Positions 1 through 64,000 of a stretch of DNA of 64,000 bases are shown one piece after another. Origin of the DNA: Chloroflexota bacterium (GTDB lineage Bacteria; Chloroflexota; UBA11872; VXOZ01); assembly GCA_026710945.1 (NCBI GenBank), contig JAPOQA010000054.1, forward strand, positions 124,001 through 188,000, read 5' to 3'. The notes below the pieces were generated by a model that was given only the letters and a program-made list of their open reading frames with translations, made no database searches and had not been told where the DNA came from. Every line of letters starts with the position of its first letter. Within the stretch, counting starts at the first letter, position 1. The position numbers were made by a program, and so were the translations under genes.

Positions 1-772
1 GAGTTTCGGCGCCAATGGCACGTGTATGATGCACTAAGACGAGGCGGTTCACTCGCGCTTCTTGAGCGACGCGACCTGCGGAGATCGTCCCCAGATTCGA
101 GTCTCGCTCTTCCTCTCGCACCTGCGAGCGAGCCATATGGCACATGGCCACCATGGTGTCTGCATCTTTGGCTAGCTCGATCAAGCTCCGTCCCGGTCCG
201 GCATCGCCCGTAAAGACGATTGAGCCATCGTTGCTGTTGAGACGGTAAGCCAGCGAATTGAGCCAGGGCTGAACGTGCTTGGTGGCGGCGCAGACAACCT
301 CCCATTCGTCGCTTCGGCACACCTGTCCGGGCCCAACATTCCTTACATCTACCTGGGGCGGCGTGCGCGGCAGCACTCCGCCGCGCTGTTGAAAGCCCTG
401 TACGCTCACCGGATGGTTCATTCTTGCCTTGATATCAGGTGCAAATGCGCCGGTATCGGGGTCAATGAGCCGGGCCGTAAACTGCGCTGTGTCATTCGGG
501 CCATACACTTGTAAATTGGCTACGTTGCCGTAACCCGTATCCCAGCGGGAGAGCAGAAATCCCGGATAGTCTGCAGAGTGATCGTAATGATGATGGGTGA
601 AGAAGAGGTAGCCGATCTCCGCAGGAGCCATTCCCATCTTGAGTAGTTTATAGGTCGTTGCCGGCCCGCAATCGAACATGAAGTTTTCATTGCCTACGCT
701 CGCCACATATGACGAGCCATACTGTGTGGCGCTCAAGCCGGGTGTGCCTGACCCCAATATCATCAATCGCAT
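1..772 (-). CDS. MBL-fold metallo-hydrolase, tRNase Z-like (3' end cut by window)
   Basis: Reading the minus strand from ATG at 772 gives an open frame of 257 codons that runs off the window start. It opens with a beta-strand and glycine turn (MRLMILGSGTPG), then carries the metal motif HHHYDH (HxHxDH type) about 60 residues in, a GDAG aspartate about 210 in, and a VLVHHT segment close to the edge. This order is that of metallo-beta-lactamase-fold hydrolases of the RNase Z/arylsulfatase-like branch. A GGGAGG Shine-Dalgarno lies about 6 bases upstream of ATG 772. The plus-strand frames drawn over this region have no recognisable content and are antisense. The substrate cannot be told from sequence; the last metal-binding His lies at or beyond the edge. 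Confidence 0.85.
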   Translation of the reverse strand, partial: MRLMILGSGTPGLSATQYGSSYVASVGNENFMFDCGPATTYKLLKMGMAPAEIGYLFFTHHHYDHSADYPGFLLSRWDTGYGNVANLQVYGPNDTAQFTARLIDPDTGAFAPDIKARMNHPVSVQGFQQRGGVLPRTPPQVDVRNVGPGQVCRSDEWEVVCAATKHVQPWLNSLAYRLNSNDGSIVFTGDAGPGRSLIELAKDADTMVAMCHMARSQVREEERDSNLGTISAGRVAQEARVNRLVLVHHTRAIGAET

Positions 773-1023
773 TCCAGCCTCCCTGGCAACTCCTGCTTAC
801 TTCCTTGTATGTCGCCCATGTCGCTATACAGCGGTAGGAGAAAACCTACCTTGGCCTGTTGGTTTGAGTCGTGGAATTCATTGGGCCGGAGCGCTGGCAC
901 ATATGTGCAGTCACAACAGGCGAAAAGGAGATACTGTGAGGACGAATTTGTGGAAGGTACCCTTGGCTGGTGATTCTAAGTGGTCCCCGCTTGGAAATGA
1001 GCGCAAAAGGCCAATTCCCTCGG

Positions 1024-3057
1024 TCAGTCCTTCCACCACACAGTCCAGAAGTCGTCCCGCTCGGCGGGAAAGGCAACCCGCGCGGTCACGCCGCCGCTGG
1101 GCACATTTTCAATCTGGAAAGTGCCGGATAACTCGTGACTGACCAGTTGCTCAACGATACTTAGGCCGAGCCCAGCATGCGTCTGCAGAGCAAAGCCTTT
1201 CGGCATCCCTTTCCCGCTGTCCCAAACGTCCACTGCGATCATTTCTTCATCCTGGGTTGCCGAGATTCGGATGCTGCCCTCGGCTCGGTCAGCAAAGCCG
1301 TGCGTAACGGCATTTGAAACCAGCTCGTTGAGAGCAAGTGCGAACAGTGTAGCTTGCTTGGAGCCGAGTTTGATGGGCGCGGGAGCTATCGTGAAGGCAA
1401 TCTTCAAGCTAGGTGGCACGAGGTCGCTCAAAACAATATCCATAATGCGATTGGCAATCTCACCTACCGTCGCCAGGCCAATATCCTCTTCCGAAAAGAG
1501 TTCGTGAACGGCTGCGATGCTTTGGACTCGCCCTGCGCTGAGGGCAAGAAGACCGGCTGCTTCTGAAGACTCTGCCCGTCGCATCTGCAATGAGAGCAGG
1601 GAGGCTACGGTTTGGAGATTGTTCTTTACCCGGTGTTGCATTTCGCGCATGAGCACGGCCTGCGTTTCTAGCGCTCGCTGTGCTTCCTGATAGAGGCGTG
1701 CGTTTTCAATTGCAAGTGCGGCATCGTAGGCAAAGGTTGAAACAAGCTGGATTTGCTCCTCGCTAAACTCACGCCGATCCACGGCGAACACACTAATGCC
1801 GCCGAGCACCCGATCACGAGCGATGAGCGGCACGCAGAACATGGAACGGACACCTTCAGCGGTGAGTTGGGGATACGCGGTGGCCATGTGAGGATCTTCG
1901 AGCAAATCCTCAACTCCCACCGGTGTACTCTCGGCAACGGATTGTCCAATCGCGCCTTCACCCACTTTGACCCGCATAGTCTTGTACTGTTCGCTTAGGT
2001 TGTATCCCGCGATGACAAAAAGATCGTAGGACGTTTCATCCAATTTGAAGATTGCCGCTTTATCAGCGTTCGAAAGCTCCGTGGCGTGGCGTGCAATCAT
2101 GTCGAGCACCTGACTGAGGTCAAGACTTGAACCAATCGAAGCCGAGACCCGCTGCAGTGTTGTGAGCTGGCTCACTTTCTCCCGCAATTTCTCGTCAGTT
2201 TGCTCATAGAGGCGGGCATTCTCAATCGCAATGGCAACATGCCCGCACACAGTCTCAGCGAACCCAATTTCCTCGCTCGAAAATCTTCTAATGTTGCGAG
2301 TCAGCAAACTGAGAACGCCAATGAGCTTGTTTACCGTGTAGAGAATGATGGGAACAGTGAGCATTCCGCGAAAAGGTTTGTCCTCTAGCTCCGGATGATG
2401 AAGGTATCGCGGGTCCTCCCACGCGTTTTCCAGTGCTACGGGCTCGCCGTGCTGCGCCGCCCACCCGGCAACACCTTGCCCAAGATCGAAATGCACGCGT
2501 CCGACTGCATGGGGGTCAAGGCCTGTGGTGGCGCGCAACGTAAGTGAATTCAAGCTCTCATCAAACAGATAGATGCTGCAGTCATCGAGCTTGAGCACGT
2601 CCGTCACTGCCCGCACGGTCAAGTCCAACACTTGCTCGAGGTCTAGCGTGGAGTTAACGACGTTGTTGACCCGCTGGATTGCGGTGAGATGGCCTACCCG
2701 AACCTGCAGTTCTTCCGCCGTGGACACTTCCTGCGCCTGCGAACACTCGTGTAGACGTGCCAACAGTGCGCCATTTACTCTCTGCAAGAAATCGAGCAAC
2801 TTGGATGAGTCGTGCTCTGAATACAGGGCGAATTGGGGAGCGAGCTGTAAAATGCGTCCGCCGATGGTCTGCAATGCATTTGTCACCGCGGCAGGATCTC
2901 GGAGACGATCAATAGAGGAAGCGATATGCAGCGATTCAAACGGGTCCGGCTCTTCGCAAACTATCCGCGCAATTGTGCCCTTCTCTTTGTCGGAGAGCAC
3001 AGATTTGCCATCCAGGAGCCAGCGAACGAGATCACTTGTCCGGTACTGCAATGCCAT
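1024..3057 (-). CDS. GAF-GAF sensor histidine kinase (HisKA_2 type), cytosolic
   Basis: A 677-residue sensor kinase without signal peptide or membrane segment. After about 130 helical N-terminal residues come two GAF domains (roughly 140-290 and 320-470), joined by a coiled linker (IENARLYEQ, repeated as IENARLYQE after the second GAF). A HisKA_2-type dimerisation/phosphoacceptor region follows (MQHRVKNNLQTVASLL, phospho-His in the HRVKNN motif), then a HATPase domain with N-box LNELVSNAVTHG and G boxes DSGKGMP and GLGLS. HisKA_2 kinases sense soluble or redox/light cues through PAS/GAF modules. ATG 3057 is preferred (GGGAAG upstream); an in-frame start at 3126 would add 23 residues. No response regulator is adjacent, so the partner is elsewhere. 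It is transcribed away from the acyl-CoA synthetase gene, with a 235-base divergent spacer. Confidence 0.9.
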   Translation of the reverse strand: MALQYRTSDLVRWLLDGKSVLSDKEKGTIARIVCEEPDPFESLHIASSIDRLRDPAAVTNALQTIGGRILQLAPQFALYSEHDSSKLLDFLQRVNGALLARLHECSQAQEVSTAEELQVRVGHLTAIQRVNNVVNSTLDLEQVLDLTVRAVTDVLKLDDCSIYLFDESLNSLTLRATTGLDPHAVGRVHFDLGQGVAGWAAQHGEPVALENAWEDPRYLHHPELEDKPFRGMLTVPIILYTVNKLIGVLSLLTRNIRRFSSEEIGFAETVCGHVAIAIENARLYEQTDEKLREKVSQLTTLQRVSASIGSSLDLSQVLDMIARHATELSNADKAAIFKLDETSYDLFVIAGYNLSEQYKTMRVKVGEGAIGQSVAESTPVGVEDLLEDPHMATAYPQLTAEGVRSMFCVPLIARDRVLGGISVFAVDRREFSEEQIQLVSTFAYDAALAIENARLYQEAQRALETQAVLMREMQHRVKNNLQTVASLLSLQMRRAESSEAAGLLALSAGRVQSIAAVHELFSEEDIGLATVGEIANRIMDIVLSDLVPPSLKIAFTIAPAPIKLGSKQATLFALALNELVSNAVTHGFADRAEGSIRISATQDEEMIAVDVWDSGKGMPKGFALQTHAGLGLSIVEQLVSHELSGTFQIENVPSGGVTARVAFPAERDDFWTVWWKD

Positions 3058-3291
3058 TTCACGCTTCCCAAAGATGGTAAGCAACTTCAAAACGAACACA
3101 TCTGAAAAAGCCCGCGAACAACTCAAGCGGCGGGAATGAGCACTGGTTAAATGCCACTCGTGATCGTAGAGGGCAGGCGGTCAACGTCACTGAAACACCC
3201 AAATCTGATACTATCATGCCAGTGCGTGGCAGGGGTGTCACGCACGTACTGCGGCAAGTCTGCCATCTTCCACAACGTTGTCGAGGGATGT

Positions 3292-5250
3292 ATGTCGGAT
3301 CGAGGCTTTGCCTGGGAACCGTATGGTGACTATCTCGCACGCTCCCGTGTACGAGAGTTTATGGACTGCCATGGCATCCCGACGTGGCAGGAGCTCATTG
3401 CACGCTCGCAGCGGGACATTGCGTGGTTCTGGGACGCAGCATTGAATCATCTTGGCGTCGAGTGGACAACACCCTATGAAACTGTATACGACGATTCCAA
3501 CGGCATGCCGTGGACTCAGTGGTTTCCAGGCGGCACCCTGAACGTTACCCACAATTGCATAGATCGGCATGTCCGGGACCAACGTGGAACGGAGACGGCG
3601 CTCGTATGGGAAAGCGATGCCGGCGAATCTCGAGTTCTTACGTACCAGGAACTTCACGAAAGTGTGTGCCAGGTGGCGGCTGCCATGCGGAGCATGGGCA
3701 TCGAGTCGGGCGACGTGGTCGGTTTGTGTGCACCGGTCTCGCCAGAATCTGTGTCCGTCATGTTTGCCGCCATGAAAATCGGTGCAGTCTGCATGCAAAT
3801 CGCCGCGCGGGCGGTGCCGCAGGACGTCGCAGAGTCTCTCAATCGCGGACGCGCCAAGCTTCTCTTTATGGTCGATGCATATCCACGCGCCGGAAAGTGG
3901 ACCGACTGTCGGCCGACGCTTCGCGCCGTAGCACAAGACGTGCCTACGCTCGAACACGTCGTGTTGATCCGAAGACTCGACACACCCAGCAAGTTGGCGG
4001 AGGACGTGCTTCGGTGGCCGGACTTTGTCGCCTTAGGGAAGCGTCAACCGGTCTGTGCGGCTGTGCCGGTAGATTCCGAGCATCCAAACCTCATCCTTTT
4101 CACCTCCGGCACGACCGGCAAGTCGAAGGCCATCGTGCACACCCACGGCGGGTCGCTGGCTCAGATCACGAAAGAGGTAGGCTATGCCTTCGACTGCCAA
4201 AGTGATGATCGCTTCTTTTGGTTTACGAATTTTGGCTGGATGATGGCGCCATGGGAACTCATTGGCGTGCTCTTCTTCGGCGGCACGGTAGTGCTCTATG
4301 AAGGCACGCACGTCTACCCGACGCCCCACCGGCTCTTTGAATTGATAGAGAGGCATCGCATCACGATCTTTGGTCTGGTACCGACCGCAATCCGTCATCT
4401 TGCCGCCGTCAACGAAGACTTCACCATCCATGATAGGTCGACTTTGCGTATCCTCGGGTCGACCGGAGAGATTCTAGATAACCAGGCGTGGTCTTGGTAT
4501 TTCAGCATCTTCGGTGAGGGCCGTTGCCCACTTATGAACATTTCCGGGGGCACCGAAGTGATCGGCTGCCTGCTGTCGCCGCTGCCGATAATGCCGCTAA
4601 AGCCCGGGACCTTGGGCGGAGCAGGGCTGGGCATGGATCTGGCGATCGTAGACGACGAGGGTCGTCCGGTTTCCGGTGGGCCGGGCAACCTTGCGTGCCG
4701 ACAGCCGTTTCCGTCCATGACGCGTGGTTTCCTTGGGGAACCGGAACGATACCTCGAAACTTACTTCTCACGCGGCAACGACTTGTGGCTCCATGCCGAC
4801 CGTGTCGAGGTCGATGCCGATGGTATGTGGTACATTCTCGGTCGCAGCGATGACCTCATAATCCGCGGCAGCATCAACCATGATCCCGGCAAGATCGAGC
4901 AGGCTTTGCTTGCTTACCCTTCTTTCCCGCGTGTGATCGAGGCGGCAGCCATCGGTCCGCACGACGATAAACTTGGTCAGCGCATTGTTTGCTTTGTGGT
5001 GCTCGAACGCCCCCTCGGTGCGATTGAACCGGTGGCTTTCGCGCAGGACTTGTGGGAGCATGTGGGCGTCGCATATGACATTGCCGGCAGACCGGACGAG
5101 ATATATGTGGTTGACGCCCTGCCGAGGAACTTGGCGGCAAAGACTCCGCGCGGATTGATCAAGCGAGCATACGAAGGGGAGCCCTTGGGAGACCTGTCCA
5201 AGATCGACAATCTGCAGGCGCTCGTAGCAATTCAATCAAGACATAACTAG
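3292..5250 (+). CDS. Acyl-CoA synthetase of the AcsA/acetoacetyl-CoA synthetase family
   Basis: A 652-residue AMP-forming synthetase that activates a carboxylic acid with ATP and CoA. The N-terminus matches the acetyl-CoA synthetase-type N-domain. The ATP loop is LFTSGTTGKSKAIVH at about residue 270. The C-terminal subdomain follows with GRSDDLIIRGSINHDPGKIE, and AAKTPRGLIKR near the end supplies the probable adenylate-forming Lys. ATG 3292 (MSDRGFAW) has GAGGG just upstream; the longer frame from 3151 adds a sequence unlike the family. Length fits acetyl-, propionyl- or acetoacetyl-CoA synthetases; the acyl specificity cannot be read. It sits 14 bases upstream of a hydroxyacyl-CoA dehydrogenase in the same direction, so the pair probably feeds an activated (hydroxy)acid into beta-oxidation-like steps. 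Confidence 0.87.
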   Translation: MSDRGFAWEPYGDYLARSRVREFMDCHGIPTWQELIARSQRDIAWFWDAALNHLGVEWTTPYETVYDDSNGMPWTQWFPGGTLNVTHNCIDRHVRDQRGTETALVWESDAGESRVLTYQELHESVCQVAAAMRSMGIESGDVVGLCAPVSPESVSVMFAAMKIGAVCMQIAARAVPQDVAESLNRGRAKLLFMVDAYPRAGKWTDCRPTLRAVAQDVPTLEHVVLIRRLDTPSKLAEDVLRWPDFVALGKRQPVCAAVPVDSEHPNLILFTSGTTGKSKAIVHTHGGSLAQITKEVGYAFDCQSDDRFFWFTNFGWMMAPWELIGVLFFGGTVVLYEGTHVYPTPHRLFELIERHRITIFGLVPTAIRHLAAVNEDFTIHDRSTLRILGSTGEILDNQAWSWYFSIFGEGRCPLMNISGGTEVIGCLLSPLPIMPLKPGTLGGAGLGMDLAIVDDEGRPVSGGPGNLACRQPFPSMTRGFLGEPERYLETYFSRGNDLWLHADRVEVDADGMWYILGRSDDLIIRGSINHDPGKIEQALLAYPSFPRVIEAAAIGPHDDKLGQRIVCFVVLERPLGAIEPVAFAQDLWEHVGVAYDIAGRPDEIYVVDALPRNLAAKTPRGLIKRAYEGEPLGDLSKIDNLQALVAIQSRHN

Positions 5251-5264
5251 AGGAGAACTGGGGA

Positions 5265-6230
5265 GTGCAAGCTGACGCAATTCGCAGGGCAACCGTGGTT
5301 GGCGCCGGTCTCATGGGCGCCGACATCGCCGTGGTCCTCTCAATGGCAAGTATTGCCGTAACGCTCGTAGACATATGTGAAAGCCAATTAGAGCTTGCAC
5401 AAGCGCGCATGCGTGCAAGCATGGATTCGCTCGTTCAATGCCATCTGGCGACACAAGCACAAGCCGAGGAGGCGCTCCGCATAGTAAGCGGGACAACCAA
5501 CCGGGCAACTGCGGTGGAGCACACGGAATTCGTCGTCGAGTCTGTGCCGGAAGACCTTTCACTGAAGCAAGAGATCTTTGCCGCATTGGATGCTGAAGCG
5601 CCGCCAGAGGCGATTTTGACCAGCAACACGTCTTCCCTGTCGATCACAGCGATGGCTGCCGCTACGGGACGCCCGGAGCGTGTGGTTGGCAGCCACTTCA
5701 TCTTGCCAGGGACAGTGCTTCCGCTGGTGGAAGTCGTTCGCGGCGACCAGACGAATGACGACACGATGCAGACAACCTACGGCCTGTGGCAACGCGCAGG
5801 AAAGCAGCCGGTAATGGTGCAGAAAGACATACCAGGGTTTATACACAACCGGCTGCAGCACGCGCTGAGCCGTGAAGCAGTATCACTTTGGGCGAGTGGG
5901 GTGGCCTCTGCAGAGGAGATCGACGCGGTTGTCGTCAACGGCTTTGGTCTGCGCCTGGGTCGGGTCGGGCCGCTAGCGCAGCGAGACTTGGGCGGCATGC
6001 TGATGAATGTCGCAATTGCCGCCGCTCTCTACCCTTCGCTCAGCACGCTCGATGACGCGCCACAGGCCATGAAAGAGCTTGTTGCGCAAGGAGCACTAGG
6101 ATTGGAGTCAGGACGCGGCTTCCATGACTGGAGCGGGACCGATCCTCAAGCTAAGCGTCGCGACGTTGAGCGCGCGCTGTTGGCAGACATCCTGCACCGC
6201 CAACGTACTCTGGGCGACACTGATCGTTAG
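5265..6230 (+). CDS. 3-hydroxyacyl-CoA dehydrogenase family protein (L-carnitine/L-gulonate dehydrogenase-like)
   Basis: A 321-residue NAD-dependent dehydrogenase starting at GTG 5265, with AGGAG about 10 bases upstream. The Rossmann fingerprint VVGAGLMG is at residues 11-18 and DI closes beta-2. The catalytic segment reads NTSSLSITAMA followed by GSHFILPG, where classical 3-hydroxybutyryl-CoA dehydrogenases have a HFFNP-type sequence. The C-domain entry DIPGFIHNRLQ is clear. At 321 residues with the altered HF-LP motif it is closer in plan to L-carnitine dehydrogenase or lambda-crystallin/L-gulonate dehydrogenase than to the 280-residue acyl-CoA enzymes. Coupling to the preceding synthetase favours an acyl-CoA or activated hydroxyacid substrate. 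Confidence 0.8.
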   Translation: MQADAIRRATVVGAGLMGADIAVVLSMASIAVTLVDICESQLELAQARMRASMDSLVQCHLATQAQAEEALRIVSGTTNRATAVEHTEFVVESVPEDLSLKQEIFAALDAEAPPEAILTSNTSSLSITAMAAATGRPERVVGSHFILPGTVLPLVEVVRGDQTNDDTMQTTYGLWQRAGKQPVMVQKDIPGFIHNRLQHALSREAVSLWASGVASAEEIDAVVVNGFGLRLGRVGPLAQRDLGGMLMNVAIAAALYPSLSTLDDAPQAMKELVAQGALGLESGRGFHDWSGTDPQAKRRDVERALLADILHRQRTLGDTDR

Positions 6231-6392
6231 CCTGCCCACAAATATGTGCCTGTTGCCCACCTGATGGCCGAGTCGCTTCCGAGTGAAACGACTATCCTCC
6301 TGCCGCAAACTGAAAGTCACCGAATCAATTTGCCTGTCGCAAACTCAGGTCAATAGAACGACAGGCCGACACATTTCGGTAAATGCGCAGGT

Positions 6393-7571
6393 CTATGCAT
6401 CGTCGAGCGCGGCGACGCCTGGGAGTGTTCGTCCCTCTAAGAACTCAAGCGTAGCACCGCCCCCGGTGGACACATGAGTAATCTTGGCTGCCACGCCGCA
6501 CGCCTCAATCGCAGCTACCGTTTCGCCTCCCCCAACAATGGACACCGCCTGGGATTTTGCGAGTGCGCGGGCTATGGCAAAGGTGCTGCCGGCGAAGCGT
6601 TCTTGCTCGAAGAGGCCGAGCGGCCCATTCCAAAGCACTGTCCGCGCTGATGCCAGGACAGCTTCAATCGCCTTCACAGTCTCCGGGCCGAGGTCGCCAA
6701 TCATTGCGTCCGGGGGTACGTTTGCAATGTTGACAATGTAAGTCGCCCCCGTGGAATTGCTTATGTTTCCGGTCACGGCATCGGTGGGCAATAGCACATC
6801 CACGCCGGATTCTTCTGCGTGCTGCAGGAACTCTTCGGCCACCGAAAGCTGCGCATCCTCGACCAGGCTCTTCCCGACCGCCTTGCCTTGGGCTTTGAGG
6901 AGTGTATTTGCGATGCCGCCGCCGGCTATGAGGACGTCGATGCTGGGCAAGAGGTGCGTGAGCACGCCAATCTTCGTCGAGATTTTGGCGCCGCCGATCA
7001 GTGCAGCGAAGGGCCTTTCCGGTGACTGCAGCAACTGAGCAAGCGTGGAAATCTCTTGTTCCATAAGCAGTCCGGCTACGCTTGGCAGAAACTCGGTCAC
7101 CCCTACCGTTGAAGCATGGGCGCGGTGGGCGGCGCCAAAGGCGTCGTTTACGAATACATCGGCGAGTGATGCCAATTGCCATGCAAATCCCGGGTCGTTT
7201 TCTTCTTCCTCCGCGTGAAAGCGTACGTTCTCCAAGAGCAGCACGCCTCCCGGTTGCAATGCCTTTACGGCTGCTTGTGCTGCCGGGCCGACACAGTCGG
7301 GAGGAGAGTGAACCGGAATGTCTAGCAGATCTGAAAGGCGCGCGGCAACCGGTGCCAATCGAAGTGTGTCTACTGTTACACCTTTTGGCCGACCCAGATG
7401 GGAAACGAGGACTGTCTTGGCCCCGCGCTCACGCAGAAGGTCTATTGTGGGCACTGTTGCGCGCAGCCGTGTGTCGTCGGCAACGGTCCCTTGTGCTAAG
7501 GGCACGTTGAAGTCTACACGTACCAACACTGTCTTGTTTGCTACGTCAATGTCGCAAACTGTCTTCTTCAT
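6393..7571 (-). CDS. pgk: Phosphoglycerate kinase
   Basis: A 392-residue phosphoglycerate kinase (1,3-bisphosphoglycerate + ADP to 3-phosphoglycerate + ATP), full family length. N-terminal substrate motif RVDFNVPL is at about residue 17 and HLGRPKG at about 58. The nucleotide domain carries GGAKISTKIG, and the C-terminal hinge/glycine region GGGETVAAI and STGGGATLE is intact. ATG 7571 is supported by AGGAAGAG upstream; the longer open frame has no homologous N-terminus. It lies downstream of gapA in the same direction with a terminator hairpin between them, so it may have its own promoter. It converges with the dehydrogenase gene ending at 6230. Confidence 0.97.
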   Translation of the reverse strand: MKKTVCDIDVANKTVLVRVDFNVPLAQGTVADDTRLRATVPTIDLLRERGAKTVLVSHLGRPKGVTVDTLRLAPVAARLSDLLDIPVHSPPDCVGPAAQAAVKALQPGGVLLLENVRFHAEEEENDPGFAWQLASLADVFVNDAFGAAHRAHASTVGVTEFLPSVAGLLMEQEISTLAQLLQSPERPFAALIGGAKISTKIGVLTHLLPSIDVLIAGGGIANTLLKAQGKAVGKSLVEDAQLSVAEEFLQHAEESGVDVLLPTDAVTGNISNSTGATYIVNIANVPPDAMIGDLGPETVKAIEAVLASARTVLWNGPLGLFEQERFAGSTFAIARALAKSQAVSIVGGGETVAAIEACGVAAKITHVSTGGGATLEFLEGRTLPGVAALDDA

Positions 7572-7620
7572 CAATGCTCTTCCTGAGGAGCGAAGTGGCG
7601 TACTTTGTGCGTAATTTACA

Positions 7621-7650
7621 TAAAAGAAACCGTGGGTGCACAACCCACGG
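7621..7650 (-). terminator. Rho-independent terminator after gapA
   Basis: Stem 7630-7637 (ccgtgggt) pairs with 7643-7650 (acccacgg) around a 5-base loop. On the minus strand the hairpin is followed by TTTCTTTT. It lies 42 bases past the gapA stop and before the pgk start, so gapA transcription is at least partly stopped here. Confidence 0.8.
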
Positions 7651-7692
7651 CCCTTTCATCGAAGCCAGCACGTCAGTCTATCTTCGGGACAA

Positions 7693-8712
7693 TTAGACAG
7701 CCGCCTCTTGGGGGATTGTTTGAGCGACGCGGGCGGTTAAGTCGGCAATGCGGCACGCATAACCCCACTCGTTATCGTACCAGGAGAGCACTTTCACCAG
7801 CTTGCCGGAAACCTGGGTTGACGGTAAGTCTATAATCGAACTCCGGGAGTCTCCCTTGTAGTCCATACTGACAAGCTCTTCGCTAGAGCATCCAAGTATA
7901 CCGTTCAAGCTTCCTTGGGCGGCTGCCTCGAACGCGTCATTCACGTCTTCAACCGTCACGTCATCGGCAACTTCGCACGTGAAATCAACGACGGATACGG
8001 TGGGCGTCGGCACACGAAGTGCAAACCCGTCGAGCTTGCCCTTAAGATCGGGAATCACTTGCACTACAGCCCTTGCCGCTCCCGTAGTTGTGGGGATGAT
8101 GTTGAGTGCAGCGGCGCGCGCTCGGCGCATGTCGCTCTGTTCAAGGTCGAGAATGCGCTGGTCGTTGGTATACGAGTGGATCGTGTTCATGAGCCCTTGT
8201 CGGATGGTGAACGCATCGTGAAGGACTTTGACCACGGGCGCGAGGCAATTCGTCGTGCAGGAAGCATTGGATACGATGTGGTGTTCAGCCGGATCGTAGG
8301 CTTCATCATTTACGCCCAGGACCAGTGTCACGTCTTCTTCCTTGGCCGGGGCCGAAATGATCACTTTCTTTGCTCCCGCCGCTAGATGCTTTGCGGCAGA
8401 AGCGCGATCGGTGCCGACACCTGTTGCCTCGATGACAACATCGACGTCCAAGTCACCCCACGGCAGAGCAGTCCAGTCACGTTGCGAAAGGGCGTGAAGG
8501 TGCCGCCCGTCGATTGTTAGACCTTGGTCGCTTGCGTCAATCTCGCCGTTGAAGCGTCCGTAGTTACTGTCGTACTTGAAGAGATGCGCGTTAGTCTCCG
8601 CGCTTGCAAGGTCGTTCACCGCAACTGGGTCTAAGTCCGGCGCCCGCTCCAAAATTGCCCGCAGAGCCAGTCTACCTATGCGACCAAATCCGTTGATAGC
8701 CACTCGTGCCAT
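7693..8712 (-). CDS. gapA: Glyceraldehyde-3-phosphate dehydrogenase, type I
   Basis: A 339-residue phosphorylating GAPDH. The Rossmann start MARVAINGFGRIGR is at residue 1, the catalytic Cys is in SNASCTTNCLAP, and the activating His is in the HSYTNDQR segment. The C-terminus SWYDNEWGYACR is canonical. ATG 8712 gives the family N-terminus; a longer frame to 8754 adds 14 unrelated residues. A GAGAGGGG stretch lies about 12 bases upstream, slightly far. It sits between yvcK and pgk on the same strand, so three genes of triose-phosphate flux and its control are neighbours. Confidence 0.96.
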   Translation of the reverse strand: MARVAINGFGRIGRLALRAILERAPDLDPVAVNDLASAETNAHLFKYDSNYGRFNGEIDASDQGLTIDGRHLHALSQRDWTALPWGDLDVDVVIEATGVGTDRASAAKHLAAGAKKVIISAPAKEEDVTLVLGVNDEAYDPAEHHIVSNASCTTNCLAPVVKVLHDAFTIRQGLMNTIHSYTNDQRILDLEQSDMRRARAAALNIIPTTTGAARAVVQVIPDLKGKLDGFALRVPTPTVSVVDFTCEVADDVTVEDVNDAFEAAAQGSLNGILGCSSEELVSMDYKGDSRSSIIDLPSTQVSGKLVKVLSWYDNEWGYACRIADLTARVAQTIPQEAAV

Positions 8713-8786
8713 AAGTACGTTATTCCCCTCTCCGCTCCCGGGTGTATTAGCCATAGGGCGCGCGAAACGTATGTCTGTATCTCCTG

Positions 8787-10112
8787 TTAGGAGACCTCAA
8801 TCGGTTCTGCTTCAGCTCGTTTGCGTTCTCGCTTCGTTGGCCCATAGTCACTATACACCTGCATCACGGCCTGGGCGAGCTTCACCGCACTGTGCTGATA
8901 GGGAATCTCTACGTCAATTACGTCGGCCGTGATGACCGACACCCCGTCGATTTCGCGCTCTTCCGCGGGTAGTTTTACAAGCTCATAGGTACCATTCGCC
9001 GATTGGATGGACGTCTGGTCATTCGCGAGCACGAGCTTACAGACATCGGACGGCGCATGCTGTTTGAGCGCCTCCAGGTGCTCTGCCACACCATAGTGGC
9101 TCGTCTCCCCTGGCTCTGTTGCAACGTTGCAGATGTAGAGCTTCAGAGCCTTAGACTTGGCGACTGCCTGAGAGATCTCCGGCACCAGTAAGTTGGGGAG
9201 CAGGCTCGTATAGAGACTGCCCGGGGCAAGAATAATGTAGTCTGCATCCAGGATTGCCTGGCTGGCTTCACCGAAGGCAGTGGGATGCTGCCGATCGAGA
9301 TAGACTCGTTTGATGGTCGATCCCGCGTCGCCAACTGCGGATTCACCGGAAATGGTGCGACCATCTTCGAGTTCGGCGCAAAGCTTGACGCTCTCGAGCG
9401 TTGAAGGCAGGATCTGGCCGCGTACGGCAAGCACCCGTGAGAGTTCCCGTATCCCCGATTCGAAGTTTCCCGTCAGGTCGGCCATGGCAAGCATCATGAG
9501 GTTGCCGAGGCTGTGCCCTTCCAAGCCGTTGCCCTTGCTAAACCGGTAATTGAGCATCCGCGTCATCAGAGGTTCTGCAACAGCCAGCGCGCCGATGCAT
9601 TGACGCACGTCACCCGGTGGCAGGGCGCCAAACTCGCGCCGCAGGCGACCGGACGATCCACCGTCATCAACCACCGTCACAATTGCCGTAAGGTTGTTCG
9701 TATACTCCTTTAGACCGCGCAAGAGCACCGCTTGGCCGGTGCCTCCCCCAATCGTAACGATCCTGGGACCCGTCTTGAGCAGTCGACGAGCGTACACAAG
9801 GTCTACCAGCCTCTCACTTCTGCGAGGCTCAGCAACAACCTCCATCAGCGAGGCATTGAGTTTCCAAATTGCCAAGACAATGAGAGCTAAGCCTACGGAG
9901 CCTACTAAGAGTTCTCGAAACGGATGGGGTATGAACTGAAGAGTTACGGCTTGCACCGGATCGGTGAAAGGCTCAGGAACTGCGACATTCCTGTATATCC
10001 AGGCGAGCGCCATGGCGCCGGATAGAGCGAAAGCCATGAACCCCGCGATCAGTAGCACAATCCACCGTTTTACGTGCATTCCAGGGTAGAGCCACTTACG
10101 TGAAGGAAACAT
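8787..10112 (-). CDS. yvcK: YvcK-family gluconeogenesis factor / CofD-like protein with N-terminal membrane anchor
   Basis: A 441-residue protein of the YvcK (UPF0052/CofD-like) family, which binds UDP-sugars and is needed for growth on gluconeogenic carbon and for wall synthesis in Firmicutes. The core begins at about residue 115 with VTIGGGTGQAVLLRGLK, followed by VDDGGSSGRLR and GDVRQCIGAL; DYIILAPGSLYTSLLPNLL lies in the second half. Two hydrophobic segments (about 10-35 and 60-80) precede it, predicting a protein anchored in the membrane with the catalytic part in the cytosol. ATG 10112 is preferred over the upstream TTG at 10169, though its Shine-Dalgarno is weak. The usual RapZ and WhiA partners are absent; instead the gene leads into gapA and pgk. 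Confidence 0.88.
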   Translation of the reverse strand: MFPSRKWLYPGMHVKRWIVLLIAGFMAFALSGAMALAWIYRNVAVPEPFTDPVQAVTLQFIPHPFRELLVGSVGLALIVLAIWKLNASLMEVVAEPRRSERLVDLVYARRLLKTGPRIVTIGGGTGQAVLLRGLKEYTNNLTAIVTVVDDGGSSGRLRREFGALPPGDVRQCIGALAVAEPLMTRMLNYRFSKGNGLEGHSLGNLMMLAMADLTGNFESGIRELSRVLAVRGQILPSTLESVKLCAELEDGRTISGESAVGDAGSTIKRVYLDRQHPTAFGEASQAILDADYIILAPGSLYTSLLPNLLVPEISQAVAKSKALKLYICNVATEPGETSHYGVAEHLEALKQHAPSDVCKLVLANDQTSIQSANGTYELVKLPAEEREIDGVSVITADVIDVEIPYQHSAVKLAQAVMQVYSDYGPTKRERKRAEAEPIEVS

Positions 10113-10555
10113 CTTGCTATTGGCCTTTAGTAGAACTGGGGCACGAGAGAGTCGACGACCTCGCGCCAATGGGTGAGACTACGGCCCGTCGCTGCTGATA
10201 AGGGCAGCGGCAAGTCTGGTGCGATTGTTGCTGGGATGCGATCCCTGAGGAGCAAGAAGAAGCCGGAAGGGGAGTAGGAACGGGGGTTAGTCTTGCCATG
10301 CTGCAATGCAGAGCATGGAAATGTAGAGCGTGAGCTCATTTCGTTTTTCATCGTACGTTGACGAGAACCAATCCTACCCAAGAATGCTTGCAAGACTAGC
10401 AATTCACCATGAGGTATATGCACGTGCGCTTGGCGCTTGCAACTGTTCTCCGCCAACTAGGACCAATCGGGGACGAATGCAGTGTGTTTGCGAGAAGGAC
10501 TAAGGCTAGGATAATGCAATATCTTGAATGCGGAAACGACTGTCAGGACTTATCC
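10113..10555. other. Intergenic stretch without recognised gene
   Basis: About 440 bases between the glutaredoxin stop and the yvcK start, both on the minus strand. Short frames here lack homology-like content and good ribosome sites. The yvcK promoter must lie here, but I see no convincing -35/-10 pair or terminator. Confidence 0.5.
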
Positions 10556-10948
10556 CTATTGAGCAGTCGAGCGCGGTCTCATTTGAAGCGATACCGGCTT
10601 CGGCTCCGCTTCGTTTTCGCAAGCGCGATCAATTGGAACGTCTGGTTCCTTGTCACTTTGTTCGACGTAGTTGTGTTCGATCAGCCACGCTTCAACATCC
10701 TCACCGGACACATCGATCAACACGTGGTCATCGATCGCAACACAAGGTTGCATCGTCTGGCCGGTGCGCTGTACCATTTCGGCAAAGTGCGTGGCGTTAT
10801 TGATAATGTCGCGATCATCGAATGTGAGGCCATACTTTAGAAACACGGCGCGTACCCCGTTGCTCCAACCACAAAACGGCTTCATCCAGGCAACTATGGC
10901 TGGGTTCTCGGAGCTACTGTCTCGGGGTTCCACTTGTGCTTGGGCCAT
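10556..10948 (-). CDS. Glutaredoxin-family protein with CGWS active site
   Basis: A 130-residue thioredoxin-fold protein. The motif FCGWS at about residue 26 sits at the N-terminus of the first helix, as CPYC does in dithiol and CGFS in monothiol glutaredoxins. The helix GVRAVFLKYGLTFDDRDI and the cis-Pro region MQPCVAIDDHVLIDV follow, with a C-terminal helix AWLIEHNYV. The last 25 residues are an acidic/charged tail. A single active-site Cys suggests a monothiol role (Fe-S handling or glutathione/mycothiol-like exchange). GAGGAG is 7 bases before ATG 10948; a GTG one codon earlier is less well placed. Confidence 0.78.
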   Translation of the reverse strand: MAQAQVEPRDSSSENPAIVAWMKPFCGWSNGVRAVFLKYGLTFDDRDIINNATHFAEMVQRTGQTMQPCVAIDDHVLIDVSGEDVEAWLIEHNYVEQSDKEPDVPIDRACENEAEPKPVSLQMRPRSTAQ

Positions 10949-11056
10949 CACCTATCTCCTCAGACCGTCAATTACTCTTTGCCATAGTACCGGTAACTGC
11001 GTGCGAATTTAGTATACAGCAAATTGTAGCTGAGTGCCACTCATAGGAAAAAGAGT

Positions 11057-12952
11057 CTACGTCACCGCATCCTCAATCCAGACGGGGCTCGACCACGCCG
11101 CATTGCCGTCCCTCTGAATGACACGTACGTAGTAATAGCATGGCGCCCCCGGTGAGCGATCTCGCCACGTGAACTCGCAAGCTGTGCCTTCACCGGTGAT
11201 GGAATAGACCTCTTGGCCGTCGCGGATGATGTCAACGCGGGCAATCTCGTCCGTGCCAATCACCGCAACCGTTAGCGAGAATGCTGTGGCCAATGCCGTG
11301 GTGCTGCCCATGCACGCGCCATTGACGGCAACGTCGAGCAGGATGTGTTGGCCGGTTGTGGCATATGTGCGGCGGGCAAGCATAGCTTCCCACAATGATT
11401 CACGTGTGCACTCGCTTGCCAGCACCGCGGTCAGACCGCCTACCGGCCTTAAGCGGAAGTTGATGCCACCCATGGTATCCATACTCGAGCCCGGATGGCC
11501 GCGGTGGTTGTCGGTGCCGCCGACAAAGCCGAGGCGCAGCCCTTTCGCCAGTGCGCTGCGCGCCGACGACCCATTGCCGCCCAAAACTACTGGCGCACCC
11601 ACTTCTTCAACCTCGAACGAGCCGCGCAATTGGCATATCTCAACGTGCAGTTGAAACTCCGGGTGGTGCACGTCCCAGTCTGTCGGCTGCCAGCGGCCGA
11701 AGGTCGTCCCGCCTTCCGAGTGCGTGTTCGGATGGTGCGGTATGACCAGTGCGCGACCGGGCGGCAGTTGGTCCCATAGTTCGTTCGGATCATCGGGTGT
11801 GGGACAGGGCCTGTCGTCGTCTAGATAGTAGACGTTGCGGTGTCCGTGGGACCCGGCCCTACTGTACTCATAGGCAAGAAACGTCGCAAATTCACCGGGC
11901 ACGTAGTACTCCCTGGCGCATTGCTTGCTGCGCTCCCAGTCCTTGCCGCCCTCATGGTCGGTAATCGCCACGAAGTCCAACCCGCTGATATGCCGTGCGT
12001 ACCAGTAGGCGTCGTCAATGTCGCGCACGCCGTCTCCGGAGAGGTTGGTGTGATTGTGAATGTCACCCCAATAGATGTTGTATCCGGCCGGACGAAAGTG
12101 GGGAGCTACCGGCCAGCTCTTGCCGATGATGCCGCTGGCTTCGTCCCGTGCCCGCACAAGATAGACTCCATCCCGCGCCGGGACGTTAATGCTTGCGTCC
12201 GCTAGTCCCCGTTCTTTTGTTGTCGCATCCGCTTCAGCTTCCAACTTGCCGTCACTGCCGCCGACGGTCTCAAGCTTGAGCGCCCCCTGAAAACTATCGC
12301 ACACGTTGCCAAATGCGTCCCTGGCATGGACAAAGACCTGCGCTGGACCCTCGCCTGCCTCAAACTGCGGCACCACCAGGCCGAGCGCCGCCGGCGCAGC
12401 GGGCACGACATCTATTGCCGGTTGCCGCCGGAGTGAAAAGTGGCGGCCACCGCCACGCACCGGGTAATCCGGATTGCTATAGTCGGTGTTTCCTTCTATA
12501 TCCACTCCCACTTCAAAGAACGTGTCTACGCTGACGATGTCTTGCGCCTGTGCCGGTTGACGAAAGCCGGACACGTAGCTGCCCGCATGACCCAAGGTGA
12601 CGGTGAGCGTGTCCCCGCCGCGCAACGGCTTACCTTGGAGCACGGCATAGATTACGGGATACTGGGAGTGGTGATAGGAAAGCGGATGGCCGTTTACGAC
12701 GTTTACTTGCACGCTTGTGCCGGGAACATCCGTAGTTGCAACCACACTACCTACGTCCCACCGCTGTTTCTCGCGGTGCGGCGGGGCAATCCGCACGCCG
12801 CCGCCGATGGCAATGCCCTGCGCGCCAACGGTCACGACGATATCCCACGTGCCGTACTGACCAACCGTGACGGGGCCAGCCGGATCAATGTGCACGGTGT
12901 AGTCAGCCGGCGCTAGTCCGGCGGCCTGTTCATGAATGGAGTCTGATTGCAC
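11057..12952 (-). CDS. PHP-domain metallo-hydrolase, DUF3604-like (first copy)
   Basis: A 631-residue protein with GTG start at 12952. The first 270 residues look like all-beta domains, including a segment typical of Ig-like inserts (PAQVFVHARDAFGNVCDSF). A PHP-type metal site follows: WGDIHNHTNLSGDG at about 295, then DFVAITDHEG, VIPHHPNT and GGTDNHRGHPGS. The last 100 residues form another beta-rich domain ending in WSSPVWI. PHP/DUF3604 proteins are inferred metal-dependent phospho- or other ester hydrolases; the substrate is unknown. No signal peptide is visible, so it is probably cytosolic. It is a clear paralogue of the gene at 15234-17216 and is separated from it by a CocE-type hydrolase, all three co-directional. 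Confidence 0.8.
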   Translation of the reverse strand: MQSDSIHEQAAGLAPADYTVHIDPAGPVTVGQYGTWDIVVTVGAQGIAIGGGVRIAPPHREKQRWDVGSVVATTDVPGTSVQVNVVNGHPLSYHHSQYPVIYAVLQGKPLRGGDTLTVTLGHAGSYVSGFRQPAQAQDIVSVDTFFEVGVDIEGNTDYSNPDYPVRGGGRHFSLRRQPAIDVVPAAPAALGLVVPQFEAGEGPAQVFVHARDAFGNVCDSFQGALKLETVGGSDGKLEAEADATTKERGLADASINVPARDGVYLVRARDEASGIIGKSWPVAPHFRPAGYNIYWGDIHNHTNLSGDGVRDIDDAYWYARHISGLDFVAITDHEGGKDWERSKQCAREYYVPGEFATFLAYEYSRAGSHGHRNVYYLDDDRPCPTPDDPNELWDQLPPGRALVIPHHPNTHSEGGTTFGRWQPTDWDVHHPEFQLHVEICQLRGSFEVEEVGAPVVLGGNGSSARSALAKGLRLGFVGGTDNHRGHPGSSMDTMGGINFRLRPVGGLTAVLASECTRESLWEAMLARRTYATTGQHILLDVAVNGACMGSTTALATAFSLTVAVIGTDEIARVDIIRDGQEVYSITGEGTACEFTWRDRSPGAPCYYYVRVIQRDGNAAWSSPVWIEDAVT

Positions 12953-13158
12953 TGAATCACTCTCTTCATTGTTGCAGTACTAGTCTCAACTGTTCAGGTC
13001 GATCTCGCTCTCTCTATGCGGCGGCCAATACGCACTCTTCACTACTGTTCCACCAAGAATGCAGGCGCGCCACTCGGCAACACACCGGTTAGTAGCACCA
13101 GTCTCAGTGCTTTCAAAGCCCGGAGGCATTTCCCCACATGGTTGTTTGCGCGATTGGC

Positions 13159-15048
13159 TTACTCGGGATCTTCACACCTGGGAATTACTGGCAACACGAT
13201 GTGCGAGGGGCGCCCCGGCTCGTGGAAGACTGTGTTATGCGCCTCTTCCAGCCGCGTGTGGCGGCCCAGTGGTTCCCCGGTGTTGGGATTCACGTCGAAG
13301 CGCGGGAAGTTACTGCTGGAGACATCCAGCCGGATGCGATGGCCCTGCGCAAAGACATTGCTGGTGGGATACATCTCGATGGCAATCGCCGTCGGCACGT
13401 TTGGCTCAAGCATTTCTGCCTGTTCCCGGCTATTGCGGTAGCGGGCACGCTGAATGCTGTCCGTGATATTCATGGCAAAGCCCTGGGGGTAGTCGCCATT
13501 GGGCGGATGCACATCGAGCAGCTTGACCGTAAAGTCGGTATCCACGGCGGTAGATTTGATCCAGAGTTTCACCGTGAGCGGGCCGGTCACCTCTATGTCT
13601 TCTTCAAGCGGCGGGGTCTGGAAAACCAGAACGTCAGGCCGGGCCGCGAGCGGCAGATTGCCGGTGTACCCGAAAAAGCGCTCGTCGCCGCGCTGGTCGT
13701 AAGCGCCCGCAACAAGGACTGGATCACCCGCCGAGAGGTTGCCGCCGATGGTTGGAACGGGATTGGCCGGGTCGAACGTAAATGAACTCTGCCTCTGCTG
13801 CTTGGTCGGCGAGGGTGTATCTAAGCTCAGACCGCCATCGGCGTGCAAGTAGTAAGGAGTCCACGCGGTGCGCGCGAGCGGCCACTCGTCTTCCGCGCGC
13901 CAGTATCCGCCGTGATCGAGGCGGCCGTCGCTGTTGCGCGTGCCGCTGCCGCCGCCCATGACGAAGATTTGCACCGGCTTGGTTTGCCCCACGCCGGTCT
14001 CTTTTCCCTTGAGCCAGTAGTCGTACCAATGCAGCCGCAGTTCGTTCATGTCGTAAATGGCGGCATCGCGGCCAAAGTCGACGTCACCTGCGTGGGAGAC
14101 CTCGGCGCTGCCGGTGCCGTGGGTGAAGGGGCCCATGATGAGCGTCTGCGGCGATTCTTTGCGCTCGCTGAGCTCGACATAATTCGTGCAGGTGGAACGG
14201 GCGTAGGAGTCATACCAGCCGCCGAAGTAGACTGTCGGCACGTCGGCGTGTTCATCGTAGAAGAGCTCCGGGCCGTAGCCGGGACGGCGCCAGTATTCGT
14301 CCAGATCGCCGTGGGTGAGCACGTCAAGGTGCCACTGTTCGTAGCTGGGCAGCTCGGCGAGGGGCGATACGCCCTTCTTTAGGGGCGCATTTTCCACCCA
14401 CTGCGCCACGTTGGCGAAGGCGCTATCCAGGCTCTGGCGCAGGCGCGGGTCGCTGAGCGCCTCTTTGCTGGTGGTCGCCATGCGGAAGGCATAGATCATG
14501 AAGCGCATTTCGCAGGCGCCATTGTGCCGCATGGAAGCGGTGTGGTAGTTCCACGGCCCTTCCTCCACGAACATGCCGGCCAGGCCGGGCGGGTTGAGCG
14601 ACGCGAGGGCGCTCTGCGTGCACCCAGCGTAGCTGCAACCCGTGGTGGCAATCTTGCCGTTCGACCAGGGCTGCTCTACGATCCAGGCGCAGGTGTCGTA
14701 GCCGTCCGGCCCTTCGTCGCCAAAGGCGTACCACTCGCCCTCAGACGTAAACCGCCCCCGCACGTCCTGGATCACCACCACGTACCCCCGCCGCGCGTAG
14801 TAATGCCCCTTCCGCCGCAATCCAAGTCCCGTCTTGTCATACGGCGTGCGTTCGAGAATGACAGGGAATTCCCCTTCATCTGCCGCCAACCCCTTTTGGG
14901 TTAGACCGACATTCCCTTGACCGCCAACCGCCGGCAGTGCCGGACGATACACGTCAGTGCCCAGTTTGACGCCGTCTCTGGCGGTCATCATCACATTCTT
15001 CTCTACCACTATGCCGTAAAGTTGCGATGAACCTCGGTTAACGGTCAC
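13159..15048 (-). CDS. CocE/NonD-family alpha/beta hydrolase (peptidase S15-like)
   Basis: A 629-residue hydrolase of the X-Pro dipeptidyl-peptidase/cocaine esterase superfamily. The alpha/beta fold starts with MMTARDGVKLGTDVYRP; RTPYDKT and VVIQDVRGRF follow. The nucleophile elbow GCSYAGCTQ (Ser) is at about residue 138, the catalytic Asp is likely near ADVPTVYFGGWYD, and GPFTHG carries the probable His region. The C-terminal jelly-roll (DTDFTVKLLDVHPPNG, HRIRLDVSSSNFPRFD) is complete. GTG 15048 has AGAGG 8-9 bases upstream. Family members cleave amide, ester or acyl bonds. Its place between two DUF3604-like genes suggests one joint pathway. Confidence 0.9.
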   Translation of the reverse strand: MTVNRGSSQLYGIVVEKNVMMTARDGVKLGTDVYRPALPAVGGQGNVGLTQKGLAADEGEFPVILERTPYDKTGLGLRRKGHYYARRGYVVVIQDVRGRFTSEGEWYAFGDEGPDGYDTCAWIVEQPWSNGKIATTGCSYAGCTQSALASLNPPGLAGMFVEEGPWNYHTASMRHNGACEMRFMIYAFRMATTSKEALSDPRLRQSLDSAFANVAQWVENAPLKKGVSPLAELPSYEQWHLDVLTHGDLDEYWRRPGYGPELFYDEHADVPTVYFGGWYDSYARSTCTNYVELSERKESPQTLIMGPFTHGTGSAEVSHAGDVDFGRDAAIYDMNELRLHWYDYWLKGKETGVGQTKPVQIFVMGGGSGTRNSDGRLDHGGYWRAEDEWPLARTAWTPYYLHADGGLSLDTPSPTKQQRQSSFTFDPANPVPTIGGNLSAGDPVLVAGAYDQRGDERFFGYTGNLPLAARPDVLVFQTPPLEEDIEVTGPLTVKLWIKSTAVDTDFTVKLLDVHPPNGDYPQGFAMNITDSIQRARYRNSREQAEMLEPNVPTAIAIEMYPTSNVFAQGHRIRLDVSSSNFPRFDVNPNTGEPLGRHTRLEEAHNTVFHEPGRPSHIVLPVIPRCEDPE

Positions 15049-15233
15049 GTCAGTACCTCTTTCTCACTATTCAGTCAATTGGCCCATGCTGCCCAGACTT
15101 CGCGTAATAATCCTTGGTCTACAGTGTGCCAGAATCCAGAAGAGGTGGTCTAAGAAGTAAAGCTAAACTGACCCTTAATCCGGCTGTCGGCTCCAATTCA
15201 CGAAACCCTCTGTCCCTAGATGGGTTCTTCCCC

Positions 15234-17216
15234 TTAGACTCTCGTCACCCATACGGGACTGCTCCAGGCTTGGGCGACGCGGCCGTGGACGAGGTCGCGT
15301 TGGCGAACACGGACGTAGTAAATGGCGTGGGAAGGTGGTGCCTCGTCGATCCAGTCGAGGCTGAAGTCGAGCGGCGCGCTGCTGCCGGGGAACCACTCTT
15401 GATGGACGACGGAGAAGCCTGCCTCCGGTCGGTCGAGGTCGGCGCGCAGAACGTGAATCCAGCGCAAGGGGCCGGTGCCGAGCGCCTCTACATACACGTT
15501 CAATGTCTGACCGGCAGCAATACTCGTCTCACCTCCCATCGGTTCGCCGTTCACCGTAAACTCTAGGTAGATGCGGGAACCGGTGGTGCCGTAGGTTTGG
15601 CGATTGCGAATGGCGTCAAATACCGCCTCGCGGGTGAGTTCCGGCGCCCATACTGCCATGGTGCCAAAGCCCTCCATGCCGGGTTGTGCGCCGTGATTGT
15701 CTGACGAGCCGATAACCCCCAGCTTCAACCCTGCCAGCCAGGCATCCACGGTATAGTTGCCGGGATCCCCCGGGCCGTTAAAGGTGAAGTCGGAAACGTC
15801 CATGGAGATGGGGTGGTCCGGCGCGTACTCTTCGCTGAGGCCGTGGGAGGAATAGATTTCGATGGTGGAGCGAAAGCGGGGGTCATCGATGCTCCAATCA
15901 TGTTTCACGCCGCTACCGGGCCGGGCGAAGCCGCCGGTATGGTGGGGGATGGTGAACATTTTCCCTTCCAGGTTTTCGCGCTCGCCTCGTTGCCATATCT
16001 CTTCCAGGTTCTCTTCGTCGTTGTAACGAAGCGGGCTTTCGCCGCCGCGATAGTAGACATTGTGGTGACCGTAGGGCGCGCCGAAACTCGCTTCGTAGCC
16101 CAAGATCGTGACGAACGCGCCAGGCTCGTTCCACTTCTCTGTGTATGCAACATTCATCTGCCAGTCGTCCTGGCTCATGCTGCGCCGGTCGTTGTGGTCG
16201 GTAGCGCAGTAGATGTCGAGCAGAGAGACGTAGCGCGCGTAGCGAAAGTGGTCGTCGCGGGTGCCCGTGCCGTCCCAAGAATACTGGCTATGGGAGTGAA
16301 TGTCTCCCCAATAGAGACCGCCCACAGGCGTCCCATCCGCCTCGGCTGCAACCGCAACGACTTTGCTAGGATTGGAAAGGCCGTAGAGTATCCCGTCATT
16401 GGAGGTCCCACGTAGGCGCAAAACGCCTTCTGCCGTGGGCGTAATCTCAAGCTCCCGGCAGCCCCACGTTGTGTTGTTGCTCAGCTTGATGGGATTCGAT
16501 GGGAGCGTGGCCGCGCCGGTCTCGACGACAAGATAGATAGCGGTTTCCGGCGCCGGGACCGGATTGTGGAATTCGTCCAGCGCCACCATGCGTACGCGGG
16601 CCGGTCTGCCCACGACCGCCCGGGACTCGAGCACAATGAAGAGCTCCACCGGTGGACCGGGCTCATTGCTGAGCAGCGGCAAGGCGGGATCCGGCAAGAG
16701 CGCGAATTCTCCGTCTCCTGCCGTGTCAACCGCCGCGCGCACGCGCTCCGGTGAACCGGTCCACAAGGGCGGCGTGAAGCCGCGGCCGCCTTGGCTCATG
16801 TCGCCGTACACAACGTTGATGGTATCGCCGGCGCACAGCGTGCCTTCCGATACTGTCACCTGCACCGTCCACGAGTAGCGACTGCCGGGCGGATAGCCCA
16901 CATTGCGGCGGTACGCTTTTGCGAATTCACCATCGGTTGCATCCAGTACCTCGTAGCGCAGGCGCACGCCGGGCCGGTCGGTATGCGCCGTTACATAGAA
17001 CGGCGCGGTGGGGTCCACGCTTTGCAGGCGGCGGCCGGAGTTGCGCCACCATTGGTGCCAGCGTTCCGGCAGCGCCACCTGCAATCCACCGCCCGCGGCA
17101 ACGCCGTCTTTGCCTACCACATACGTTACAATCCACGTACCCCAAGTTCCCGCACGGCCGTGGTTCGGCGCGATAGATACGGTACCGAGTTCTTGACAGT
17201 CTTCAGAGGATGCCAT
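15234..17216 (-). CDS. PHP-domain metallo-hydrolase, DUF3604-like (second copy)
   Basis: A 660-residue paralogue of the 11057-12952 product with ATG at 17216. It has the same plan: N-terminal beta region of about 300 residues with Ig-like motif PARVRMVALDEFHNPVP, PHP motif WGDIHSHSQYSWDG at about 310, CATDHND, TIPHHTGG, GSSDNHGAQPG, and a C-terminal beta domain ending AWSSPVWV. The two copies share motifs but have clearly diverged, so this is an old duplication and not a recent repeat. The position upstream of the CocE-type hydrolase suggests this copy is first in the transcript. Substrate unknown. Confidence 0.8.
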   Translation of the reverse strand: MASSEDCQELGTVSIAPNHGRAGTWGTWIVTYVVGKDGVAAGGGLQVALPERWHQWWRNSGRRLQSVDPTAPFYVTAHTDRPGVRLRYEVLDATDGEFAKAYRRNVGYPPGSRYSWTVQVTVSEGTLCAGDTINVVYGDMSQGGRGFTPPLWTGSPERVRAAVDTAGDGEFALLPDPALPLLSNEPGPPVELFIVLESRAVVGRPARVRMVALDEFHNPVPAPETAIYLVVETGAATLPSNPIKLSNNTTWGCRELEITPTAEGVLRLRGTSNDGILYGLSNPSKVVAVAAEADGTPVGGLYWGDIHSHSQYSWDGTGTRDDHFRYARYVSLLDIYCATDHNDRRSMSQDDWQMNVAYTEKWNEPGAFVTILGYEASFGAPYGHHNVYYRGGESPLRYNDEENLEEIWQRGERENLEGKMFTIPHHTGGFARPGSGVKHDWSIDDPRFRSTIEIYSSHGLSEEYAPDHPISMDVSDFTFNGPGDPGNYTVDAWLAGLKLGVIGSSDNHGAQPGMEGFGTMAVWAPELTREAVFDAIRNRQTYGTTGSRIYLEFTVNGEPMGGETSIAAGQTLNVYVEALGTGPLRWIHVLRADLDRPEAGFSVVHQEWFPGSSAPLDFSLDWIDEAPPSHAIYYVRVRQRDLVHGRVAQAWSSPVWVTRV

Positions 17217-17761
17217 GAGTTTCTACTTTCCATTAGCCGGTGCGGCAGGTTGAACTCTCGTATGAGGCAAGGGGAGGTCTGCGGTACTCCCATGCGCTCT
17301 CCCGCGTTTTAGTGGCGGCAAGGAAACGTCGAATTACGTGGACGCGTGGTCGCGAACGCAACGGCACACCAGAGGCGCTCTGCAATTGGCTGGTTCGCGC
17401 GTGCTGGCCCGACTCTTTTGACACTTGCCGCGTATATAGCACAATAGCAACCGAAGTACCTACATACAAGGTGCGCCGCGAGTGATGGCAGGATCTACCG
17501 ATAGATGCCTCCGGAGAGGCTGCCTGCCTGCGGTCATTCTTAGCGGAGCGTCGAACAATGTTCGCGGAATCTCAGGTGCTCGCTGAGCAGCAACGTTGCT
17601 TGGCTGGAGACAGCTTAAACTCATCACGCTGTTCAGGGTGACAATCGCAAGGCCCTGCGAGAGATGGGAGCTCTTAGAGCTTGCCCCGTACGTGATACGG
17701 GGGCGAACGTTTCTGGTGCAGACAAGACGAGCGTAAATAGGTCCTAAGGGAAAGGTGGACC
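17217..17761. other. Gene-free spacer holding a degenerate inverted repeat and a hairpin
   Basis: About 545 bases between the divergent DUF3604-like gene and the aquaporin gene. No plausible protein is seen. It contains the inverted repeat at 17533-17642 and a hairpin at 17684-17702 (CCCCGTA/TACGGGG), both listed separately or described in the findings. Confidence 0.6.
17533..17642. repeat. Degenerate inverted-repeat element (REP/MITE-like)
   Basis: The left end reads gtcattcttagcggagcgt; the reverse complement of the right end reads gtcaccctgaacagcgt. The arms match imperfectly. The left arm resembles the widespread interspersed motif GTCATTCTGAGCG... ending in GAATCTCAGG, of which CGGAATCTCAGG appears inside. 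Likely a decayed non-coding repeat; copy number elsewhere is unknown. Confidence 0.4.
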
Positions 17762-18457
17762 CTGAGACAAAATACACGAAAAGCGCTTGCCGCTGAATTC
17801 GTCGGCACTTTCTGCTTCTTCTTCATCGGCGCGGGAGCTGTAGTCGCCGACGCATTCATGGTCGCGCGCGGCGGTGGTGGGTTGGGGCTCGTGGGCATTG
17901 CGCTCGCCAATGGTCTGGCGCTGGCCGCCTTGATTGCGGCATTCGGCGGTTTTTCGGGGGCACACTTCAATCCAGCCGTTACGGTAGCGGCGTTGATCGG
18001 CCGCCAAATCACCGCTGTACACGCCGGTCTCTACATTCTGACCCAACTGCTGGCGGCGGTGCTGGCAGGTCTTGCCTTGCGCGCAGTCTTTCCTACCGCA
18101 ATTTGGCAAGCCGCGAATCTCGGTACCCCCGCCGTGACCGCAGGCGTTTCGATTGGCGCCGCCGTTCTTTTGGAAGCCATTCTTGCCTTCATTCTCGTCA
18201 TCGTCATCTTCGGCGCCGCCATGGACGCGCCCGCCGGCAAAGCAGGGGGACTTGCCATCGGCCTAACCGTTGCGGCGGCAATCCTCATGGGTGGGGAGCT
18301 CACCGGCGCGGCGATGAATCCGGCGCGCACGTTTGGTCCCGCGGTGGCGGCTAACTTCTGGGAAAACCATCTCGTCTATTGGGTCGGCCCACTGTGCGGC
18401 GCAATCCTCGCAAGTCTCATTTATAGCCGTTTCTTCATGGCAGCGAAGACAGATTGA
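17762..18457 (+). CDS. Aquaporin / MIP-family channel (probable CTG start)
   Basis: A 231-residue channel of the MIP family if read from CTG 17762. Six hydrophobic segments are visible, beginning with AAEFVGTFCFFFIGAG. The two pore motifs are intact: HFNPAVTV in the first half and MNPARTFGPAV in the second. The first ATG in frame (17858) would delete the first membrane helix. The frame is open back to 17741 but offers no ATG, GTG or TTG; CTG 17762 has AGGTGG about 4-7 bases upstream and yields the family N-terminus LRQNTRKALAAEFVGTF. Role: passive water or small neutral solute passage across the inner membrane; glycerol versus water selectivity was not assigned. Confidence 0.85.
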   Translation: MRQNTRKALAAEFVGTFCFFFIGAGAVVADAFMVARGGGGLGLVGIALANGLALAALIAAFGGFSGAHFNPAVTVAALIGRQITAVHAGLYILTQLLAAVLAGLALRAVFPTAIWQAANLGTPAVTAGVSIGAAVLLEAILAFILVIVIFGAAMDAPAGKAGGLAIGLTVAAAILMGGELTGAAMNPARTFGPAVAANFWENHLVYWVGPLCGAILASLIYSRFFMAAKTD

Positions 18458-18568
18458 ATTCCCGGACGAACATAAAGTGCGCCATGTGGTAAAATCCCTG
18501 TCAAAGTGTATTGTGAAATGCTGCACAAAGGCCACGCAACGGCTGGCGTCTCGGGGCAGAGGTAACGT

Positions 18569-20188
18569 ATGGAAGTTCAGGCTACTGCGGAGAGTGTATC
18601 GCCTACACAGCAAGCGGGCGCACAGCGACGCATTGTCATATACGACACGACGCTGCGTGACGGTGCGCAGGCTGAAGGGCTTTCTTTCGCCGCCGCCGAC
18701 AAGCTCAAGATTGCCCGTCGGCTAGATGAACTGGGTGTGCATTACGTGGAAGGCGGCTACCCGGGCTCAAACCCTAAAGATCAAGAATTCTTCCGCTTGG
18801 CACAGGACATTGATTGGAAGAATATCACCATTACGGCGTTTGGCAGTACCCGGCACAAGTCAACGAGTGTTGAAAACGATCCCGGCGTGAAGGCGCTTAT
18901 CGGCACGGGCACTCGCGCGGTGTGCATCGTGGGTAAGGCGTGGGACCACCACGTTTCGGCCGTTCTCGACACGACGCTGGAAAACAACCTGGCAATGATC
19001 AGCGAGACAATTGCCTACCTCAAGCGCCATGGTCTCGAGGTGTTCTTCGATGCGGAGCACTTCTTCGATGGGTATCGCGCAAGTCCGGAGTACGCAATGG
19101 CTGCTCTGCGCGCTGCTCAGGAAGCCGGCGCTGACTGCCTGGTGCTGTGCGATACGAATGGCGGTAGCGTGCCGAACGACGTTAGAAGCGTGACTCGGCG
19201 AGTTGTCGCCGAGTTCGACGTGCCCATCGGCATCCACGCGCACAACGATGCTGATCTTGCCACTGCCAATACCCTGACAGCGGTAGAGAGTGGAGCGTCA
19301 CACGTGCAGGGCACGGTAAACGGTGTTGGCGAGCGCTGCGGCAATGCAAACCTGTGCACCGTGATTCCCAACCTGCAGCTGAAGCTTGGCCACTCGGCTA
19401 TCAAGTCAGACCAATTGCAGCATCTTTCCGACGTGGCGCGGTTCGTGAGCGAGATTGCCAATATGGCGCTCAATCCCTTCATGCCCTATGTGGGACACTC
19501 CGCATTTGCCCACAAGGCCGGGTACCATGCCGACGGCATGGCGAAGAGTCAGATTGCCTACCAACACATTGATCCCGCGCTTGTGGGGAACGAAATGCGG
19601 GTGCTCATTTCAGAATTGAGCGGACGCAGCAGCGTGCTATCGCGGGCCGAGCGCTTGGGTCTGCGCCTCTCCCGCCAGAGTGAAGACCTGCACGGCTTGG
19701 TGGAAGAGATCAAAGACCTTGAGCAGCGCGGATTTCAATTCGAAGGCGCCGAAGCTTCATTTGAGTTGCTCATCAAGCGTCGCCAGCCCAATTACACGCC
19801 GCCATTTTCGCTGTTGGACTTTCTGGTACTAGTCGAAACGCGCGGCGGCAGGAGTATTCTCTCGGAAGCCACCGTCAAGATCCAAGTTGGCGATGAAGTG
19901 CAGCACACGGCTGCCGAGGGGAACGGGCCGGTGAACGCTCTGGACACGGCTATGCGTAAGGCCCTCGTTTCCGCCTATCCCCAGCTTGAACGGGTGCGGC
20001 TGATGGACTACAAGGTGCGCGTACTCGATGAAAGCAGCGCTACCAGGGCCGGCGTGCGGGTGATGATCGAAAGCACCAACGGCCACTCCGAATGGAGTAC
20101 GGTGGGTAGCTCCACGAACATCATCGAAGCCAGCTACTCCGCGCTTGCGGACTCCTTGGAGTACGCAATCCTCGTGACAGATAGGTAG
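18569..20188 (+). CDS. cimA: (R)-citramalate synthase
   Basis: A 539-residue enzyme of the isopropylmalate synthase superfamily. The CimA type condenses pyruvate with acetyl-CoA, opening the threonine-independent isoleucine route. The TIM barrel starts VIYDTTLRDGAQAEG; YVEGGYPGSNPKD and IHAHNDADLATANTL carry substrate and metal residues; NGVGERCGNANL closes the barrel. KAGYHADG and the C-terminal LeuA-type allosteric domain (about 420-520) follow. The EGGYPGSNPKD segment and length favour citramalate synthase over LeuA. ATG 18569 has GAGG 5-8 bases upstream. No other ilv/leu genes are in the window. Confidence 0.93.
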   Translation: MEVQATAESVSPTQQAGAQRRIVIYDTTLRDGAQAEGLSFAAADKLKIARRLDELGVHYVEGGYPGSNPKDQEFFRLAQDIDWKNITITAFGSTRHKSTSVENDPGVKALIGTGTRAVCIVGKAWDHHVSAVLDTTLENNLAMISETIAYLKRHGLEVFFDAEHFFDGYRASPEYAMAALRAAQEAGADCLVLCDTNGGSVPNDVRSVTRRVVAEFDVPIGIHAHNDADLATANTLTAVESGASHVQGTVNGVGERCGNANLCTVIPNLQLKLGHSAIKSDQLQHLSDVARFVSEIANMALNPFMPYVGHSAFAHKAGYHADGMAKSQIAYQHIDPALVGNEMRVLISELSGRSSVLSRAERLGLRLSRQSEDLHGLVEEIKDLEQRGFQFEGAEASFELLIKRRQPNYTPPFSLLDFLVLVETRGGRSILSEATVKIQVGDEVQHTAAEGNGPVNALDTAMRKALVSAYPQLERVRLMDYKVRVLDESSATRAGVRVMIESTNGHSEWSTVGSSTNIIEASYSALADSLEYAILVTDR

Positions 20189-20203
20189 CCAGACTGTTGA
20201 GAC

Positions 20204-20875
20204 ATGCTAATGGCGCCAGCAGCCATTCGGTGTTGCATATTTGATCTTGTCGGCACATTGGTCGACATCCGCCCCGCCGTTCTCGAAGCCACGTTTGCCG
20301 CATTGGAACAATGGGCTCCAGGCAAGTTTTCTCGCGAAAGTCTTGCCGAGCAGCTCTCTGGCCCGCTTGAAGACCCCTTTGTTGCCGCCGCCGAAGGACG
20401 CGAGCCCGTGGCAAATGAATTGCGCCGGGTCTTCTTGGAGCACTGGGAAGGCCGCCGGCATGAGTCCATCGTGCTGTTTCCCGGCGTCCCGGAAATGCTG
20501 GCCGCGCTGGTTGATCTGGGAACGACCGTCGTTGTCCTCTCCGGCAGCACGCGGGCGGCAGGAAGTAGGGACTTGGAATCCAGCGGGCTGGCACCTTTCG
20601 TGAGCGCTGTAGTTTTCCAAGACGATATAGAACGGCCCAAGCCCTTTGCCGATGCCGCAACTAAAGCCCTGGAATTGAGTGGCGCATCCGCCCAAGAAGC
20701 GCTCCTCATTGGAGAGAGTGACACTGACATCCAGTGCGGCCGCTTGGCAGGAGTAAGCACCGGTGCTGCGCTCTGGGGGGCGGTGGATCAAGAGGCGTTG
20801 CTCGGGGAAAAGCCGGACTTTGCATTTGCGCAGCCGTCAGAGGTAGGGGACGTCGTGCGCAAGAGCGAGGACTAG
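20204..20875 (+). CDS. HAD-superfamily hydrolase with atypical DLVGT motif I
   Basis: A 223-residue HAD protein 15 bases after cimA. Motif I is FDLVGTLVD: the nucleophile Asp is present but the usual second Asp (DxDGT) is Val. Motif II lies in VVVLSGST, motif III in KPFADAA, and motif IV is GESDTDIQ. The cap is a small helical type between residues 20 and 90. Loss of the second Asp is known in haloacid dehalogenases and phosphonatases, which do not need that general acid, so simple phosphatase activity is doubtful. The start could be ATG 20204 or 20210; neither has a strong ribosome site, and coupling to cimA is likely. Confidence 0.75.
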   Translation: MLMAPAAIRCCIFDLVGTLVDIRPAVLEATFAALEQWAPGKFSRESLAEQLSGPLEDPFVAAAEGREPVANELRRVFLEHWEGRRHESIVLFPGVPEMLAALVDLGTTVVVLSGSTRAAGSRDLESSGLAPFVSAVVFQDDIERPKPFADAATKALELSGASAQEALLIGESDTDIQCGRLAGVSTGAALWGAVDQEALLGEKPDFAFAQPSEVGDVVRKSED

Positions 20876-20953
20876 CAGGTAGTGACGCTGGAAAGTGCGG
20901 CCGTGTGCAGAACTACTGCCCGGTTGACAGCCCCAAGATTCCAAGTCGCGCAC

Positions 20954-22168
20954 TTATGGGTTCGGTGCGCTACGAACTCCCTGCATGCGCGCCACCCACT
21001 CATCGGGCGCATTGATCTCATCCAGCGTCGGCATGGCGTGCTCTGATTCCCAGACGCGGTTGAGAAAGGCCATGTTTTCACTATCCACAACCTGGCGCAC
21101 AAAGCGCTCACCGAGGCGATATTGCGCGAGCTTAAGGTCAAAACCAAGCAGCCGCATGACGGCCCGCTCCAGCGAACCGCGTTTGCGTTCTTCCAGCCGT
21201 TTCCGCATGGTGGGAAATCCGGTAATGAGCTGCTCGCCCAAAGCGTCCATGATGTAGTTGCTGTAGCCCTCCACAAGGCTCATCACACCTTGCACGCGCG
21301 CAAGCATGTCTCGTTGTTCCGGCGTCGTGAGGAGACTGACTACCCCACCGAGGCGCTCGCGATCCTCTGTAGCTTCAGCCCCGGGCAAGAGCATCGCGCG
21401 CAACGGATGGGAAGACTCGCGGAGTAACTCGCGGAAGCTCTCGACGTACGACTCGATAAGGCTTCCGAGATGCCCTGCAAGCCATGGCGCTACTTGAAAT
21501 TGTATGGCATGGGTGGTCTCATGAAGCGCGATCCAGAGCCGGAACGCGTCCGGCGGGATGTCGAGACGTTGCTGCAGACGGCGAATGTTGGGTTCAACAA
21601 AGTAGATTCTGCTTGACTGATCAAGAGCCGCACCCTCATTGGAGGCGGGCGGCGTCAAGAACGGCATGTCGAATTGACCTAATACGTTGCGCGAAAGAAA
21701 GCCCAACACGATACCCATCTGCGCAGACATAGTGAGCTGCATGCTCCCGTGCGCAAGTCGGAACAACGTGTTGCTATTTGACCCGACACTCTCTAGGTAC
21801 ACGTCTTCCAAGGGCTGTAACAGGCGTTGCACAGTGGTGAGATTGCGTTGGACCCATAGGGGACGGTCCAGCACTTCTACTTCATGGCTGCCGGGGGCAG
21901 TGGCAAGCTGAATGAAGGGTGTAATCCGATCGTGGCTGAGCTGCACCAGCGCCTGATAGTCTGTGAGGAGAGATTCTCGCGTTCCGCTTGGGAGAACGCC
22001 CTCCGGGTTGCGCGCGGCAATGCGCATGGCGATGCGCTCTGTGCGCTGCCAGTCGATGATGTTCGGCTGCACGCGTGTGGCAACTCTGCGGGCAACCAGA
22101 TACCCTCCGCTTAGAATAAGACCGAGGACGGCGCCGAATAGCGCAGCATTTTTTTGATCGCGCGTCAC
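20954..22168 (-). CDS. DUF2342-type zinc-dependent metalloprotease (F420-associated family)
   Basis: A 404-residue protein with one N-terminal hydrophobic segment (residues 8-25), so probably membrane-anchored with the bulk in one compartment. The zinc motif HETTHAIQF (HExxH) is at about residue 215, preceded by FVEPNIRRLQQRLDIP and followed by a helical region and SLVEGYSNYIMDALG. This matches the family annotated 'coenzyme F420 biosynthesis-associated' or 'zinc-dependent metalloprotease', common in Actinobacteria and Chloroflexota. Its substrate is unknown; co-occurrence with F420 genes is a family-level statement, and none are in this window. The start is GTG 22168 with a poor ribosome site. 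Confidence 0.82.
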   Translation of the reverse strand: MTRDQKNAALFGAVLGLILSGGYLVARRVATRVQPNIIDWQRTERIAMRIAARNPEGVLPSGTRESLLTDYQALVQLSHDRITPFIQLATAPGSHEVEVLDRPLWVQRNLTTVQRLLQPLEDVYLESVGSNSNTLFRLAHGSMQLTMSAQMGIVLGFLSRNVLGQFDMPFLTPPASNEGAALDQSSRIYFVEPNIRRLQQRLDIPPDAFRLWIALHETTHAIQFQVAPWLAGHLGSLIESYVESFRELLRESSHPLRAMLLPGAEATEDRERLGGVVSLLTTPEQRDMLARVQGVMSLVEGYSNYIMDALGEQLITGFPTMRKRLEERKRGSLERAVMRLLGFDLKLAQYRLGERFVRQVVDSENMAFLNRVWESEHAMPTLDEINAPDEWVARMQGVRSAPNP

Positions 22169-22254
22169 TGGCAGATCGCAAGCGGCGCGGGCAATACTTG
22201 CCAGTTGACTTTGTTACTCGATTGCAATCAAGATCTCCTATTCTGTTGTGCTCC

Positions 22255-22290
22255 CAAGAATATAACATACCCGCGCCAAGCGCGGGTATG
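22255..22290 (-). terminator. Rho-independent terminator after the DUF5069 gene
   Basis: A perfect 10-bp stem, 22266-22275 (catacccgcg) with 22281-22290 (cgcgggtatg), around a 5-base loop. On the minus strand it is followed by TTATATTCTT. It lies about 90 bases past the DUF5069 stop and ahead of the metalloprotease start. Confidence 0.7.
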
Positions 22291-22380
22291 TACGTTTGCT
22301 TGCAAACATCGCCTCTAGGTGCGACCGGCCGGCAAGACTCGGCGGATCGCTGCGCTAAGAGTCCCGACAATGATTGCGGT

Positions 22381-22650
22381 TCACGTGGGTGTTGCCACGG
22401 TCTCCTTGCCGGAAGCGGCCTTTACCTTGGCTGCCAGTTCGCTATCCGTACCAGCTTCGACGGCGATCTGCTTGAACTCTTCCGAGCTCATGCCCAGATC
22501 GCGCAGCACCTGCTGATCCATGGGGCATGGGTAGATGTACTCGCCGATGTAGCCGCCATGCTGGGCACGTGCCTTATCGGCCATCCGACCTACCCACTCC
22601 AGGCCATCAATTACCAGTTCGCGTTCCCGCGGCTTCCATTCCTCTGCCAT
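22381..22650 (-). CDS. Small DUF5069-like protein
   Basis: An 89-residue soluble protein starting at ATG 22650, with AAGGAT about 7 bases upstream. Its core GRMADKARAQHGGYIGEYIY followed by CPMDQQVL and LGMSSEEF resembles DUF5069 proteins, whose function is unknown. A longer frame to 22860 adds a non-conserved extension overlapping the kinase gene and is not credible. It follows the APH-like kinase by 14 bases, so the two are probably co-transcribed, with the terminator at 22255-22290 after it. Confidence 0.72.
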   Translation of the reverse strand: MAEEWKPRERELVIDGLEWVGRMADKARAQHGGYIGEYIYPCPMDQQVLRDLGMSSEEFKQIAVEAGTDSELAAKVKAASGKETVATPT

Positions 22651-22664
22651 CGTTTTATCCTTCC

Positions 22665-23723
22665 TCATCGCTTCAAAGAGATCGACCCGTGTACAAAGAC
22701 TGTGGCGACGAGTGAGCGTACCAACTCTCCGGGTGTCGTGGGGGCCAAGGGAGTGAGCGCCAACTTCACTGCCTGGTCTAGTTTTCGACCCAGCAAGTTG
22801 CTCGGGGAACTTGGCACTCCCAGCTTCCCGTCGAGAAGCAACCGCAAAACCTCGCTCCACACTAACAAGTGATGCATGTCCAACTGTGGGATTTCAATGC
22901 ACCCACTATCAACGTACCACTGCGCTTCGCCATGGGTCAAGAGGGTCTGAAACGGCTGTGTCGTCGCGCCGGCCGCCACAGCGGCGGCATACTGCGCCAG
23001 CCGCGCTTCCGGCCAATCGAGGCCGACGACTGCAAAGTCCACAAACCGTATCTCGGTACCGTCAACAAGCACGTTGCGCGGCGTGCAGTCGCGACCGCCG
23101 AACGTCGTTTTGCCGCTGCACATAGATTCTGCTACTACTGTCCATGCTTTACGCAGGGCTGATGTCCAGCCCTGCGGTATCGCGAGACCGCAGAAGTCCG
23201 CAAGTCGCTCGTACGTCTCAGGCGCGTGACGGCACCTCGCCCGGACCTCCGTGTGGCGGCGTTCCTGCTCACCTGTTGAGCCAAACGGCATCCGCGCGGC
23301 TAGCCCCTGAAAAGCAGTCTCAAGAGCGGTGCAGCCCTGAACTAAGCTTTGGGTCAAATGGCGCAATTCGTGAGACTGCGATTCGCGGAGTTGGCCGGTT
23401 TCCTGGATCGCCGCGGCAAGTGTGCGAGACCCTGTCCACTCCGTAATAAGTGTGCGCGCCTCCGGTTGCCATAGTAGTGGGCGCGCAACCGGGGCGCCAA
23501 GCCGGTAGAGCATTTCCTGCACACCGTACTCAACATCTCCCGCCCCGGGGTGCGCATGTTGCTTGATTGCAACGTGCGTTCCCGAAGCCAAGACTCCCTG
23601 CCAAACTCGCGCTCCCTGAGCGCCACCTCCGGTAACGGGACGCAACAAGCGAATCGGACCAATTGGAGGCTCGATTTGGGCCAGGTGCAGTTGCATTGCG
23701 TCAAAATCAAGAGCCCTTGGCAC
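22665..23723 (-). CDS. APH-like (aminoglycoside phosphotransferase/choline-kinase fold) kinase
   Basis: A 352-residue small-molecule kinase-fold protein. The N-lobe has VTGGGAQGARVWQG and HVAIKQH (probable ATP Lys). The catalytic loop reads RDCTPRNVLV, where the usual HGD is R-D, keeping the Asp and the Mg-binding Asn. The DFG-like segment is VDFAVVGLDW. Members phosphorylate aminoglycosides, choline, sugars or fructosamines; the substrate is not predictable here. GTG 23723 is used; an ATG nine codons in is possible. It is divergent from glcD with about 200 bases between. Confidence 0.7.
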   Translation of the reverse strand: MPRALDFDAMQLHLAQIEPPIGPIRLLRPVTGGGAQGARVWQGVLASGTHVAIKQHAHPGAGDVEYGVQEMLYRLGAPVARPLLWQPEARTLITEWTGSRTLAAAIQETGQLRESQSHELRHLTQSLVQGCTALETAFQGLAARMPFGSTGEQERRHTEVRARCRHAPETYERLADFCGLAIPQGWTSALRKAWTVVAESMCSGKTTFGGRDCTPRNVLVDGTEIRFVDFAVVGLDWPEARLAQYAAAVAAGATTQPFQTLLTHGEAQWYVDSGCIEIPQLDMHHLLVWSEVLRLLLDGKLGVPSSPSNLLGRKLDQAVKLALTPLAPTTPGELVRSLVATVFVHGSISLKR

Positions 23724-23839
23724 AGTTGCAAGACGTCCTTTGCTTAGGTGTGACGGTAGTAATTGCCGAAACGAGATTCCCGGGAATCCCCTGCCTCATT
23801 GGATGCGGCAGGAAGCTAAGGCAGGCAATTTCCAGGTTT

Positions 23840-23869
23840 TTGTTCGCAGTATTTGGGCTATGGTATCAT
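23840..23869 (+). promoter_or_regulatory. Putative sigma-70-type promoter of the glcDEF operon
   Basis: TTGTTC at 23840-23845 and TATCAT at 23864-23869, spaced by 18 bases, about 58 bases upstream of the glcD ATG. Assigned by eye only. Confidence 0.4.
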
Positions 23870-23926
23870 CACAGTGATTGGTGGGTCGGAGGCGGATAGG
23901 CACGAATCGAGTTTAGGTAGTACGCC

Positions 23927-25378
23927 ATGGACACACGTGAACTCGTTGAGCGCTTGCAGGCCATTGTTGGACCGGAGCACGTTGTTCATCTTCCGGAAGA
24001 CCTCATAGTCTTCGAGCGCGACGCATCAATTGACGCCCAGCTTCCCGCCGCCGTAGCTTTTCCACGCACCACGACTGAAGTCAGTGAGATACTGGTTGTC
24101 GCTAATGAATTGAAGGTACCGGTGGTACCGAAGGGCGCCGGAACGGGCCTCTCTGGCGGCGCCGTGCCGGAAGAAAACGGCATACTGCTTTCCGTCAGCC
24201 GCATGCGGGACATTCTTGAGATCGACGAAGAGAATCGCACCGCGCTCGTGGAACCTGGGGTGGTAAACCTCGAACTCTCCGACGAAGTTAAGCACTTAGG
24301 GCTCTATTATGCTCCGGACCCGTCTAGTCAATATGCGTGTACACTCGGGGGCAATGTCGCCGAGAATTCCGGCGGTGCCCACTGCCTGCGCTATGGCTGC
24401 ACGATTAATCATGTCATGGGCCTGGAGGTGGTCTTTCCGGGCGGTGAAGTGGCATGGCTTGGCGGCAAGGCGCCGGACGCACCGGGCTATGACCTCCTAT
24501 GCGCGATTATCGGCTCCGAAGGCACCATGGGTGTGGTGACCAAGATCCTTGTCAAGCTGCTGCCAATTCCGGAAGCAGTAGAGACCTATCTTGCGATTTT
24601 CGAGAGTGTCCCAGACTCCTGCCAGGCAGTTTCATCCATCATTGGCAATGGCATCATTCCTGCCGCACTGGAGATTATGGACCAGGTCGTCACCCAAGCA
24701 ATTGAAGAAGCGCACCATGTCGGCTACCCCTCCGACGCTGGTAGTGTGCTTATCATCGAAATCGACGGCATGCAGGAAGAACTCGACGAACAGCGTGAGG
24801 CAATCCTAAGCCTTTGCCGTGAGGCAGGTGCCCGTGAAATCCGAGTGGCGCAGACCGTCGCTGAGCGGGAGGCGGTGTGGAAGGGACGCAAGGGGGCCAT
24901 CGGCGCATTGGGTCGGCTGGCGCCAAACTACTACATCCAGGATTGTGTCGTACCCCGCACGAAACTACCGGAGATAATGCGCTTTGTTGAAGACGTGGCC
25001 GCACGCTACGACATCATTATCGCCAATGTATTTCATGCCGGTGACGGTAACCTGCATCCCAATCTGCTCTTTGACGTGCGCGATAGCGACCAGGTGCAAC
25101 GGGTTATTGCAGCGGGTGAGGAGATTATTCGCGCGTGCATTGACGCCGGTGGCTCACTCTCGGGGGAACATGGCATCGGCACCGAGAAGCAAGAGTACAT
25201 GGACTGGCTCTATAGCGAAGAAGACTTGGAGTCCATGCGCAAGCTCAAGCGCGCGTTCGATCCAGATTGGCTGTTCAACCCCACAAAAATATTCCCCACC
25301 GGTGAAGGTCCGCATGCAGCGAAAATCCACATTGGCAAGTCTCCGGTCCACTCTACTGCTACTGCGGTCTGGAAGTAG
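23927..25378 (+). CDS. glcD: Glycolate oxidase subunit GlcD (FAD-binding oxidoreductase)
   Basis: A 483-residue flavoprotein of the VAO/PCMH superfamily that oxidises glycolate (or D-lactate) to the 2-oxoacid. FAD motifs PKGAGTGLSGGAVP (about residue 66) and GGNVAENSGG (about 142) are clear, as are the C-terminal HAGDGNLHPN metal/substrate loop and LSGEHGIGTEKQ. ATG 23927 is used. It is the first gene of glcD-glcE-glcF, with 14 bases to glcE. Close relatives oxidise D-lactate or 2-hydroxyglutarate, so the substrate is inferred mainly from the three-gene arrangement. Confidence 0.92.
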   Translation: MDTRELVERLQAIVGPEHVVHLPEDLIVFERDASIDAQLPAAVAFPRTTTEVSEILVVANELKVPVVPKGAGTGLSGGAVPEENGILLSVSRMRDILEIDEENRTALVEPGVVNLELSDEVKHLGLYYAPDPSSQYACTLGGNVAENSGGAHCLRYGCTINHVMGLEVVFPGGEVAWLGGKAPDAPGYDLLCAIIGSEGTMGVVTKILVKLLPIPEAVETYLAIFESVPDSCQAVSSIIGNGIIPAALEIMDQVVTQAIEEAHHVGYPSDAGSVLIIEIDGMQEELDEQREAILSLCREAGAREIRVAQTVAEREAVWKGRKGAIGALGRLAPNYYIQDCVVPRTKLPEIMRFVEDVAARYDIIIANVFHAGDGNLHPNLLFDVRDSDQVQRVIAAGEEIIRACIDAGGSLSGEHGIGTEKQEYMDWLYSEEDLESMRKLKRAFDPDWLFNPTKIFPTGEGPHAAKIHIGKSPVHSTATAVWK

Positions 25379-25392
25379 GATGCAGATACGCG

Positions 25393-26733
25393 TTGCTGAC
25401 TGAGACACTCCACACCCAGCTCGCTCAGATCGTCTCGCATGATGCGGTCACTACCGAGAGTCCTACTATAGACGGCAAGCAGCCGTCGTTGTGTGTGGCG
25501 CCTCGTGCTATTGCAGAATTGGCTGAGGTCGTTGGGGAACTAGACGCCGCCGGGGCTTCAACCACCCCCGTAGGCGGCGGCACCATGCTCGATCTTGGCG
25601 CGCCCCCAACTGATACCTGCGTGGCACTCTCCACTGCGGGACTCAATGCGATAGCGGGATACGAACCTGCCGACCTCATTGTGACGGCAGAGGCGGGCGT
25701 GGCCGTGGCCGTCTTGCAAGAGACTTTGCGCGAACATGGTCAGACTCTGCCGCTTGAGGTGCCCCGCCCTGAGAGAGCCACGATTGGCGGAGCGGTGGCG
25801 GTCAACGCCCATGGGCCTTTGCGGTACACATTCGGCACTGCCAAGGACCTGGTTATGGGAATGCAATTCGTCCAAGGTGACGGCACCCTTGTCAAAAGCG
25901 GCGGCGAGGTGGTAAAGAACGTGGCCGGGTTCGGTCTCCACAAGCTGCAGGTCGGCGCCCTCGGTACGTTGGGGGTTATCGCCACAGCCACTTTCAAGGT
26001 GTATCCTTTGCCGAAAGCTGATCAGACCCTCATTCTCACATTTGCAGATTCAGGCGCGGCCTTTGCGGCAGCATCCGCCATACGCGCGTACCATCCGGCG
26101 GCGGCCGTGGTTGGCAATGCGGTCGCTCAACAGTGTTTGTTTGGCGCAGTTCGTGGCGGCCATGTGCTTCTTGTCCGCTTCATGGGCGCACAAGGAGCTG
26201 TGGCTCGGCAGGTCCGCGACGCCTCGGCGGCAGGAACTGCAGGGGGCGGGAATGACGCTGAGGTAGTTTGCGAAAAGGACGGGGTGTCCCTGTGGCAAGC
26301 ATGCGTGGACGTGGGGTCGGTTGGTGGCCCAGCAGATGTCTTGCTAAAGGCGAGCGCGGTACCAACAGAAGTGAGGCACGTCTATGCAGACCTCTTGCGC
26401 TCGGCAGAGCCTCTTGAGGGAGCGGTGGGAGTCTTATCCGACCCTCTCAGCGGCTCACTGAAGTGTGGAGTTCGCTCGGCGGACGGCCAAGAGCAAGACC
26501 CCTCTGTCCATTCGGCTACATCGGCAAAACTCCTCAGCTTCTTGCAGCATGCCCGAGCAGTGAGCCAGGAACATGGGGGTAGTTTGATCTTGCAACGAGG
26601 CTCGCCGGCGCTCAAGACCGCCTTTGACGTCTGGGGACCGAGTCCTCAGGGACTAAGCGTCATGCGCAGCCTCAAGCAGACTTTCGATCCACGCAACATT
26701 CTTAATCCAGGCCGATTCGTAGCGAAGATTTAG
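25393..26733 (+). CDS. glcE: Glycolate oxidase subunit GlcE-like FAD-binding protein
   Basis: A 446-residue FAD_binding_4 protein starting at TTG 25393. It has VGGGTMLDLGAP near residue 57 and PERATIGGAVAVNAHGPLR near 127, with VKSGGEVVKNVAGFGLHKL typical of GlcE. The C-terminal motif LKQTFDPRNILNPGRF is conserved. At 446 residues it is longer than E. coli GlcE (about 350); the extra length is in the middle. It binds FAD and partners GlcD and GlcF in the membrane-associated complex. Confidence 0.88.
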   Translation: MLTETLHTQLAQIVSHDAVTTESPTIDGKQPSLCVAPRAIAELAEVVGELDAAGASTTPVGGGTMLDLGAPPTDTCVALSTAGLNAIAGYEPADLIVTAEAGVAVAVLQETLREHGQTLPLEVPRPERATIGGAVAVNAHGPLRYTFGTAKDLVMGMQFVQGDGTLVKSGGEVVKNVAGFGLHKLQVGALGTLGVIATATFKVYPLPKADQTLILTFADSGAAFAAASAIRAYHPAAAVVGNAVAQQCLFGAVRGGHVLLVRFMGAQGAVARQVRDASAAGTAGGGNDAEVVCEKDGVSLWQACVDVGSVGGPADVLLKASAVPTEVRHVYADLLRSAEPLEGAVGVLSDPLSGSLKCGVRSADGQEQDPSVHSATSAKLLSFLQHARAVSQEHGGSLILQRGSPALKTAFDVWGPSPQGLSVMRSLKQTFDPRNILNPGRFVAKI

Positions 26734-26768
26734 CACCATCTCACTTTAGAGAGGCGAGCAAGTCCAAC

Positions 26769-28130
26769 GTGAATACCGATGTCGGCAAGCCAGGGCTCGT
26801 TATTCCAGATTCTGACAATGAACGTGTACGCTTTGAAGGCCTTACGGATGAGGACCTTGCCCAATGCGTGCACTGCGGACTTTGTCTCAATGCGTGTCCC
26901 ACGTACCGGGAAACGGGCCTCGAGATGGAGAGTCCGCGGGGCCGCATCTATCTCGTCAAAGCGGCCAAAGAAGAGCGCATTCCAATCAATGAGACGTTTC
27001 TGCAACACATATTCCTTTGTTTGGATTGCCGGGCCTGCGAGACTGCCTGTCCATCGGGAGTACAGTATGGCAAGATCATCGAGGCAGCGCGCGGCGAGGC
27101 GACACAAGCGAAGCCCGGTGGGATGGTCCCACGCTTCCTGCGCTGGCTCGTGTTCAAACAAACATTTCCATTTCCCGGCAGACTGAGTCTGGTTGCCAAC
27201 ATCCTCCGTTTCTACCAATCCTCCGGTTTGCAGAAGTTAGTGCGAGGCAGCGGTGTCTTGAAGCTCTTCGGGCAGTTCGGTCATGCCGAAACGATGCTGC
27301 CAAAGTTGTCTGACGAATTCTATGCCGCGCCCGACGTGGAGGTAGTCCCAGCTCGTGGTGAGACGAAACGCCGGGTGGGGTTTGTGACCGGTTGCATCAT
27401 GCCATACTTTTTCGGTGAAACGAATCGGGCAACCGTAAGCGTCCTTACGCGCAATGGGTGCGAGGTGGTGATACCCAAGAGCCAACGCTGCTGCGGCGCT
27501 TTAGGTGTCCATGCCGGGGACCGTGAGACAGCCAAAGACTTGGCCCGGCAGAACATTGACGCCTTTGAACCCTATGACTTGGACGTTATCATCAGCAACG
27601 CGGCCGGCTGCGGTACTGCGCTCAAGGAGTACGACATTCTGCTTGAGCTTGATCCCAAATATGCCCTCCGCGCCCGCGACTTTTCAGAGAAGGTGAAAGA
27701 CGTTAGCGAATTCTTAGCCGATATTGAGGTAGACACGTCGTTTGGGCCGGTAAACAAGCGCGTAACGTATCAAGATGCTTGCCACCTGGCGCACGGACAG
27801 CGGGTGCGAGCACAGCCGCGCGCCCTGCTGCAAGCAATACCGGGACTTGAATTTGTAGAGATGAAGAACTCCGATCACTGTTGCGGCAGCGCAGGCGTAT
27901 ATAACGTTGTGCAGGCCGACATGGCGCAGCGCATTGTAGCGCCGAAAGTCAAGAATATCGCGGCAACGGACGCTGAACTCGTCGTTGTTGGCAATCCGGG
28001 TTGTATGTTGCAAATGGACAGCGCCCTGGCTGCAAGCGGAGAAACAACGCGATCAATTCACACAATGGAACTGCTTGAAGAAGCCTATCAGGCAGCGGAG
28101 AGCAATGAGCACGATAATTCTAACGCATGA
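26769..28130 (+). CDS. glcF: Glycolate oxidase iron-sulfur subunit GlcF
   Basis: A 453-residue Fe-S protein starting at GTG 26769. Two 4Fe-4S ferredoxin motifs are present: CVHCGLCLNACPTY at about residue 36 and CLDCRACETACPSG at about 85. Two CCG domains follow (CCGALGVHAGD and CCGSAGVYN), the heterodisulfide-reductase-type cysteine motif of GlcF/LldE. It passes electrons from the flavin subunits toward quinone or another acceptor. Within the operon it is 35 bases after glcE. Confidence 0.92.
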   Translation: MNTDVGKPGLVIPDSDNERVRFEGLTDEDLAQCVHCGLCLNACPTYRETGLEMESPRGRIYLVKAAKEERIPINETFLQHIFLCLDCRACETACPSGVQYGKIIEAARGEATQAKPGGMVPRFLRWLVFKQTFPFPGRLSLVANILRFYQSSGLQKLVRGSGVLKLFGQFGHAETMLPKLSDEFYAAPDVEVVPARGETKRRVGFVTGCIMPYFFGETNRATVSVLTRNGCEVVIPKSQRCCGALGVHAGDRETAKDLARQNIDAFEPYDLDVIISNAAGCGTALKEYDILLELDPKYALRARDFSEKVKDVSEFLADIEVDTSFGPVNKRVTYQDACHLAHGQRVRAQPRALLQAIPGLEFVEMKNSDHCCGSAGVYNVVQADMAQRIVAPKVKNIAATDAELVVVGNPGCMLQMDSALAASGETTRSIHTMELLEEAYQAAESNEHDNSNA

Positions 28131-28218
28131 GCCATTCTTGTATCCTATAGCTGTGGGGAGCGGAAGCGACGTGATACTGGATGCACGAATGTTGGTGCGC
28201 GCAATTACCGAGGGTTAG
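28105..28218 (+). CDS. Possible 37-residue peptide overlapping the glcF end
   Basis: ATG 28105 lies inside the glcF 3' end in another frame, with GGAG 4-5 bases upstream, and the frame closes at 28218. The product (MSTIILTHEPFLYPIAVG...) has no recognisable family. Overlap with glcF would allow translational coupling, but a chance frame is as likely. Confidence 0.2.
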   Translation: MSTIILTHEPFLYPIAVGSGSDVILDARMLVRAITEG

Positions 28219-28245
28219 AGACACTGCTGGAAGGAGTACTGTGAA

Positions 28246-29283
28246 ATGGTGGAGAACGGGGGAAATGGCGTAAAGGACCTTACGATTATTGGAGGTGGCC
28301 CTACGGGGTTGTTTGGGCTTTTCTACGCCGGAGTGCGCCATCTCGATACACAGCTTGTGGAAGCAATGGATGAAATAGGCGGCGCCCTTTCAGCCCTATA
28401 CGCGGTGAAGAACGTCTACGATATGGCTGGCTTCCCGGCGATCCTCGCCAAGGATCTGGTTGCGGCTTTGCATGAGCAGGCGGACCAGTGGCAATATCCC
28501 ATATTTCTTTCACAGAAAATAACGGAACTTGAAGAGCGCGACGGCGTCTACGTGCTCCATTCGCAGAGCGGCCAGGAATTCAAGAGCAAGACCGTACTCA
28601 TTGCCAACGGCAATGGCTCGCTGGCGCCGCGCAAATTGAAGATTCCCGGCATCGAGCCCCTGGAAGACAAGCAGGTCTTCTATACTGTCAAAAACCTGGA
28701 AACGTTCCGCGACAAGCGTGTGCTGATCATTGGTGGGGGAGACTCGGCACTCGACTGGGCGCTTGAACTTGAGAAAGTCGCAAAGATGGCGACGCTCATT
28801 CACCGCCTGCCGGTCTGGCAGGCGCACGAGGCGACAGTTCGCCAACTCATTTACTCGGAGGTGGACGTGCACTTCCCCCGGCATGAAGCCAGTGAGTTGC
28901 ACGTAACTGACGGCAAGCTCACGGGAGTCACCATCACGAATCTCACATCGAAAGAGACTTTCGATCTTGAAGTGGACATAATCCTGATTTGCATTGGATT
29001 CCTGATGGATACGACTGTCATACGAAAGTGGGGGGTTGACCTTGAAGGCAGGAAGGGCATCAAGGTAGATCCCGCGACGATGGTTACGAGCCGACCCGGT
29101 GTCTATGCTGCAGGCGATATTGCCGCTTACGAGGGGAAGATCAATCTGATTGCGTGCGGAGCGTCCGAGGCGGCTATGGCAGTGAATCAAGCAGTGCGGT
29201 ATATTAACCCCGATGCTCGGCTCGCTCCGGGTCACAGTAGTGATATGGATATCTTTACCAAACGCGATAAGCCGGAGACATAG
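28246..29283 (+). CDS. Thioredoxin-reductase-like ferredoxin-NADP reductase (YumC type)
   Basis: A 345-residue two-dinucleotide-domain flavoprotein. The FAD motif IIGGGPTGLFG is at residues 14-24 and the NAD(P) motif IIGGGDSALDWALEL at about 160. The FAD-closing motif GVYAAGDIAAYEGK is near 285. The CxxC redox pair of thioredoxin reductase is absent, as expected for the TrxR-like ferredoxin/flavodoxin-NADP+ reductases of 330-350 residues. GGAAGGAG is 9 bases before ATG 28246. Sitting between glcF and nuoE-like genes, it may link NADPH and ferredoxin to the neighbouring redox proteins. Confidence 0.88.
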   Translation: MVENGGNGVKDLTIIGGGPTGLFGLFYAGVRHLDTQLVEAMDEIGGALSALYAVKNVYDMAGFPAILAKDLVAALHEQADQWQYPIFLSQKITELEERDGVYVLHSQSGQEFKSKTVLIANGNGSLAPRKLKIPGIEPLEDKQVFYTVKNLETFRDKRVLIIGGGDSALDWALELEKVAKMATLIHRLPVWQAHEATVRQLIYSEVDVHFPRHEASELHVTDGKLTGVTITNLTSKETFDLEVDIILICIGFLMDTTVIRKWGVDLEGRKGIKVDPATMVTSRPGVYAAGDIAAYEGKINLIACGASEAAMAVNQAVRYINPDARLAPGHSSDMDIFTKRDKPET

Positions 29284-29316
29284 CCGCCACCACGCGAACA
29301 CAGTGGAGGACAGCCA

Positions 29317-29811
29317 TTGGCTACGCCACCGAGAGAAGTCGAAAGCGTTGATGCCGCTAAATACGCCGCATTAGCGCGCGAGATTGAGGAGTGCAAGCAA
29401 GAGCCGGGCTCGACGCTCGATATGCTTCATGCTGTGCAACGGCAATTTGGTTATCTGGAGCCCACAGCCGTGGGCATGGTGGCGGAGGCCCTGGGGCAGA
29501 CAAAGGCGCAGCTATATGGCGTCGCGACATTCTACACAATGTTCTTCTTTGAGCCGAAGCCGCCCGTTATCGCGCGCGTGTGCGTGAATCTCTCGTGTCA
29601 CCTGCGCGGCGCGCAGGAGGTGCTGCATACGTTGGAAGAGGCAGCCGCAGCGCAGCCAGACGCATTTGAAGTGGAAGAGGTAATGTGCCTGGGACTTTGT
29701 GAGCAGGCGCCGGCGCTATTGATCAACGAGGTTGCAGTGGGGCAGGTGACTGGATCAGAAGCTCTCGAAAAGGTTCAGGCTAAAGTTGCAGCCAGCAGTG
29801 AAAGTGGTTAG
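29317..29811 (+). CDS. nuoE: NuoE-like 2Fe-2S protein (NADH-quinone oxidoreductase 24-kDa subunit family)
   Basis: A 164-residue thioredoxin-fold [2Fe-2S] protein from TTG 29317 with GGAGG 7 bases upstream. The four cluster cysteines are in CVNLSCHLRGA (C-x4-C) and MCLGLCEQAP (C-x3-C). The helical N-domain has MLHAVQRQFGYLEP. NuoE-type proteins also serve in NAD-linked formate dehydrogenases and hydrogenases (FdsG, HoxE), so complex I membership is not certain. The nuoF-like gene follows after 39 bases. No other nuo genes are in the window. Confidence 0.88.
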   Translation: MATPPREVESVDAAKYAALAREIEECKQEPGSTLDMLHAVQRQFGYLEPTAVGMVAEALGQTKAQLYGVATFYTMFFFEPKPPVIARVCVNLSCHLRGAQEVLHTLEEAAAAQPDAFEVEEVMCLGLCEQAPALLINEVAVGQVTGSEALEKVQAKVAASSESG

Positions 29812-29850
29812 TGCGCAGATGTAGCCCGACGGCCGCGAGGAGCGAACAGC

Positions 29851-31206
29851 ATGGAGCAGGTCTGCCTGCGGCGAATACACAATGAGAATTCTCAGGACAT
29901 CGAGTCTTACATGGCGCATGATGGCTATGCCGCTCTGCGCAAAGCACTGACTGAGATGACCCCTTCAGCCGTGCACGATGAGGTGCGCGCCGCAAACATG
30001 GGTGGTCGTGGCGGGGCCGGGTTTCCCACGGCAATGAAGTGGAATTTCCTGGTGGGAGCTCGGGGTGAGCCCAAGTACGTCCTGTGCAATTTCGATGAAA
30101 GTGAACCCGGTACTTTTTCCAACCGTGTCATTGGCGAGGAAGACCCCCATCTCTTGGTGGAGGGCTGTTTGCTGGCAGCCTACGCTACCGGATGTTCCAT
30201 CATCTTCATTTATATCCGGGGTGAATACTTCTTAGCATATGAACGAGTCAAGCACGCCATAGAACAGGCCTACGAGCGCGGCCTCATCGGCAAGAACATA
30301 CTCGGCACCGACTTCTCCGTGGAATTGTACTTACGGCGTGGCGCGGGAGCGTACATCGTCGGCGAAGAAACCGCCATTATGAACTCCCTTGAAGGGAAGA
30401 GAGGCTACCCACGCGCACGACCGCCCTTCCCTGCCAATGAAGGTCTTTTCGGCAAACCCACGCTCATTAATAATGTGGAGACTCTCTCCAATCTCTCCGA
30501 TATTGTCCTCAATGGCGGTGAGAGGTGGAGTAACCTGGGAGTAAACGAGGGGTCCGGTTTAAATGTCTACTGCGTTTCTGGCCACGTTGAGCGCCCGGGG
30601 GTTTACGAACTGCCGATGGGAACCACCGCGCGGGAACTGATTTACGAACATGCAGGTGGAGTTTGGCAGGGACGAACGCTCAAGGCTTGGAAGCCGGGTG
30701 GAGCGTCCAGCGCCATCTTGCCTGCCGATATGATCGATCTTGTCCTCGACTTCAAACCGGTGCAGGCGGCCGGAACCATCCTGGGTACGGCGGGCGTCAT
30801 CGTTATGGACGACCACTCCTGCGTTGTCGACGCGGCAATCCGGGATGCAACGTTTTTTGAGGAAGAGTCCTGCGGCTTCTGCTTCCCTTGCCGCGACGGT
30901 ACCCGGGTCCTCCGCATGTTGGTGGAGCGTGTCCGCCACGGCGTGGCTGCGCCCGATACCATCGACCTCATTGAACATGCTTCCACCGATATGATGGGCG
31001 CATCGTTCTGCGGACTCGGCCAGTTTGCCCCTTGGCCGGTGGTGAGCACCGTACGTAACTTCCGCCAAGAGTACGATGCTCACATTATAGAAAAAGTGTG
31101 CCCGGCAGGCGTGTGTCCCATGGACGGCACAGAGCCGAACGAGCACGTCGACCGTCGCACTCTCCAAGAGATGCTCGTGGCGCAAAAGGGCGGAGTGCTG
31201 GCATAG
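29851..31206 (+). CDS. nuoF: NuoF-like NADH-binding flavoprotein
   Basis: A 451-residue homologue of the 51-kDa NADH dehydrogenase subunit. The FMN/NADH motifs MGGRGGAGFPTAMKW (about residue 50), CNFDESEPGTFSNR and the RRGAGAYIVGEETA loop are intact. The SLBB-like segment is in the middle (VSGHVERPGVYELP). The N3-type 4Fe-4S ligands are ESCGFCFPCRDGT plus SFCGLG. It lacks the N-terminal ferredoxin extension of HydB/HoxF-like fusions, but keeps CPAGVCPMDG near the C-terminus. With NuoE it would form an NADH:acceptor module; the acceptor could be the Glc proteins, the FNR or a complex encoded elsewhere. Confidence 0.9.
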   Translation: MEQVCLRRIHNENSQDIESYMAHDGYAALRKALTEMTPSAVHDEVRAANMGGRGGAGFPTAMKWNFLVGARGEPKYVLCNFDESEPGTFSNRVIGEEDPHLLVEGCLLAAYATGCSIIFIYIRGEYFLAYERVKHAIEQAYERGLIGKNILGTDFSVELYLRRGAGAYIVGEETAIMNSLEGKRGYPRARPPFPANEGLFGKPTLINNVETLSNLSDIVLNGGERWSNLGVNEGSGLNVYCVSGHVERPGVYELPMGTTARELIYEHAGGVWQGRTLKAWKPGGASSAILPADMIDLVLDFKPVQAAGTILGTAGVIVMDDHSCVVDAAIRDATFFEEESCGFCFPCRDGTRVLRMLVERVRHGVAAPDTIDLIEHASTDMMGASFCGLGQFAPWPVVSTVRNFRQEYDAHIIEKVCPAGVCPMDGTEPNEHVDRRTLQEMLVAQKGGVLA

Positions 31207-31386
31207 ATCAGGGTCACGTCTCTAAGCCGGCACTATTAGAGTTCGAACTGTTTGCGCTGCCCCTTGCCTTGGCTTCCTGGACTTTCTCAGCCTTGATCGC
31301 AATTGTGTGCCTCGGTATAAACTGGGCGGACATGTCCATTTAGCGATCGCGGCACTCTTTCCTGAGCAGGGCTATTCCCGCTGGTT

Positions 31387-32664
31387 TTACGCGTCCGTCT
31401 CTGCATCTTGCTCCGCTACGAAGACATTTGGTACCTTCAAAATAATTCCCGCGCTCAGTGCGAAGAATCCCGCCATCATGATGAAGACGGCGGTGTAGCC
31501 CAGCAGCGGTTGAATGCCGTTGAAGGTGTCCAGCACGACGCCCGCGCTGAGGCTGCCGAGCGCGTCCCCACCGGCAGTCGCCAAGTTGGTGAGGCCCATG
31601 TACAGGCCGGGCGCTCTGGGATCGGGGATGAGGTCAATCGCCAAAGCCCAATCCGCGGCAGTGAACATTCCAACAGCCCCACCGAGCACGGCAAATCCAA
31701 CGAGAAGGGTTGCGAAATTTGTCGTAAAGAGCAGAATCAAGGATGCAACCAACCCTACACTGCAGGCGGCGAAAACCAGGCTGCGCCGGTCTATGCGGTC
31801 TGAAATCCAGCCAGCCGGTACTGTGACCAGTCCCGCCACTACGATGAGCACCCCAAGCGCCATGGTCACAGAGAGGCCGGCATTCTCGCTTATGCCAAGG
31901 CGTTCGCGCACGAAGAAGAGCAGAATCTGGTCTGCAGCCAGCAGTCCCATGAAAAAGAACAAACGGGAGAGCAGGATCCAAGTGAACCCCGGCCTCGAAC
32001 GCAACTCCGCAAGGCGCGTGCGAAACTCGCTGAGTACCCCGGAAAACTCCGGTTTCTCCGCCAACGGCTCCTCGCGGATGGTGAGAGTGGAGATCACTGC
32101 CACCATCACGAGTACGCCGGCAGCGACGAAGAGGTAATTCCCCGGTTGCCCGCGATCCAGGAATTGTCCGGCAACGAGCGCACCTAGCAGGACACCAAGC
32201 TGGTTAGCCAGGCCGAAAAACCCCGATGCGCGTCCCCGCTGGTTCTGCGGCACAAGATCGGGGATGATGCCCTGGTACGGCCCGTGCGCGCTATTGGACG
32301 AAAGCTGTAGCAGGACAACCACCGCAAAGAGCAGGGCATAGGTGCTGACCGCGGCCATCAGCAAGAGAAAGAGAGCGCTCAAGAGCGAGCCCAAGAGCAT
32401 GTACGGCTTGCGGCGGCCCCATCGCGCAGTCGTGCGGTCGCTCACCGCGCCCATAACTGGCTGGACGACAATGGCAACCATGAGGCCGACGGAAACTAGG
32501 ACGCCCAGGTAGGTGCCCTTGTGCGCCGGGCCCACCAGTGCTTCAACGCGGTCAGGCAGGTAGACTACATTCAGACCCGCCCAAACAGTTGAGAGTCCCA
32601 GCCAAAAGACACTGATCCGGGCTAGGTACGGTAGGGAAACACGTTCTCGGTTGCTACGCGACAT
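31387..32664 (-). CDS. MFS transporter (GPH/SLC45-like)
   Basis: A 425-residue inner-membrane carrier with about 12 hydrophobic segments. The loop 2-3 signature is GAVSDRTTARWGRRKPYML (residues about 72-90), typical of the glycoside-pentoside-hexuronide/SLC45-type branch. The loop 8-9 equivalent is GWISDRIDRRSL. GAGGAGAGG immediately precedes ATG 32664. GPH-type carriers import sugars or sugar acids with a cation; the substrate here is unknown. It is the last gene of the long minus-strand accessory run. Confidence 0.85.
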   Translation of the reverse strand: MSRSNRERVSLPYLARISVFWLGLSTVWAGLNVVYLPDRVEALVGPAHKGTYLGVLVSVGLMVAIVVQPVMGAVSDRTTARWGRRKPYMLLGSLLSALFLLLMAAVSTYALLFAVVVLLQLSSNSAHGPYQGIIPDLVPQNQRGRASGFFGLANQLGVLLGALVAGQFLDRGQPGNYLFVAAGVLVMVAVISTLTIREEPLAEKPEFSGVLSEFRTRLAELRSRPGFTWILLSRLFFFMGLLAADQILLFFVRERLGISENAGLSVTMALGVLIVVAGLVTVPAGWISDRIDRRSLVFAACSVGLVASLILLFTTNFATLLVGFAVLGGAVGMFTAADWALAIDLIPDPRAPGLYMGLTNLATAGGDALGSLSAGVVLDTFNGIQPLLGYTAVFIMMAGFFALSAGIILKVPNVFVAEQDAETDA

Positions 32665-32775
32665 TACCTCTCCTCAATTGCGGCGAAGTGTGCAGGGACT
32701 GGTATTGCAAAAGTGAATTTCTGCCTGCCGTGACCGCGCCTCGCCGCTACCGACCGGCACACTGGCGCATGTCTT

Positions 32776-33435
32776 CTACTGCACGCCGATTGTCTTGGTG
32801 CCCCGCTCGTCCATCTCCCCATCTCGGCGATCTTGCAGAAGCCGCCCGCCCCTGTAGAAGAAATAGCACGCGCCGATCTGGATGACATGATACAAGTCAT
32901 TGTGATTGAAATGGCGGTGAAGCTTGATCTTGCGTATCTGAACGAATGCGGCGAGCAGCGAAATGAAGACTCCGCTCAGCAAGTACCGTGAGTCTCCGGC
33001 GCCTCTACGGAAAACGTAAGGCACATGAAACGCCGCGACACCCGCCATAGCGGATCCGTAGTCGATGATTACGTAGAGAAACTTGCCGCGGGATGCCATC
33101 CAACCGCAGTATGCCATCAGCTTTAGTAGCGTGCCCACGAGCAGTTTGCCCTTGAGCGGCTGCGACGTGGACGCTACCACCGTGCTCGCAAACATGCCTG
33201 CGCTCGTGAACCCGGTGGCCAGCGTCGTCCCTTTCCACAGCTTGCGCCGCAACGCAGGCGACTGGTCCCCCACGGCATGCGACGTGCCGCCAAGCACTGC
33301 CGCAACTGCTGCGGCAAGGAATCCTATGCCCCATGTGATCTGGGAGAACTGGCGCTGCGAGATCCCTTGCCGTAGCAGAGCGATACCCCACTTGGCATTG
33401 CACAATGCAAGCAGCAAGTCGGTCAAGACTGTCAT
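32776..33435 (-). CDS. Multi-pass membrane protein of unknown function
   Basis: A 219-residue protein with roughly six to seven hydrophobic segments (for example ITWGIGFLAAAVAAVLGG and YLLSGVFISLLAAFV) and a histidine-rich stretch KIKLHRHFNHNDLYHVIQ near residue 175, followed by a hydrophobic stretch and a charged tail. I do not recognise the family with confidence. The H-rich loop next to membrane helices resembles heme- or metal-handling membrane proteins, but that is only suggestive. ATG 33435 is used; it is 111 bases upstream of the MFS gene on the same strand. Confidence 0.65.
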   Translation of the reverse strand: MTVLTDLLLALCNAKWGIALLRQGISQRQFSQITWGIGFLAAAVAAVLGGTSHAVGDQSPALRRKLWKGTTLATGFTSAGMFASTVVASTSQPLKGKLLVGTLLKLMAYCGWMASRGKFLYVIIDYGSAMAGVAAFHVPYVFRRGAGDSRYLLSGVFISLLAAFVQIRKIKLHRHFNHNDLYHVIQIGACYFFYRGGRLLQDRRDGEMDERGTKTIGVQ

Positions 33436-33731
33436 CGGTTCATTGATCTTGATGGAGCATTACTCCTCGTTGGGCGTTAGTTCGCATAGCCGGACGCATC
33501 TTGAACCCAACGCCAATTGGGAAATCAGCACCGTAAACATTCACAGTGTCAAACGCAGCGCTCGTGCAGACGTAAGTATTGCCACGCCGTAACTCGACGA
33601 TGACTACATGAAAGCGTGCCACGTGGTGAATGTCTTCGGACTACAATACGCTAGGAGTGTCCTCGCATACAACAGTCGACGGATTCTGCTGCCGCCTCCG
33701 ACCCTAAACCACTGGTGAAAGGTGACAATAC

Positions 33732-35138
33732 TTAGCCCATCGAGTCAGCAAACATCGCGGCGTAGTGGCGATGCCAGTCGCTTTGGAACCGCTCGCCCGG
33801 ATCGTAACGCCGCTTCAGTTGGAGAAACTCCGGTAACTGTGGATAGCACTCCTCCACCTGCGCGCGGGTGGCGTGCTTGTGGTATGTCAGGTAGTAGCTG
33901 CCGCCGTACTGGATCGCGCGGTCGATCAGGCGGCGGAAGGCTGCCGCGGCGCTTGCCTGACCTTCCGGTGTGTGCGACACGTGTAGATTGAAGATGACGC
34001 AGGCAAAGCTCTCTCGCGCCCAGGCCAGAAAGCTCTCCTCATCACGTACCACAAGTCGGATGGTGCCATAGACGACTTGAGTCTTGTGTTGCCGGAAGTC
34101 CTCGCGAACGTCACGCATGAAAGCCGCCAGGGATTGGCGCGGCACATAGACTTCGGTGATGACTTCCGTTGCCGGGGCCGCAGCGCCGACGTATTGGTCG
34201 AGCATGCGGTGGTAGTTTTCCTCGTAGTAGCCGAGCTGATGCAGGTCCGACCAATATATCTGGCCGTTGGTTGCGAGGTAGTGCGTAACGTACTGCTCAA
34301 ATGCCTGCGGCTTATTCACGTGGGCAAAGAGAATCAAGCGCCGCCAATCGTCAACGGAAAGCTCCCGCTGCTCATCTGATATTGGCGTATCCGGCGCGAC
34401 CGGACGGTAGCAGGAAAACACACCTTTCGTCAGATAGCCTTCAGAAGAATCATCAATTGAGTATTGGAAGTCGCCGTAGAGGAAACCTTCCTCGATCCGT
34501 TGCGCAAATGCCGGCATGAGTTCATCAATATCGACTACAGTGACAGTGCGCTGGAGCTTCTGCCGCGGCAAAAGCCGCAGCGTTACGCTATATACCACGC
34601 CAAAAAGCCCGTATCCTCCAACTACCAGTCGAAAGAGCTCACTGTTTTCTGTGCGGCTGCAATTCAAGGCATTCCCGTTGGCATCAACCAGAACGAACGA
34701 TTCAACGTCAGTGATTATCGGTCGCATGCGGAGACCCCGGCCGTGCACGTTAGCTGCCAGCGCACCGCCCATGCTCATCCGGTCTCCCCCGGTCTGCTTC
34801 TGAGCGATAGCCCATTGCGACGGATGCGCCGGCGCTGCTTGTCGAATGGCTGCGATGAGCTCCGGCCAGTAGATGCCCGCTTCTACTGTGATTAAGCCTG
34901 CATCGGCGTCGAAGTCTAGCACCCGATTCAGCGGCACCGTATCCATGAGGATTGTGTCGCTGCCGAACTGTTGCGCTCCCATAGCATGCCGTCCACCGGC
35001 AATAGAGAGCGACTTCCCTTCCCTCTGCGCAGTGGCGATGGCAGACTGGATTGCTTGCAGCGAATCAACAGGAACGACCCGATCAACGGTGGTGGGATTG
35101 AGTTGTGAGTGGATGTCGTTGACGTCGACGCCGGACAT
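33732..35138 (-). CDS. FAD-linked oxidase of the VAO family (aldonolactone oxidase/DprE1-like)
   Basis: A 468-residue FAD_binding_4 protein. The FAD segment SIAGGRHAMGAQQF is at about residue 45; its His is in the position used for covalent flavin in some VAO enzymes. GGALAANVHGRG is the second FAD motif (about 122). The C-terminal half has the aldonolactone-oxidase-like pattern and ends YDPGERFQSDWHRHY. Members oxidise sugar lactones, alditols or decaprenyl-phosphoryl-ribose. Its AAAGGAG ribosome site lies in the 20-base gap after the M81 gene, so the two are co-transcribed. The substrate is not predictable. Confidence 0.82.
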   Translation of the reverse strand: MSGVDVNDIHSQLNPTTVDRVVPVDSLQAIQSAIATAQREGKSLSIAGGRHAMGAQQFGSDTILMDTVPLNRVLDFDADAGLITVEAGIYWPELIAAIRQAAPAHPSQWAIAQKQTGGDRMSMGGALAANVHGRGLRMRPIITDVESFVLVDANGNALNCSRTENSELFRLVVGGYGLFGVVYSVTLRLLPRQKLQRTVTVVDIDELMPAFAQRIEEGFLYGDFQYSIDDSSEGYLTKGVFSCYRPVAPDTPISDEQRELSVDDWRRLILFAHVNKPQAFEQYVTHYLATNGQIYWSDLHQLGYYEENYHRMLDQYVGAAAPATEVITEVYVPRQSLAAFMRDVREDFRQHKTQVVYGTIRLVVRDEESFLAWARESFACVIFNLHVSHTPEGQASAAAAFRRLIDRAIQYGGSYYLTYHKHATRAQVEECYPQLPEFLQLKRRYDPGERFQSDWHRHYAAMFADSMG

Positions 35139-35158
35139 GTGTGCATGTGCTCCTTTTG

Positions 35159-36664
35159 CTAGCTGCCGCGCAAGACTGTGGGGGCGAAGTTTGGAATATC
35201 GGTAGCGATTGGAAAATACGGGCGCGGCGCCTTGTGATAGGTAAAGTGCCGCAGTGTCGGCGGTGTGGCGCCGGACGTATCCAGGACGAATTCGCCTTGC
35301 GCAAATTCACCATAGGTTTGGCTATAGTTCATCGGATTCTTGGCGACGATGAATTTTGCGCCTGCGATGTCCATGTCCAGTGCGCGGAATTGCTCGTCCC
35401 GCCACTCATACGTGCCATACGTCGTAATCAAGATTTGAGCACTGCCACACTCCAGTACCGCCGATGGCCCCATGGTCGCCCACTCGCCTGCCCAGATGCC
35501 GCCGGTATACTGAAACTTTCCATCACTTAAGGATCTGACGACACCGGAAATGATCTGCGGACTGCCCCACTGGGGATCGACCTTGTGCCCTAGCGTCACC
35601 GTAACCGTGCGGCCTTCACCGGCTTCATGACAGAGCGCGGCCGCTTCGGGGTCTACCACTGGAACAATGGCAAACCCTTCGCTGAGATTCTTAAGGACAG
35701 GGATAGTAGCCACGCTGTCTCCGGCAGCTCCGCCGCCGACGCAGTCAGCGCACTCGATCAGAATGACGGGTCCGCCTGGAATCTTGAGCCCCGCTTCAAC
35801 CGCCTCCTCAGGAGCGAGCGTATCCGGCTCCAGGGCGAAGCGCTTCTCCCACATGAGGTCGGCAATCTGTAGAGCCAGGCCCACTGCCCGCGCTTCATCG
35901 CCGTCCGTAATCACCAGGCCGCCCCCACCTAGTTCCGGCACATCAATTGTCGCGTGGGCGTGGAACGCGCTGGTGGACAAGACTCCCGGTTGCTCTTCAA
36001 ATGACTTTGCCAGGCGCATCACGTCGGCAAAGGGGCCGTCACCCACCGTGCTCGCATTGATGGCGCTGGTAAAAATTGGCACTTTGGCCATTGCCATGGC
36101 GGGACGAAATGCGCCGTCGAGTGTTCCAAGTAAGAGCCGCGCCCCACGCACACCGGTAGTAAACGGGTCAACGTGTGGATATGTCTCCCACGCCACGAGA
36201 CCGTCGGCGTGACGCATCATCTGGGTTGTCACGTTGGCGTGCAGGTCAAGCGTCCCGACGATTGGCACGTCCGGCCCTACGATCTTCCGCGCGGCTGTGA
36301 TGAGATCGCCCTCCACGTCATCGACTTCCGTCGAGACCGCTGCCCCGTGCAGCGCCAGCAGCACGCCGTCCACGGGCAGGGCATTGCTGAGATCTTCCAG
36401 CAGGTCTGTCTTGAGCCGGTCATAGCAATCGTGCGCAATCGGCCCACCGGGGTAGGCGCTCGCCACGACAAGCGGCACAATGTCGGCGTTCTGCTCCTGT
36501 AGCGTCTGCAACATGCCGCCAACAGCGCCGCCAGCGATTGACATAACTTCATTTCCGCGCGCGAGTTGGCTGCGGGCGAACTCGGCCCGCTCGATCAACT
36601 TACCGCCGAACTGGTTGCATTCGGTCAAGATCGAGCCTACGGCAACCCGATGCGATTGCTTCAT
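35159..36664 (-). CDS. M81-family metallopeptidase-like protein (MlrC/microcystinase C family)
   Basis: A 501-residue protein of the MlrC family. It begins VAVGSILTECNQF and contains LLALHGAAVSTEVDDVEGDL and GTLDLHANVT, where Asp/His residues form the family's zinc site, plus WETYPHVDPFTTG and the C-terminal domain with ECADCVGGGAAGDS. MlrC cleaves linear microcystin fragments; most members are of unknown substrate and many sit with peptide or amino-acid catabolism genes. AGAGGAA precedes ATG 36664. It is 19 bases after the PLP lyase and 20 bases before the VAO oxidase gene. Confidence 0.88.
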   Translation of the reverse strand: MKQSHRVAVGSILTECNQFGGKLIERAEFARSQLARGNEVMSIAGGAVGGMLQTLQEQNADIVPLVVASAYPGGPIAHDCYDRLKTDLLEDLSNALPVDGVLLALHGAAVSTEVDDVEGDLITAARKIVGPDVPIVGTLDLHANVTTQMMRHADGLVAWETYPHVDPFTTGVRGARLLLGTLDGAFRPAMAMAKVPIFTSAINASTVGDGPFADVMRLAKSFEEQPGVLSTSAFHAHATIDVPELGGGGLVITDGDEARAVGLALQIADLMWEKRFALEPDTLAPEEAVEAGLKIPGGPVILIECADCVGGGAAGDSVATIPVLKNLSEGFAIVPVVDPEAAALCHEAGEGRTVTVTLGHKVDPQWGSPQIISGVVRSLSDGKFQYTGGIWAGEWATMGPSAVLECGSAQILITTYGTYEWRDEQFRALDMDIAGAKFIVAKNPMNYSQTYGEFAQGEFVLDTSGATPPTLRHFTYHKAPRPYFPIATDIPNFAPTVLRGS

Positions 36665-36683
36665 AGTGGTTTCCTCTGTTCTC

Positions 36684-37934
36684 TCACAATTCCATTACAT
36701 CCGCCAAAGCGGAAATGCTCGGCTGCTCCAAGTGAGGCACAGCAGGCACAAGTTGATTGATTACGTCAGGCCACTTTACCCCACTGCCGGTAATGACGCA
36801 GACGACAGTTTCACCGGCTTTGAAGTATCCTTCACCGTGGAGCCGCACAAGACTGGCGATAGTTGCGAGCGAGGCGCTCTCGAAGAAGTACCCGCGACTG
36901 GCCATGCGGCGGATTGCCAGGCGCAACTCATCTTCTGAAACCGCGGTTGCGGTACCGCCCGATGCGCGGAGAGCGCCCAGAGCGTGCATGCCACAGCGTC
37001 CCTCGATGATCGACGTTGCAAGTGAGTCGGGCTCGGGCTGTACTTCGACTTCAGTCCGATTGTGCGTAAGCGCATGGAGCAGCGGATGAGTCGCCTCAGT
37101 CTGACAGCCCACTATGCGCGGCAGGCGGGCAATGAGGCCCATTGCGTGCAAGTCGATCAAGCCGCGCCAGATGCCGTAGAGGCTATCTCCACCGCCAGTG
37201 GGCACCAGAATTGCGTCCGGGGCCGCGCCGAGCGCGCTAGCGACCTCATATCCGATTGTCTTGTACCCTGTCACGCCGTAGGGACTGGCGAGCGGGTTTG
37301 GATCGGACGATCCGACCGGCAGCCAGCCATGGTCTTCCACAAGCTGCCGCATCATCGTACCGATCTCCGGCTTTGGCATAGTCACTACTGACGCGCCGTG
37401 AATTTGCATGACCCGGCGCAACAGTTCGGATGAAGTAGGGTATCCAATGATCAACGCCCGCAATCCGGCAAGCGCCGCGTACGCCGCCACAGCTTGGCCG
37501 GCGTTGCCGGTGGAAGAAGCCACCACCTTGGAATAGCCAAGTTGGCGCGCCATGGAGATGTTTACCGCAGCGTGGCGGTCCTTGAACGACCACGTAGGAT
37601 TCATGGTCTCGTTCTTGACGTACACGTTGAGGCCAAGCTCGTCGCTCAACTCAGCCAGGTGAGTCAGCGGCGTGCCGCCTTCGTCGAGGCTCAAGGGATG
37701 CTCTGCTACCGGGAGCATATCCCCATAGCGCCAGATATTGTGCTGCGGCCCCGCATCCCATGCCGCTTGAAAGTTGGCAGGAATGCCACCTGCTACGTTA
37801 ACTCTAAAGTCTAGCGGGCCTTGCCGGCCCTCTTGAAAACAGCGGGGGCACCCGAACACATGTGCCCCAATGGCAAGTTGCTCATCGCAGCGCACGCACT
37901 GCAACCACTGAACGTCGGTACCAACTGCCGTCAC
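36684..37934 (-). CDS. Threonine synthase-like PLP-dependent lyase
   Basis: A 416-residue fold-type II PLP enzyme with GTG start at 37934. A zinc-ribbon-like N-terminus (CVRCDEQL...CPRC) precedes the catalytic domain. The PLP Lys is in PTWSFKDRHA (about residue 120), the phosphate loop in SSTGNAGQAVAAY, and GGGDSLYGIWRG near 250. It resembles threonine synthases (O-phosphohomoserine to threonine). No hom or thrB is nearby, and it sits in a catabolic-looking operon, so another beta/gamma-elimination substrate is possible. It follows the CehA-like gene by 51 bases. Confidence 0.8.
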   Translation of the reverse strand: MTAVGTDVQWLQCVRCDEQLAIGAHVFGCPRCFQEGRQGPLDFRVNVAGGIPANFQAAWDAGPQHNIWRYGDMLPVAEHPLSLDEGGTPLTHLAELSDELGLNVYVKNETMNPTWSFKDRHAAVNISMARQLGYSKVVASSTGNAGQAVAAYAALAGLRALIIGYPTSSELLRRVMQIHGASVVTMPKPEIGTMMRQLVEDHGWLPVGSSDPNPLASPYGVTGYKTIGYEVASALGAAPDAILVPTGGGDSLYGIWRGLIDLHAMGLIARLPRIVGCQTEATHPLLHALTHNRTEVEVQPEPDSLATSIIEGRCGMHALGALRASGGTATAVSEDELRLAIRRMASRGYFFESASLATIASLVRLHGEGYFKAGETVVCVITGSGVKWPDVINQLVPAVPHLEQPSISALADVMEL

Positions 37935-37985
37935 TCGATTGCCCTTTCTTCACTCACCTCGCCGCAAATTTCACTTACAAGGATA

Positions 37986-39437
37986 CTACCCTCGCGCCAA
38001 GCGCAGGAAGGATTCTCGACCATCGCGAAAGAGCTGCTGCATGCGCTGCCGGTGGGAAACCTCGTCAAATCGTGCCTCTTCCGTGATCCACTTGAGAGAC
38101 CGCTCGATCTGCGCGACAAAGAACTGTGCCGACTCTCTGGAGGCGGGGGCTCTACTGCCGGTTTTAAGGTACACCGGGCTCGTATGGGCCCATTGGGCAT
38201 GGCCGTAACTATCCCGGCTCTTCCCGGAGCAGCGCGCCGCGATCCAGCCGTCGTGCGGCGCGGCCAATGTCGCGCTCAAGACCCCTTCTCTGCTGCCGTT
38301 GGAGTCGCGCTCACCTGCTACCACGCTGCCATTCATGACAATCTCGACGCTTTCGATGGTTCGATGTGCCTGCCACCGCACCTCAACACGCACCTGTTTT
38401 GGATGTCTTGCGCGAAGGTCGAGACGAGTTCCCGGCGGCTGGTCTTCAACGGTAAGTTCCAGCACCGGCCCGTTCGTAATGAAGGATCGACCGTCCTTGA
38501 GCGTCTCCAGCCAGCCATCGTAGGAAAAGGACTGCTCCAGGTGTGTGTACACGCGGTTTGCCGAACAGATGAACCAGTCTGAGCCCGTGCTGGCCGGTAG
38601 CTTGAAGCCGCAATTCAATAAGTGATACCAAAGATCGTACTCGGTGTCGAGCCAATACGGGTCGAAGAGATTAAGCGCGTCTATCCGCTGCAGCGAGGCC
38701 GCAATGGGCGCTTCCATGCCCCAGCCATTATGGCACCAGATTACCACCCCGCCTTGTGCCTGGGCCGAATCGCACGCATCCATTAGTGGTGGGTAGTCGG
38801 GATCGGAGTCATCCACCAGCACACCGCGACTCAAGGGATCAACCTGCTCCTGCAGCCGCACGAGCATCACGTGGCCGTAGCCGGAGCTACTATCGCCGAG
38901 TATCTTGTTGTGTCGCGTCTCTTCCCCCACGTCCAGCACCCAGTGCGGTCTGGTTGGATGTTCCATACGTCCCACGGGGTAGCGATTGGTGGCGTACGCG
39001 AATTCTTGCTGTTGGAGCACGCTGATTACGGTAACGGTCAGGTCTTCGACTTCGGAGTCAAAGCGGAGGCGTTCCTCAGGCCGGGATTCGAATTCACGGT
39101 AGTGGATATGGGTGTTGCCCGGGTACCAGCCCTGGCTATCCAGCCGGATCCACCGCTGCAGCGGCAGCGAGAGGTTCACTGTGCCTTTCAGCGGCACCGA
39201 AACCGTCACGTGCAGGGGCGCATACTCCGTGCCGCGTTCTACGCGGACGTCCGCCTGGCCGCGAGGAAGGTCAACCGCAAACGATCCATCAGCATAGAAG
39301 TAGGGATTGGTTGTCCCAACGGTTGCAATTGAGCCTTCAGGGGCGTGAAAGAGTCCGCCGTTGCCTTGCACAGAGACTTTGGCTGCAAGTTTGTTGCCGC
39401 TCTGCCCATCTACGATTGTGCCTGCGATGGAGCCCAT
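37986..39437 (-). CDS. CehA/McbA-type metallo-hydrolase with N-terminal beta domain
   Basis: A 483-residue protein starting at ATG 39437 with CAGGGA upstream. Residues 1-110 form a carboxypeptidase-regulatory-like beta domain (GSIAGTIVDGQSGNKLAAKV). The PHP-type catalytic domain starts GWYPGNTHIHYREF, followed by WCHNGWGME and STGSDWFICSANRVYT. CehA and McbA hydrolyse carbamates such as carbaryl, but most relatives are uncharacterised. It lacks a signal peptide. It is the first gene of the tight CehA-PLP-M81-VAO group. Confidence 0.8.
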   Translation of the reverse strand: MGSIAGTIVDGQSGNKLAAKVSVQGNGGLFHAPEGSIATVGTTNPYFYADGSFAVDLPRGQADVRVERGTEYAPLHVTVSVPLKGTVNLSLPLQRWIRLDSQGWYPGNTHIHYREFESRPEERLRFDSEVEDLTVTVISVLQQQEFAYATNRYPVGRMEHPTRPHWVLDVGEETRHNKILGDSSSGYGHVMLVRLQEQVDPLSRGVLVDDSDPDYPPLMDACDSAQAQGGVVIWCHNGWGMEAPIAASLQRIDALNLFDPYWLDTEYDLWYHLLNCGFKLPASTGSDWFICSANRVYTHLEQSFSYDGWLETLKDGRSFITNGPVLELTVEDQPPGTRLDLRARHPKQVRVEVRWQAHRTIESVEIVMNGSVVAGERDSNGSREGVLSATLAAPHDGWIAARCSGKSRDSYGHAQWAHTSPVYLKTGSRAPASRESAQFFVAQIERSLKWITEEARFDEVSHRQRMQQLFRDGRESFLRLARG

Positions 39438-39605
39438 GTTCCCTGCAATTCGGTTCAATCCTGTCGGGCAACCTGATAGCTACTTCGGCCGGTAGCGCAA
39501 GTACTCATCGTGCGCCCTTCTTGCCGAAAGCAAGGTGAAAAGGACCGAAGCAGCATAGGCGAAACCGACTCGATACCTGAAGCTTGCTGTGCGCGCAGAT
39601 TGGGG

Positions 39606-40511
39606 CTAGGCAGCCAAAACTGTCCGGTTGATATCGCGGTTTGTTGCCACCCAACAACCGCCGGGCTTAGCAAGCGCCCGGCGCAGCACAGTGTCAAGCA
39701 TATCACAGTGGGGATCGCGGGCCGCGAGGTACGAGGGATGCGCGAGGAGGCTCAGAATCTGGCCGTTTTCGTACGCGTGATCAACCGCTATTGTTGCATG
39801 GTGAATGTACTCCCAGCGGTCCAAGTCCAACGAACGAAATGCAATGGCGTCGCTCAGACCCATCATTGGAATCTCGGGTAGGCCGCTGGGATAGCGATAA
39901 GGCTGGAGGGAATCGAGGCTCAGACGTACGGCGGCTTCCATTTCCGTGCGGGGAGGATGCCATGTGCGTTCCGTAGGACACTTGTAGTGCGCCGAGGCAA
40001 ACTGAAACCCCTCCTCTTGGAGAAGTGCCTGCACTTCAGGGATGTCCTCCAAGCCGTTGGGAAATGCGCCGGGTGTGCGGAAGCCGCGCGTTTCAACACC
40101 CAGCCGCTCGAGGAGTCCCCTGCTGGTCTGCCTAATCTCGTGACGTAAGCACTCGAGGGGGGTGAGACTTCCGGCCCGCCAGGGCGCACGCCGATACGAC
40201 TGATGCAGGTCTTCAACACGCTTCGCTTTTACGTTCACGTGCCGATACGTGTGATTGTCGAGGGCATGCCCCTCTGCTACCAACCGCTTGAGGTAGTCCA
40301 CGTCTGGGTCTTCCAAGGCGCTGCCAACGATAAAGAACTGTAACTTGACGTCGTACTTCTTGGCGACATCGAGCATGGTGTGGACGTATTGCTTCACATG
40401 AGGATCGATGGCGCCGTAGTCAGCGTAATCGGATGTCCAGTAGGGAAAGTTATAGGACATCTCGATATCGAACGTCAGGCTCAGACAGAATTGTGCGCCG
40501 TTTGGATACAT
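39606..40511 (-). CDS. Polysaccharide deacetylase-family protein (NodB fold)
   Basis: A 301-residue carbohydrate esterase 4-type protein. Motif 1 is LTFDIEMS, where the usual second Asp is Ile-Glu; motif 2 is DNHTYRH (H-[ST]-x3-H type); motif 3 lies in RGFRTPGAFPNG (RxPxG-like). The C-terminus has LLAHPSYLAARD. No signal peptide, so a cytosolic or non-classical role (for example a PuuE-like allantoinase or other amidase of the fold) is possible instead of cell-wall deacetylation. It follows a repeat-rich spacer. Confidence 0.8.
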   Translation of the reverse strand: MYPNGAQFCLSLTFDIEMSYNFPYWTSDYADYGAIDPHVKQYVHTMLDVAKKYDVKLQFFIVGSALEDPDVDYLKRLVAEGHALDNHTYRHVNVKAKRVEDLHQSYRRAPWRAGSLTPLECLRHEIRQTSRGLLERLGVETRGFRTPGAFPNGLEDIPEVQALLQEEGFQFASAHYKCPTERTWHPPRTEMEAAVRLSLDSLQPYRYPSGLPEIPMMGLSDAIAFRSLDLDRWEYIHHATIAVDHAYENGQILSLLAHPSYLAARDPHCDMLDTVLRRALAKPGGCWVATNRDINRTVLAA

Positions 40512-40560
40512 GAGACTTGGCCCCTTGTCTAACTCAGGCTGTTCTTGGTTGCTTTCCAGT

Positions 40561-40660
40561 CTACTGGAGCCACAAAACTGCTACCGGACCCGCAAGACCG
40601 CTACCGGGGCCTCAAGACCGCTACCGGACCCACAAGACCGCTACTGGGCCCACATGACTG
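40561..40660. repeat. Five tandem copies of a 20-bp repeat
   Basis: Units start at 40561, 40581, 40601, 40621 and 40641, each exactly 20 bases. The second unit reads ctaccggacccgcaagaccg; the others differ at a few positions. There are no spacers and no open frame that explains it. It lies between the DegT aminotransferase and deacetylase genes. Confidence 0.95.
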
Positions 40661-40697
40661 TTCCGTTCGGCCTGAGCTTGTCGAAGGCTGAACGGAA
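40661..40697. repeat. Hairpin repeat beside the tandem array
   Basis: Arms 40661-40673 (ttccgttcggcct) and 40685-40697 (aggctgaacggaa) pair with one G-T mismatch around an 11-base loop. The core (TGAGCTTGTCGAAGG) resembles an interspersed palindrome common in many bacterial genomes (GTTCGACAAGCTCAGG type). Confidence 0.75.
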
Positions 40698-40727
40698 CAG
40701 GTTCATCTGAGGTCTTTCGCAAGCTTC

Positions 40728-40788
40728 CGGCAGCCGTTCATGTTTCGACCAGGGCTTCATGAAGCCCACTCGGCACGAACGGCTGCCG
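40728..40788. repeat. Nested inverted repeat able to form a cruciform
   Basis: Outer arms 40728-40739 (cggcagccgttc) and 40777-40788 (gaacggctgccg) are exact complements; inside, 40752-40767 is a perfect palindrome (gggcttcatgaagccc). It lies 40 bases from the DegT stop codon and may act as a terminator-like or REP-like structure. Confidence 0.85.
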
Positions 40789-40829
40789 AGTCTCAGTCCA
40801 AGAAAGCGCGGAACTCGAAACTCTTGACT

Positions 40830-42098
40830 CTACGCCCGGTAGCGATCTGTCACCTTTGCCAGGATCGTTGCCATGTCCTCCACATCCCGGTCGGTATATT
40901 TATCCGTCCAATTCCAGCGAATGGTCGTGTCTACGTGCTCCTTGGCGATGGGCACCATGTCGGCGCTGTATTCGATGTCCCTGGCAAACTCGTTCATGGG
41001 ATGGTCCCACGGCCAGTGGGATTCACCGGCCACGGTTGTCTTGGTGTGCAGGAACGTGTGGCTGTCGGGCACCAGTTGCCAGGGACCGGGCTCAGCTTTC
41101 AGACCCTCGGCCATGAGCGCGTCGGAGAGGTCCCACAAGCCGCAGGTAAAGGCATCGGGGTCCACGCGTAGGTAGTAGTACCAGTAGATGTGGTCGGCCC
41201 CCTCGGGGATGTAGGGCGGGATCAGACCGGGAATGTCTTCTTCAACCCGCTGGCTTAGTGCAGCGGTGGTCTCGCGCCGGCGTTGATTCTGCTCTTCCAG
41301 TATATGGAGCATGCCGAGCACAAATGCCGCTTCCAGTTCGCCAAAGCGCATGTTCAGGCCGAAGCGCACGTGCTTGCGCCCGTAGCGTTCCACTGGCACG
41401 CCGCCGCGCATAACGCCAAACAGGTGTACCCGGTCGGCGATGTCTTTGTTGTCGGTCAGCAGCGCGCCGCCGTGGCCGCCTGAGAGATGCTTCTCGGCGT
41501 CAAATGAGAACGCGCCCACGTCGCCCAGGGTGCCCGCGTTGCGGCCCTTATACTTTGCCAACGGCGCCTGGCACACGTCTTCAATCAAAAGGATGTTGTG
41601 CTTCTGGGCCAGCGCCACGATGTCGTCCATGGGGCAGAGCAGCCCGTACCAGTGAACGGCGATGATGGCCGCCGTACGTTCCGAGATGACCTTCTCGATT
41701 GTCTCGGCGGTGACGTTGCCGGTGCGGATGTCTACATCCGGGAAAATGGGAATCGCGCCTTGTGCCATAATGCCGGCAACCGAGCCAAGGTCGGTAATGG
41801 GGTTCACAATGACTTCCTTACCCGGCCCAATGTCCATCGCCGCAATGATGGTATGCAAGGTAGCGGTGCAGTTGGCGAGAGCGACACAGTATTTTGCGCC
41901 GTTCACTTCCGCGAATTCCTGCTCGAAGCGCGGCAAGTAGCCGGAAGACAAGCCCTTTTCCAGGACTTCGCGAATGTTGTCATAGGACTCTTGCGGCACG
42001 TCGCGGGGGAAGATTCCCGGCAGGGGGTCGTCCGCCGACCGGACCGGCGTGCCGCCTTCAATTGCGAGCCGCGTATCAACGGGGGTCTTAATTGCCAT
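40830..42098 (-). CDS. DegT/DnrJ/EryC1/StrS-family PLP aminotransferase
   Basis: A 422-residue PLP enzyme starting at ATG 42098 with AAAGGAG upstream. Key motifs: LPGIFPRDVP and SSGYLPRFEQEF near the N-terminus, ALANCTATLH, IEDVCQAPLA (cofactor Asp) and SFDAEKHLSGGHGG, whose Lys binds PLP. The family transfers amino groups to keto-sugars or catalyses dehydrations for cell-surface or antibiotic sugars; some relatives are 3-amino-5-hydroxybenzoate synthases. No nucleotide-sugar genes flank it. A 20-residue longer frame to 42170 is not needed. Confidence 0.88.
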   Translation of the reverse strand: MAIKTPVDTRLAIEGGTPVRSADDPLPGIFPRDVPQESYDNIREVLEKGLSSGYLPRFEQEFAEVNGAKYCVALANCTATLHTIIAAMDIGPGKEVIVNPITDLGSVAGIMAQGAIPIFPDVDIRTGNVTAETIEKVISERTAAIIAVHWYGLLCPMDDIVALAQKHNILLIEDVCQAPLAKYKGRNAGTLGDVGAFSFDAEKHLSGGHGGALLTDNKDIADRVHLFGVMRGGVPVERYGRKHVRFGLNMRFGELEAAFVLGMLHILEEQNQRRRETTAALSQRVEEDIPGLIPPYIPEGADHIYWYYYLRVDPDAFTCGLWDLSDALMAEGLKAEPGPWQLVPDSHTFLHTKTTVAGESHWPWDHPMNEFARDIEYSADMVPIAKEHVDTTIRWNWTDKYTDRDVEDMATILAKVTDRYRA

Positions 42099-42124
42099 GG
42101 CTGCTGCTCCTTTTTGACCATACA

Positions 42125-42159
42125 GGTGACAGGCACCCACTACCGTGGCGCCTGTCACC
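42125..42159 (-). terminator. Hairpin after the first binding-protein gene
   Basis: Arms 42125-42137 (ggtgacaggcacc) and 42147-42159 (ggcgcctgtcacc) pair with one mismatch around 9 bases. It lies 31 bases past the SBP stop on the minus strand. There is no clear T tract, so it may be a terminator or an RNA-stabilising/REP-type hairpin. Confidence 0.5.
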
Positions 42160-42190
42160 ACACTTGTCACTTAGATTTTCTGATGGCAGC

Positions 42191-43585
42191 TTAGCAGATG
42201 CAGCCGCCTTCTTGCAGCGCGATCGCGGAAACCTGTTGGGCCTCAGCTACGGCCTCCGCAACGGTCTTTTCGCCCGCTTCCATCTGTCCCCAAAGCTCTG
42301 ACCATGCGCCGTTGATGTCGGACTGTTTTACCGCCTGGCGCAGAGGAATGCTGACATCGGCAATCGCCTTGTACGTCTCCACATTCTCGAAAGGATACTG
42401 CACGGCCGGCGTGTAGGTGCGGTTGGGCGGGAAGCGGCCGCCGCCCAGGTTCGCCCAGTCCGGCTGCACCTCTTCACTGATGAGGTACTTGTAGAAGTCC
42501 CACGTCGCATCGGGCTGCGGCGAACTCCTGGCGATCCAGAAGGCATTAATCAACAACGGTGTGCCGCGACCGCCGGGACCCAGTGGCACATTCGCCAGAT
42601 CGACGTTGAATGGCGTTTGCCCCTCAACAATCTCTTGGTTGATGGTCCGCGTATACCAAGGTCCGGTCAGGACCATGCCGAGTTTCTGCTCGGTAAAGTT
42701 CGGTGCAACGTCGGTTTCCTTCCGGTTGAGCGGCGGGTGCACCTGATGCTTGATAACGTGGTCCAGCACGGTTTGCACGGCCTCGGCTGCTGCGGGGGAA
42801 TCAATGGCCGGTGCGGTAAAGTCCTCATTCCACCAGCCGGCGCCCCATGACTTCAACGCGATCACGATGCTGGAATGGGCGTTTCCATTGAAACTCAGTC
42901 CCCAGCGTGTCACGTTCGCGCCCTCGCGGGTAGTCAGTTTCGTTGCCAACTCGGTCAGGGAATCCCAATTCAGGTTGCCCGCGGCATCCAGGTCGGCCGG
43001 AGACGTCAGTCCTTCGTTGGTCATGATATCGTCGTTGTACCAAATGGACCGGGCGCCCAGGAACCAGGCGATACCATACAAATTGCCGCCGATCCGCTCG
43101 AGGGCGCCTTCGTAGTACTCGGATAGATCGACGTCGGCATCCTTCGCGATGAAGGGGTCGAGCGGCTGGATGATGTCTGCCGTGGCGAACTGGCTGATGT
43201 AGCCGAACCAACCGTAGTACATGTCATATGAGATGCCGGCGGCGCTAGCCGCGACCGCTTTCACCGCCACGTCTGTCAGAGGCCACGTTACAATGTCGAG
43301 TTCAACCTGCACGTCCGGATTGCGCTCTACGTAGCGGTCGATGACCGCGCCATAGGTGTTGTCCCACACCTCCTGTTGTGTGGTGAAGTGCATGTACTTG
43401 ATGACCGTCGGCTCCATGGCCTCCGGCGCCGCCGTGGGCTCCGGTTCCGGCTCCTCTTTCGTTTCGGGCGCATCAGCGGGAGCAGGCGCCACTTGGCCAC
43501 AGGCAGCCAAAGCTGCGCCACCTACGCCCAGACTTGCCATGCCGACGAGAATCGATCGGCGGGAGAATCTACCCAGACCTTCCAT
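42191..43585 (-). CDS. Tat-exported lipoprotein, family 1 solute-binding protein (copy A)
   Basis: A 464-residue ABC-importer-type binding protein. The N-terminus has the twin-arginine motif FSRRSILVGM and lipobox ALAAC, so it is exported folded and lipid-anchored outside. A Pro/Glu/Ala linker (about residues 33-55) leads to the bilobal domain (YMHFTTQQEVWDN, GWFGYISQFATADIIQPLD, GPWYTRTINQ, LGGGRFPPNRTY). The C-terminus is EGGCIC, an unusual CxC tail. Family members bind sugars, glycerol phosphate or polyols. AAGGAGAGAGGT precedes ATG 43585. No permease or ATPase gene is near. Paralogue B lies at 44291-45685. Confidence 0.88.
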   Translation of the reverse strand: MEGLGRFSRRSILVGMASLGVGGAALAACGQVAPAPADAPETKEEPEPEPTAAPEAMEPTVIKYMHFTTQQEVWDNTYGAVIDRYVERNPDVQVELDIVTWPLTDVAVKAVAASAAGISYDMYYGWFGYISQFATADIIQPLDPFIAKDADVDLSEYYEGALERIGGNLYGIAWFLGARSIWYNDDIMTNEGLTSPADLDAAGNLNWDSLTELATKLTTREGANVTRWGLSFNGNAHSSIVIALKSWGAGWWNEDFTAPAIDSPAAAEAVQTVLDHVIKHQVHPPLNRKETDVAPNFTEQKLGMVLTGPWYTRTINQEIVEGQTPFNVDLANVPLGPGGRGTPLLINAFWIARSSPQPDATWDFYKYLISEEVQPDWANLGGGRFPPNRTYTPAVQYPFENVETYKAIADVSIPLRQAVKQSDINGAWSELWGQMEAGEKTVAEAVAEAQQVSAIALQEGGCIC

Positions 43586-43623
43586 ACCTCTCTCCTTGCC
43601 TACCTACTTACAGTATTCCCAGC

Positions 43624-43652
43624 ATAATATACCCCCCCCTCTAATCTGTCAA
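43624..43652 (-). promoter_or_regulatory. Consensus promoter of binding-protein copy A
   Basis: On the minus strand TTGACA (43652-43647), 17-base spacer, TATTAT (43629-43624), about 40 bases ahead of the start codon. The match to a sigma-70 consensus is nearly perfect. Confidence 0.75.
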
Positions 43653-43875
43653 TCTTTGCCAAGGAGCTTGTCTCGCAGAGGTGTTGCGGCTTGCCACATC
43701 TTTCGAGTAATCGGGTCAACCTGAACGAGTATCGCTTCTAGTTGGCTAGAACGGAGAACGGGAGTAATCGGATGGTGAAAGTGACCAAGTCAAGCGAAGA
43801 TTTCGCCCGAAGGTATTTGCGGTTCATCCTGTAGGCACCGAGCACCATTCGGCTAATCCCGGGGCGCTGGATATC

Positions 43876-43904
43876 TTCGCAGAAGGTTCGATTTGCGGTA
43901 TTCT
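43876..43904 (+). promoter_or_regulatory. Promoter of tRNA-Glu copy A
   Basis: TTCGCA (43876-43881), 17-base spacer, TATTCT (43899-43904), ending 24 bases before the mature tRNA start. The same arrangement is conserved upstream of copy B. Confidence 0.6.
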
Positions 43905-43928
43905 GAAAGAGTGAAACGCGCCTCTCTT

Positions 43929-44001
43929 GCCCCCATCGTCTAGTGGACCAGGACGCAGGCCTTTCAAGCCTGTAACGAGGGCTCGATTCCCTCTGGGGGT
44001 G
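43929..44001 (+). tRNA. tRNA-Glu (UUC), copy A
   Basis: A 73-base cloverleaf. The acceptor stem GCCCCCA pairs with TGGGGGT (one G-U). The anticodon loop CTTTCAA carries TTC, between GCAGGC and GCCTGT. The T arm GAGGGCTCGATTCCCTC is complete. CCA is encoded (44002-44004), unlike copy B. Confidence 0.96.
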
Positions 44002-44290
44002 CCATCTCTCTAGTCAAACAGGGCAGGGTGTGAACACTATGCGACGGACCGTAACCGCAGCATTCGTTGCCTGGAAATTGGCCCCAAATTTGGGTAGAAC
44101 CGGCTCTCCGTCAGGACTGCTATCGCAGCCTTGCGCCACAACGTCGTAGGCGGAGATACGCTTTTCTGTAACGTGGCGCAAGGCGGCCAAACTAGTGAAC
44201 TGTGGCTGGCGCGGGGCAAACGGGCTGCGCCCTATGTGCCGTTCGCCCTGCGCTCAGTCGGAGACCAGTCGTGACTCACACTGCGCTGAT

Positions 44291-45685
44291 TTAGCAGATA
44301 CAGCCGCCCTCTTGCAACGCGTTATCGGCAACTTGGTGGATCTCGGCTAGAGATTCAGCAACCGTTTTCTGGCCCTCTTCCAATTGGCCCCAAAGTTCGC
44401 TCCACGCGCCGTTGACATCCGATTGCTTCACCACCTGCCGCAATGGGACTCCAACTTCCGCGATCGCCTGATAGGTCTCCACACTCTCGAAGGGATACTG
44501 CACGACTGGGGCGTAGGTGCGGTTTGCTGGGAAACGGCCGCCGCCCAGGTTGGCCCAGTCCGGCTGCACTTCCTCGCTGATGAGGTACTTATAGAAATCC
44601 CAGGTAGTGTCGGGATCCGGCGAGGTGCTGGCAATCCAAAACGCGTTGAGGAGCATGGGCGTGCCGCGGCCGCCAGGGCCGACCGGCACTGAAGCCAGCT
44701 CGACGTTGAACGGCGTTTCGCCTTCGTAGATTTGCTGATTGATGGAACGCGTATACCAGGGCCCATTTAGGACCATTGCGAGTTTCTGCTCATTGAACGA
44801 TGGCGCAACGTCGGTCTCTTTGCGATTAATGGGGGGATGCACCTGGTGCTTGACGACGAGGTCCAGCACTGCCTGCACTGCGTCCCCGGCACTGGCCGAG
44901 TTGATTGCCGCGGCACTGAATGCTTCGTTCCACCAGTCCGCGCCCCAAGACTTGAGCGCAATGAGGATGCGGTCGGTGCGATTGCCGCCAAAAGCGATGC
45001 CCCATTGGGAGACGTTTGCCCCTTCGTGGGTCGTCAATTTCGTGGAGAGTTCCGCCAGCGCGTCCCAGGTGAACTTCCCTTCGGCATCCAACTTGCTTGG
45101 CGAATCGACACCTGCGTTCGTCATGAGGTCGGCGTTGTACCAAATCGTGCGGGCCCCCATGAACCACGCAATGCCGTAGAGCCTGCCGTTGATCCGCTCC
45201 AAGGCAAAGTCGTAATACTCCGATAGATCGAAAGCGGCATCTTTCGAGACAAGAGCATCGAGCGGCTGAATGATTTCGGCGGTGGCAAACTGGCTGATAT
45301 AGCCAAACCAGCCGTAGTACATGTCGTACGGAATCCCCGCCGCGTGGGATGACACGGCTTTCTCGGCCATGTTCGTCAGCGCGCCCGAAATGAGGTCGAG
45401 CTCAACCTTAACGTCCGGGTTGCGCTCCTCGTAACGGCTGATGACCGCGCCGTATGTGTCGTCCCACACCTGCTGCTGGGTGGTGTAGTGCATGTATTTG
45501 ATGACATTGGGCTCCATCGCCTCCGGCGCTGCCGTCGCCTCCGGCTGTGCCTCCTCTTCTGGTTGTGGAGCATCTGCAGGAGCCGTAGCTACTTGACCGC
45601 AGGCGGCCAGGGCCGCGGCGCCAAAGCCCAGACTTGCCATGCCGGTCATTATGGATCGGCGGGATAACTTGCGAACTGCATCCAT
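44291..45685 (-). CDS. Tat-exported lipoprotein, family 1 solute-binding protein (copy B)
   Basis: A 464-residue paralogue, the same length as copy A. It has the twin-arginine LSRRSIMTGM, lipobox ALAACGQ, acidic Ala/Pro/Glu linker and the same domain landmarks (YMHYTTQQQVWDD, WFGYISQFATAEIIQPLD, NRKETDVAPSF, LGGGRFPANRTY). It also ends EGGCIC. AAGGAGA lies 7 bases before ATG 45685; a start seven codons upstream (45706) is possible but less likely. Differences are spread over the whole protein, so the copies probably bind related, not identical, ligands. The importer channel is not encoded here. Confidence 0.88.
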   Translation of the reverse strand: MDAVRKLSRRSIMTGMASLGFGAAALAACGQVATAPADAPQPEEEAQPEATAAPEAMEPNVIKYMHYTTQQQVWDDTYGAVISRYEERNPDVKVELDLISGALTNMAEKAVSSHAAGIPYDMYYGWFGYISQFATAEIIQPLDALVSKDAAFDLSEYYDFALERINGRLYGIAWFMGARTIWYNADLMTNAGVDSPSKLDAEGKFTWDALAELSTKLTTHEGANVSQWGIAFGGNRTDRILIALKSWGADWWNEAFSAAAINSASAGDAVQAVLDLVVKHQVHPPINRKETDVAPSFNEQKLAMVLNGPWYTRSINQQIYEGETPFNVELASVPVGPGGRGTPMLLNAFWIASTSPDPDTTWDFYKYLISEEVQPDWANLGGGRFPANRTYAPVVQYPFESVETYQAIAEVGVPLRQVVKQSDVNGAWSELWGQLEEGQKTVAESLAEIHQVADNALQEGGCIC

Positions 45686-45723
45686 TGCGGTCTCCTTGCC
45701 TTCCAATACATACTATTGCCAGC

Positions 45724-45752
45724 ATCGTACCTCTCATCATAGATTCTGTCAA
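45724..45752 (-). promoter_or_regulatory. Promoter of binding-protein copy B
   Basis: TTGACA (45752-45747), 17-base spacer, TACGAT (45729-45724), same geometry as copy A with a weaker -10. Confidence 0.65.
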
Positions 45753-45901
45753 GCCTAGCGATAAGGCATGTGTCACAGAATTATCGCGATGTGCCACGTG
45801 GGAACAGTAATGGCTTCAAGAGCAGGCGTGCCCGGGGTCAATTGCCGGAAGCTGTGAGTGAGAAATTCGCCTCTCGAATGGCGTTCGAGGCGCTGCTAAT
45901 C

Positions 45902-45930
45902 TTCGCAGAAGCTTCGATTTGCGGTATACT
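45902..45930 (+). promoter_or_regulatory. Promoter of tRNA-Glu copy B
   Basis: TTCGCA (45902-45907), 17-base spacer, TATACT (45925-45930), 24 bases before the tRNA start; its flanking bases match copy A closely. Confidence 0.6.
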
Positions 45931-45954
45931 GAGAGAGTGAAACGCGCCTCTCTC

Positions 45955-46027
45955 GCCCCCATCGTCTAGTGGACCAGGACGCAGGCCTTTCAAGCCTGTA
46001 ACGAGGGTTCGATTCCCTCTGGGGGCG
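45955..46027 (+). tRNA. tRNA-Glu (UUC), copy B
   Basis: A 73-base cloverleaf with acceptor GCCCCCA/TGGGGGC fully paired and the same anticodon loop CTTTCAA (TTC). It differs from copy A in the T arm (GGTTCGA versus GGCTCGA) and the last acceptor pair. CCA is not encoded (CCT follows); a T run just after (46030-46035) may end the transcript. Confidence 0.96.
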
Positions 46028-46199
46028 CCTTTTTTGCCTTTTGTGGAACGCAGTTGTTTCCAGGCCCCTGATTGCCAAGCACTACCGTCGTGTCCCATGC
46101 GATACCTCTTTACGAGCGGTGACCGCGCAGCCTGTAATGTAAACGGCCGCACGTAGATTCTGGGAAATGGTCCGCCGCTAACCGGCCGCGCTCAAACCG

Positions 46200-46229
46200 T
46201 TGACCGGCGACAGTTGAACCTGCTATTAT
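46200..46229 (+). promoter_or_regulatory. Promoter of the greA-lysS-serS operon
   Basis: TTGACC (46200-46205), 18-base spacer, TATTAT (46224-46229). Transcription would begin near 46236, giving a leader of about 65 bases before greA. Confidence 0.6.
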
Positions 46230-46239
46230 TGAGGTGACT

Positions 46240-46272
46240 GGAAAAGAGCGACCAGTGGATAGCCTCTTTTCC
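46240..46272 (+). promoter_or_regulatory. Terminator-like hairpin in the greA leader
   Basis: Arms 46240-46248 (ggaaaagag) and 46264-46272 (ctcttttcc) pair perfectly around 15 bases, followed by GTCATATTCTTTTAT and then the greA ribosome site AGGAGGG. It sits between the predicted start site and the coding region. Confidence 0.6.
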
Positions 46273-46301
46273 GTCATATTCTTTTATAGGAGGGTGCGGT
46301 C

Positions 46302-46766
46302 ATGGCGGAGCAGCATATGCTGACGCCTGAAGGCAGAGACAAGCTTCTCCAAGAGCTAACGCAACTTAGGACCGTACGACGTCCTGAAATCGTCCTGCGG
46401 ATCCATGAGGCGATGGAATTTGGCGGAGATCTCTCCGATATGGGCGAATACAACGAGGCCAAGCAAGAGCAGGCCTTCGTTGAAGGCCGCATCATAGAGA
46501 TCGAGCACATTCTCCGCGATGCGGTAGTCTCTGAACACCATGCCAGTGCCGAGGTTGATTTGGGAGCAACGGTCATCGTCACGGATGATGACGGCAATAG
46601 TGAGACATTTACCATTGTCGGTGCACCGGAATCCGATCCCCTGGAAAACCGCATATCTAATGAGAGCCCGGTAGGCCATGCCTTGATGGGTCACCGTATC
46701 GGTGATCGGGTAACTGTCGAAGTGCCCGCCGGCACGCTGACTTATACGATTCAAGAGGTAAAATAG
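46302..46766 (+). CDS. greA: Transcription elongation factor GreA
   Basis: A 154-residue GreA, which enters the RNA polymerase secondary channel and stimulates transcript cleavage at stalled complexes. The N-terminal coiled coil is 1-75 (LTPEGRDKLLQELTQLRTVRR); its tip keeps acidic residues in GDLSDMGEYNEAKQEQ. The C-terminal FKBP-like domain has TVVIVTDDDG-like strands and SPVGHALMGHRIGD. AGGAGGG is 7 bases before ATG 46302. First gene of the operon with lysS and serS. Confidence 0.95.
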   Translation: MAEQHMLTPEGRDKLLQELTQLRTVRRPEIVLRIHEAMEFGGDLSDMGEYNEAKQEQAFVEGRIIEIEHILRDAVVSEHHASAEVDLGATVIVTDDDGNSETFTIVGAPESDPLENRISNESPVGHALMGHRIGDRVTVEVPAGTLTYTIQEVK

Positions 46767-48274
46767 CTACGGAATCGTCAGACTTCGTCAAAGACGCAGA
46801 TCGCTCACGCCAGTCGCCAGTTGACTTCCGCCTCCGCAAGCTCAATGCCTTGCGCGAAAAGGGCATTGATCCGTATCCCCTGCGCTTTCATCGCACCCAT
46901 ACGGCGCACGCTGCACTCGACTCCTTTGAAGCGCTTTCTACTTCAAAGGAAACGGTTCGCCTCGCGGGTCGCATCCATACGGTGCGCAAGATGGGTAAGG
47001 CGGCGTTTGCTCACATCAACGACGCTTCCGGCAGCATCCAGCTCTATCTCCGCCTCAACATCCTTGGCGATGAATCGTACAAGACGGTCGTAGACCTGTA
47101 TGACCTCGGCGACATTATCGGCGCAGAAGGCGTGCTGTTCCGCACCCGCACCGGCGAGGCGACCCTCGAGGTCCACCGCATCGTCATGCTTGCCAAGGCA
47201 CTGCAGAACCCGCCGGAAAAGTATCATGGTCTACGGGATACAGAGACACGCCTGCGCCAGCGCTATTTGGACCTGGCCACCAATCCTGAAGTGCGGCACG
47301 CGTTCACGCAGCGCAGCCACGTGGTGCGGGAGGTGCGCGCATTCTTTGACGCGCGCGACTACCTGGAAGTTGAAACCCCGGTGCTCCAGCCGCTCTACGG
47401 CGGCGCTTTTGCCCGCCCGTTCATCACGCACCACAACGCCCTCGACCAGGACTTCTACCTGCGAATCGCCACGGAGCTTTATCTCAAGCGCTGCCTCATA
47501 GGCGGGTTCGAGCGCGTCTATGAAATCGGCCGCACGTTTCGCAATGAGGGCATGGACCGCGACCACAACCCCGAGTTCACCATGTTGGAAGCGTACCAGG
47601 CATATGCCGATTATTCCGACATGATGTCACTCCTTGAAGAGCTCTACTACCGAGTTGCCCTGGCCGTCCATGGTTCGCCGCAGATGCCTTACGGTGATGA
47701 AACGCTGGACTTCACGCCGCCGTGGCGGCGCATCAAACTGCATGAGGCCATCGAGTCCGCAACCGGCATCGACATATACGCGTACCCCGATACCGATGCG
47801 CTGCTTGCGCAGGTACAATCACGCGGCATCGGCGTGCCGGAGCGCGTTACGTGGTCTACACTTGTAGATGAACTCTTGGCCGAATGTGTGGAGCCGACAC
47901 TCATGCAGCCAACCTTGCTGCTGGATTATCCCGTAGCGCTTTCGCCGCTGGCGAAGCGCAGAGAAGACGATTCCCGCCTTGTCGAGCGGTTCGAGGCGTT
48001 TGTAGGCGGCCTGGAAATTGCCAATGCCTTTAGCGAACTCAACGATCCCCTTGACCAACGCCAGCGACTTGAAGAGCAAGTAAAGGAGCGCGCAGCCGGG
48101 GATGAAGAGGCGCAGCCCCTCGATGAAGACTTTCTCACGGCGTTGGAGTACGGCATGCCCCCAACCGGCGGCATCGGTATCGGCATCGACCGCATGGCCA
48201 TGCTCTTTACGAACAGCGCCTCGATTCGTGATGTCATACTCTTTCCACCTGTCCGCACCCAGGAGGCTGAGTGA
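46763..48274 (+). CDS. lysS: Lysyl-tRNA synthetase, class II (start codon non-standard or unclear)
   Basis: A class II LysRS. The anticodon-binding OB domain (SKETVRLAGRIHTVRKMGKA) is followed by motif 1 (VETPVLQPLYGGAFARP), motif 2 (RTFRNEGMDRDHNPEF) and motif 3 (GIGIDRMAMLF). The first ATG/GTG/TTG in frame is TTG 46850 (474 residues), but this falls inside the conserved N-terminus (LRKLNALREKGIDPYP). The frame is open upstream to the greA stop, where ATA 46763 follows GAGGTAAA and overlaps the TAG of greA; that would give 503 residues, the usual length. I therefore give 46763 as the likely gene edge, with the start codon itself uncertain. The 3' end overlaps serS by one base. Confidence 0.88.
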   Translation: MATESSDFVKDADRSRQSPVDFRLRKLNALREKGIDPYPLRFHRTHTAHAALDSFEALSTSKETVRLAGRIHTVRKMGKAAFAHINDASGSIQLYLRLNILGDESYKTVVDLYDLGDIIGAEGVLFRTRTGEATLEVHRIVMLAKALQNPPEKYHGLRDTETRLRQRYLDLATNPEVRHAFTQRSHVVREVRAFFDARDYLEVETPVLQPLYGGAFARPFITHHNALDQDFYLRIATELYLKRCLIGGFERVYEIGRTFRNEGMDRDHNPEFTMLEAYQAYADYSDMMSLLEELYYRVALAVHGSPQMPYGDETLDFTPPWRRIKLHEAIESATGIDIYAYPDTDALLAQVQSRGIGVPERVTWSTLVDELLAECVEPTLMQPTLLLDYPVALSPLAKRREDDSRLVERFEAFVGGLEIANAFSELNDPLDQRQRLEEQVKERAAGDEEAQPLDEDFLTALEYGMPPTGGIGIGIDRMAMLFTNSASIRDVILFPPVRTQEAE

Positions 48275-49557
48275 TGCTGAACATTCGCCGCATACGAGAG
48301 CAGACAGAAGATGTGAAGTCCGGCCTTGCGCGGCGCGGTGAAGATCCCAGCGTCATCGATCAGCTTGTGGCATGGGATGGCGAGCGCCGGGCGCTGTTGC
48401 AAGAGAGCGAATCTTTGAAAGCGGAACGCAATCGGACGTCTAAGACTATTGGCGCCGCCAAGGATAGAGAAGCAATGAGTGCGCTGCGAGAGCAGATGCG
48501 CGCGGTCGGCCAGCGGATCAAGAGCCTCGATAGCGACGTGGCGGAAATCGAACAGCGCATTTCGGCAGCGGTGCTTGAGATACCTAATGTTCCGCACACC
48601 AGTGTGCCTTCCGGGACAACGGAAGAAGAGAACCTCGTGCATGCGGAGTGGGGCGACCGGCCGCAGTTTGGCTTTGAGCCCAAGGCTCATTGGGACATCG
48701 GCGCGGCCTTAGATATTCTCGATTTTCCGCGAGGCGCAAAGATTGCGGGGGCGCAATTTCCGCTCTTCAAGGGTGATGGATCGCGCTTGTTGCGGTCGCT
48801 GGCGAATTGGATGTTGGACTTACACGTCCAGAAGCACGGGTATCAGGAAGTCTGGCCGCCGTTTGTGGTGCGGCGCGAGGTGATGACGGGCACCGGGCAG
48901 CTTCCCAAGTTCGAAGACGATATGTACCGTACCGATCCCGATGATCTCTTCCTCGTGCCCACGGCTGAGGTGCCGGTGACGAACATTCACCGCGATGAGA
49001 TCCTCGACGCCGCGCAACTGCCCCTTAAGTACACCGCGTACACGCCCTGTTTTCGACGGGAAGCAGGCGCCGCGGGCAAGGATACGCGCGGTCTGCTACG
49101 TCTGCATCAATTCGAAAAGATCGAGATGGTAAAGTTCGTCGCGCCAGAGACTTCCTACGACGAACTGGAGACGCTCCGAGACGACGCCGAGGCAGTCCTG
49201 CAGCAGCTCGAACTGCCGTATCGCGTGTTGGAATTGTGCGGCGGCGAGCTTGGCTTTGCCGCGACAAAGTGCTACGACCTGGAGGTCTGGTGTCCTGGCA
49301 TCGAGAAGTGGCAGGAAGTCTCTTCGTGCTCGAATTTCGAGGACTTTCAAGCCCGGCGCATCAACGTGCGCTATCGCCCCAGCGCGCAGGCACGGCCCGA
49401 ATTCGTGCACACGCTCAACGGCTCCGGCCTGGCCTTTTCCGCTCGCCTCTACGCTGCCGTTCTGGAAAACAACCAGCAGCCCGATGGCAGCGTGATCATC
49501 CCTGCGGTTTTGCGCCCGTATCTCGGCGGCATGGAGCGGATATCGTCCTCCGGCTAA
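48274..49557 (+). CDS. serS: Seryl-tRNA synthetase
   Basis: A 427-residue class II SerRS that charges tRNA-Ser (and tRNA-Sec where present). The N-terminal long coiled coil that grips the tRNA is at about 25-105. Motif 2 is FRREAGAAGKDTRGLLRLHQF at about 255, and motif 3 is GSGLAFSARLYAAVLE near 385. AGGAGG at 48261 is 8 bases before ATG 48274, which shares its A with the lysS stop; GTG 48271 is one codon earlier. Last gene of the operon. Confidence 0.96.
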   Translation: MLNIRRIREQTEDVKSGLARRGEDPSVIDQLVAWDGERRALLQESESLKAERNRTSKTIGAAKDREAMSALREQMRAVGQRIKSLDSDVAEIEQRISAAVLEIPNVPHTSVPSGTTEEENLVHAEWGDRPQFGFEPKAHWDIGAALDILDFPRGAKIAGAQFPLFKGDGSRLLRSLANWMLDLHVQKHGYQEVWPPFVVRREVMTGTGQLPKFEDDMYRTDPDDLFLVPTAEVPVTNIHRDEILDAAQLPLKYTAYTPCFRREAGAAGKDTRGLLRLHQFEKIEMVKFVAPETSYDELETLRDDAEAVLQQLELPYRVLELCGGELGFAATKCYDLEVWCPGIEKWQEVSSCSNFEDFQARRINVRYRPSAQARPEFVHTLNGSGLAFSARLYAAVLENNQQPDGSVIIPAVLRPYLGGMERISSSG

Positions 49558-49620
49558 GCCACGGGCTTGCCACTATCATTGAAATAGCTCGACAGACTCC
49601 GCAATTCCCGCACCTTGTCC

Positions 49621-49648
49621 GTCATTCCCGCGCACGCGGGAATCCATC
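49621..49648. repeat. Palindromic 'GTCATTCCCGCG' repeat / probable bidirectional terminator
   Basis: Arms 49624-49632 (attcccgcg) and 49635-49643 (cgcgggaat) form a tight hairpin. The consensus GTCATTCCCGCG...CGCGGGAATCC is a very common interspersed repeat in bacteria. It lies between the convergent serS and sulfatase-fold genes, where it may stop both transcripts. Confidence 0.7.
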
Positions 49649-49664
49649 TTCTCTTGGCATCTGT

Positions 49665-51023
49665 CTATGAATCACCAGGCCAGTGGCGCAGGTCAACCCG
49701 CGCACTCTCCGTGCCCAATGCCGCCAGTTCTTGCAGGTACCGCTCGTGGAGCCGTTGCGCCACGTCCGGATGGTCCGCGATCACGTTGTGCTCCTCGCCG
49801 GGGTCCGCTGCCAGATTGTAGAGTTCAGCAGCTTCCAAGCCGCGCTTGCCCGGGTCCATGAGCGTCCATTCGCCGTCGTTGACGGTGCTGTAGAGCAACA
49901 CGTCCTCTTGTGTGGGCAAGAGCGGTGAGCTGATGACGGCGTCGCGGTGGGCATCGGTCTCACCGCGCAGCAGCGGCGCGAGCGACCGGCCGTGGAGTCC
50001 GTCCGGCGCCGGCGCGCCGATCAACTCTAAGACAGTTGGCGTTACGTCAATGGCTTGTACGAGCGCGTTCGTCCGCCGCGGCGCCATGCCCGGCACGTGG
50101 GCGAGCAGAGGCACGCGGGACACCTCACGGTACATCGGCCAGCCTTGCTTTGGTTCCAGAACGGTATGCTTGCCGATGTAGCCGTGCTCACCGATGTAGA
50201 AGCCGTGGTCCGCGTTGAAGACGATGATGGTGTCGTCCCAGAGGTCCAGGTGCTTGACCCGCTCGATGAAGTGGCCGAACCACGTATCCACCAGCGAGAC
50301 TGAACCGGCATACAGCGCGCGGGCGTGCCGTAGCTCCGGCTCCGTCAGATAGTCGCAACGGTCGTAGCGCGGCCAGAAGATCTTCTCCCCCTCGTAGCCG
50401 GGATCGTACATGTCCGTGTAGTGCTGGGGCGGGTCCCATGGCTCGTGCGGCGTGAAGGTGTCGACATAGAGGAAGAATTTCTCGTGGGTGTAGTTGCGCT
50501 CGAGCCAGTCAGCAGCTTGCGCAAAAGTCTGCGCCACAAAGTGTTCACGCTCGTGGGTGCGGTAGTAGACGTTCTTGAGGTAGCGAATTGCCGCTTCGGG
50601 CATGCGGATCTTCTCCGGCGCGCAGGGTAGTTCTACCGGCACGGGATCGGTGACGTACGGCTCGCCGGCTTGGCCCCGCACAGCTTGCCAGCCGTCAAAA
50701 CCGGCGTGAAAGTTCATGCCCGGGCGGAAGAGCTGCACGTGATCGACCACCATCTGATTGACATAGCCATCACGCCCGAGAATTGTGGCCAGCGTGTCTT
50801 CCCCTTGCGCTAGAGGCGCCCAGCCCCGGGTATGGTAGACATAGTGGCTTGCGAGCAGGTCAGTGCGATGGGGCACGGTGGGAAACGAGCCCACGTAGCA
50901 ATTGTCGAAGCTGACACTCTCTGCGGCAAAAGCGTCGAGATACGGTGTGCGAATGTCCGGATTGCCGTTCGCGCCAATGTGGTCGTAGCGAAACGTATCG
51001 GAGACGATATAGATGATGTTCAT
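49665..51023 (-). CDS. Sulfatase-fold hydrolase with Thr at the nucleophile site
   Basis: A 452-residue alkaline-phosphatase/sulfatase-superfamily protein. Metal and fold motifs are IIYIVSDTFRYDH at the N-terminus, ADHGFYIGEHG (about 280) and GKHTVLEP. The signature that holds formylglycine, [CS]-x-P-x-R, reads TVPHR (in GSFPTVPHRTD), so the modified Cys/Ser is replaced by Thr. Sulfatase activity through formylglycine is therefore unlikely; Thr-nucleophile phosphodiesterases of this superfamily exist. No signal peptide is seen. ATG 51023 has only a distant AGGAGG. It is divergent from the isomerase operon. Confidence 0.85.
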   Translation of the reverse strand: MNIIYIVSDTFRYDHIGANGNPDIRTPYLDAFAAESVSFDNCYVGSFPTVPHRTDLLASHYVYHTRGWAPLAQGEDTLATILGRDGYVNQMVVDHVQLFRPGMNFHAGFDGWQAVRGQAGEPYVTDPVPVELPCAPEKIRMPEAAIRYLKNVYYRTHEREHFVAQTFAQAADWLERNYTHEKFFLYVDTFTPHEPWDPPQHYTDMYDPGYEGEKIFWPRYDRCDYLTEPELRHARALYAGSVSLVDTWFGHFIERVKHLDLWDDTIIVFNADHGFYIGEHGYIGKHTVLEPKQGWPMYREVSRVPLLAHVPGMAPRRTNALVQAIDVTPTVLELIGAPAPDGLHGRSLAPLLRGETDAHRDAVISSPLLPTQEDVLLYSTVNDGEWTLMDPGKRGLEAAELYNLAADPGEEHNVIADHPDVAQRLHERYLQELAALGTESARVDLRHWPGDS

Positions 51024-51277
51024 CGGTTATTCCAAAACTCCTCCTGCTCGATAGCGGGGTGGATCCTCTGTTCGGCAGCGGCAAATGCGACGCAGCGAGC
51101 AGGTTGCCACACTCGCGCACATTCAATCACTGACCGCAATTCATGGTATCCTAGACCCGCCACACACTCAATGCGCCGGCCGCGTCCACGTCTACTCTGC
51201 CTGGACACTGACCGCGCCGGCAATAGATGAGATTCACCATGGCGGTGACCCGATGAGACTGTGCAAAGGATGGTGCA

Positions 51278-52156
51278 ATGGCTGAGATACAGGTTGGCAT
51301 ACAAGCGAACGCGTGGCTCCGCGAGTTTCCAATTGCGGAGAATCTCGATACCGTTCTGCAGCAAATTGCGGAATCTGGCTATAGCGGTGTGGAGATTGGC
51401 TATCATTTCTTGGCCGGAGGCCGGTTCAACGCCTTGCGTCCCGGCGGCGCGCCGACGGCCGGCGACAGCGAAACTACCACCATGCCCGATCCGGCGGAGG
51501 TAGGCGCGCTTATTGCCGAACACGGTCTGACTTTGGCGGCGTTGCATACCGGCGGCGTCTTCTATGCGGACGACGTTGCCAGCGAGCAAACGTTACCCAA
51601 TTTGCAGATCATTGCCACGTTTGCCCAAGCCATCGGCTGCGGTACCGTCTTGATCAGCCCGGCGGCAAAGAAGGACGAGTCGAAGACGGATGAGGAACTT
51701 GCCACCCAGAACACGTACCTGCAGCAAGCGTGCGCGCTCTTCAACGACCATGGCGCACACTGCTTCCATCATACCCACGGGCCAGAATTGGAAGACGAAT
51801 TCCGTGAAATGCGCCGCATTCTCGAGCTTGATCCTGGGTATATCAGCTTGGCTTACGACATTGCCAATGCCGCGCGCGTTATCGGCACGGCTGACGCAGT
51901 AAGCTTCATTGACTCGTTTCGCTCCCGCATCGGGTACGTGCATTACAAGGACTGCCGGCCCGACGGCGTGCTCGTGGAGGCAATCGGAGACGGCGCTATC
52001 GACTGGCATGCCGTAGCCGGATCGCTCAGGAGTTCGGACTACAGCGGCTGGGTGGTGGTCGAAATTGAGCCAGGTCATGGCATGGAAGCCCATCGCTCGG
52101 TTAAGGAAGATGCCGTCTTGAGCCGCCAGTGTATTCGTGAAACTCTCGGTGTGTAG
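51278..52156 (+). CDS. Sugar-phosphate isomerase/epimerase-like TIM barrel (xylose-isomerase-like)
   Basis: A 292-residue AP-endonuclease-2/IolE-type barrel. It starts VGIQANAWLREFP; metal-site segments are HHTHGPELED and AYDIANAARV, with GYVHYKDCRPDG and VVVEIEPGH following. Family members act on inosose, hydroxypyruvate, tagatose or fructose-6-phosphate-type substrates, with a metal bound by Glu/Asp/His. It is the first gene of a three-gene operon with an amidohydrolase (14 bases on) and a ComA-like protein. The reaction cannot be told from sequence. Confidence 0.82.
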   Translation: MAEIQVGIQANAWLREFPIAENLDTVLQQIAESGYSGVEIGYHFLAGGRFNALRPGGAPTAGDSETTTMPDPAEVGALIAEHGLTLAALHTGGVFYADDVASEQTLPNLQIIATFAQAIGCGTVLISPAAKKDESKTDEELATQNTYLQQACALFNDHGAHCFHHTHGPELEDEFREMRRILELDPGYISLAYDIANAARVIGTADAVSFIDSFRSRIGYVHYKDCRPDGVLVEAIGDGAIDWHAVAGSLRSSDYSGWVVVEIEPGHGMEAHRSVKEDAVLSRQCIRETLGV

Positions 52157-52170
52157 CAGGGGACACCGCA

Positions 52171-52992
52171 ATGGCGTACCGACGTTTCATCGATGCCCAC
52201 GTCCACTATCCGCAGACGGCCTTCGATCCGACGGGTTCGCAAGTTCCTATTGAACGCCAGCTCGATGATCTTCTCAGCATGGAGCGCGCGCTTGGCTGCC
52301 AGCGGCTATGTTTGCTTTCCACCGGCGATCCGCCCGTACATGATGCTGTAGCGAGACTCATCAAAGACCAACCCGACTTAATCACAGGTTTTGGCTATAT
52401 TCGCCTTGGGGTCGATGAACCGACCATTGTCGATGAGCTTGGCGACATGGGATTTCGCGGCCTCAAGACGATTCGCCCCTTGGAAAACTACGACAGTAAG
52501 TCGTATTATCCGCTCTACGAGCGGGCGGAAGCCCGCAATATGCCAATTCTCTTTCACACGGGGCAGCTTTTTCGCGCTCCTGGCAGCGGGTCGCGGGCAG
52601 AAGACGTGAGCACCGCGCGCATGATGCCCTGGATGCTCGATCCGATTGCGCGGGCGTTTCCGAAGCTCACGCTCATTGGAGCGCATCTTGGCTCACCCTC
52701 ATTTGCTGAAGCCGCGTGGGTAGCCCGTTGGAATGAGAACGTCTACTGGGACCTCAGCGGGCCGATCACTATTCGCTACGGCAATCGCAAAGTCGTGCAC
52801 GAGATGATGTACAACGCGGTGGCTGGCGCAGGGATTACCCACAAGCTGGTGTTCGGCTCCGATGTAACGGCACCGGAGATTCCAGACGTTGTCACCGCTT
52901 ACGATGCGTTCTTAGACCGCCTCGGCGCGGATTCGCTGGACAAAGACCAGGTGTACTATGGCAACATGGCCCGCATTCTTGGCATTCTCTAG
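52171..52992 (+). CDS. Amidohydrolase-family metal-dependent hydrolase (Amidohydro_2 type)
   Basis: A 273-residue TIM-barrel hydrolase. The metal start is FIDAHVHYP (residues 6-14); FHTGQ, LIGAHLGSP and VFGSDVT carry the later metal residues in the expected order. Members of this group decarboxylate or hydrolyse small carbonyl compounds (for example ACMSD-type, 4-oxalomesaconate or lactone hydrolases). ATG 52171 follows the preceding gene closely and ends 11 bases before the ComA-like gene. Confidence 0.85.
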   Translation: MAYRRFIDAHVHYPQTAFDPTGSQVPIERQLDDLLSMERALGCQRLCLLSTGDPPVHDAVARLIKDQPDLITGFGYIRLGVDEPTIVDELGDMGFRGLKTIRPLENYDSKSYYPLYERAEARNMPILFHTGQLFRAPGSGSRAEDVSTARMMPWMLDPIARAFPKLTLIGAHLGSPSFAEAAWVARWNENVYWDLSGPITIRYGNRKVVHEMMYNAVAGAGITHKLVFGSDVTAPEIPDVVTAYDAFLDRLGADSLDKDQVYYGNMARILGIL

Positions 52993-53003
52993 GCAATACT
53001 GCA

Positions 53004-53828
53004 ATGTCTGAATACGCTTTTTCCGCAATCCCCATGCTGGAGCGTCCCGCTAAGCCGCGGACGTCCGGTCAAACAATGATGATTGACTTTGGCCTCGGGC
53101 TTAGCCAGCAGGAGGACATCCTTCGGCTCGCGAGCGCATATATCGATTCCGCCAAACTTGCCGTGGGTGTGGCGCGATTGTTGCCGCGTGAGTTGGTAAT
53201 GCAAAAGATCAGCCTCTACCAGCAGTTTGACGTGGCGCCCTATCCTGGCGGGCAGTTCCTCGAGTACGCCGTGCTCTGTGGGAAGGTGGACGAGTATTTT
53301 GGAGAAACACGAGCGATCGGATTCCATGCCGTTGAGGTCTCTGACAACTTACTCTCAATTTCCCTGGACGAAAAGAAGGCGCTAATCGCCAAGGCGCGAG
53401 CGACGTACGGCCTCGAAGTCTATGGCGAAGTGGGTAAGAAAGAGGGATTGGCCGTCACGGTAAGCCTCGAAGAGGACATTGCGGCGTGCCTGGAGGCCGG
53501 CAGCAGCAAGGTGCTTGTGGAGGCGGCGGAAATATTCGGCCATGGGCGAGACAAGTCCTTGGCCGCACAACTCACAAAGGCGGCGCCGCTCGAGAAGCTC
53601 ATGTTCGAGCTTACGGGCCCGTGGATTGAAGGCACCACCTACTCAGAGCCGGATACCCTGGCCCGCTGGCTCATGCAGACTCTTGGCCCCAACGTAAACA
53701 TTGGCAATGTCTTGCCGGATAGCTTGCTCCGCATTGAAACCGCCCGCAGAGGCTTGGGCGTCAATGCGGGCGGGGAACTTCCCAGTGGGCTCATGCGCGA
53801 TGAAGGCATGGAGGGAAGCTGTGGATGA
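53004..53828 (+). CDS. ComA-like (phosphosulfolactate synthase family) protein with altered motifs
   Basis: A 274-residue homologue of (2R)-phospho-3-sulfolactate synthase, which adds sulfite to phosphoenolpyruvate in coenzyme M or sulfolactate synthesis. The barrel order matches ComA: GQTMMIDFGLGL, AYIDSAKLAVG, APYPGGQFLEYA, GFHAVEVSDNLLSISL, YGEVGKK, VLVEAAEIFG and NIGNVLPDSLLRIETARRGL. Two conserved ComA spots differ: DKG is DFG here, and GTS after KxxxG is GVA. So PEP/sulfite chemistry cannot be assumed; a related enolate-type substrate is possible. It ends the isomerase-amidohydrolase operon. Confidence 0.78.
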   Translation: MSEYAFSAIPMLERPAKPRTSGQTMMIDFGLGLSQQEDILRLASAYIDSAKLAVGVARLLPRELVMQKISLYQQFDVAPYPGGQFLEYAVLCGKVDEYFGETRAIGFHAVEVSDNLLSISLDEKKALIAKARATYGLEVYGEVGKKEGLAVTVSLEEDIAACLEAGSSKVLVEAAEIFGHGRDKSLAAQLTKAAPLEKLMFELTGPWIEGTTYSEPDTLARWLMQTLGPNVNIGNVLPDSLLRIETARRGLGVNAGGELPSGLMRDEGMEGSCG

Positions 53829-53882
53829 CGGCATGCTCTGAAACGTGGACCCAGTATAACGCGGCCATCCTCTGCGTTGTGG

Positions 53883-54650
53883 TCACGAGTTCTCATGGCC
53901 CAATAGCCCGGGAAGTTCCGCAAGAGTCGTAATTGAACGCACTCCCTCCGGCGTTGGCGCACCATCGCGGTTGAGCCACACCGCGTGGAGGCCCGCTTGC
54001 CGTGCGCCGTGGTAATCATTGTGCAAGTCGTCTCCGACGTAGATCGCCTGCTCGGGTTGCATCCCAAGTTGCTTGATTGCCGCATGGAAGATTACAGGAT
54101 CCGGCTTGGTTACGCCCACGTCGGCTGAGCACACAACCACGCTGAACCACTCTTTTAGGTCGAGTTGTGCCAGGTAGTCACCGAGCATTGCATTGAAATT
54201 GCTTACCACGCCGAGCGCTAGTCTGCGTTCTTGCAGGCGACCAAGCGCCGGATTCACATCGGAAAAGACCTCAAGGCGAAATAGATCAAGCAGGTGCTGG
54301 CGCATGCGTTTGCGCGGGAACTGTTTGATTGCCAGCTCCGCCAACATGACATCGCTAGCTGCAAGCTCTAGTTGTCCTAGTTCCTGCTGGTCGCGAATAT
54401 AGGGAAACCGCTCGCGGTATAGTCTGATTTCCGCAAAGAGTGCTCTCTCTGCACTCTTTGGGTCAACATGTACGCCATCTGCCGCCAGCAACTGGCAGAG
54501 GCGCACTACCGGTGAGCCATAGGAAACCGGCGCGAATAGCGTGCCGTAGGCGTCCAATAGCACAAGCGCGGGCCGATCGCAAAGTGCCGGGCTTTGCGGG
54601 TGCGCATTGTTCACGGCCTTGCCCGTGGCCGCCGCACTCGTCGATCTCAT
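53883..54650 (-). CDS. HAD-superfamily hydrolase, subfamily IA
   Basis: A 255-residue HAD protein with motif I LLDAYGTLF, motif II VVSNFNAML, the KPDP Lys of motif III in VTKPDPVIFHAA, and motif IV YVGDDLHNDYHGA. A helical cap of about 80 residues sits between motifs I and II. DAYGT lacks the second Asp of classical phosphatases, as in haloacid dehalogenases and the HDHD3 branch. ATG 54650 has a purine-rich GGGAGCGG upstream. It converges with the ComA-like gene (54 bases between the stops). Confidence 0.85.
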   Translation of the reverse strand: MRSTSAAATGKAVNNAHPQSPALCDRPALVLLDAYGTLFAPVSYGSPVVRLCQLLAADGVHVDPKSAERALFAEIRLYRERFPYIRDQQELGQLELAASDVMLAELAIKQFPRKRMRQHLLDLFRLEVFSDVNPALGRLQERRLALGVVSNFNAMLGDYLAQLDLKEWFSVVVCSADVGVTKPDPVIFHAAIKQLGMQPEQAIYVGDDLHNDYHGARQAGLHAVWLNRDGAPTPEGVRSITTLAELPGLLGHENS

Positions 54651-55174
54651 GGCTCCGCTCCCCGCTTAGTCTGAGCACTGAGGATTCCCCGCCCAAGAAT
54701 TGGGGAGCGAACCCTCCTATTCCACGTTCCGGCGGCTGGACAACCGAAGCGTGGGACTTGCTGATTGCTGCCGCGGCGGACCATCACGGAGAAGCGCGCC
54801 TAGGCCCCTTTTTCACGAAATTGGATTGCGTGCTTTGTCATCCAGCGTCGTTTGGCGAGCGCAAGAGTAGAGATTCTGCATAATGAGAGACTGGCAGGTC
54901 TATCCCTTCACACCCGGTCCTCTCCCATGGCTGCGCTGCAATCGTACCCGATGGCCACGCCTGAGTCTATTGAATTGGGAGAGGATACATGGAACCGTAC
55001 GCGGGCAACACCTCAAATCGCACCAAGTGCTATAGATATTCTGCTGTGGGGATGCTCTCGCATTACTGAAACGTAGGGCATGGATTGCACCGTATGAATG
55101 GCATGAGTTGCGTATGATACAATGGCTCCAGATAGTTTGCCTGACATTAATTATTCGTAGAAAGTTCAAGCGCT
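54651..55174. other. Gene-free divergent spacer
   Basis: About 520 bases between the HAD gene (-) and MarR gene (+). Arms 54656-54663 (cgctcccc) and 54702-54709 (ggggagcg) could pair near the HAD start. A TATGAT-like -10 lies at 55113-55118, but no well-spaced -35 was found. No credible gene was seen. Confidence 0.5.
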
Positions 55175-55666
55175 TTGAGCCAAGCATCACTAAAGGATGA
55201 GATTTGGGGACCGACGCCCGACTATCTCGGGGTCTATGTCTCCGGCCTGGCAAACGCGGTAACAAAGGGCATTGCGAAGCAACTCATGCCCCTTGGCGTT
55301 TCTCCGATAGAGTTCATCATTCTCGGCGTCTGCTTCCGTTCCGGGACAACTACGGTTTCCCAATTGGCGAAAGTGGCGCCGGTTGATGCCGGCAGCGTCA
55401 GTCGTACCGTGAACAAGCTCTTCGAACAGGGAATGCTAACGAGGAGGCGTCTGCGGGGGGACCGGCGGGTGGTGAGTCTTGGATTGACAGAGGAAGGGCT
55501 CCGCCTGGTTCCTATACTCATTGAACGGGTTCAAGAGCACAATGCCATGCTGGCGGAAGGCATTACACCGGAAGAACGGGCCGTATTCATCGCGGTCTCC
55601 GAGAGAATAGTTTTGAACTTCTCGCAGAAGTGGGAAGAGGGAGAGGCCGACCAAGGGTTGGATTAG
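55175..55666 (+). CDS. MarR-family transcriptional regulator
   Basis: A 163-residue winged-helix regulator from TTG 55175. The DNA-binding region is TTVSQLAKVAPVDAGSVSRT (about residues 65-85) followed by the wing GMLTRRRLRGDRRVVSL, and a helical dimerisation segment lies at each end. MarR proteins usually repress neighbouring efflux, stress or aromatic-catabolism genes until a small ligand binds. Here the flanking genes are a HAD protein (divergent) and a NIF3-like protein (convergent), so the target may be itself or a distant operon. The start is weakly supported. Confidence 0.86.
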   Translation: MSQASLKDEIWGPTPDYLGVYVSGLANAVTKGIAKQLMPLGVSPIEFIILGVCFRSGTTTVSQLAKVAPVDAGSVSRTVNKLFEQGMLTRRRLRGDRRVVSLGLTEEGLRLVPILIERVQEHNAMLAEGITPEERAVFIAVSERIVLNFSQKWEEGEADQGLD

Positions 55667-55833
55667 GTAGAGGCGGCGGGAGCCCGAGCAACTCCTCGAA
55701 TGCGGACCCTTCAGCCCCTGGGCGAGACTACAGAGTCATTGTATGTTACACGCCGCGACCGCGTAGACGTCATGCTTGGCCCCGTGCACACCCATGTCAC
55801 GTATGCAAGCGGAGTGCGGGCTAGATCTCCACG

Positions 55834-56619
55834 CTACCACCAACGCCACGGCATCTGGTTTTCGTAGTAATGTACCGGTACTTCGGGTAGCCTTGCCTGG
55901 AGCTCTTGGGCAAAGATGGCAAGTCCGGGGTTCTCACTCACTTCGTGGCTGGTTTCGATCATCGGCACTCCGGAGTCTAGCGCAAAGTGCATGCCGTAGT
56001 TGTCGCTCTCCCCTGCAATGAATACGTCACAGCCGTACTTGAGAGTTGACTGCATGTAGCCGACATTAACGAAGAGGCCCAGGCCACCCCAGGGCAACCC
56101 CGCCCGCCGCACCGTCGCCGTCGGATCGTATGGTGTCGCTCGCACCGCCTCCATGCCGAGTGCGGATTTTACGTGCTCTACGAGCGCCCCATAGGTCGTG
56201 CCCGGAGGCAGGTCATAGGCCTTGAGGTAAGGTCCTTCGTCTACCGCCGGCTTGCCGAGGCTAAGCCTCTCGGCGAAGGCAGTAAAGATGCAGTGACGAT
56301 CCAGCATCCCGTGGGCACGAATGACCGCAATACCGCTCTCCGCAAGCAATCCGATGCGCCGCTGGTTCACACGCCAGCTTAGATACTCCACCGGCGTCGT
56401 GCTGTGCGGAGGCCGCCACGACGGAAAGTACAGGTCCTCATGGGCAATGATGAGGTTGGCGCCAGCCTCTTTCGCATGTTCAATGGCATCGAGGCTCGCC
56501 ATCCAGCACACTTGGATACCGCCAACTTCCTGCTCTCGGTCGCCAAAGAGAATCCCTTCATCGCCGCCCTGAGGGCCGCAGGAGTCTACAATTTCCCGTA
56601 GTACTTCGGACGTACGCAT
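55834..56619 (-). CDS. NIF3-family dinuclear-metal protein
   Basis: A 261-residue NIF3-like protein, a family of toroidal hexamers with a two-metal site and no settled function (GTP cyclohydrolase I-like activity is reported for some). Family landmarks are ASLDAIEHAKEAGANLIIAHE near the first metal site, where the usual HHP is AHED, and the C-terminal ETSHEVSENPGLAIFA supplying the last metal His and Glu. AGAAGGGTG precedes ATG 56619. It is divergent from the first ceramidase-fold gene, with about 80 bases between. Confidence 0.82.
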   Translation of the reverse strand: MRTSEVLREIVDSCGPQGGDEGILFGDREQEVGGIQVCWMASLDAIEHAKEAGANLIIAHEDLYFPSWRPPHSTTPVEYLSWRVNQRRIGLLAESGIAVIRAHGMLDRHCIFTAFAERLSLGKPAVDEGPYLKAYDLPPGTTYGALVEHVKSALGMEAVRATPYDPTATVRRAGLPWGGLGLFVNVGYMQSTLKYGCDVFIAGESDNYGMHFALDSGVPMIETSHEVSENPGLAIFAQELQARLPEVPVHYYENQMPWRWW

Positions 56620-56701
56620 TTTTGCACCCTTCTCCTGGCATGACTTGCATGTATGAACTCACTGCATCATGATAGCGAATAGTAACGAGAGGGAGCAGCA
56701 A

Positions 56702-58063
56702 ATGCAGAATTGGCTGACGCGGGAGGACGAGGTGCTGCCAGAACGTGCCCCGCTGTGGGCGGGAGCGGCCAAAACGCAGATCACACCGGCAATTGGAGGC
56801 TTGCTCCAAAGCGGCATGACGGTGATATCAACGGGTGTGCTTGACGACCTCTATAGCACCGCCGTCGTTTTGGACGATGGATCGACAAAAGTTGCGCTGG
56901 TCGGCAATGACCTCATTTACATGGAAGCCTCGCTGGCCTCCGCGATACGGGCGCGCATTGCCAAACAGACCGACATCCCCGGTGATAACGTCCTGCTGAA
57001 TGCTTCCCACACGCATTCCGGCCCCAGCATCTCTGTGCTTTCGCCGGACCCCGTGGACTTGGAATACCGTGAGTGGGTCATCCAGCGCATCACCGATACC
57101 GTGGCGCGTGCTAATGCAGCTCTTGAGCCAGCCTCGCTTGCCATTGGTGAGGCGGAGGGCTTGTTTGCCATCAATCGCAGGAAAGTAGTGGATGGCACCT
57201 CGAGCATGCTGCCCAACTATGAGGATACGGTGGATAACCGCGCGCGAGTCATACGCGTCGATCGCCTGGACGGCTCGGCGCTCGCTATCGTCTTTTCGGC
57301 GGCTTGTCACGGCACGGGCTTTGACTATCGCGGTAATCCCGTAATTGGGGGTGATTACATTTCGCCGGCCAAAGACGAGATTGAGCGCTCATTTGCAACG
57401 GAGGGCGCGCCGATTGCGGTCTTTCTGACCGGCTGTGGCGGTAACATCCGTCCAAGAGTGCTGACACCGGCAGGCGATCGCTTTCATCCCTGCACGGCGG
57501 CGGAGATCCAGGCGCTCGGCCGCGGCGCCGGCGCTGTGGCGGTACGCGCGGCGCGCGAGAGCCATATGGCCGTGGGTTATCCCATCGCCGTCGCCAGAGA
57601 GCAACTCCCGCTCCCCTTCCAAGATCCCCCCACAATAGAGGAGCTCAAGTTGTATCGCACGGAATCCGGCCGCAATCGCTGGCTCACGTGGGCAGACTAC
57701 CTCATCGAGAAGCTGGAGAACGGCGAGAAACTTCCCACAACAGTAGATATGGAAGTCCAAGTTGTGAGGCTCGGCGGTGTTTGCATCGTCGCCATGGGTG
57801 GTGAGGTGTTTGTGGAAATCGGGCTGGCAATCGAGCGGGCGCTGCAGGACAGCCACCGGGCGCAGATGGCGCTCACCCTCGGCTACAGCAACTCGGAAGT
57901 AGGCTACGTCTGCACTGCCAAGTCCTATCCTGAAGGCGGCTCCGAACCGGCTGACTTTTACCGCTGGTTCTGGTATCCGGCGCCGTTCCGGCCGGAGACC
58001 GAGCAATTCGTGGTGAGTCGCGCCTTGGCTCTCGCAGAGCAGGTTTCTCAACCGGCAGACTAG
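56702..58063 (+). CDS. Neutral-ceramidase-fold protein without the catalytic Ser (copy 1)
   Basis: A 453-residue protein of the neutral/alkaline non-lysosomal ceramidase N-domain family. It has WAGAAKTQITPAIGG at the start, the zinc-site segments NASHTHSGPS and SAACHGTGFD, and LTGCGGNIRPRV where true ceramidases have the GDVSPN hexapeptide with nucleophile Ser. Here that residue is Arg. It has no signal peptide and lacks the C-terminal Ig-like domain of secreted ceramidases. ATG 56702 is chosen for its GAGGGAG site; 56669 has none. Probably a cytosolic metal-dependent hydrolase of unknown substrate, paired with the next gene. Confidence 0.82.
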   Translation: MQNWLTREDEVLPERAPLWAGAAKTQITPAIGGLLQSGMTVISTGVLDDLYSTAVVLDDGSTKVALVGNDLIYMEASLASAIRARIAKQTDIPGDNVLLNASHTHSGPSISVLSPDPVDLEYREWVIQRITDTVARANAALEPASLAIGEAEGLFAINRRKVVDGTSSMLPNYEDTVDNRARVIRVDRLDGSALAIVFSAACHGTGFDYRGNPVIGGDYISPAKDEIERSFATEGAPIAVFLTGCGGNIRPRVLTPAGDRFHPCTAAEIQALGRGAGAVAVRAARESHMAVGYPIAVAREQLPLPFQDPPTIEELKLYRTESGRNRWLTWADYLIEKLENGEKLPTTVDMEVQVVRLGGVCIVAMGGEVFVEIGLAIERALQDSHRAQMALTLGYSNSEVGYVCTAKSYPEGGSEPADFYRWFWYPAPFRPETEQFVVSRALALAEQVSQPAD

Positions 58064-58119
58064 ATTTCGCAATTCACTGATTCCACCGATATTCCGCACT
58101 AGAGAAGCAAGAAAGGCAG

Positions 58120-59520
58120 ATGATGTCCGGTAGCGTCCGCATGGGTGCGGCGAAAGTAAACATAACTCCGCCGGTGGGTACGCATCTCGGCGGCTATGGC
58201 AATCGCCAGCAGCCTTCTGATGACATTCACGACGAACTCTACGCCGCTGCCTATGTATTTGACGATGGAGATACCACTGTTGCCGTTGTTGGCGCCGATC
58301 TCGTTGACATTTCTTTGGAGCGCACGCACGCTATTCGCAGGAAAATCACGGCGGCGACAGGGATACCGGGCTCCCACGTCATGCTGGGCATGACCCATGC
58401 CCACAGCGGCCCCAACACGAAAGATTGGGGCGCGGGGCTGCCGGGCGCCAGCGTACCGTATCCGGGTGGTATTCCCGATGAGGAACTGACGTACGCGCTG
58501 CCGATCCTCGACCACGACTACCTGACCGAGCTGGAGAACAAGCTCGCGGGCGTCGTAGCCATGGCGATGCAAGGGTTTCAGAACGTGCACGGTGGCATTG
58601 GCACTGGGCAGTACGGTCTCGCCATCAACCGACGCGGCGAGCGCAACGGTGAAGTGGTCAATTGTCCCCGCCCCGACGGCCTCGTGGACCATTCGCTGCC
58701 GGTATTGCGCTTTGATAACGATGCCGGCGAACCGGCAGGCATCATCTTCAATTACGCTTGCCATCCCACGAGCATGAGCGACAACTTTGCCATCAGCGCC
58801 GACTATCCCGGCCCAGCGCGGTCGTTTGTGGAGGATGTATACGGCAATGATTGCGTAGTAGGTTTTCTCCTCGGCTGCCATGGTGACATTCGACCCAATT
58901 ACACCGACGAAACCGGCCGCAGCTTCCGCTCAGCGATATTTCCCGAACTCGAACGGGAAGGCCGCATCATGGGCGCGGAAGTGATAAAAACACGCGAACG
59001 CATCAGCCCGCGCTCCTTAGAGGGTGTGGCCGCAGCCAGCACATCCATCGTTGCTCCGTTCGCCGAGCCGCCTACCGCCGAATACCTGCGCGAGGCACTT
59101 GAAACAGGTGCGTTTCCTGACACTGGGAGACGCCTCCCCTTCTGCAAAGCGCGGTGGGCGCAGCGCATTCTCCGTCAGCTTGAAGCCGGTACGCTGGCCG
59201 ACGGCTTGGAGACCGAACTCCAGGTTATTCGCGTGGGACACCTGGTGTTCGTCGGCTTTCCTGGGGAATTCTTCCTGGAATACGGCATGGAAACGCGAAG
59301 GCGGGTGAAGGAAGAATTCGGCCTCGATGTAGTCCACGTGAGCATGGCGAATGACATGATCGGCTACGTTGCGTCGGACCGAGAAATCCCACGCGGCGGC
59401 TACGAAGTCGGCTCCTACCAGGATGACGAGCTCGCTCCGGCCCATTACCGCACAGGTACCCAGGGCCTCTTTGTTGGCCGAGCGCTTGAACTCGTGAGCT
59501 CGATATTGCCAGGCGCTTAG
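58120..59520 (+). CDS. Neutral-ceramidase-fold protein without the catalytic Ser (copy 2)
   Basis: A 466-residue paralogue 56 bases downstream of copy 1. It begins RMGAAKVNITPPVGTHLGGY; the zinc segments are GMTHAHSGP and YACHPTSM; the hexapeptide region reads GCHGDIRPNY, so Asp and the PN ending are kept but Ser is again Arg. No signal peptide is seen. ATG 58120 is followed by another ATG at 58123; GAAAGG precedes both. The two copies share little beyond the motifs, so the duplication is old and each may have its own substrate. Confidence 0.82.
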   Translation: MMSGSVRMGAAKVNITPPVGTHLGGYGNRQQPSDDIHDELYAAAYVFDDGDTTVAVVGADLVDISLERTHAIRRKITAATGIPGSHVMLGMTHAHSGPNTKDWGAGLPGASVPYPGGIPDEELTYALPILDHDYLTELENKLAGVVAMAMQGFQNVHGGIGTGQYGLAINRRGERNGEVVNCPRPDGLVDHSLPVLRFDNDAGEPAGIIFNYACHPTSMSDNFAISADYPGPARSFVEDVYGNDCVVGFLLGCHGDIRPNYTDETGRSFRSAIFPELEREGRIMGAEVIKTRERISPRSLEGVAAASTSIVAPFAEPPTAEYLREALETGAFPDTGRRLPFCKARWAQRILRQLEAGTLADGLETELQVIRVGHLVFVGFPGEFFLEYGMETRRRVKEEFGLDVVHVSMANDMIGYVASDREIPRGGYEVGSYQDDELAPAHYRTGTQGLFVGRALELVSSILPGA

Positions 59521-59734
59521 GTTGCCGTCAGACTGCTACTTTGTAGAGGGAATTGCAATCAGGAAATGGGGCTTGCCATTACGCCGCCAACGGGTTTTTC
59601 TCGTGTGGACTTGAGAAGTCCTCTAGATTGACTGTGCACGCGAAGGGCGGACTGACGCCCCCTTGAATTGCAGGGAATTACTGGCACTACAATGAGCTCT
59701 TGAAACTCTCTGTACTGTTTTGGATGAGTACCGC

Positions 59735-60703
59735 ATGCAATCTCCAATTGAACCGGGCATTTTTCTTCCCACGCTGGAACTCTGGCTTGATTCGCGGAGA
59801 GTAAAAGCCGAAGGATACATCTCTCACGCGCACAGCGACCACCTTGCCTCGCATCATCACGTGCTTGCGACTGCGGAAACTATCGCTTTGGCTGCCCAGC
59901 GCATGAAGATCAAGCAAGCGCAGCCGCTTCGGTTCGGTGAGCCGCTGGAGCGCGACGATTACACGCTAACGCTCTTTCCGGCCGGTCACTGTCTGGGCGC
60001 GGCGCAGGTCGCCATCGACGTGCATGCAACCGGTGAACGAATTGTGTATACGGGCGATCTGCACCTCGGGCAGGATCTCTTTGGACAACCGGCTCAGCCC
60101 TTACCATGCGATACGCTCATCATTGATGCGACTTTCGGTCACCCGGACTACGTCTTTCCGACTCGTGCGAGCGTTGTCAGCCAACTGTGCGAGTGGGTCA
60201 TCGATACATTCAATGAGGGAGCAGTGCCAGTCGTGCTCGCCTATAGCCTGGGCAAGGGGCAAGAGGCCTTGCATATCCTGCTGGACGCGGGTTTTGACGT
60301 TCAGGTGGACGAATCAACGTATGCGATGTCGGCGGTCTACTTACAGATGGGCGCCAGGTTTCCGGGCAAACTGATCCGCTGGCGCGGCAGGCGTGAGGAA
60401 GGTACGGTCGTCTTGATGCCGCCTCATGTGCGTCGGCGCTCCGAGACGTTCGCGCTCACTCCCTATCGCACTGTGCTTCTTAGCGGCTGGGCCGTCGATC
60501 CTTCATGCAAGTATCGCATGCGTGTCGATGAGGCGCTGCCGCTGAGCGACCACTGCGACTGGAATCAACTCAATGCGTATGTTGAACAGGCTAAGCCGAA
60601 ACGGGTATTCACGATGTTCGGCCCGCAACAATTCTCCGCTCATTTGCGCGATAGAGGCTTTGACGCTTGGCCTCTTGAAGCCCGCCAGCCGGCACTCTTC
60701 TAG
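59735..60703 (+). CDS. MBL-fold exonuclease-like protein (SNM1/DNA-ligase-associated type)
   Basis: A 322-residue metallo-beta-lactamase-fold nuclease-like protein. The metal motif is SHAHSDHL; PAGHCLGAAQV and YTGDLHLGQD follow, then DATFGHPDYVFP, a segment typical of the bacterial SNM1-like exonucleases annotated 'mRNA 3'-end processing factor' or 'DNA ligase-associated'. The C-terminus has LPLSDHCDWNQL. Such proteins usually sit with an ATP-dependent DNA ligase and Lhr helicase, neither of which is here. ATG 59735 is preferred over TTG 59720. Confidence 0.85.
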   Translation: MQSPIEPGIFLPTLELWLDSRRVKAEGYISHAHSDHLASHHHVLATAETIALAAQRMKIKQAQPLRFGEPLERDDYTLTLFPAGHCLGAAQVAIDVHATGERIVYTGDLHLGQDLFGQPAQPLPCDTLIIDATFGHPDYVFPTRASVVSQLCEWVIDTFNEGAVPVVLAYSLGKGQEALHILLDAGFDVQVDESTYAMSAVYLQMGARFPGKLIRWRGRREEGTVVLMPPHVRRRSETFALTPYRTVLLSGWAVDPSCKYRMRVDEALPLSDHCDWNQLNAYVEQAKPKRVFTMFGPQQFSAHLRDRGFDAWPLEARQPALF

Positions 60704-60859
60704 TCGTTTGCGTCAAAACGACCGGGTAGTGCTTTCGTCCATACTTCCGTTCTTGTTTCTTTCCTAAACTATGCCTATCGGCGATAATGCATAGAACGTG
60801 CAGGGGTCGGCAGTGCACGCTTGGGGGCACAAGGCGCGACGCCGGCATGGTGATTTTGT

Positions 60860-60879
60860 AAGCCCGCTATAGCGGGCTT
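60860..60879. repeat. Perfect 20-bp palindrome
   Basis: The sequence aagcccgctatagcgggctt is self-complementary across all 20 bases. It lies 157 bases past the exonuclease-like stop, with TGATTTTG just to its left, and could terminate transcription or be a REP-type element. Confidence 0.8.
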
Positions 60880-60947
60880 GACGCAAGCGGCAAACTGACC
60901 TGGGATTCAATCCTATTGTTTAACAACAGACCCATGGAGGTGTAATG

Positions 60948-61733
60948 ATGGCAGAGGTGAAGTCGATGGTGACTGAAGAGGAGCTAGCATTTTACGCGGA
61001 CAACGGCTATCTCCTGATCAAGGGTCTGGTATCGGCTGAGGGCATAGCAGAACTGAAAGAGCGGCTCGAAGAGTACATGTATGATCGCCTGCCCATACCG
61101 GAAGGGGTCAAGATCCAGGTTGAGCCCCGTGTGGAACGCGGCGAGGTGCCGTGGCCGGAGCGACGCGGCGATGCATTTCGCAAGATCGACCGGCTCGTCG
61201 TTCACGACGACCGCTTTCGCGGGCTAGGCACAATGCCGGAGGTCGTGAAGCGCATGCAGGCTCTCATCGGCAGCGAGAATCTGAAGCTCTTTCGTGACTC
61301 AGTGCTAATGAAACCGGCGCAGGTTGGCTCGGCCAAGGGAATGCATCAAGATTCTCCCTACTGGCCGATTGAGCCGATGGAATTGAGCTCATGCTGGATG
61401 CCCTTTGAGCCTGCTACCCCGGAGAACGGCTGCATTACCGCCGTTCCCGGCAGCCACAAGCGCGGTCCTGTACCTCATGAGCGGGTGCCGGATGACTATA
61501 TCATCAACGAATCTAACTATGATCCGGCTGACGTGATAGCTGTCCCCATGGAAGCGGGCGATGGGCTCTTCTTCCATAGCCTCCTGCTCCACGGGACGGC
61601 GCCAAATCTCACGACGCAGTCGCGGCGGGCGATTACGATGAGCTACATGGCCGCGGAGTTCCAGTACACAGGTGACGCGCCTAAGCCGGACTACCTGCGC
61701 ATCTGCGGTCAGGACGTCCCAGGAGGCGTGTAA
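60948..61733 (+). CDS. Phytanoyl-CoA dioxygenase (PhyH) family Fe(II)/2-oxoglutarate oxygenase
   Basis: A 261-residue double-stranded beta-helix oxygenase. The iron ligands are the HxD of GMHQDSPYW (about residue 130) and the distal His of LLLHGTAPN, with the 2-oxoglutarate Arg in SRRAITMSYM. PhyH-type enzymes hydroxylate lipids, alkaloid-like compounds or small acids. GGAGG lies 7 bases before ATG 60948; ATG 60945 is one codon earlier. It stands alone on the plus strand, 82 bases before the permease gene, so co-transcription is possible. Confidence 0.88.
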   Translation: MAEVKSMVTEEELAFYADNGYLLIKGLVSAEGIAELKERLEEYMYDRLPIPEGVKIQVEPRVERGEVPWPERRGDAFRKIDRLVVHDDRFRGLGTMPEVVKRMQALIGSENLKLFRDSVLMKPAQVGSAKGMHQDSPYWPIEPMELSSCWMPFEPATPENGCITAVPGSHKRGPVPHERVPDDYIINESNYDPADVIAVPMEAGDGLFFHSLLLHGTAPNLTTQSRRAITMSYMAAEFQYTGDAPKPDYLRICGQDVPGGV

Positions 61734-61815
61734 GGCGCGTCTGGCAGTTTGCCCACGTGCCCTTGCAGTGAGTGCGTTGAGATAGACTAAATGGCGCTCT
61801 GTTAGGAGGCCCTGC

Positions 61816-63555
61816 TTGGCGTCAGCCCGCCTAGGCGAGAACATCCGTTACGAACCGGATGAGCCTTGTTCGTTGTTTACGGCGGTAGTCGTGGGAGCGC
61901 AGGGCGTCTTGATTGTCGTGGCTCCTGCCGTGCTTATTGTGGCCATCACGGCGGTAGCCTCCGGCCAGGACGAGCGCTATCTCACGTGGGCCGTGTTTGC
62001 GTCGCTCATCGTCGGTGGGGCGATCACGGCGCTGCAGGCGGCCGGCATTGGCTGGCTCGGCACGCGCCACCTTCTCATTACCGGCACCACGCCAAACTAT
62101 GTTGCAGTCTCGGTCTTAGCACTTGCGGAAGGCGGACCGGCCACACTCGCGAGTCTGATTATCCTGTCGGCGCTCTTCTATCTGGCAATTGCGGCGTGGC
62201 TGCCGCGTTTGCGCCGCATCATTACACCGGCCGTTTCCGGTACCGTGCTCATGTTGATCGCAACGATGATACTGCCGGTGGCCTTCGACCGCCTGAATGA
62301 AGTTCCAGCAGACACACCCGCAATTGCCGGTCCGGGCGTGGCGCTGGTTACGCTGGTAGTAACGACCATTCTGGCATTGCGCGCGCCTGTCTCCTGGCGG
62401 CTGTGGTCGCCGCTTCTCGGCATTGGCGCAGGCTGTGTGGCGGCGGCGTTTTTCGGCATGTACGAATTGGATCGGCTTCGTGAAGCGGCGTGGGTTGGGT
62501 TGCCTTCAGGCGGTTTTCCGGGGCTGGAATTGACGCCGACCGCCGGGTTTTGGGCACTGCTGCCGATGTTCCTGGTAGTAACCCTCGTGCAGGCAATTAA
62601 GACCATTGGTGACGCGGTAGTGGTGCAGCAGGTCTCACAGCGCCGGCAGCGAGCAATTGACTTTCGCAAGATTCAGGGCGCGCTTTATGCCAACGGGGTA
62701 GGCATCTTGTTGTCTGGTCTCGCCGGTACACCGCCCACGAGCGCCTATTCGTCTTTCACGGTCTCCCTCATCAATCTCACTGGGGTAGCCGCCCGCAGGG
62801 TTGCCTACGCCATGGGGGTGATATTCTTCATCCTGGCGCTGTTTCCCAAAGTAACCGGCTTGCTTCTCACCATTCCCAACCCCATCATGGGCGCATTCTT
62901 GTTAGTGGCAATTGGGATTCTCTTTTTCGAGGGCATACGCACTGTCTCGCGCTCGGGGCTTGGGTACCAAGATGCACTAGTTGTTGGGCTGTCGTTCTCA
63001 ATTGGGGTTGGCTTACAGCACCAGAATATCTTTGAGGGCGTCTTACGCGCGCCATGGGATGCATTGCTGGGCAATGGCATAACCATCGGTGCAGCAAGTG
63101 CCATCGCGTTAACGGTACTCCTAGACATAACGGGACCGCGACGCCGGCGCTTGCAGGTGCGTCTGGCCAATTCCGACCTGCCCCAGATTGACGCTTTTCT
63201 GCAGGAAGTCGCTGCCAAGCTGAGTTGGAACGAAGAGTCTATTGACCGCCTGCGCTCTGCGGGTGAAGAAACTCTCGCGAGCCTGCTGCGACCGGAAAGT
63301 GCGCACCCCACGGACAAAGTGCCGCGCTTGATTATTGCCACACGCCCGGAAGGCAATGCGCTGGAATTGGAATTCTCGGCGGTGTTCGCGGAAGAAAATC
63401 TGGAAGACCGGCTGGCACATCTCGACGAACAGAGTGAAACAGACGACGATAGAGAGGTGTCGTTTCGGCTGCTACGGCACTATGCGTCTGCGGTGCGGCA
63501 CCAAAAGTACCACGGTATGGACATCGTAACGGTGCGAGTCGAGAGAGCACAATAG
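61816..63555 (+). CDS. NCS2 nucleobase (xanthine/uracil) permease with C-terminal anti-sigma-like ATPase domain
   Basis: A 579-residue protein from TTG 61816 with GGAGG 7 bases upstream. Residues about 15-440 form a membrane domain of the nucleobase:cation symporter-2 family (12-14 segments; GTTPNYVAVSVLAL, TIGDAVVVQQVSQR and PPTSAYSSFTVSLI lie in conserved spots). The last 130 residues are soluble: NEESIDRLRSAGEETLASLL resembles the N-box helix of RsbW/HATPase_c_2 domains, and SFRLLRHYASAVRHQKYHG with MDIVTVRV resembles their C-terminal end. The usual glycine boxes are degenerate. It probably imports purines or pyrimidines; the tail may be regulatory. Confidence 0.83.
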   Translation: MASARLGENIRYEPDEPCSLFTAVVVGAQGVLIVVAPAVLIVAITAVASGQDERYLTWAVFASLIVGGAITALQAAGIGWLGTRHLLITGTTPNYVAVSVLALAEGGPATLASLIILSALFYLAIAAWLPRLRRIITPAVSGTVLMLIATMILPVAFDRLNEVPADTPAIAGPGVALVTLVVTTILALRAPVSWRLWSPLLGIGAGCVAAAFFGMYELDRLREAAWVGLPSGGFPGLELTPTAGFWALLPMFLVVTLVQAIKTIGDAVVVQQVSQRRQRAIDFRKIQGALYANGVGILLSGLAGTPPTSAYSSFTVSLINLTGVAARRVAYAMGVIFFILALFPKVTGLLLTIPNPIMGAFLLVAIGILFFEGIRTVSRSGLGYQDALVVGLSFSIGVGLQHQNIFEGVLRAPWDALLGNGITIGAASAIALTVLLDITGPRRRRLQVRLANSDLPQIDAFLQEVAAKLSWNEESIDRLRSAGEETLASLLRPESAHPTDKVPRLIIATRPEGNALELEFSAVFAEENLEDRLAHLDEQSETDDDREVSFRLLRHYASAVRHQKYHGMDIVTVRVERAQ

Positions 63556-63772
63556 AACAGCGAGTTCCTCAGCGTTGCATTCCCCTCTGCTAAGACGGAC
63601 CGAGACGCTCTCACGATCTTTATCGCTCCCCGCCCGCGCAATTGGGCTCGTCCAACCCCCACAGGCACGCCGCGCGGGACTATCCTCCTGAGTCTCGGTC
63701 TGAATTGTGCCTCACACCTTCAGGGGTACGGTCCCGCCTGCGCGCCATCCGACTCTAATGGGACATGCTGCT

Positions 63773-64000
63773 TTAGTCAGACGCATTCTCAGCAATGAAT
63801 TTCCGCACGATGTCCGCGCACTCCTCCGGTTTTTCCAGTGAGAGGAAGTGTGTCGCATCGGGCAAGAAGTCATAGTCCACGCTCAGGATGTCACTGAGAT
63901 CCAGGGTTGGCAGATAGGAATATGGCAAGGTGGGGTCAGCTCCAATGACCTTAATGGGACAGTGAAACTTTCGAAAGTCCACGAGAACGGCATAGGGGCT
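63773..64000 (-). CDS. Alpha/beta hydrolase, C-terminal part (5' end cut by window)
   Basis: Seventy-five codons of a minus-strand gene that enters from the window end; the frame is open to 64000, so the GTG at 63982 is not a real start. The segment CPIKVIGADPTLP is the strand before the catalytic Asp region of alpha/beta hydrolases, and LPDATHFLSLEKPEECADIVRKFI holds the catalytic His followed by the closing helix. Function is not predictable. Confidence 0.78.
   Translation of the reverse strand, partial: SPYAVLVDFRKFHCPIKVIGADPTLPYSYLPTLDLSDILSVDYDFLPDATHFLSLEKPEECADIVRKFIAENASD

Follow-up and report, generated by a model that had tools for sequence, protein, structure and literature searches.

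The window, a stretch of 64,000 nucleotides from a sponge-type Chloroflexota genome, carries three co-directional open reading frames (ORFs) separated by gaps of 14 and 11 bases (Table 1), as the sequence-only reading had described. Its assignment of these genes to an IolE-like barrel, an Amidohydro_2 hydrolase and a ComA homologue also stood, all three proteins scoring above the Pfam cut-offs (e.g., gathering scores of 26.4 bits for the hydrolase and 25.2 bits for the ComA homologue). The translation of the hydrolase displays an HxH, H, H, D pattern, and a phmmer search with it against the PDB returned no useful relative. Among congeners, identity was 80-87% for the barrel and 88-93% for the amidohydrolase, the G088 counterpart of which is 63% identical. 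With dN of about 0.04-0.14 versus dS above 1 between congeners, the operon genes are under strong purifying selection. The operon was kept in the congeners G001, G002, and G003, and G004 was consistent with it, though contig ends split the operon there; at locus L027, the first gap is longer. A viral scan revealed no relatives. The third gene belongs to a clade of the ComA superfamily that is here named type B.

Table 1. Genes of the operon, motifs of the ComA-like protein and the divergent neighbouring gene (positions in the window)
Feature	Position	Strand	Basis
Sulfatase-superfamily hydrolase, divergent from operon	49665..51023	-	PF00884, 149.5 bits
IolE-like xylose-isomerase-type TIM barrel (AP_endonuc_2), operon gene 1	51278..52156	+	PF01261, 78.8 bits
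Amidohydro_2 metal-dependent hydrolase, operon gene 2	52171..52992	+	PF04909, 71.3 bits
ComA-superfamily protein, type B (DFG/GVA/PGGQ/SDNL/EVGKKE/EAAE/FEL), operon gene 3	53004..53828	+	PF02679, 192.3 bits
DFG, residues 28-30 (ComA: DKG), C-terminal end of strand 1	53085..53093	+	Alignment, AF2 model
GVA, residues 55-57 (ComA: GTS), after strand 2	53166..53174	+	Alignment, residue contrast, AF2 model
EVSDNL, residues 111-116 (ComA: EISDGS), after strand 4	53334..53351	+	Alignment, residue contrast
EVGKKE, residues 142-147, after strand 5	53427..53444	+	Residue contrast; K146 = M. jannaschii K137, kept
EAAEI, residues 173-177 (ComA: E[AG]RES), after strand 6, R170 lost	53520..53534	+	Alignment, residue contrast

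ComA is phosphosulfolactate synthase (EC 4.4.1.19), which starts coenzyme M synthesis by adding sulfite to PEP, and ComB, its partner phosphatase, is the next enzyme of the pathway. The window protein matched PF02679 over residues 13-251, and its score of 171.1 bits against TIGR03849 (phosphosulfolactate synthase) fell below the cut-off of 280, which belongs to an archaeal equivalog model and under which real bacterial ComA may also fall. The top PDB matches of its AF2 model (pLDDT 86.7, pTM 0.85) were 1qwg (TM 0.78/0.85), 1u83, and a ComA-based design, pointing to a predicted barrel of the ComA type. The lower matches were mixed, including many generic barrels and, frequently, class II aldolases, KDO8P synthase, and sialic-acid lyases, with pyruvate- and PEP-using aldolases and synthases among them. 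The motif changes noted previously (DKG to DFG and GTS to GVA, with PGG, EVSD, and EVGKK kept) were borne out by alignment with 1qwg and with the second ComA of the same genome, in which the window motifs align with DKG, GTS, PGG, EISD, and EVGKK (PGG at residues 81-83, EVSD at 111-114, and EVGKK at 142-146 of the window protein). K51, the equivalent of Methanocaldococcus jannaschii K43, lies ahead of GVA and was kept in all rows. Moreover, three substitutions had been missed, namely PGGT to PGGQ, SDGT to SDNL, and EARES to EAAEI (T76 to Q, G107-S108 to NL, and R170 to A in M. jannaschii numbering), such that GVA, GGQ, SDNL, and EAAEI stand in place of the canonical set GT(S/T), GGT, S(D/N)G(T/S), and E(A/G)RES. 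The value of DKG as a key ComA marker was weakened, as YitD of Bacillus subtilis (1u83) has DNG and the Lys of DKG is thus not obligatory by itself.

A second PF02679 protein of the same genome (G000:C20:86392-87108), 36-38% identical to the window protein, scored 312 bits compared with 192 for the latter and carries the full set of canonical motifs (DKG, GTS, PGGT, SDGT, EVGKK, and EARES). Since a canonical ComA is encoded elsewhere in the genome, the window gene is a divergent paralogue and not the ComA of this organism. The canonical copy was present in all five congeners searched and the window type in four of them, the fifth (69% completeness) having the canonical copy only. In addition, of the 12 carrier genomes tested for ComB (PF04029), 11 lacked it; only G145 had it, a genome with ten PF02679 matches, canonical ones included. 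No ComB was detected in G000 or its five congeners, a weak test given that the canonical paralogue occurs there without ComB too. At the canonical ComA locus of one congener (L022:4109-7017), likewise without ComB, the adjoining gene encodes a LarA-type lactate racemase and is split into Lar_N and LarA_C around an ORF resembling a transposase. In G145 (Chloroflexota; loci L123-L128 and L104), several of the ten matches lie on one contig, and several are strongly divergent from canonical and type-B proteins alike.

When 84,980 genome species were scanned using an alignment of close relatives, 40 loci emerged, distributed over Chloroflexota, Gemmatimonadota, Latescibacterota, Planctomycetota, Acidobacteriota, Verrucomicrobiota, Pseudomonadota, a SAR324 bin, and others; an Actinomycetota plasmid added one further phylum, and type B was found in at least eight phyla. 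In a maximum-likelihood tree of 82 proteins, type B (98/95), including the window protein, was separate from the canonical clade (99/96) that holds M. jannaschii ComA and YitD; the root between the two clades was weak, and some long branches (L141, L136, and L130) may be misplaced. Other PF02679 branches were present besides these two. One of them (L201, L202, and L121, from Alphaproteobacteria) has the motifs KxxIGA, FxAGD, and SSAQ and adjoins several MmgE/PrpD-like genes and an ornithine cyclodeaminase-family gene. In the literature searched, which left most subscription journals outside its scope, no description of the type-B clade, its motifs, or its context was found; the superfamily and fold are known, and the clade represents a possible new activity. 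In the NCBI-style annotation of plasmid records, two type-B members are labelled phosphosulfolactate synthase. This label, the fold, the identity to the canonical paralogue, and the dispensable Lys of DKG in YitD would agree with an ordinary synthase whose motifs have drifted, but such an explanation is very unlikely considering that the substitutions are fixed across phyla, that a canonical copy coexists while ComB is missing, and that the TIGR03849 score is below the cut-off.

The neighbourhoods of the type-B loci were also compared, and beyond the genus the IolE-like and Amidohydro_2 genes were not adjacent to type-B genes. As a wider signature, the three-gene order accordingly failed and was rejected, being restricted to the genus, where it was seen in the four genomes with sufficient sequence, in one of which contig ends interrupt it. 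Since no type-B gene outside this genus has these partners beside it, they may be uninformative about the general reaction of the clade.

To contrast the active sites, 18 canonical and 39 type-B sequences were compared in M. jannaschii numbering. Invariant in both groups were K43, E79, E103, S105, E133, G135, K137, E168, E205, N227, and R240, which likely form the catalytic core. Replaced in type B were T48 (by Ile, Val, Leu, or Met), T76 (mostly by Gln), G107 (by Asn), S/T108 (mostly by Leu, Val, or Ile), R170 (mostly by Ala or Tyr), S172 (by hydrophobic residues), Q212, and R244 (mostly by Gly), and the glycine-rich loop after strand 6 was not conserved. This contrast of the GVA/GGQ/SDNL/EAAEI type was fixed across all 39 type-B rows, and in the AF2 model most of the contrast positions map to the C-terminal ends of the barrel strands or beyond them. 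From their chemistry, the lost residues are those expected to hold phosphate and sulfite. The retention of the core together with the loss of these phosphate- and sulfite-type residues suggests that type B probably catalyzes a different, breakdown-type reaction. Plant HSA32, whose part in heat-stress memory is known, is a ComA homologue for which a structural or regulatory rather than catalytic role has been proposed. A similar role for the window protein is extremely unlikely, because the charged core does not vary across the type-B rows and because type-B genes are located in operons of enzymes and transporters.

Neighbouring genes point to catabolism, in agreement with the breakdown context that the sequence-only reading had suggested. 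The divergent sulfatase-superfamily gene was kept beside the operon in congeners whose contigs cover that side. Type I sulfatases have a Cys or Ser in C/S-x-P-x-R, and the sulfatase Cys is converted to formylglycine; the window gene has Thr at this position (TVPHR), as do its congeners (TV/TIPHR), whereas Cys occurred in all other adjacent sulfatases compared. The window gene was therefore rejected as an ordinary sulfatase, and judging by this residue it is probably not one. Across type B, sulfatase-superfamily genes were located within 2.5 kb in 6 of 17 lineages versus 1.14 expected from per-genome counts (P about 4e-4, uncorrected, the enrichment having been noticed before the test). One more type-B gene with a sulfatase neighbour was found later in G565, and sulfatases are numerous in many type-B carriers.

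A DUF3604 gene stands next to the type-B gene in Planctomycetota, Rhodospirillaceae, Rhodobacteraceae, and G787, cases that are spread over three separate parts of the type-B clade, and in four alphaproteobacterial genomes (G055, G056, G061, and G787) the sole DUF3604 match of the genome is the one adjoining the type-B gene. DUF3604 is likely to be a pathway partner of type B; it is mentioned once, in passing, in the literature searched, and its predicted structure is weak over the catalytic region (pLDDT 65.7). CocE/S15 hydrolase genes adjoin type B in Gemmatimonadota, Arthrobacter, and G787, an adjacency that can be taken only as suggestive because several of these genomes carry many S15 genes. 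Within the window, a CocE/S15 hydrolase gene (13162-15063) lies between two DUF3604 genes at 11336-16208, about 37 kb from the operon, and the genome has 27 DUF3604 matches. Downstream of the operon, two tandem Ceramidase_alk-family proteins with about 30% mutual identity are encoded at 56669-59520; relatives of these proteins occur close to an IolE-like gene in G088 (L170) and, in L043, close to a type-B gene. On an Arthrobacter plasmid (L166:9944-13118), trxB, trxA, a hypothetical gene, and a gene for a UGSC-family protein come after the type-B gene. NMT1-type ABC transporter genes are found in the type-B operon of Paraburkholderia, Arthrobacter, and G116, and TctC-type receptors near type-B genes in L051, L052, and L196. 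Hydrolases and small-anion importers recur beside type B, and overall its neighbours vary widely.

As for the substrate, the sequence-only reading had tentatively named a sulfonate or an unusual sugar acid. An organosulfur compound would fit the sulfatase-superfamily and SsuA/NMT1-type neighbours, a fit limited by the Thr at the formylglycine position of the window's own gene. Type B could be pictured as a C-S lyase that runs the ComA chemistry in reverse without phosphate: sulfite would be split off sulfolactate or a related beta-sulfo acid, and the resulting enol would turn into pyruvate. The kept core, the loss of phosphate-type residues, the SsuA/NMT1-type transporters in the Paraburkholderia and Arthrobacter operons, and the sulfatase-superfamily neighbours are in line with such an enzyme. 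It is nevertheless unlikely, as the lost Thr and Arg residues would also be candidates for holding a sulfonate, the NMT1- and TctC-type transporters carry many non-sulfonates, and the annotated neighbours included no identified sulfite oxidase or sulfite exporter. Sulfonate cleavage is thus regarded as possible and is not favoured.

Taken together, the reading of type B as catalyzing a different reaction draws on the residue contrast, the separate clade, the canonical paralogue, the absence of ComB, the hydrolase and importer neighbours, and purifying selection. In this respect the original suggestion of a related but different reaction appears to be the better reading, now resting on changes that are constant throughout a clade of many phyla distinct from canonical ComA. 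It is tentatively proposed that the window protein, a member of a multi-phylum branch of the ComA superfamily, acts in catabolic operons as a lyase or aldolase that forms an enolate from an unphosphorylated acid, a proposal that is credible, if somewhat short of probable. Such an enzyme would depend on a metal and make or use the enolate of a 2-oxo or 2-hydroxy acid that bears no phosphate; it would work as a lyase or retro-aldolase instead of joining sulfite to PEP, and its partners would release or import the acid. In this genus, the amidohydrolase (perhaps a lactonase) and the IolE-like isomerase or dehydratase would act before it, in a pathway for the breakdown of a small sugar-acid-like or organosulfur compound. 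The position of the gene after an isomerase-type barrel and a hydrolase, along with retained Lys and Glu residues at the strand ends that suit proton transfer, could also speak for an isomerase or epimerase that works via an enediolate and breaks no heavy-atom bond. This is improbable, since the context has no specific epimerase signature and the characterized relative ComA forms a bond to PEP; preference goes to a lyase or retro-aldolase over an isomerase, on evidence that does not separate them.

A wider claim would make type B a new class of ComA-fold enzymes (e.g., a retro-aldolase or desulfonating lyase) working alongside hydrolases of the DUF3604 and sulfatase-superfamily types. Their pathway, widespread among bacteria and undescribed, would handle an abundant acid of marine or sponge origin. 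This claim is rather doubtful. If it were true, many annotations as phosphosulfolactate synthase would be wrong. ComA serves as a genome marker for coenzyme M or sulfolactate synthesis, and a multi-phylum sister clade that has a re-tooled pocket but bears the synthase label would make such inferences wrong. Type B also offers a concrete candidate for a new activity of an enolate-handling fold.

Among known systems, IolE (myo-inosose-2 dehydratase; TIGR04379) is the counterpart of the first gene, the nearest PDB relative of which is the IolE structure 3cny. The two have a similar barrel and share the HH, YD, VH-KD, and VE-E stretches, but the 77.5 bits of the window protein lie below the IolE cut-off of 290, and the neighbourhood has no other identified iol genes. 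With ComA of M. jannaschii (1qwg), type B shares the barrel and K43, E79, E103, S105, E133, K137, E168, E205, N227, and R240, whereas T48, T76, G107, S108, R170, S172, and R244 are replaced, conservation of the glycine-rich loop after strand 6 is lost, ComB is missing, and the operon context is another one. YitD of B. subtilis (1u83) resembles type B in family and fold and is also without the Lys of DKG, but it differs in keeping GTS, GGT, SNGT, and EARES and in grouping with canonical ComA.
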